Assembly (NCBI GenBank): GCA_016190585.1
Contig: JACPQH010000105.1
Location: 1 to 11,553, forward strand
DNA length: 11,553 bases
Direction: 5' to 3'
From: Chloroflexota bacterium
GTDB lineage: Bacteria > Chloroflexota > Dehalococcoidia > Dehalococcoidales > RBG-16-60-22
Of the stretch, positions 1 through 11,553 are shown piece after piece. The position numbers were made by a program, and so were the translations under genes. Numbering within the stretch: the stretch's first letter is position 1; the number at the start of each line of letters is the position of its first letter. Under the pieces are notes generated by a model. That model ran no database searches, was not told the origin of the DNA, and worked only from the letters and a program-made list of their open reading frames with translations.

Positions 1-40
1 CCCTCCGCCAGAAATCCGCTGATTTCGAGTCAATACTCAA

Positions 41-1291
41 ATGCCCAAGTATGATATCTGGACAACCGGCTGTCAGTTGTACAAGGCCGAGTCGGCCAGG
101 CTCAGCGCCTGCCTCGATTCCTCGGGTTACCGGGCGGCGGCGGCCGTGAACGAGGCCGATCTTATTATCCTGAATAGCTGCGTTGTCCGGCAGTCCGCCG
201 AGGACAGGGTCGTGAACAAGCTGCTTGACCTCAAGGCTTTGAAAAAGCTCTATCCGGAGAAGCTGCTGGCGGTCACCGGGTGCCTGGTCAAGCCGGAGGC
301 TAACGGCCTCAAAGACCGCTTCGGGCATGTCGACCACTTTTTCCGGCCGGGCGATATGCCGTCCTGGCTGCCGGGCCGCGAGGACGGGGCGATCATCTTC
401 CCGGATAAGCCGCCGGTCAGCGTGTTCGTGCCTATCATGCAGGGCTGCAACAACTTCTGTTCCTACTGCATCGTCCCCTACCGCCGCGGCCAGGAAAAGA
501 GCCGGCCGGTGGCGGAGGTGGTATGCGAGGTCGGCGCCATGGTCGACCGCGGCGTCAGGGAAGTCACCCTGCTGGGGCAGAACGTGGACTCCTACGGCCG
601 GGATACGCCTGGCGGCCCGGAGCTGGCCGACCTGCTCACCGAGCTCAACGGTCTGCCGGGGCTGGCACGCCTGCGCTTCCTGACCAATCACCCCAAGGAT
701 ATGAGCCCGCGGCTTGTCCGGGCGGTCGCCTCCCTGGATAAGGTCTGCGAGGAGATAGGCCTGCCCGTGCAGTCCGGCAGCGATGAAATATTAAGGCTGA
801 TGCGGCGCGGCTATACCGCCGCCCGTTACCGGGCGCTGGTGCAAGACATCAGGAACCAGGTACCGCAGGTGTCATTGAGCACGGATGTCATCGTCGGTTT
901 CCCGTCGGAGTCCGGCGGGCAGTTCCAGGAGACGCTGGACTTGCTCTCGGAAATAAAGTTTGATACAGTTCATGTAGCCGTTTACTCGCCGCGGGAGGGG
1001 ACCCTCGCCGCCCGGGAGCTAAATGACGATGTCGCGCCGGCCGATAAGAAAGCCCGGCTGGCGGTTATCGAGAAACGGCAGGAAGAGATCGCTTCCGAAA
1101 TCAACGCCCGGTTCCTCGGCCGGACAGTCGAGGTGTTGGTCGAGCGTAAAACAAGGGGCAAATGGTCCGGCCGCACGCGGGGCGGCAAGATCGTCTTTTC
1201 CACGGATAAGGCCGAGCGCACGGGAAAGCTGACCCGGGTCCGGATAACCAGGACCGGCGCCTGGTCCATGCAGGGCGAACCAGAAAGCTGA
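41..1291 (+). CDS. miaB: tRNA-2-methylthio-N6-dimethylallyladenosine synthase (MiaB-type radical SAM methylthiotransferase)
   Basis: Cytoplasmic radical-SAM enzyme that adds a methylthio group to C2 of N6-isopentenyladenosine at tRNA position 37. At 416 aa it has the full family layout. An N-terminal UPF0004 domain carries three cluster cysteines (C11, C47, C81). A radical SAM core has the CxxxCxxC motif at C136/C140/C143 (GCNNFCSYCIVP), and there is a C-terminal TRAM domain from about residue 358. The GCQ at the first cysteine and the NNFCSYCIVPYRRG region match MiaB better than MtaB or RimO. The residues after GCQ are LYKAES rather than the usual MN-containing stretch, a mild deviation. An in-frame TGA at bases 20-22 leaves no upstream ATG, GTG or TTG, so ATG 41 is the start; no clear Shine-Dalgarno site precedes it. 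It leads a plus-strand run with yajC 13 bases downstream. A sister enzyme, mtaB, lies elsewhere in the window. Confidence 0.9.
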   Translation: MPKYDIWTTGCQLYKAESARLSACLDSSGYRAAAAVNEADLIILNSCVVRQSAEDRVVNKLLDLKALKKLYPEKLLAVTGCLVKPEANGLKDRFGHVDHFFRPGDMPSWLPGREDGAIIFPDKPPVSVFVPIMQGCNNFCSYCIVPYRRGQEKSRPVAEVVCEVGAMVDRGVREVTLLGQNVDSYGRDTPGGPELADLLTELNGLPGLARLRFLTNHPKDMSPRLVRAVASLDKVCEEIGLPVQSGSDEILRLMRRGYTAARYRALVQDIRNQVPQVSLSTDVIVGFPSESGGQFQETLDLLSEIKFDTVHVAVYSPREGTLAARELNDDVAPADKKARLAVIEKRQEEIASEINARFLGRTVEVLVERKTRGKWSGRTRGGKIVFSTDKAERTGKLTRVRITRTGAWSMQGEPES

Positions 1292-1304
1292 CAGGAGGAA
1301 CGAA

Positions 1305-1655
1305 ATGTTCAGGTCTCTCATAGCCGGGTTGCTCATCCTAGCACTTCTACTGGCCGGCGCTTGTACCACGGCTCCCGGCGGGACTTCCGACCAGAGCATA
1401 ATCCCCACCATCATTTTCCTGGCGGTGATATTCGGTATCTTCTATTTCCTGATGGTGCGGCCCCAGCGCAAACGGCAGAAGGAGCATGAGCAGCTCGTCT
1501 CGCAGCTCCAGAAAGGCGACCAGGTTATCACGGCGGGGGGCATCTACGGGCAGATCGAGTCTATCTCCCCGGATAGCGTGATTATCAAGCTGGAATCCGG
1601 GGCGACCATGCGCGTTGCCCGCGGCAGCGTCATCGCCCGAAGACCGCTCCAATAG
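1305..1655 (+). CDS. yajC: YajC family Sec-translocase accessory protein with lipoprotein-like N-terminus
   Basis: Small membrane subunit associated with SecDF in the Sec translocase. The family core is clear: a transmembrane span at about residues 32-50, then the RPQRKRQKEH basic stretch (52-61) and the GDQVITAGGIYG motif (71-82). Ordinary YajC starts just before that span. Here an extra N-terminus (residues 1-20) looks like a signal peptide: R3, a hydrophobic run at about 4-18, and LAGAC ending at C20, resembling a lipobox. Export of such a segment would leave the next span running outside to inside, the expected YajC topology (inference). The start is well supported by AGGAGG at 1293-1298, six bases before ATG 1305. 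No secD or secF follows; nadC starts 4 bases after the stop. The family call is firm; the lipidation is not. Confidence 0.9.
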   Translation: MFRSLIAGLLILALLLAGACTTAPGGTSDQSIIPTIIFLAVIFGIFYFLMVRPQRKRQKEHEQLVSQLQKGDQVITAGGIYGQIESISPDSVIIKLESGATMRVARGSVIARRPLQ

Positions 1656-1659
1656 GCGA

Positions 1660-2538
1660 ATGAATGACCCGGCGCTGCCTGAAAGGGAGCTTGACCGGAT
1701 TATCGCGGGCGCTCTCGCTGAGGACGCCGTCGGCAACGACGTCACTACCCGGCTGCTCATCGCGGCTGGTTTGACCGGCAGCGGCGCCGTTCTCAGCAAG
1801 GACGAGGGCATCGCCTGCGGCCTGGAGGTCGCGCGGCGGGTTTTCCTCAAGATTGATCCCGGCCTGCTGACGCAGACCCTGGTGAAGGACGGCGAGGCCG
1901 TCAGGCCGGGCGACAAGCTGATGACGGTCTCCGGCCGCCTGGCCGGCATCCTCTCCGGGGAGAGGGTAACTCTCAACTTCCTGCAGCGGCTCAGCGGCAT
2001 AGCCACCCTGACCTCGAGGTTCGTGGAGCAAGTCTCCGGCTATAATGTCTCCATCTATGATACCCGGAAAACAACCCCGGGGCTGAGAACGCTGGAGAAA
2101 TACGCCGTGCGGATGGGCCGCGGCCAGAACCACCGTCTCGACCTGGCTGACGGCGTCCTTATCAAGGACAATCACCTGGCCGTCCTGCGCAAATTGGGGA
2201 TGACGCTGCCGGACATAGTCTCCCGCGCGAAACTCGGGGCGCCGCCGGGTCTGCGCGTTGAAGTCGAGGTCACCAGCATCAAAGAGGCGCTTGAAGCCGC
2301 CGGCGCCGGCGCCGATATCATTATGCTGGACAACATGAGCCTGGAGGACATGAAGGAGGCGGTAACCCTGATCGCGGGACGCGCCCTGGTAGAGGCCTCG
2401 GGGGGGATTGACCTTTCCAACGTCCGCAAGGTCGCCATGACCGGGGTTAACATAATATCAATCGGCGCCCTGACCCACTCCTACCGGTCCTTGAACATGA
2501 GCCTGGAAATCGACCCCGGCTCGGTTAAGTCCGGCTAG
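1660..2538 (+). CDS. nadC: nicotinate-nucleotide pyrophosphorylase (carboxylating), quinolinate phosphoribosyltransferase
   Basis: Converts quinolinate and PRPP to nicotinate mononucleotide, CO2 and pyrophosphate in NAD synthesis; cytoplasmic. The 292 aa product has the family hallmarks: DTRKTTPGLR at 134-143, EKYAVRMGRGQNHR at 146-159, the catalytic-lysine segment GVLIKDNHL at 165-173, EVEV at 201-204, the phosphate-binding region IIMLDNM at 220-226, and EASGGI at 245-250. I chose ATG 1660, which gives the normal NadC N-terminus and follows the yajC stop by 4 bases. An in-frame start at 1615 would overlap yajC by 41 bases and add 15 unrelated residues. No nadA or nadB is visible nearby. The stop codon interlocks with that of the convergent cbiO gene, so no terminator can lie between them. 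Confidence 0.96.
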   Translation: MNDPALPERELDRIIAGALAEDAVGNDVTTRLLIAAGLTGSGAVLSKDEGIACGLEVARRVFLKIDPGLLTQTLVKDGEAVRPGDKLMTVSGRLAGILSGERVTLNFLQRLSGIATLTSRFVEQVSGYNVSIYDTRKTTPGLRTLEKYAVRMGRGQNHRLDLADGVLIKDNHLAVLRKLGMTLPDIVSRAKLGAPPGLRVEVEVTSIKEALEAAGAGADIIMLDNMSLEDMKEAVTLIAGRALVEASGGIDLSNVRKVAMTGVNIISIGALTHSYRSLNMSLEIDPGSVKSG

Positions 2539-3266
2539 GCGCGCTCGCCGAAAAGCAGGCCGTGAGCCGCGAGCAGCGGACGGTCTTCCAGGATTTGAGC
2601 CGCCGGGCCGTCCGCGACAATTCGTCCCCCGTCCAGCACCACCACCCGCCGGCACAGCTCTTTCACCAGGCCGAGCTCATGAGTGGCGATAACCTTGGTC
2701 ACCGGCAAACCCCGGAGCAAACGGGTGAGGTTCCACTGGGCGGCGGGGTCAAGGTTGCTGGTCGGCTCGTCAAGGACGAGAATATCCGGGTCCATGGACA
2801 GCACGGTCGCCAGGGCGACTCTTTTCTTTTCCCCGAGGCTGAGGTGGTGCGGTGAACGTGCCTCGTAGCCCCGGAGACCGACCTCCCCGAGGGCGCGGGA
2901 CACCGCCCGCCGCACCTCGTCCTGGCTGTAGCCCAGGTTCACCGGCCCGAAGGCGACATCGTCGAAAACCGTGGCCGAGAAAAGCTGGTCGTCCGGGTCC
3001 TGGAAGACCAGGCCGGTACGGCGGCGAATCTCCTTGAGGTTGGCCGGCTCGGTCGTCATGGCGAAGACCCTGACGTGACCGTTGCTGCGCAACACGCCGT
3101 TCAGATGCAGCAGCAGCGTTGACTTACCGGCGCCGTTGGGACCGATGAGGCCGACCGATTCCCCGCGGCGGATGGTCAGGTTGATACCGTCGAGGGCCGG
3201 CTGGCCGTCGGGAAACGAGAAAGACAGGGCCTCGATTTTAACGATTACTTCAACGGGCTCAGGCAT
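2535..3266 (-). CDS. cbiO: energy-coupling factor ATPase of nickel/cobalt ECF transporter
   Basis: Cytoplasmic ATP-binding subunit that powers CbiMNQO-type uptake of nickel or cobalt. With the start at 3266 the protein is 243 aa. Motifs: Walker A GPNGAGKST (42-50), Q-loop FQDPDDQLF (88-96, typical of ECF ATPases), ABC signature LSLGEKKR (142-149), Walker B DILVLDE (161-167), and the switch histidine H196. ATG 3266 overlaps the cbiQ stop by 8 bases, implying translational coupling. The frame stays open further upstream to 3494, but that extension lies inside cbiQ and has no ABC-family similarity. Last gene of the cbiM-N-Q-O operon. The symbol follows the CbiO family; the substrate could equally be nickel (NikO). 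Confidence 0.95.
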   Translation of the reverse strand: MPEPVEVIVKIEALSFSFPDGQPALDGINLTIRRGESVGLIGPNGAGKSTLLLHLNGVLRSNGHVRVFAMTTEPANLKEIRRRTGLVFQDPDDQLFSATVFDDVAFGPVNLGYSQDEVRRAVSRALGEVGLRGYEARSPHHLSLGEKKRVALATVLSMDPDILVLDEPTSNLDPAAQWNLTRLLRGLPVTKVIATHELGLVKELCRRVVVLDGGRIVADGPAAQILEDRPLLAAHGLLFGERA

Positions 3267-4035
3267 AGTGGGTACCCAGATACACGGCGAGGATAGCGGC
3301 CACAAGGCACAGGGTGAATATGGTATCGGCCGGCCGGAGGGAAGTCCCGCCGGATGCCCGGCAACTGCCGTCAAAACCGCGGGAGAGCATGGCGGCGTAG
3401 ACGCGCTCACCGCGCTCATAGCTCCGGATGAAAAGAGAGCCGATGATGTTGCCCAGGGTTCGCAACTTCCACAGCCGGGTACCGCCGAAATCACGACTTT
3501 CCCGCGCCTGCTTCAGGCGCAGCACCTCGTCCGTCAGGATAAAGATGTAGCGGTACATGAAAGACAGCACCATGACCATCACCCGCGGCATCCCCAGTGT
3601 TTCCATGCCGGACAGCAGGGCGGTTATGCGGGTCGTCGAGATGAGGAGGACGAGACTTATCATCGAGAGCCAGGCCCGGGCCATAACGGTCAATAGCGCC
3701 GCCAGTCCCTGGTAGGTGGCTGAGACGCTCCAGGCACCGAGCGGCACCGTGACCGCGGGCTCGCCGGGCTTGAAGAATGGCAGGAACAGGGCAACCATGA
3801 GCACGAAGGGCATAACGGCCAGGGAGCGTTTCAGAACGTAGAGCGGGGGCACGCGGGCCAGCCAGGCTAGCGCGGCCAGGATAAGCAGGTAGGCAAGGAA
3901 AGGCCGCCAGGACAGAAACGGCGTGATGTTGACTGCCAGGACGAAAATAACGGTAACAACCAGCTTCACCCCGGGATGGCGCCGGTGAATGACGCTGTGG
4001 CGGTCGCTGTACCTGTCCAGGAAGCTGTGTCTCAT
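3259..4035 (-). CDS. cbiQ: ECF transporter transmembrane subunit CbiQ (nickel/cobalt)
   Basis: Integral membrane coupling subunit (EcfT family) that links the CbiO ATPase to the CbiM substrate-binding subunit. The 258 aa product has several hydrophobic spans (about 23-40, 45-61, 72-88, 107-135 and 236-253). It also has the two short cytoplasmic arginine motifs of EcfT proteins: ARESRDFGG at 177-185 and AMLSRGFDG at 215-223. ATG 4035 was chosen because the product then begins with the family-like RHSFLDRYSDRHS; an in-frame start at 4095 would overlap the upstream cbiN gene. The gene starts 4 bases after the cbiN stop and its own end overlaps cbiO by 8 bases. Confidence 0.93.
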   Translation of the reverse strand: MRHSFLDRYSDRHSVIHRRHPGVKLVVTVIFVLAVNITPFLSWRPFLAYLLILAALAWLARVPPLYVLKRSLAVMPFVLMVALFLPFFKPGEPAVTVPLGAWSVSATYQGLAALLTVMARAWLSMISLVLLISTTRITALLSGMETLGMPRVMVMVLSFMYRYIFILTDEVLRLKQARESRDFGGTRLWKLRTLGNIIGSLFIRSYERGERVYAAMLSRGFDGSCRASGGTSLRPADTIFTLCLVAAILAVYLGTHYA

Positions 4036-4039
4036 GTTA

Positions 4040-4327
4040 TTACGCTCGCTTCGGTCGCCGGGCCAGCAACCGGGCCAGGCTGTAGGCGGCCGCAAACATC
4101 AGAAGGGTCCCGGTAACGCCGGCGAGAATCGTGGCCGCCGTTTCGTTCTCGACGCCCGGGAAGAGATAGTCCGAGATGACCCGGAACGGTGCGGGACGCG
4201 CCAGCGCGAGGAAGCCCTGGTCTTCGGCCACCCGCTCCAGGCCGTCAGGCTGGGAGGAGGCGAGGGGGGATATTATCGCCAGCGCCAGGCAGATACCCAG
4301 GGTAATCAGCCACCATTTTGTTCTCAT
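4040..4327 (-). CDS. PDGLE-domain cobalt/nickel transport accessory protein (CbiN/NikN-like)
   Basis: Small membrane component of the ECF metal transporter. The 95 aa product has an N-terminal span (about 5-20), an extracytoplasmic loop starting with the diagnostic PDGLE motif (27-31) and containing FPGVENE (56-62), a second span (about 66-86) and a basic tail. This is the PDGLE family, found in nickel- and cobalt-type transporters either as a separate protein or fused to the M subunit; it is not a classical CbiN sequence. The start at 4327 has an AAGGTG Shine-Dalgarno site at 4333-4338, inside the end of cbiM, and begins 2 bases after the cbiM stop. The PDGLE type leans toward nickel, but the sequence alone does not settle the substrate. 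Confidence 0.88.
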   Translation of the reverse strand: MRTKWWLITLGICLALAIISPLASSQPDGLERVAEDQGFLALARPAPFRVISDYLFPGVENETAATILAGVTGTLLMFAAAYSLARLLARRPKRA

Positions 4328-4329
4328 CG

Positions 4330-4968
4330 TTACACCTTCTGCGCCTGAAGCAGGTCGGCGCGCCTGGTCTGCACCAGGCCCAGTACGGCGGCGGTTATCA
4401 GACCCTCACCGATGCCGATAAGGGAATAAAAACCGGTCATGGCCGGCAGGACGAGAGGCAAGGGCGAGGCGCCGGACAGGGCGAGCTCAAGCGCGGTCGC
4501 CGCGGCGGCGGTCATCACGGAAACCCAGCCGGCGGCGAAGGCCGCGGACATTTTGCCTTTATGACTGTCGCGCGCCAGCCTGGCAGACAGGCGGTAGACT
4601 CCGTGGGCCGTCAGGGTAGCGATAACCCCCATGTTGAGAATGTTCGCCCCCAGCGCCAGCAGGCCGCCGTCCTGGAAAATCAGGCTCTGGGCGATAACGA
4701 CGCTGCTCATGACCAGCACCGCCGACCATGGCCCGAGCAGGATGGCGGCCAGCCCGGCCCCCAGCACGTGGCCGGACGTGCCGGCGAAGACCGGGAAGTT
4801 GAGCATCTGAATGGCGAAGATAAAAGCCGCCAGGACGCCCATCAGGGGCACCTGTTTTTCCTGGAGACGGCGGTTGGTCTGTTTGACGGCGACGGTGATG
4901 GCGGTCACCGAAACCGCCCCGGTGGCGGCTACGGCGGGGATGCTAAGCAGCCCGTCCGGTATGTGCAT
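4330..4968 (-). CDS. cbiM: substrate-binding membrane subunit of nickel/cobalt ECF transporter (CbiM/NikM)
   Basis: S component that binds and translocates Ni2+ or Co2+. The 212 aa protein opens with MHIPDG, whose Met1 amine and His2 form the metal site in the family. The third known ligand is present as H67 in the GTSGHVLG segment (63-70), the same number as in the structurally studied NikM2, as I recall it. Several hydrophobic spans follow. The start is fixed because MHIPDG must be N-terminal; a GGAGG site lies at 4973-4977 just upstream. First gene of the transporter operon, 55 bases downstream of the fur-family gene. The spacer between them holds an array of TGCA elements that is a candidate operator. 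The nickel versus cobalt choice is unresolved; context favours nickel. Confidence 0.94.
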   Translation of the reverse strand: MHIPDGLLSIPAVAATGAVSVTAITVAVKQTNRRLQEKQVPLMGVLAAFIFAIQMLNFPVFAGTSGHVLGAGLAAILLGPWSAVLVMSSVVIAQSLIFQDGGLLALGANILNMGVIATLTAHGVYRLSARLARDSHKGKMSAAFAAGWVSVMTAAAATALELALSGASPLPLVLPAMTGFYSLIGIGEGLITAAVLGLVQTRRADLLQAQKV

Positions 4969-4983
4969 ATCGCCTCCACATCA

Positions 4984-5009
4984 AGATGCACCTGCAACAA
5001 TATGCATCT
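4984..5009 (-). promoter_or_regulatory. candidate Fur-family operator in the cbiM leader
   Basis: Perfect inverted repeat AGATGCA (4984-4990) / TGCATCT (5003-5009) with 12 bases between. On the cbiM sense strand it contains TGCATATTGTTGCA (5006-4993) followed by a further TGCA (4990-4987), giving GCA-N7-GCA-N3-GCA. The same spacing recurs upstream of fur. A TTTAAT that could serve as a -10 element lies just upstream on the same strand, but I see no convincing -35. A repressor bound here would cover the start region of a cbiM transcript. Function is inferred. Confidence 0.5.
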
Positions 5010-5023
5010 ACGATTAAAAAATT

Positions 5024-5446
5024 TTATTTGCACCGGGTACAGCGCCCGAATATCGCCAGGTGGCTCAAATCGGCCTCAAAGCCGTACCCGCCCAGCAGGG
5101 CGGCTTTAAGCGGGTGCAGGATCGATTCCTCGAGGTCGACGACATGGCCGCACTTCTGGCAGACGAGGTGATGGTGACGGCCGCGGTGGGCGGGGTGATA
5201 TTTCACCCGGCCGCCGCCGAGGTCGGTTTTCGTTACCAGCCCGAGTCTTTCCAGCAGGTCCAGCGTCCGGTAGATGGTCGAGATATTAACATGGGGGTAA
5301 CGCCGCACGATCTGGGAGTGTATCTCCTCGGCGCTGATATGGTTGGTGCTTGCCTCGATAGCCTCCAGGACCATGGTGCGCTGGGGCGTCAGGCGGTAGC
5401 CCTTCTCGCTAAGCTCGCGTATGATTTGCCGGGTGTTGTCCACCAT
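5024..5446 (-). CDS. Fur-family metal-responsive transcriptional repressor, possibly nickel-responsive (Nur-like)
   Basis: DNA-binding metalloregulator of 140 aa. The winged-helix domain (about 1-84) contains RLTPQR (18-23) and the recognition-helix region NISTIYRTLDLLERLGL (54-70). The dimerisation domain has a structural zinc site C96xxC99 with C136xxC139. Likely sensory-site residues are H36, H84, H91 and H93. By hand alignment H84 sits where E. coli Fur has Glu81, so the site would be all-histidine, closer to Nur or Zur than to iron Fur. ATG 5446 follows GGAGA with suitable spacing. It lies immediately upstream of, and on the same strand as, the cbiMNQO-type operon. Its own promoter overlaps a TTGCAA-N4-TTGCAA palindrome resembling the element in the cbiM leader, suggesting autoregulation. 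The family call is firm; the sensed metal is inference. Confidence 0.93.
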   Translation of the reverse strand: MVDNTRQIIRELSEKGYRLTPQRTMVLEAIEASTNHISAEEIHSQIVRRYPHVNISTIYRTLDLLERLGLVTKTDLGGGRVKYHPAHRGRHHHLVCQKCGHVVDLEESILHPLKAALLGGYGFEADLSHLAIFGRCTRCK

Positions 5447-5519
5447 TTATCTCCAGGTCTGCTCAAGGCGAGTACCGGCGAGGCATCGGCGTTGTGCCGG
5501 GACGTAACCGCTAACCAGC

Positions 5520-5548
5520 ACTATAGCATGAGCGGGAGAATATTGCAA
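5520..5548 (-). promoter_or_regulatory. promoter of the fur-family gene
   Basis: On the minus strand a -35-like TTGCAA (5548-5543) is followed 17 bases later by TATAGT (5525-5520), five of six matches to the -10 consensus and preceded by TGC as in an extended -10. The predicted transcript starts near 5513, leaving a leader of about 65 bases before ATG 5446. The -35 is one half of the adjacent TTGCAA palindrome. Confidence 0.6.
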
Positions 5549-5572
5549 GCTGTTGCAATTGCCTATAATTGC
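5543..5572 (-). promoter_or_regulatory. candidate autoregulatory operator, TTGCAA palindrome plus phased TTGC repeats
   Basis: TTGCAA (5543-5548), GCTG, TTGCAA (5553-5558), then two more TTGC at 5559 and 5569. On the fur sense strand the GCA elements are spaced 10, 6 and 10 bases apart; the first two spacings are the same as in the cbiM leader. The palindrome resembles the Nur box of Streptomyces (TTGCAA-N5-TTGCAA as I recall it) with a spacer one base shorter. Overlap with the -35 element suggests repression. Binding is inferred. Confidence 0.5.
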
Positions 5573-6021
5573 GAATTGATTTCCCGGCTGTCGAGCATCA
5601 GGGTGACCGGGCCGTCGTTGAGAATCTCGACCAGCATTTGCTGCTGGAAACGGCCGGTCGCCACCCTGAGACCGCTCAGGCGGCCCTGCTCCACGAAATA
5701 GTTGAAAAGCCGCTCGGCTTCGGCCGGCGGCGCCGCCGCGGTAAAGCTCGGGCGCCGGCCCTTCCTGGCTTCCGCCAGCAGGGTGAACTGGCTGATGATT
5801 AGCAGCTCGCCGCCGGCGTCCAGCACCGAGAGATTGAACTTGCCGGCGGCGTCGCCAAAGATGCGCAGGTTGACTATCTTCCGGGCGAGCAGCCCGGCGT
5901 CCTTCTCGGTATCGCCGGCAGCGACGCCCAGGAGTATCACAAGCCCGGGCCCGATACGGCCTACCGTCTCCCCCGAGACGCTGACCGCGGCCCGGGTCAC
6001 TCTCTGGAGCAGCGCCTTCAC
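5563..6021 (-). CDS. dtd: D-aminoacyl-tRNA deacylase (DTD)
   Basis: Proofreading enzyme that hydrolyses D-amino acids wrongly attached to tRNA; cytoplasmic homodimer. The 152 aa product matches the family from end to end. It has the N-terminal LQRVTRAAVSVSGE, the SQFTL active-site motif (77-81), KGRRPSF (87-93), the cross-subunit Gly-Pro motif in NDGPVT (135-140), and the normal C-terminal MLDSRE followed by a short tail. The only suitable start is GTG 6021, one base after the fmdB stop, so translation is probably coupled; no independent Shine-Dalgarno site is evident. The stop lies just before the operator region of the fur-family gene, and some readthrough into fur is possible since no terminator hairpin is visible. 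Confidence 0.95.
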   Translation of the reverse strand: MKALLQRVTRAAVSVSGETVGRIGPGLVILLGVAAGDTEKDAGLLARKIVNLRIFGDAAGKFNLSVLDAGGELLIISQFTLLAEARKGRRPSFTAAAPPAEAERLFNYFVEQGRLSGLRVATGRFQQQMLVEILNDGPVTLMLDSREINSQL

Positions 6022-6022
6022 G

Positions 6023-6280
6023 CTAGCTGGGTTTGGAGGATGGTTCTTTTTCCGGGGGTTTCACCGGGGCTTTCTCCGCGGAAGGGTCGGCTTCGCCGTT
6101 CCCCTTGCGGTGGTCGGTAATGTAAAAGCCGGAGCCCTTGAACACTATCGGGACCGGCAGGATGACGCGCTGGGCTTTGCTCTGGCACCGGGGGCACAGG
6201 GCCTCGGCGGGGTCGTTGAATCCCTGCCGTACCTCGAACCGGCAGGTACAACCCTGACATTCATATTCGTAGATGGGCAT
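6023..6280 (-). CDS. FmdB-family zinc-ribbon protein
   Basis: Small protein of the putative regulatory FmdB family, whose molecular role is not well established. The N-terminal domain begins MPIYEYEC and has two zinc-knuckle pairs, C8xxC11 and C29xxC32, followed by the conserved FKGSGFYITD segment (47-56). The C-terminal tail (about 57-85) is low-complexity, rich in K, P, E and S, as in other family members. Two adjacent ATGs exist (6283 and 6280). I chose 6280 because it gives the canonical MPIYEY start and five-base spacing to the AGGTG site, whereas 6283 leaves only two. It has its own promoter upstream and is one base from dtd, forming a likely two-gene unit. Confidence 0.88.
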   Translation of the reverse strand: MPIYEYECQGCTCRFEVRQGFNDPAEALCPRCQSKAQRVILPVPIVFKGSGFYITDHRKGNGEADPSAEKAPVKPPEKEPSSKPS

Positions 6281-6309
6281 CATTACACCTCGAACAAGTT
6301 TCTTAACAT

Positions 6310-6339
6310 ATTATATCAATTAGCTTCAAGAGGAGGCAA
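6310..6339 (-). promoter_or_regulatory. promoter of fmdB-dtd
   Basis: Minus-strand TTGCCT (6339-6334) and a perfect TATAAT (6315-6310) separated by 18 bases. The predicted transcript start near 6303 leaves a leader of roughly 20 bases containing the GAGGTG ribosome site. It lies in the 76-base spacer between recJ and fmdB, which otherwise shows nothing, including no clear recJ terminator. Confidence 0.6.
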
Positions 6340-6356
6340 CAGGTCAAGCCAAGGGG

Positions 6357-8039
6357 TTATACCACGGCCGCCTGGAAGTCCAGCACGTTGAGACGCAGCC
6401 TCTCGACGCCGCCCCAGCTATCCACCTCCAGGTTGTAGACGATGTCCAGCCTGCCGGCAGCCTCTCCGAGGTAGTTCCCCAGCCGGAAACCGACCCCGTC
6501 CCAGATGATGCCGTCCTGTTTCAGCTTGAACCTGAGATGCTCCTGACCGTTGCCCATGCTCGCGCACTCCAGCGTCTCGACCCCGCGGCTGAGGAAAACG
6601 GGACATGGGTTACCCCGGCCAAAGGGCGCCAGCGAGCGGATAGTCCGGTAGGTATCGCCGGCCAGCAGGTTCAGGCTGAGCTGCCGGTCGATATCAAGCG
6701 CTGGACGGAGGTCGATGCCGGCCAGCCGCTCCCCGGCCAGACGGGTTAAACTGCGTTCGAGCTCCTCCAGGTTCGATGTCGGTACCGTAAAACCGGCGGC
6801 CTGGGAATGGCCCCCGAACCGCGACAGCAGGTGGGCGCACTCGCCCAGGGCGTTGACCACGTTGAACTCCGGTATGCTGCGGGCGCTGCCGGTACTCATC
6901 TCTTCGCCGGTCCTGATGACGAAGGACGGGCGATAAAACTCCTCGCAGAGGCGGCCCGCCACCAGCCCGGTTATGCCGATATGGTTTGCGGGGTCGGCCG
7001 AGAAGATGATTTCGGCCACGGCCTGCCGCATTACCCGCTCTCTGGCCCGGGCGAAGGTATCGGCGGTCATCTTCTGCCGCTCGGTGTTGATGTCGCAGAG
7101 CTGCCGGGCGAGAGCGGCGGCTTCCCCGGCGGAATCCGTCGTCAGCAGTTTGTAGCTGGTCAGGGCGTGCTCCAGCCGTCCGGCGGCGTTCAGGCAGGGC
7201 GCGATGACCCAGGCAATCTTCTCGGCGTCAATCTCGCCGGCGCTCAGGCCGCACTGCGTCATGAGCTCCTTCAGGCCCGGGCGCGGCCGGCCGTTGAGCA
7301 GCTTGAGCCCTTTTTTCACCAGGTAGCGGTTTTCGCCGACCAGGGGAGACAGATCGGCGATGGTGCCCAGGGCGGCCAGGTCGGCGAGCTCCTCGAGGCT
7401 TTCCTCGCGTCCCAGGCTCCGCAGCAGTGCCTGGAGCAGCTTGCAGGCTACACCGACCCCGGCCAGCTCCGGGAAGGGATAAACCGAGGTGGACAGGCGG
7501 GGATTCACCACTGCCAGGGCCGGGGGCAGCTCGGCGAGCGGCGTATGGTGATCGGTCACGATCACGTCCAGACCCATCTTCCCGGCCCCTTTTATCTCGG
7601 CCAGGCTGGTGATGCCGCAGTCAACGGTAATCACCAGGCTGACGCCCTGAGCGGCCAGTCTTTCCAGCGCCGCGGAAGTAAGGCCGTAGCCCTCGGTAAA
7701 CCGGTTGGGAATGTACGGGATTACCACGGCGCCGAGTCGTGATAGGCCCAGGGTCAGGAGCGCGGTCGAGGTGGCGCCGTCCGTATCATAATCGCCGAAA
7801 ATGGCTATCGTCTCGCCGGAGAGCAGCGCCCGGTACAGCCGGGAGACGGCTTGGGGCATATCGGGCAGGAGAAACGGGTCGCCGGCGAGGCCGGCGTCAC
7901 CGGCCAGGAACGACTTTACCTGGGCCGGCTCGCTCAGGCCGCGGTTATAGACGAGCTGCCCGAGCAGCGGCGGCAGGCCGTTTCTCAGGGGATGCCCCTC
8001 TGGAACCGGCGGCCGCAGATTCCAGCGAAAGCGGCTCAA
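6357..8039 (-). CDS. recJ: single-stranded-DNA-specific exonuclease RecJ
   Basis: 5'-3' single-strand DNA exonuclease for recombination and repair; cytoplasmic, Mn/Mg-dependent DHH-family enzyme. The 560 aa product is close to the usual length. Visible metal-site motifs: FGDYDTDGATS (81-91, D83/D85/D87), VITVDCGI (136-143, D140), VTDHHTP (161-167, the DHH triad), and GTIADLSPL (225-233, D229). The DHHA1 part has NAAGRLEHA (284-292), GLVAGRLCEEFYRP (358-371) and GGHSQAAGF (409-417). The OB-fold tail is present. No ATG fits the N-terminus. TTG 8039, two bases after the fabF stop and seven after a GAGG, gives the expected SRFRWNLRP opening. A longer in-frame start at 8165 lies inside fabF and adds unrelated residues. 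Co-transcribed downstream of fabF. Confidence 0.95.
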   Translation of the reverse strand: MSRFRWNLRPPVPEGHPLRNGLPPLLGQLVYNRGLSEPAQVKSFLAGDAGLAGDPFLLPDMPQAVSRLYRALLSGETIAIFGDYDTDGATSTALLTLGLSRLGAVVIPYIPNRFTEGYGLTSAALERLAAQGVSLVITVDCGITSLAEIKGAGKMGLDVIVTDHHTPLAELPPALAVVNPRLSTSVYPFPELAGVGVACKLLQALLRSLGREESLEELADLAALGTIADLSPLVGENRYLVKKGLKLLNGRPRPGLKELMTQCGLSAGEIDAEKIAWVIAPCLNAAGRLEHALTSYKLLTTDSAGEAAALARQLCDINTERQKMTADTFARARERVMRQAVAEIIFSADPANHIGITGLVAGRLCEEFYRPSFVIRTGEEMSTGSARSIPEFNVVNALGECAHLLSRFGGHSQAAGFTVPTSNLEELERSLTRLAGERLAGIDLRPALDIDRQLSLNLLAGDTYRTIRSLAPFGRGNPCPVFLSRGVETLECASMGNGQEHLRFKLKQDGIIWDGVGFRLGNYLGEAAGRLDIVYNLEVDSWGGVERLRLNVLDFQAAVV

Positions 8040-8041
8040 TA

Positions 8042-9259
8042 CTAGGCCTCGACGAATTTCCGGAAGATTAGTACGGAGTTGTGACCGCCGAAGCCAAAGG
8101 AGTTCGACAGGGCGGTAGTCACGGCCGCCTGGCGGGCGACGTTGGGCACGTAGTCGAGGTCGCACTCGGTATCCGGCTGGTTCAGGTTAATGGTCGGCGG
8201 GATGACGCCGGTGTTTATGACCATGACGCAGAAGGCGGCCTCGATCGAGCCGGCGCAGCCGATAAGATGACCGGTCATTGATTTCGTCGAGCTTACCGGC
8301 ACCCGATGGGCATGATCGCCAAAAACGGTCTTGATGGCCCGGGTCTCCATCAGGTCATTCAGGGGAGTGGAGGTGCCGTGCGCGTTAATGTAGTCGATCT
8401 GCTGCGGGGTAATACCCGCTTTGTTCATGGCTACCCTCATGGCCTTGGCGGCGCCCTCGCCGTTTTCCAGCGGCTGGGTGACGTGAAACGAGTCTGCCGT
8501 AGCCCCGTAGGAGACAATCTCCGCCAGTATGCGCGCTTCCCGCCGCCGGGCGTGCTCCAGGTCTTCTAATATCAGGATAGCCGCGCCCTCGCTGATGACG
8601 AAGCCATCGCGCTCGACGTCGAAGGGCCGGGAGGCGGCTTTAGGATCGCTGTTCCGGGTGGACAAGGCTTTGAGCGCGTTGAAGGACACGATGCCCAGCG
8701 GGTTGATAATCGACTCGGCGCCGCCGGTAATCATCGCCCGGGCGTCGCCGTGCTTGATAAGCTCGTAGGCGGCGCCGATGGCATCCGAGCCGGACGAGCA
8801 GGCCGAGGTGGTGCAGAAGTTGGGGCCGCGCACCCCCAGCGCGATGGATACCTGCGCGGCGGCCATATCGGATATCATCATGGGCGCCAGGAACGGGCTA
8901 ACCCGGTCCGGGCCTTTCTCCAGCAGGACCTTGGTCTGCTCGTAGAGGGTCGTCAGGCCGCCGATGCCGCTGCCGATGATGACGCCGATATCCCCGGCGT
9001 TCTCCGAGCTTATGGCCCGCCTGGCGTCCTCGACCGCCTGCCGGCTAGCGGCCACCGCGAGCTGGGCGAAGCGGTCCATGCGCCGCGCGTCTTTCCGGTT
9101 GATATAGTCGGTCGCTTCAAAGCCCTTGACCTCGCCGGCGAACCTGGTCTCGAGATTAGACGCGTCGAAGAGCGTGATACTGTCGATACCGGATTTACCC
9201 GCGACCGCATTTTCCCAGGTGCTCCGGACATCCAGACCCAGGGGACTGAATATACCCAT
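8042..9259 (-). CDS. fabF: beta-ketoacyl-ACP synthase II
   Basis: Condenses malonyl-ACP with acyl-ACP in fatty acid elongation. Catalytic residues, numbered from the ATG at 9259, are nucleophile C154 in TTSACSSG, H294 in NAHGTSTPL, and K326 and H331 in STKSMTGHLIG. Their spacing matches E. coli FabF (C163, H303, K335, H340), with nine residues fewer ahead of them. The ATG at 9259 is internal to the conserved first strand: codons for RVVVTG lie directly upstream in frame. The protein therefore really begins further up, but no ATG, GTG or TTG exists before an in-frame TAG. The best candidate is ATC at 9298 (418 aa), seven bases after AGGTG. The coordinates given are the minimum with a standard start. 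Next in the operon is recJ, two bases downstream. No acpP or other fab genes are visible. Confidence 0.94.
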   Translation of the reverse strand: MGIFSPLGLDVRSTWENAVAGKSGIDSITLFDASNLETRFAGEVKGFEATDYINRKDARRMDRFAQLAVAASRQAVEDARRAISSENAGDIGVIIGSGIGGLTTLYEQTKVLLEKGPDRVSPFLAPMMISDMAAAQVSIALGVRGPNFCTTSACSSGSDAIGAAYELIKHGDARAMITGGAESIINPLGIVSFNALKALSTRNSDPKAASRPFDVERDGFVISEGAAILILEDLEHARRREARILAEIVSYGATADSFHVTQPLENGEGAAKAMRVAMNKAGITPQQIDYINAHGTSTPLNDLMETRAIKTVFGDHAHRVPVSSTKSMTGHLIGCAGSIEAAFCVMVINTGVIPPTINLNQPDTECDLDYVPNVARQAAVTTALSNSFGFGGHNSVLIFRKFVEA

Positions 9260-9298
9260 CCCGGTAACAACAACTCGGTTGAACGGTGAGCTATTGAT
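9260..9298 (-). other. fabF: probable N-terminal extension of FabF from a non-standard start
   Basis: Thirteen in-frame codons from ATC 9298 to the ATG at 9259 encode (I/M)NSSPFNRVVVTG. RVVVTG is the canonical first strand of beta-ketoacyl-ACP synthases. An AGGTG at 9310-9306 lies seven bases before the ATC. ATC starts are rare, so a base error or indel that removed a standard start is an equally valid reading. Confidence 0.6.
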
Positions 9299-9331
9299 AT
9301 CAGTACACCTGCCTTTTCTAAGTTTCTATTT

Positions 9332-9360
9332 TTTGTACCATATTTCCCTCTCACCTGCAA
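9332..9360 (-). promoter_or_regulatory. candidate fabF-recJ promoter
   Basis: Minus-strand TTGCAG (9360-9355) and TACAAA (9337-9332) with 17 bases between; TG precedes the -10 at the extended position. Both hexamers are imperfect. The predicted start near 9325 would give a leader of about 27 bases carrying the AGGTG ribosome site, consistent with translation beginning near 9298. Confidence 0.4.
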
Positions 9361-9390
9361 GACAGGAAGCGCGCCGGGGCAGGCTCGGCT

Positions 9391-9420
9391 TTGACCGGGT
9401 CATGCGGGCGCGGCTATAAT
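9391..9420 (+). promoter_or_regulatory. mtaB promoter, leaderless type
   Basis: TTGACC (9391-9396) and a perfect TATAAT (9415-9420) separated by 18 bases. Transcription should start six to eight bases after the -10, which is at or next to the GTG start codon at 9427. The region is shared with the divergent fabF promoter, in a spacer of about 130 bases that holds no other feature I can see. Confidence 0.75.
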
Positions 9421-9426
9421 TTTAAC

Positions 9427-10692
9427 GTGGATGCGGATAAATCCCGGCCCAGCGTGGCCCTGGCGACCCTGGGCTGCAAGCTGAACCAGGCGGAGAGCGA
9501 GCTCCTGGCCCGGCAGCTATACGCCGCCGGTTTCAATCTCGTTTCGTCGGTGGCCGAGGCGGATATCTACCTGGTGAATACCTGCACCGTGACCGGCGAG
9601 GCCGACCGCAAGGCAAGACAGATGCTGCGCTCGGCGCATGACGAGAACCCCCGGGCCAGGCTGGTAGTAACCGGCTGCTATGCGAAAAGGGCGGCCCGCG
9701 AGCTGGATGGCATCCAGGGTTTGAGCCTGGTAATAGGCGACGGGGAAACCGGACGGCTGCCCGGTCTGCTGCGGGAACTCTCCGGGGTTGACACTCCGGG
9801 TTCGCCGCGGGGCGAGCCGGGCTTTCACCGGCGCACCCGGACCTTCCTGAAGATACAGGAGGGCTGCCGTAACTTCTGCACATATTGCATCGTCCCTTTC
9901 GTCAGGAGCGAGGTAAGCAGCCGGCCCATTAGGGAAGTCGTCGAGCAGGTCAGCCGGCGGGCGGCCGAAGGCTATAAAGAGGTCGTGCTTACCGGCACCG
10001 AGGTCGGTTTATACGAGCATGGTGGTTCAGACATCTCCGGTCTCCTGGCGGCGCTGCTTTCCGGGACCAGCATCGCCCGTCTGCGGCTCTCTTCGCTCCA
10101 GCCGCAGGAAATCAGCTCTGACCTGCTCCGCCTGTGGCGCGATCCCCGCTTGTGCCCCCACTTCCACCTCTCCCTCCAGAGCGGCAGTCCCGGCGTGCTG
10201 CGCCGGATGAAACGGCTTTACTCGCCGGCCGACTACCGGAGAGCGGTTGAGGGCATACGGGCCGCGGTGCCGGACGCCGCCATCACGACGGATATCATCG
10301 TGGGTTTTCCCGGGGAGACCGACGCCGAGTTCCAGGAGAGCTTAGAGTTCTGCCGGGGAATGGGTTTCGCCCGCATCCATGTATTTCCCTACTCGCAGCG
10401 CCCGGGTACGGCTGCCGCCGCGATGGGACCCCGGACGACCGCGGCCACGGTGAAGCGGCGCAGCCGGCAGATGCTGGAGCTGGGCAGGGAGAGCACCCGG
10501 CTCTTCATGGAGAATTACCTCGGGCGGGAAATGCTCGTCCTCATGGAGGGGCGGAGCGAGGGGGTGTGGTCGGGTCTCACCGGGAACTACATCAAGGTCT
10601 ATGCCAAGAGCCGGGCTGACCTGGCCAACGAGCTAGTCGCGGTCAAGCTTACCGGCCTGGCGGGGGACGGGATGCGGGGTTCGCCGGGCTGA
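9427..10692 (+). CDS. mtaB: tRNA N6-threonylcarbamoyladenosine(37)-C2 methylthiotransferase (MtaB)
   Basis: Radical-SAM enzyme that converts t6A37 to ms2t6A in tRNAs reading ANN codons. The 421 aa product has the MTTase layout: cluster cysteines C17 (in TLGCKLNQAES), C53 (NTCTVT) and C84 (VTGCYAK), radical SAM motif C147xxxC151xxC154, and a TRAM-like domain from about 364. GCKLNQ and LRLSSLQPQEIS point to MtaB rather than MiaB or RimO. I chose GTG 9427. The frame is open back to a TTG at 9391, but that TTG is the -35 hexamer and the intervening codons include the -10, so they would not be transcribed. No Shine-Dalgarno site precedes GTG, in keeping with a leaderless message. The 3' end overlaps the convergent DUF5808-like gene by 44 bases. 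Confidence 0.92.
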   Translation: MDADKSRPSVALATLGCKLNQAESELLARQLYAAGFNLVSSVAEADIYLVNTCTVTGEADRKARQMLRSAHDENPRARLVVTGCYAKRAARELDGIQGLSLVIGDGETGRLPGLLRELSGVDTPGSPRGEPGFHRRTRTFLKIQEGCRNFCTYCIVPFVRSEVSSRPIREVVEQVSRRAAEGYKEVVLTGTEVGLYEHGGSDISGLLAALLSGTSIARLRLSSLQPQEISSDLLRLWRDPRLCPHFHLSLQSGSPGVLRRMKRLYSPADYRRAVEGIRAAVPDAAITTDIIVGFPGETDAEFQESLEFCRGMGFARIHVFPYSQRPGTAAAAMGPRTTAATVKRRSRQMLELGRESTRLFMENYLGREMLVLMEGRSEGVWSGLTGNYIKVYAKSRADLANELVAVKLTGLAGDGMRGSPG

Positions 10693-11026
10693 TGAGCCGC
10701 TTGATGGCCAGGTTCGGCATCAGGAAGTCTTCTTCGGAGAGGCCGGCGGGCTCGTTCAGGCTGAGCCGGTCGATAACGGCGTGCAGGTTGATGCCCCATC
10801 CGAAGCCGAACGGCTCCGGTTTGAAGAGCCGGGGACTGTCAGGGTCCCAGAAACACTTTTTGACGCGCTCCGGTGTCGGCGGCCGGAGATCGTACGGGAC
10901 GACGTTGCCGATCTTGCCGGACCAGGTGCGCGCGTCACGCGGCTTGCTCAGCTCCTGCATCAAGGCCGCCGTCACCAGGGTAACGGCGGTCACCCCGAGC
11001 AATCTCCCGATGTGCTTCCTTTTCAT
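10649..11026 (-). CDS. small membrane-anchored protein, DUF5808-like
   Basis: Hypothetical protein of 125 aa. The N-terminus is basic (KRKH), followed by one hydrophobic span (about 8-24), then a soluble part. Residues 60-80 contain DPDSPRLFKP and FGFGWGIN, which resemble the DUF5808 family pattern of a short aromatic and glycine-rich segment; I recognise this from memory and no function is known. The start is strong: an AGGAGGTG site (11038-11031) precedes ATG 11026, and the ATG overlaps the TGA of the upstream acetyltransferase gene as ATGA. The C-terminal 14 codons and the stop lie antisense to the end of mtaB. The proline-rich tail there (about 114-125) may be poorly constrained. The gene is real on its ribosome site and coupling; its role is unknown. 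Confidence 0.75.
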   Translation of the reverse strand: MKRKHIGRLLGVTAVTLVTAALMQELSKPRDARTWSGKIGNVVPYDLRPPTPERVKKCFWDPDSPRLFKPEPFGFGWGINLHAVIDRLSLNEPAGLSEEDFLMPNLAIKRLISPANPASRPPPGR

Positions 11027-11514
11027 TTCTCACCTCCTGCCAGGTTAAAACCCAGGACAACCGAGGTCTCGATCTGTCTTGCCGGCACATCCCAGTATTC
11101 CTGCAGCAGCCTGTCCTTATCAGGCATAAGACGGAACCCGTGCTTCTCGTAGAACCGGACGGCCCAGAGGGCCGTCGCCCAGGTGCCAACCAGTAGTCTC
11201 GGGGTAGTCGTCATGCTTTTCAGGTGGTCGAGCAGCTTGTAACCGATGCCCCGTTTCTGGTCTCCCGGCAGGACATAGGCGTGCCGGATGAGCGTGACGT
11301 CGCGTACCGGCTCCAGTCCCATGACGCCCTTGAGGCGCCGGTCTTCTTCCCAGCCGAAAAAGGTGACCCGCTCGAGCTCGCTGCGGAACTCGTCGATGGG
11401 CATGTAAGGCTCGTGGTAGCAGTCGGCCGGAATAACGCCGTCATAGGCTCTGGCGGCTTCATTTATCACCGAGTGTATCTCGGAGATGCGCCGGCTACCG
11501 CACCTTATTATCAT
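11023..11514 (-). CDS. GNAT-family N-acetyltransferase
   Basis: Acyl-CoA-dependent acetyltransferase of 163 aa, substrate unknown. The GNAT core is visible: strand 4 and the acetyl-CoA pyrophosphate loop at IRHAYVLPGDQKRGIGYKLL (76-95), with the QKRGIG signature at 86-91, then the C-terminal AVRFYEKHGFRL (118-129) typical of motif B. The N-terminal part (MIIRCGSRRISEIHSVINEA) fits the first strand and helix. ATG 11514 was chosen because it lies eight bases after a TATAAT, leaving essentially no leader and no Shine-Dalgarno site. First gene of a two-gene unit with the DUF5808-like protein, overlapping it by ATGA. No neighbouring pathway hints at a substrate. Confidence 0.88.
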   Translation of the reverse strand: MIIRCGSRRISEIHSVINEAARAYDGVIPADCYHEPYMPIDEFRSELERVTFFGWEEDRRLKGVMGLEPVRDVTLIRHAYVLPGDQKRGIGYKLLDHLKSMTTTPRLLVGTWATALWAVRFYEKHGFRLMPDKDRLLQEYWDVPARQIETSVVLGFNLAGGEK

Positions 11515-11522
11515 CTGGCTAA

Positions 11523-11550
11523 ATTATAACACTTTACCGGGAAGTGCCAA
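11523..11550 (-). promoter_or_regulatory. promoter of the GNAT gene, nearly leaderless
   Basis: Minus-strand TTGGCA (11550-11545, five of six to consensus) and a perfect TATAAT (11528-11523) with 16 bases between. Predicted start is about 11516, zero to two bases before ATG 11514. Confidence 0.7.
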
Positions 11551-11553
11551 TAG

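Follow-up and report, generated by a model that had tools for sequence, protein, structure and literature searches.

The locus analyzed here raises the question of how metal uptake is controlled in an uncultured group of Chloroflexota related to the pollutant-eating Dehalococcoides. On the minus strand of the window (the whole stretch of 11,553 bases that was analyzed), the gene order is dtd, a gene for a 140-aa Fur-family protein (5446-5024), cbiM, a PDGLE-domain gene, cbiQ, and cbiO (Table 1). Does the Fur-family protein regulate itself and the importer, from which DNA site, and in response to which metal? Fur-family nickel sensing has been described for actinobacterial Nur; among the open-licence papers listed in literature searches, none points, by its title or abstract opening, to a Nur-like circuit in Chloroflexota. 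The reading favored here, which the sequences make quite probable, is that the protein represses both its own gene and nickel(/cobalt) uptake in a Nur-like manner, from an operator of new layout, nickel being the most likely metal and cobalt the runner-up. The upstream gene dtd is a conserved neighbor of fur in many relatives and its final bases are overlapped by the fur array; it is outside the circuit.

Table 1. Coordinates of the genes and predicted regulatory features in the window
Feature	Coordinates	Strand	Support
Fur-family regulator gene (fur), Nur-like, 140 aa	5024..5446	-	PF01475, 102 bits; 3EYY (Nur) is the best solved relative and first fold match
Candidate operator array, fur leader: TTGCAA-GCTG-TTGCAA (5543-5558, plus strand) abutting TTGCCT-ATAA-TTGCGA (imperfect; 5559-5574)	5541..5576	-	Matrix score 40.4; alignment A2
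Predicted fur promoter: -35 TTGCAA (5548-5543, gene-proximal operator half), 17 bp, TATAGT (5525-5520)	5520..5548	-	
Candidate operator array, cbiM leader: GATGCA-TATT-GTTGCA abutting GGTGCA-TCTT-GATGTG	4974..5009	-	Matrix score 19.1; alignment A2
Conserved T-tract, sense-strand TTTTTT, lying after the fur stop and ahead of the cbiM operator	5016..5021	-	
cbiM/nikM, substrate-specific component of a Ni/Co ECF transporter	4330..4968	-	PF01891, 212 bits
Small PDGLE-domain component, NikN/CbiN-like	4040..4327	-	PF13190, 55.6 bits, sole Pfam match; CbiN-named NCBIfam matches weak, under cut-off
cbiQ, ORF as listed; real start probably slightly inside	3259..4095	-	TIGR02454, 166 bits, above cut-off
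cbiO ATPase, ORF as listed; real start probably inside	2535..3494	-	PF00005, 101 bits
dtd, D-aminoacyl-tRNA deacylase, upstream neighbor	5563..6021	-	TIGR00256, 173 bits

Two copies of one array in the window

The first-pass annotation of this DNA had reported the array GCA-N7-GCA-N3-GCA in the leaders of both fur and cbiM. On the minus strand, GCA is indeed the reading at all seven listed positions (5005, 4995, and 4989 before cbiM; 5572, 5562, 5556, and 5546 before fur), and the three-triplet array occurs exactly twice in the 11,553 bases, both strands counted, at 5572 and 5005 on the minus strand. The TGCA-N6-TGCA core likewise occupies two places, 4993-5006 and 5544-5557, identical at 11 of 14 positions, as had been described. 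The cbiM site does lie within an inverted repeat, AGATGCA...TGCATCT, with perfect 7-bp arms, and the fur site was rightly said to overlap the -35 element, since the operator half TTGCAA (minus strand, 5548-5543) is followed 17 bp on by TATAGT.

A weight matrix built from relatives only, with the window left out, scores these places at 40.4 (fur) and 19.1 (cbiM); other registers at the same two places score 15.0, 13.8, 0.4, and lower, and no further place in the window exceeds -0.6. The two window arrays are more than chance. Both are copies of one element of ~32 bp, in mutually opposite orientations, and the cbiM copy is a weak member whose last box reads GATGTG. The shape proposed earlier stands with a refinement: the GCA and TGCA spacing was right, and the element is a double palindrome instead of a single site, with the fourth GCA of the fur leader (5546) belonging to the last box of its array.

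Conservation of the array in related genomes

Relatives were represented by the best 80 of 583 loci, from which up to 220 bases upstream and 160 bases downstream of each fur match were taken; regions shorter than 100 bases (3 upstream, 1 downstream) were dropped, leaving 77 upstream and 79 downstream regions. As controls, the same loci supplied 3632 chunks, each 220 bases long, which is more than the downstream regions. Chloroflexota account for 79 of the 80 loci and Actinobacteria for 1; among the protein relatives listed, the four that have an organism in the source name are assigned to Chloroflexota (3) and Dehalococcoidales (1).

Lack of the spacing in orthologous leaders had been named in the first-pass annotation as an argument against an operator. 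In these 80 loci, TGCA-N6-TGCA is found beside fur far above the control rate (35/77 upstream, 27/79 downstream, 20/3632 in controls), as are GCA-N7-GCA-N3-GCA on either strand (17/77, 21/79, and 17/3632) and the N4 spacing TGCAA-N4-TTGCA (34/77, 18/79, and 11/3632). The spacing of the Nur box, TGCAA-N5-TTGCA, is nearly absent (1/77 upstream, 0/79 downstream). When TGCA gaps from 0 to 24 were scanned in the same best 80 of 583 loci, solely gaps 2, 6, 12, and 22 were enriched (upstream/downstream counts of 12/15, 35/27, 29/15, and 6/4), with 0 to 3 occurrences at each remaining gap, which implies a single array with TGCA at 0, 10, 16, and 26. The 35 upstream and 29 downstream copies represent one asymmetric array in opposite orientations. 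Its consensus is TATTGCAAnTAGTTGCAATTGCAATnAATTGCAA (ungapped alignment A2 of 40 copies, including the window's two; set R1 consists of 38 copies chosen out of 80 that scored at least 20 with a matrix trained on all 80 loci, plus the window's two). The element can be described as two abutting 16-bp palindromes, TTGCAA-N4-TTGCAA|TTGCAA-N4-TTGCAA, each of which would be expected to accept one dimer.

Specificity was estimated by cross-validation, with matrices trained on half the loci and the other half scored, the halves sharing close relatives. At a score of at least 18, the upstream copy was recovered in 56 and the downstream copy in 30 of the best 80 of 583 loci, compared with 22 hits elsewhere on both strands of the same loci (0.89 Mb). 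Fourteen of these 22 lie within ~1 kb behind fur, 3 precede trmO (L017), and 5 are found in L031 and L043, 3.6 to 3.8 kb behind fur. Fourteen of the 80 fur loci have no copy scoring at least 13 with a matrix trained on all 80 loci. In 6 of those 14 genomes (L036, L040, L052, L053, L065, and L066) the operator is found elsewhere, in front of cbiM, NikL-cbiM, ZnuA-type, or FecB-type genes; in the other 8 it was found nowhere in the genome at E ≤ 0.05.

When 400 Chloroflexota genomes were scanned with a sequence-only model of the operator (E ≤ 1e-3), 25 had matches, including 4 that had supplied training copies. By manual tally, each of the 25 genomes has at least one copy next to either a fur relative or a gene of the metal-uptake type, a class taken to include FmdE and TrmO. 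At E ≤ 1e-30, the window protein is matched in 86 of the 400 genomes overall and in 24 of the 25 with the operator (hypergeometric P = 1.2e-16, both searches presumably having used the same 400-genome draw), some of the 24 being possible paralogues, given identities down to 39% and a match in G078 that lies away from the operator. The 25th genome, G209, has a weaker fur match that adjoins its operator (L207). Equally good hits at unrelated genes, another argument against an operator in the first-pass annotation, are few; most hits precede metal-uptake-type genes, with some unexplained ones left in L031, L187, and L227. The off-locus copy in L031 has no recognizable metal gene.

Good off-locus copies without a recognizable metal gene adjoining are also seen at L187:1983-2018 (G310) and L227:118-212 (G072); L227 holds two copies, near a gene for a zinc-ribbon-like protein. 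As a target finder, the exact 14-mer TGCAA-N4-TTGCA was rejected: it has hits in 198 of 294 genomes of the class and the control pattern is frequent too, so it is too unspecific for naming targets.

Fit of the array to promoters

In 40 of 55 fur leaders, the window's among them, a hexamer matching TATAAT in at least 5 of 6 positions starts exactly 17 bp past the gene-proximal TTGCAn; each of the other spacings from 12 to 23 is represented by 2 leaders at most. Before fur, this gene-proximal half is the -35 element. Off-locus copies were found on or near a promoter matching TTGACA/TATAAT in at least 10 of 12 positions in 10 of 15 hand-picked cases (L187, L220-L222, L227, L246, and L031, for example, were left out), three of the 10 being perfect; these counts are not independent, as L236, L238, and L240 are orthologues, and so are L234 and L242. 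The promoter score of L249 was reached in 9 of 200 shuffles. Both the -35 overlap and the off-locus promoters would fit repression by occlusion. For the 40 transporter-side copies behind fur, no sigma-70 promoter was found at a fixed offset, the best offset having a match of at least 5/6 to TATAAT in 8 of 40.

A promoter or RNA function for the array, such as UP element, -35 variant, or attenuator, in place of an operator is highly improbable. The coincidence of one half-site with the fur -35 and the T-tract before transporter-side copies could be taken that way; however, the element is kept in both orientations, both at the -10 of near-consensus promoters and as a -35, and it accompanies the regulator gene across genomes; the hairpins that precede the T-tract are weak (mean z of -0.9). 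An operator remains the preferred reading, and the first-pass proposal of a self-regulated operator of the encoded Fur-family protein gains support from the conserved spacing, the few hits elsewhere, and Nur as the nearest solved protein.

The T-tract itself, TAATTTTTTT, precedes 35 of the 40 transporter-side copies (L001-L080), ends at -10/-9 in 32 of these 35, and is present even where the preceding gene is not fur. A role as terminator after fur was considered and rejected, the hairpins being weak and inconsistent in 27 sequences with at least 6 T, window included.

Genes behind the proposed operator

Targets were surveyed as genes within 350 bases of the 46 non-autoregulatory copies in the best 80 of 583 loci; the matrix was trained on all 80 loci, and some query proteins came from the same loci. 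A transporter gene starts within this distance in 34 of the 46 cases: CbiM in 15, ZnuA-type in 15, and NicO-like in 4. Two of the 34 start farther on, at 255 bases (L033) and 152 bases (L056). The other 12 comprise radical SAM (2), TrmO (2), FmdE (2), and a small unnamed protein (1), with 5 unclassified.

The Dehalococcoides mccartyi-like genome G107 (1,469,720 bp) has four operator places at E ≤ 0.5, one of them at fur itself. A second precedes a NikA-like operon (L234) that encodes a methyltransferase, an SBP_bac_5 protein, two permeases, and two ATPases; the SBP_bac_5 protein scores 160.5 bits with the nickel NikA model versus 155.3 with the oligopeptide model, both under cut-off. Another operon behind the operator encodes FmdE, Peripla_BP_2, FecCD, and an ATPase. 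The fourth copy lies between complex-I/hydrogenase-like genes and a pair of small membrane proteins, the latter recognized by way of sister genomes.

Targets unlinked to fur include the cbiM-PDGLE-cbiQ-cbiO operon of G055, which follows an operator on a separate contig (L189), while NicO comes after fur in that genome. In G184, the operator is followed by a NikL-like gene, which scores 33 bits against a cut-off of 100, and by cbiM (L249); in G027, an operator-bearing cbiM operon is divergent from larB, larE, and larC, all three above their NCBIfam cut-offs (L248); and in G400, the operator precedes a transporter of the HoxN/HupN/NixA family (TIGR00802, 381.5 bits, cut-off 333; L245).

Several other proteins were seen behind the operator. 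The small unnamed membrane-protein pair (L238:3677-4368 and, by position, L236 and L240) has no family hit, and a relative of one of its members stands behind an operator in another lineage (L192:3006-3302). FmdE-domain proteins recur, often with TrmO or FecB/FecCD-type transporters (L235, L246, L248, and L190). A HemN-like radical SAM protein is encoded by the first gene in L006:8489-9721 and L019:8493-9707. In the interval separating fur from a ZnuA-type or cbiM operon, several loci (L021:8491-8706, L192:7388-7606) encode a ~72-aa protein that contains the motif YWIEHN and has weak HTH-like family hits at most.

The predicted regulator protein

The window protein contains the Fur domain (PF01475) with two CxxC structural zinc pairs; among the 46 operator-bearing proteins, C96 and C99 are present in all and C136 and C139 in 45, with one gap. 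Its best solved relative by sequence is Streptomyces coelicolor Nur (3EYY), with 118.7 bits versus 80.3 for the next. A profile search gave Nur 143.4 bits and the next structure 108.6, the solved Zur proteins trailing at 74.6 (2O03) and 69.2 (3MWM), and 3EYY also came first in a fold comparison with a predicted model (pLDDT 85.5). A plasmid search with this protein returned 634 records, all below 60% identity.

We take the M-site histidines of Nur to be H33, H86, H88, and H90, and those of its second nickel site H70, H72, and H126. Nur H33, H81, H88, H90, and H126 are matched here by His36, His84, His91, His93, and His129, which are found in 46, 43, 44, 43, and 42, respectively, of the 46 operator-bearing proteins. 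The four-His M-site is not kept: the position of H86 is occupied by Gly in 37, Ser in 4, Ala in 3, Glu in 2, and His in none of the 46, and His84 could take its place. Neither is the three-His second site, as the positions of H70 and H72 lack His (most commonly E in 29 or K in 11, and D in 33, respectively, of the 46). In total, the two nickel sites of Nur comprise seven histidines, and three of them (H70, H72, and H86) are replaced here, so a Nur-like mode of action has better support than identity with Nur. Judging from its sequence, the regulator probably works like Nur and is not classed as Nur here. The earlier suggestion of a Nur-like circuit outside Actinobacteria fares accordingly, with Nur as the nearest solved protein on one side and the three lost histidines on the other.

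The 12 genomes compared encode 2 to 5 Fur paralogues each. His84 and His129 are common to operator-bearing proteins and Nur; neither residue occurs in the 19 paralogues, one of which has a gap at 129. In a tree without a Zur reference, the 19 paralogues fall into one group with the Fur and PerR references (support 100/98). Nur is placed among the operator-bearing proteins, on a long branch, joined to three operator-less Chloroflexota proteins (98/93). A single clade of operator-bearing regulators was considered; the tree is against it (11 changes).

In the D. mccartyi-like genomes G107, G059, and G023, the regulators (L237, L239, and L241) carry His93 to Tyr and His129 to Asn replacements, and those of G107 and G023 also have His91 replaced by Arg; the operators are conserved all the same. 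Given the loss of these histidines with the operators kept, the D. mccartyi-like protein may be differently triggered or may act as a metal-independent repressor.

Which metal is probably sensed

Nickel is the likelier choice, if by no great stretch: it is favored by the larBEC neighbor, with weaker support from the NikL-like, NikA-like, and NicT-type targets. The small components of such importers differ, CbiN being of the cobalt type and NikN, NikK, and NikL of the nickel type (PMC2667541, excerpt); that of the window is PDGLE, not CbiN, in Pfam, and gets weak CbiN names in NCBIfam. The motif does not name the metal, since TTGCAA N5 boxes are also found beside Zur-like genes in Actinomycetota (L289 and L290).

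The same circuit with cobalt as the sensed metal, its importer supplying corrinoid-dependent metabolism, is rather unlikely, though it has several points in its favor. CbiMQO and NicO/NicT families transport Co as well as Ni, and the best NCBIfam match of the window cbiM is named a cobalt transporter (190.9 bits, below the cut-off of 219). The FmdE/FecBCD target of G107 may, at a guess, be DET1174-DET1176. That locus is a suspected corrinoid transporter (PMC6169038, excerpt). However, the NikL-like, NikA-like, and larBEC neighbors indicate nickel, the first two with scores below cut-off, and the window has no Rfam riboswitch match, a cobalamin riboswitch included, at gathering thresholds.

A Zur-type zinc regulator that also controls CbiM-like importers is a poor candidate, with odds well below those of cobalt. 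ZnuA-type transporters usually carry Zn, Mn, or Fe, and the equal share of ZnuA-type and CbiM operons behind the operator (15 each of 46) speaks for zinc and counts against a simple nickel reading; TTGCAA-N5-TTGCAA also occurs beside Zur-like and ZnuA genes in an actinobacterium (L289). On the other hand, 43 of 46 operator-bearing proteins have His84 at a position where Zur proteins have Cys; Ni/Co-family transporters predominate among the unlinked targets examined; and the solved Zur proteins score far under Nur. Nickel stays the preferred metal.

Predicted circuit and known systems

In the proposed circuit, metal-loaded protein (nickel most likely, cobalt as runner-up) would bind the double palindrome as dimers. 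In the fur leader, the bound array would cover the -35 and turn off the regulator's own gene; in the cbiM leader, it would turn off the CbiM-PDGLE-CbiQ-CbiO importer. At low metal, the protein would release the DNA and uptake would resume. The array, its conservation and spacing, its fit to promoters, and the neighboring genes can be read directly from the DNA; we infer from them that this protein is the one that binds the array, that it represses, and which metal it senses. The weak cbiM copy of the window and the lack of a standard promoter at the transporter-side copies behind fur count against this circuit, as do the 14 fur loci lacking a copy, the copies with no recognizable metal gene beside them, the scatter of operator-bearing proteins over more than one clade, and the histidine losses in the D. 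mccartyi-like proteins.

With S. coelicolor Nur, the system shares a Fur-family regulator and TTGCAA half-sites. The Nur box is tTGCaa-N5-ttGCAA (PMC3919588, excerpt), so the spacer here, N4, is one base shorter, as the first-pass annotation had stated, and two palindromes stand in tandem. With nickel, Nur represses nikABCDE and sodF (PMC7055735, excerpt); the targets in Chloroflexota are mostly ECF and other importers. Unlike in Nur, the regulator gene itself bears the operator, the lineage is Chloroflexota, and residues other than His, mostly E/K, D, and G, stand in place of H70, H72, and H86. The Zur element of Escherichia coli, RNNNYRNNRYNNYRNNNY, is likewise palindromic and roomy enough for two Fur-family dimers (PMC4219657, excerpt), which we interpret as lying 5 bp apart, whereas the repeat in Chloroflexota is 16 bp with TTGC/GCAA half-sites. 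NikR also represses nickel importers, and in E. coli its gene adjoins its target (PMC2667541, excerpt); its box, GTATGA-N16-TCATAC (PMC7055735, excerpt), differs from the Chloroflexota operator. The NikR_C domain was found in none of 33 operator-bearing genomes, which are MAGs of uncertain completeness, compared with 5 of 14 control rings.

A broader reading, tentative and on balance doubtful, is that Chloroflexota, among them the D. mccartyi-like genomes, have a branch of nickel regulation of their own, with a novel operator grammar, a stand-in for NikR, and five importer families. Its grammar, even-centered TTGCAA-N4-TTGCAA every 16 bp, would put two dimers on opposite sides of the helix, and five unrelated families (CbiMQO, NicO/NicT, ZnuABC-like, NikA-like, and FecBCD-like) would come under its control. 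To our knowledge, no Fur-family member has TTGCAA-N4-TTGCAA units repeated every 16 bp. If the circuit holds, Dehalococcoidia, a group relevant to chlorinated-solvent removal, would have a testable regulator of nickel supply, importers of nickel or cobalt could be predicted among the unnamed ones from a single operator, and it would be seen how related Fur-family codes are set apart by one base of spacer.

In Actinomycetota, the N4 operator was found in 0 of 346 genomes at E ≤ 1e-3, a weak test, since no genome there is known to carry it. The N5 Nur box was found in 39 of 346 genomes; of 30 loci examined, 22 have it inside a called ORF, 2 beside Zur-like genes, and 1 before a cbiM homologue, that box itself lying inside a called ORF, which makes the exact N5 scan a poor positive control. 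The two loci with Zur-like genes, L289 and L290, carry TTGCAATATTATTGCAA beside them, L289 with a ZnuA gene as well; TTGCAATATTATTGCAA is present in 6 of the 30 N5 loci, in either direction, and might be an N5-type box of a possible zinc regulator. In another actinomycetote (G769, L285), an N5 Nur-type box, TTGCAACTCGTTTGCAA, lies ~88 bases before a cbiM match of 42% identity.
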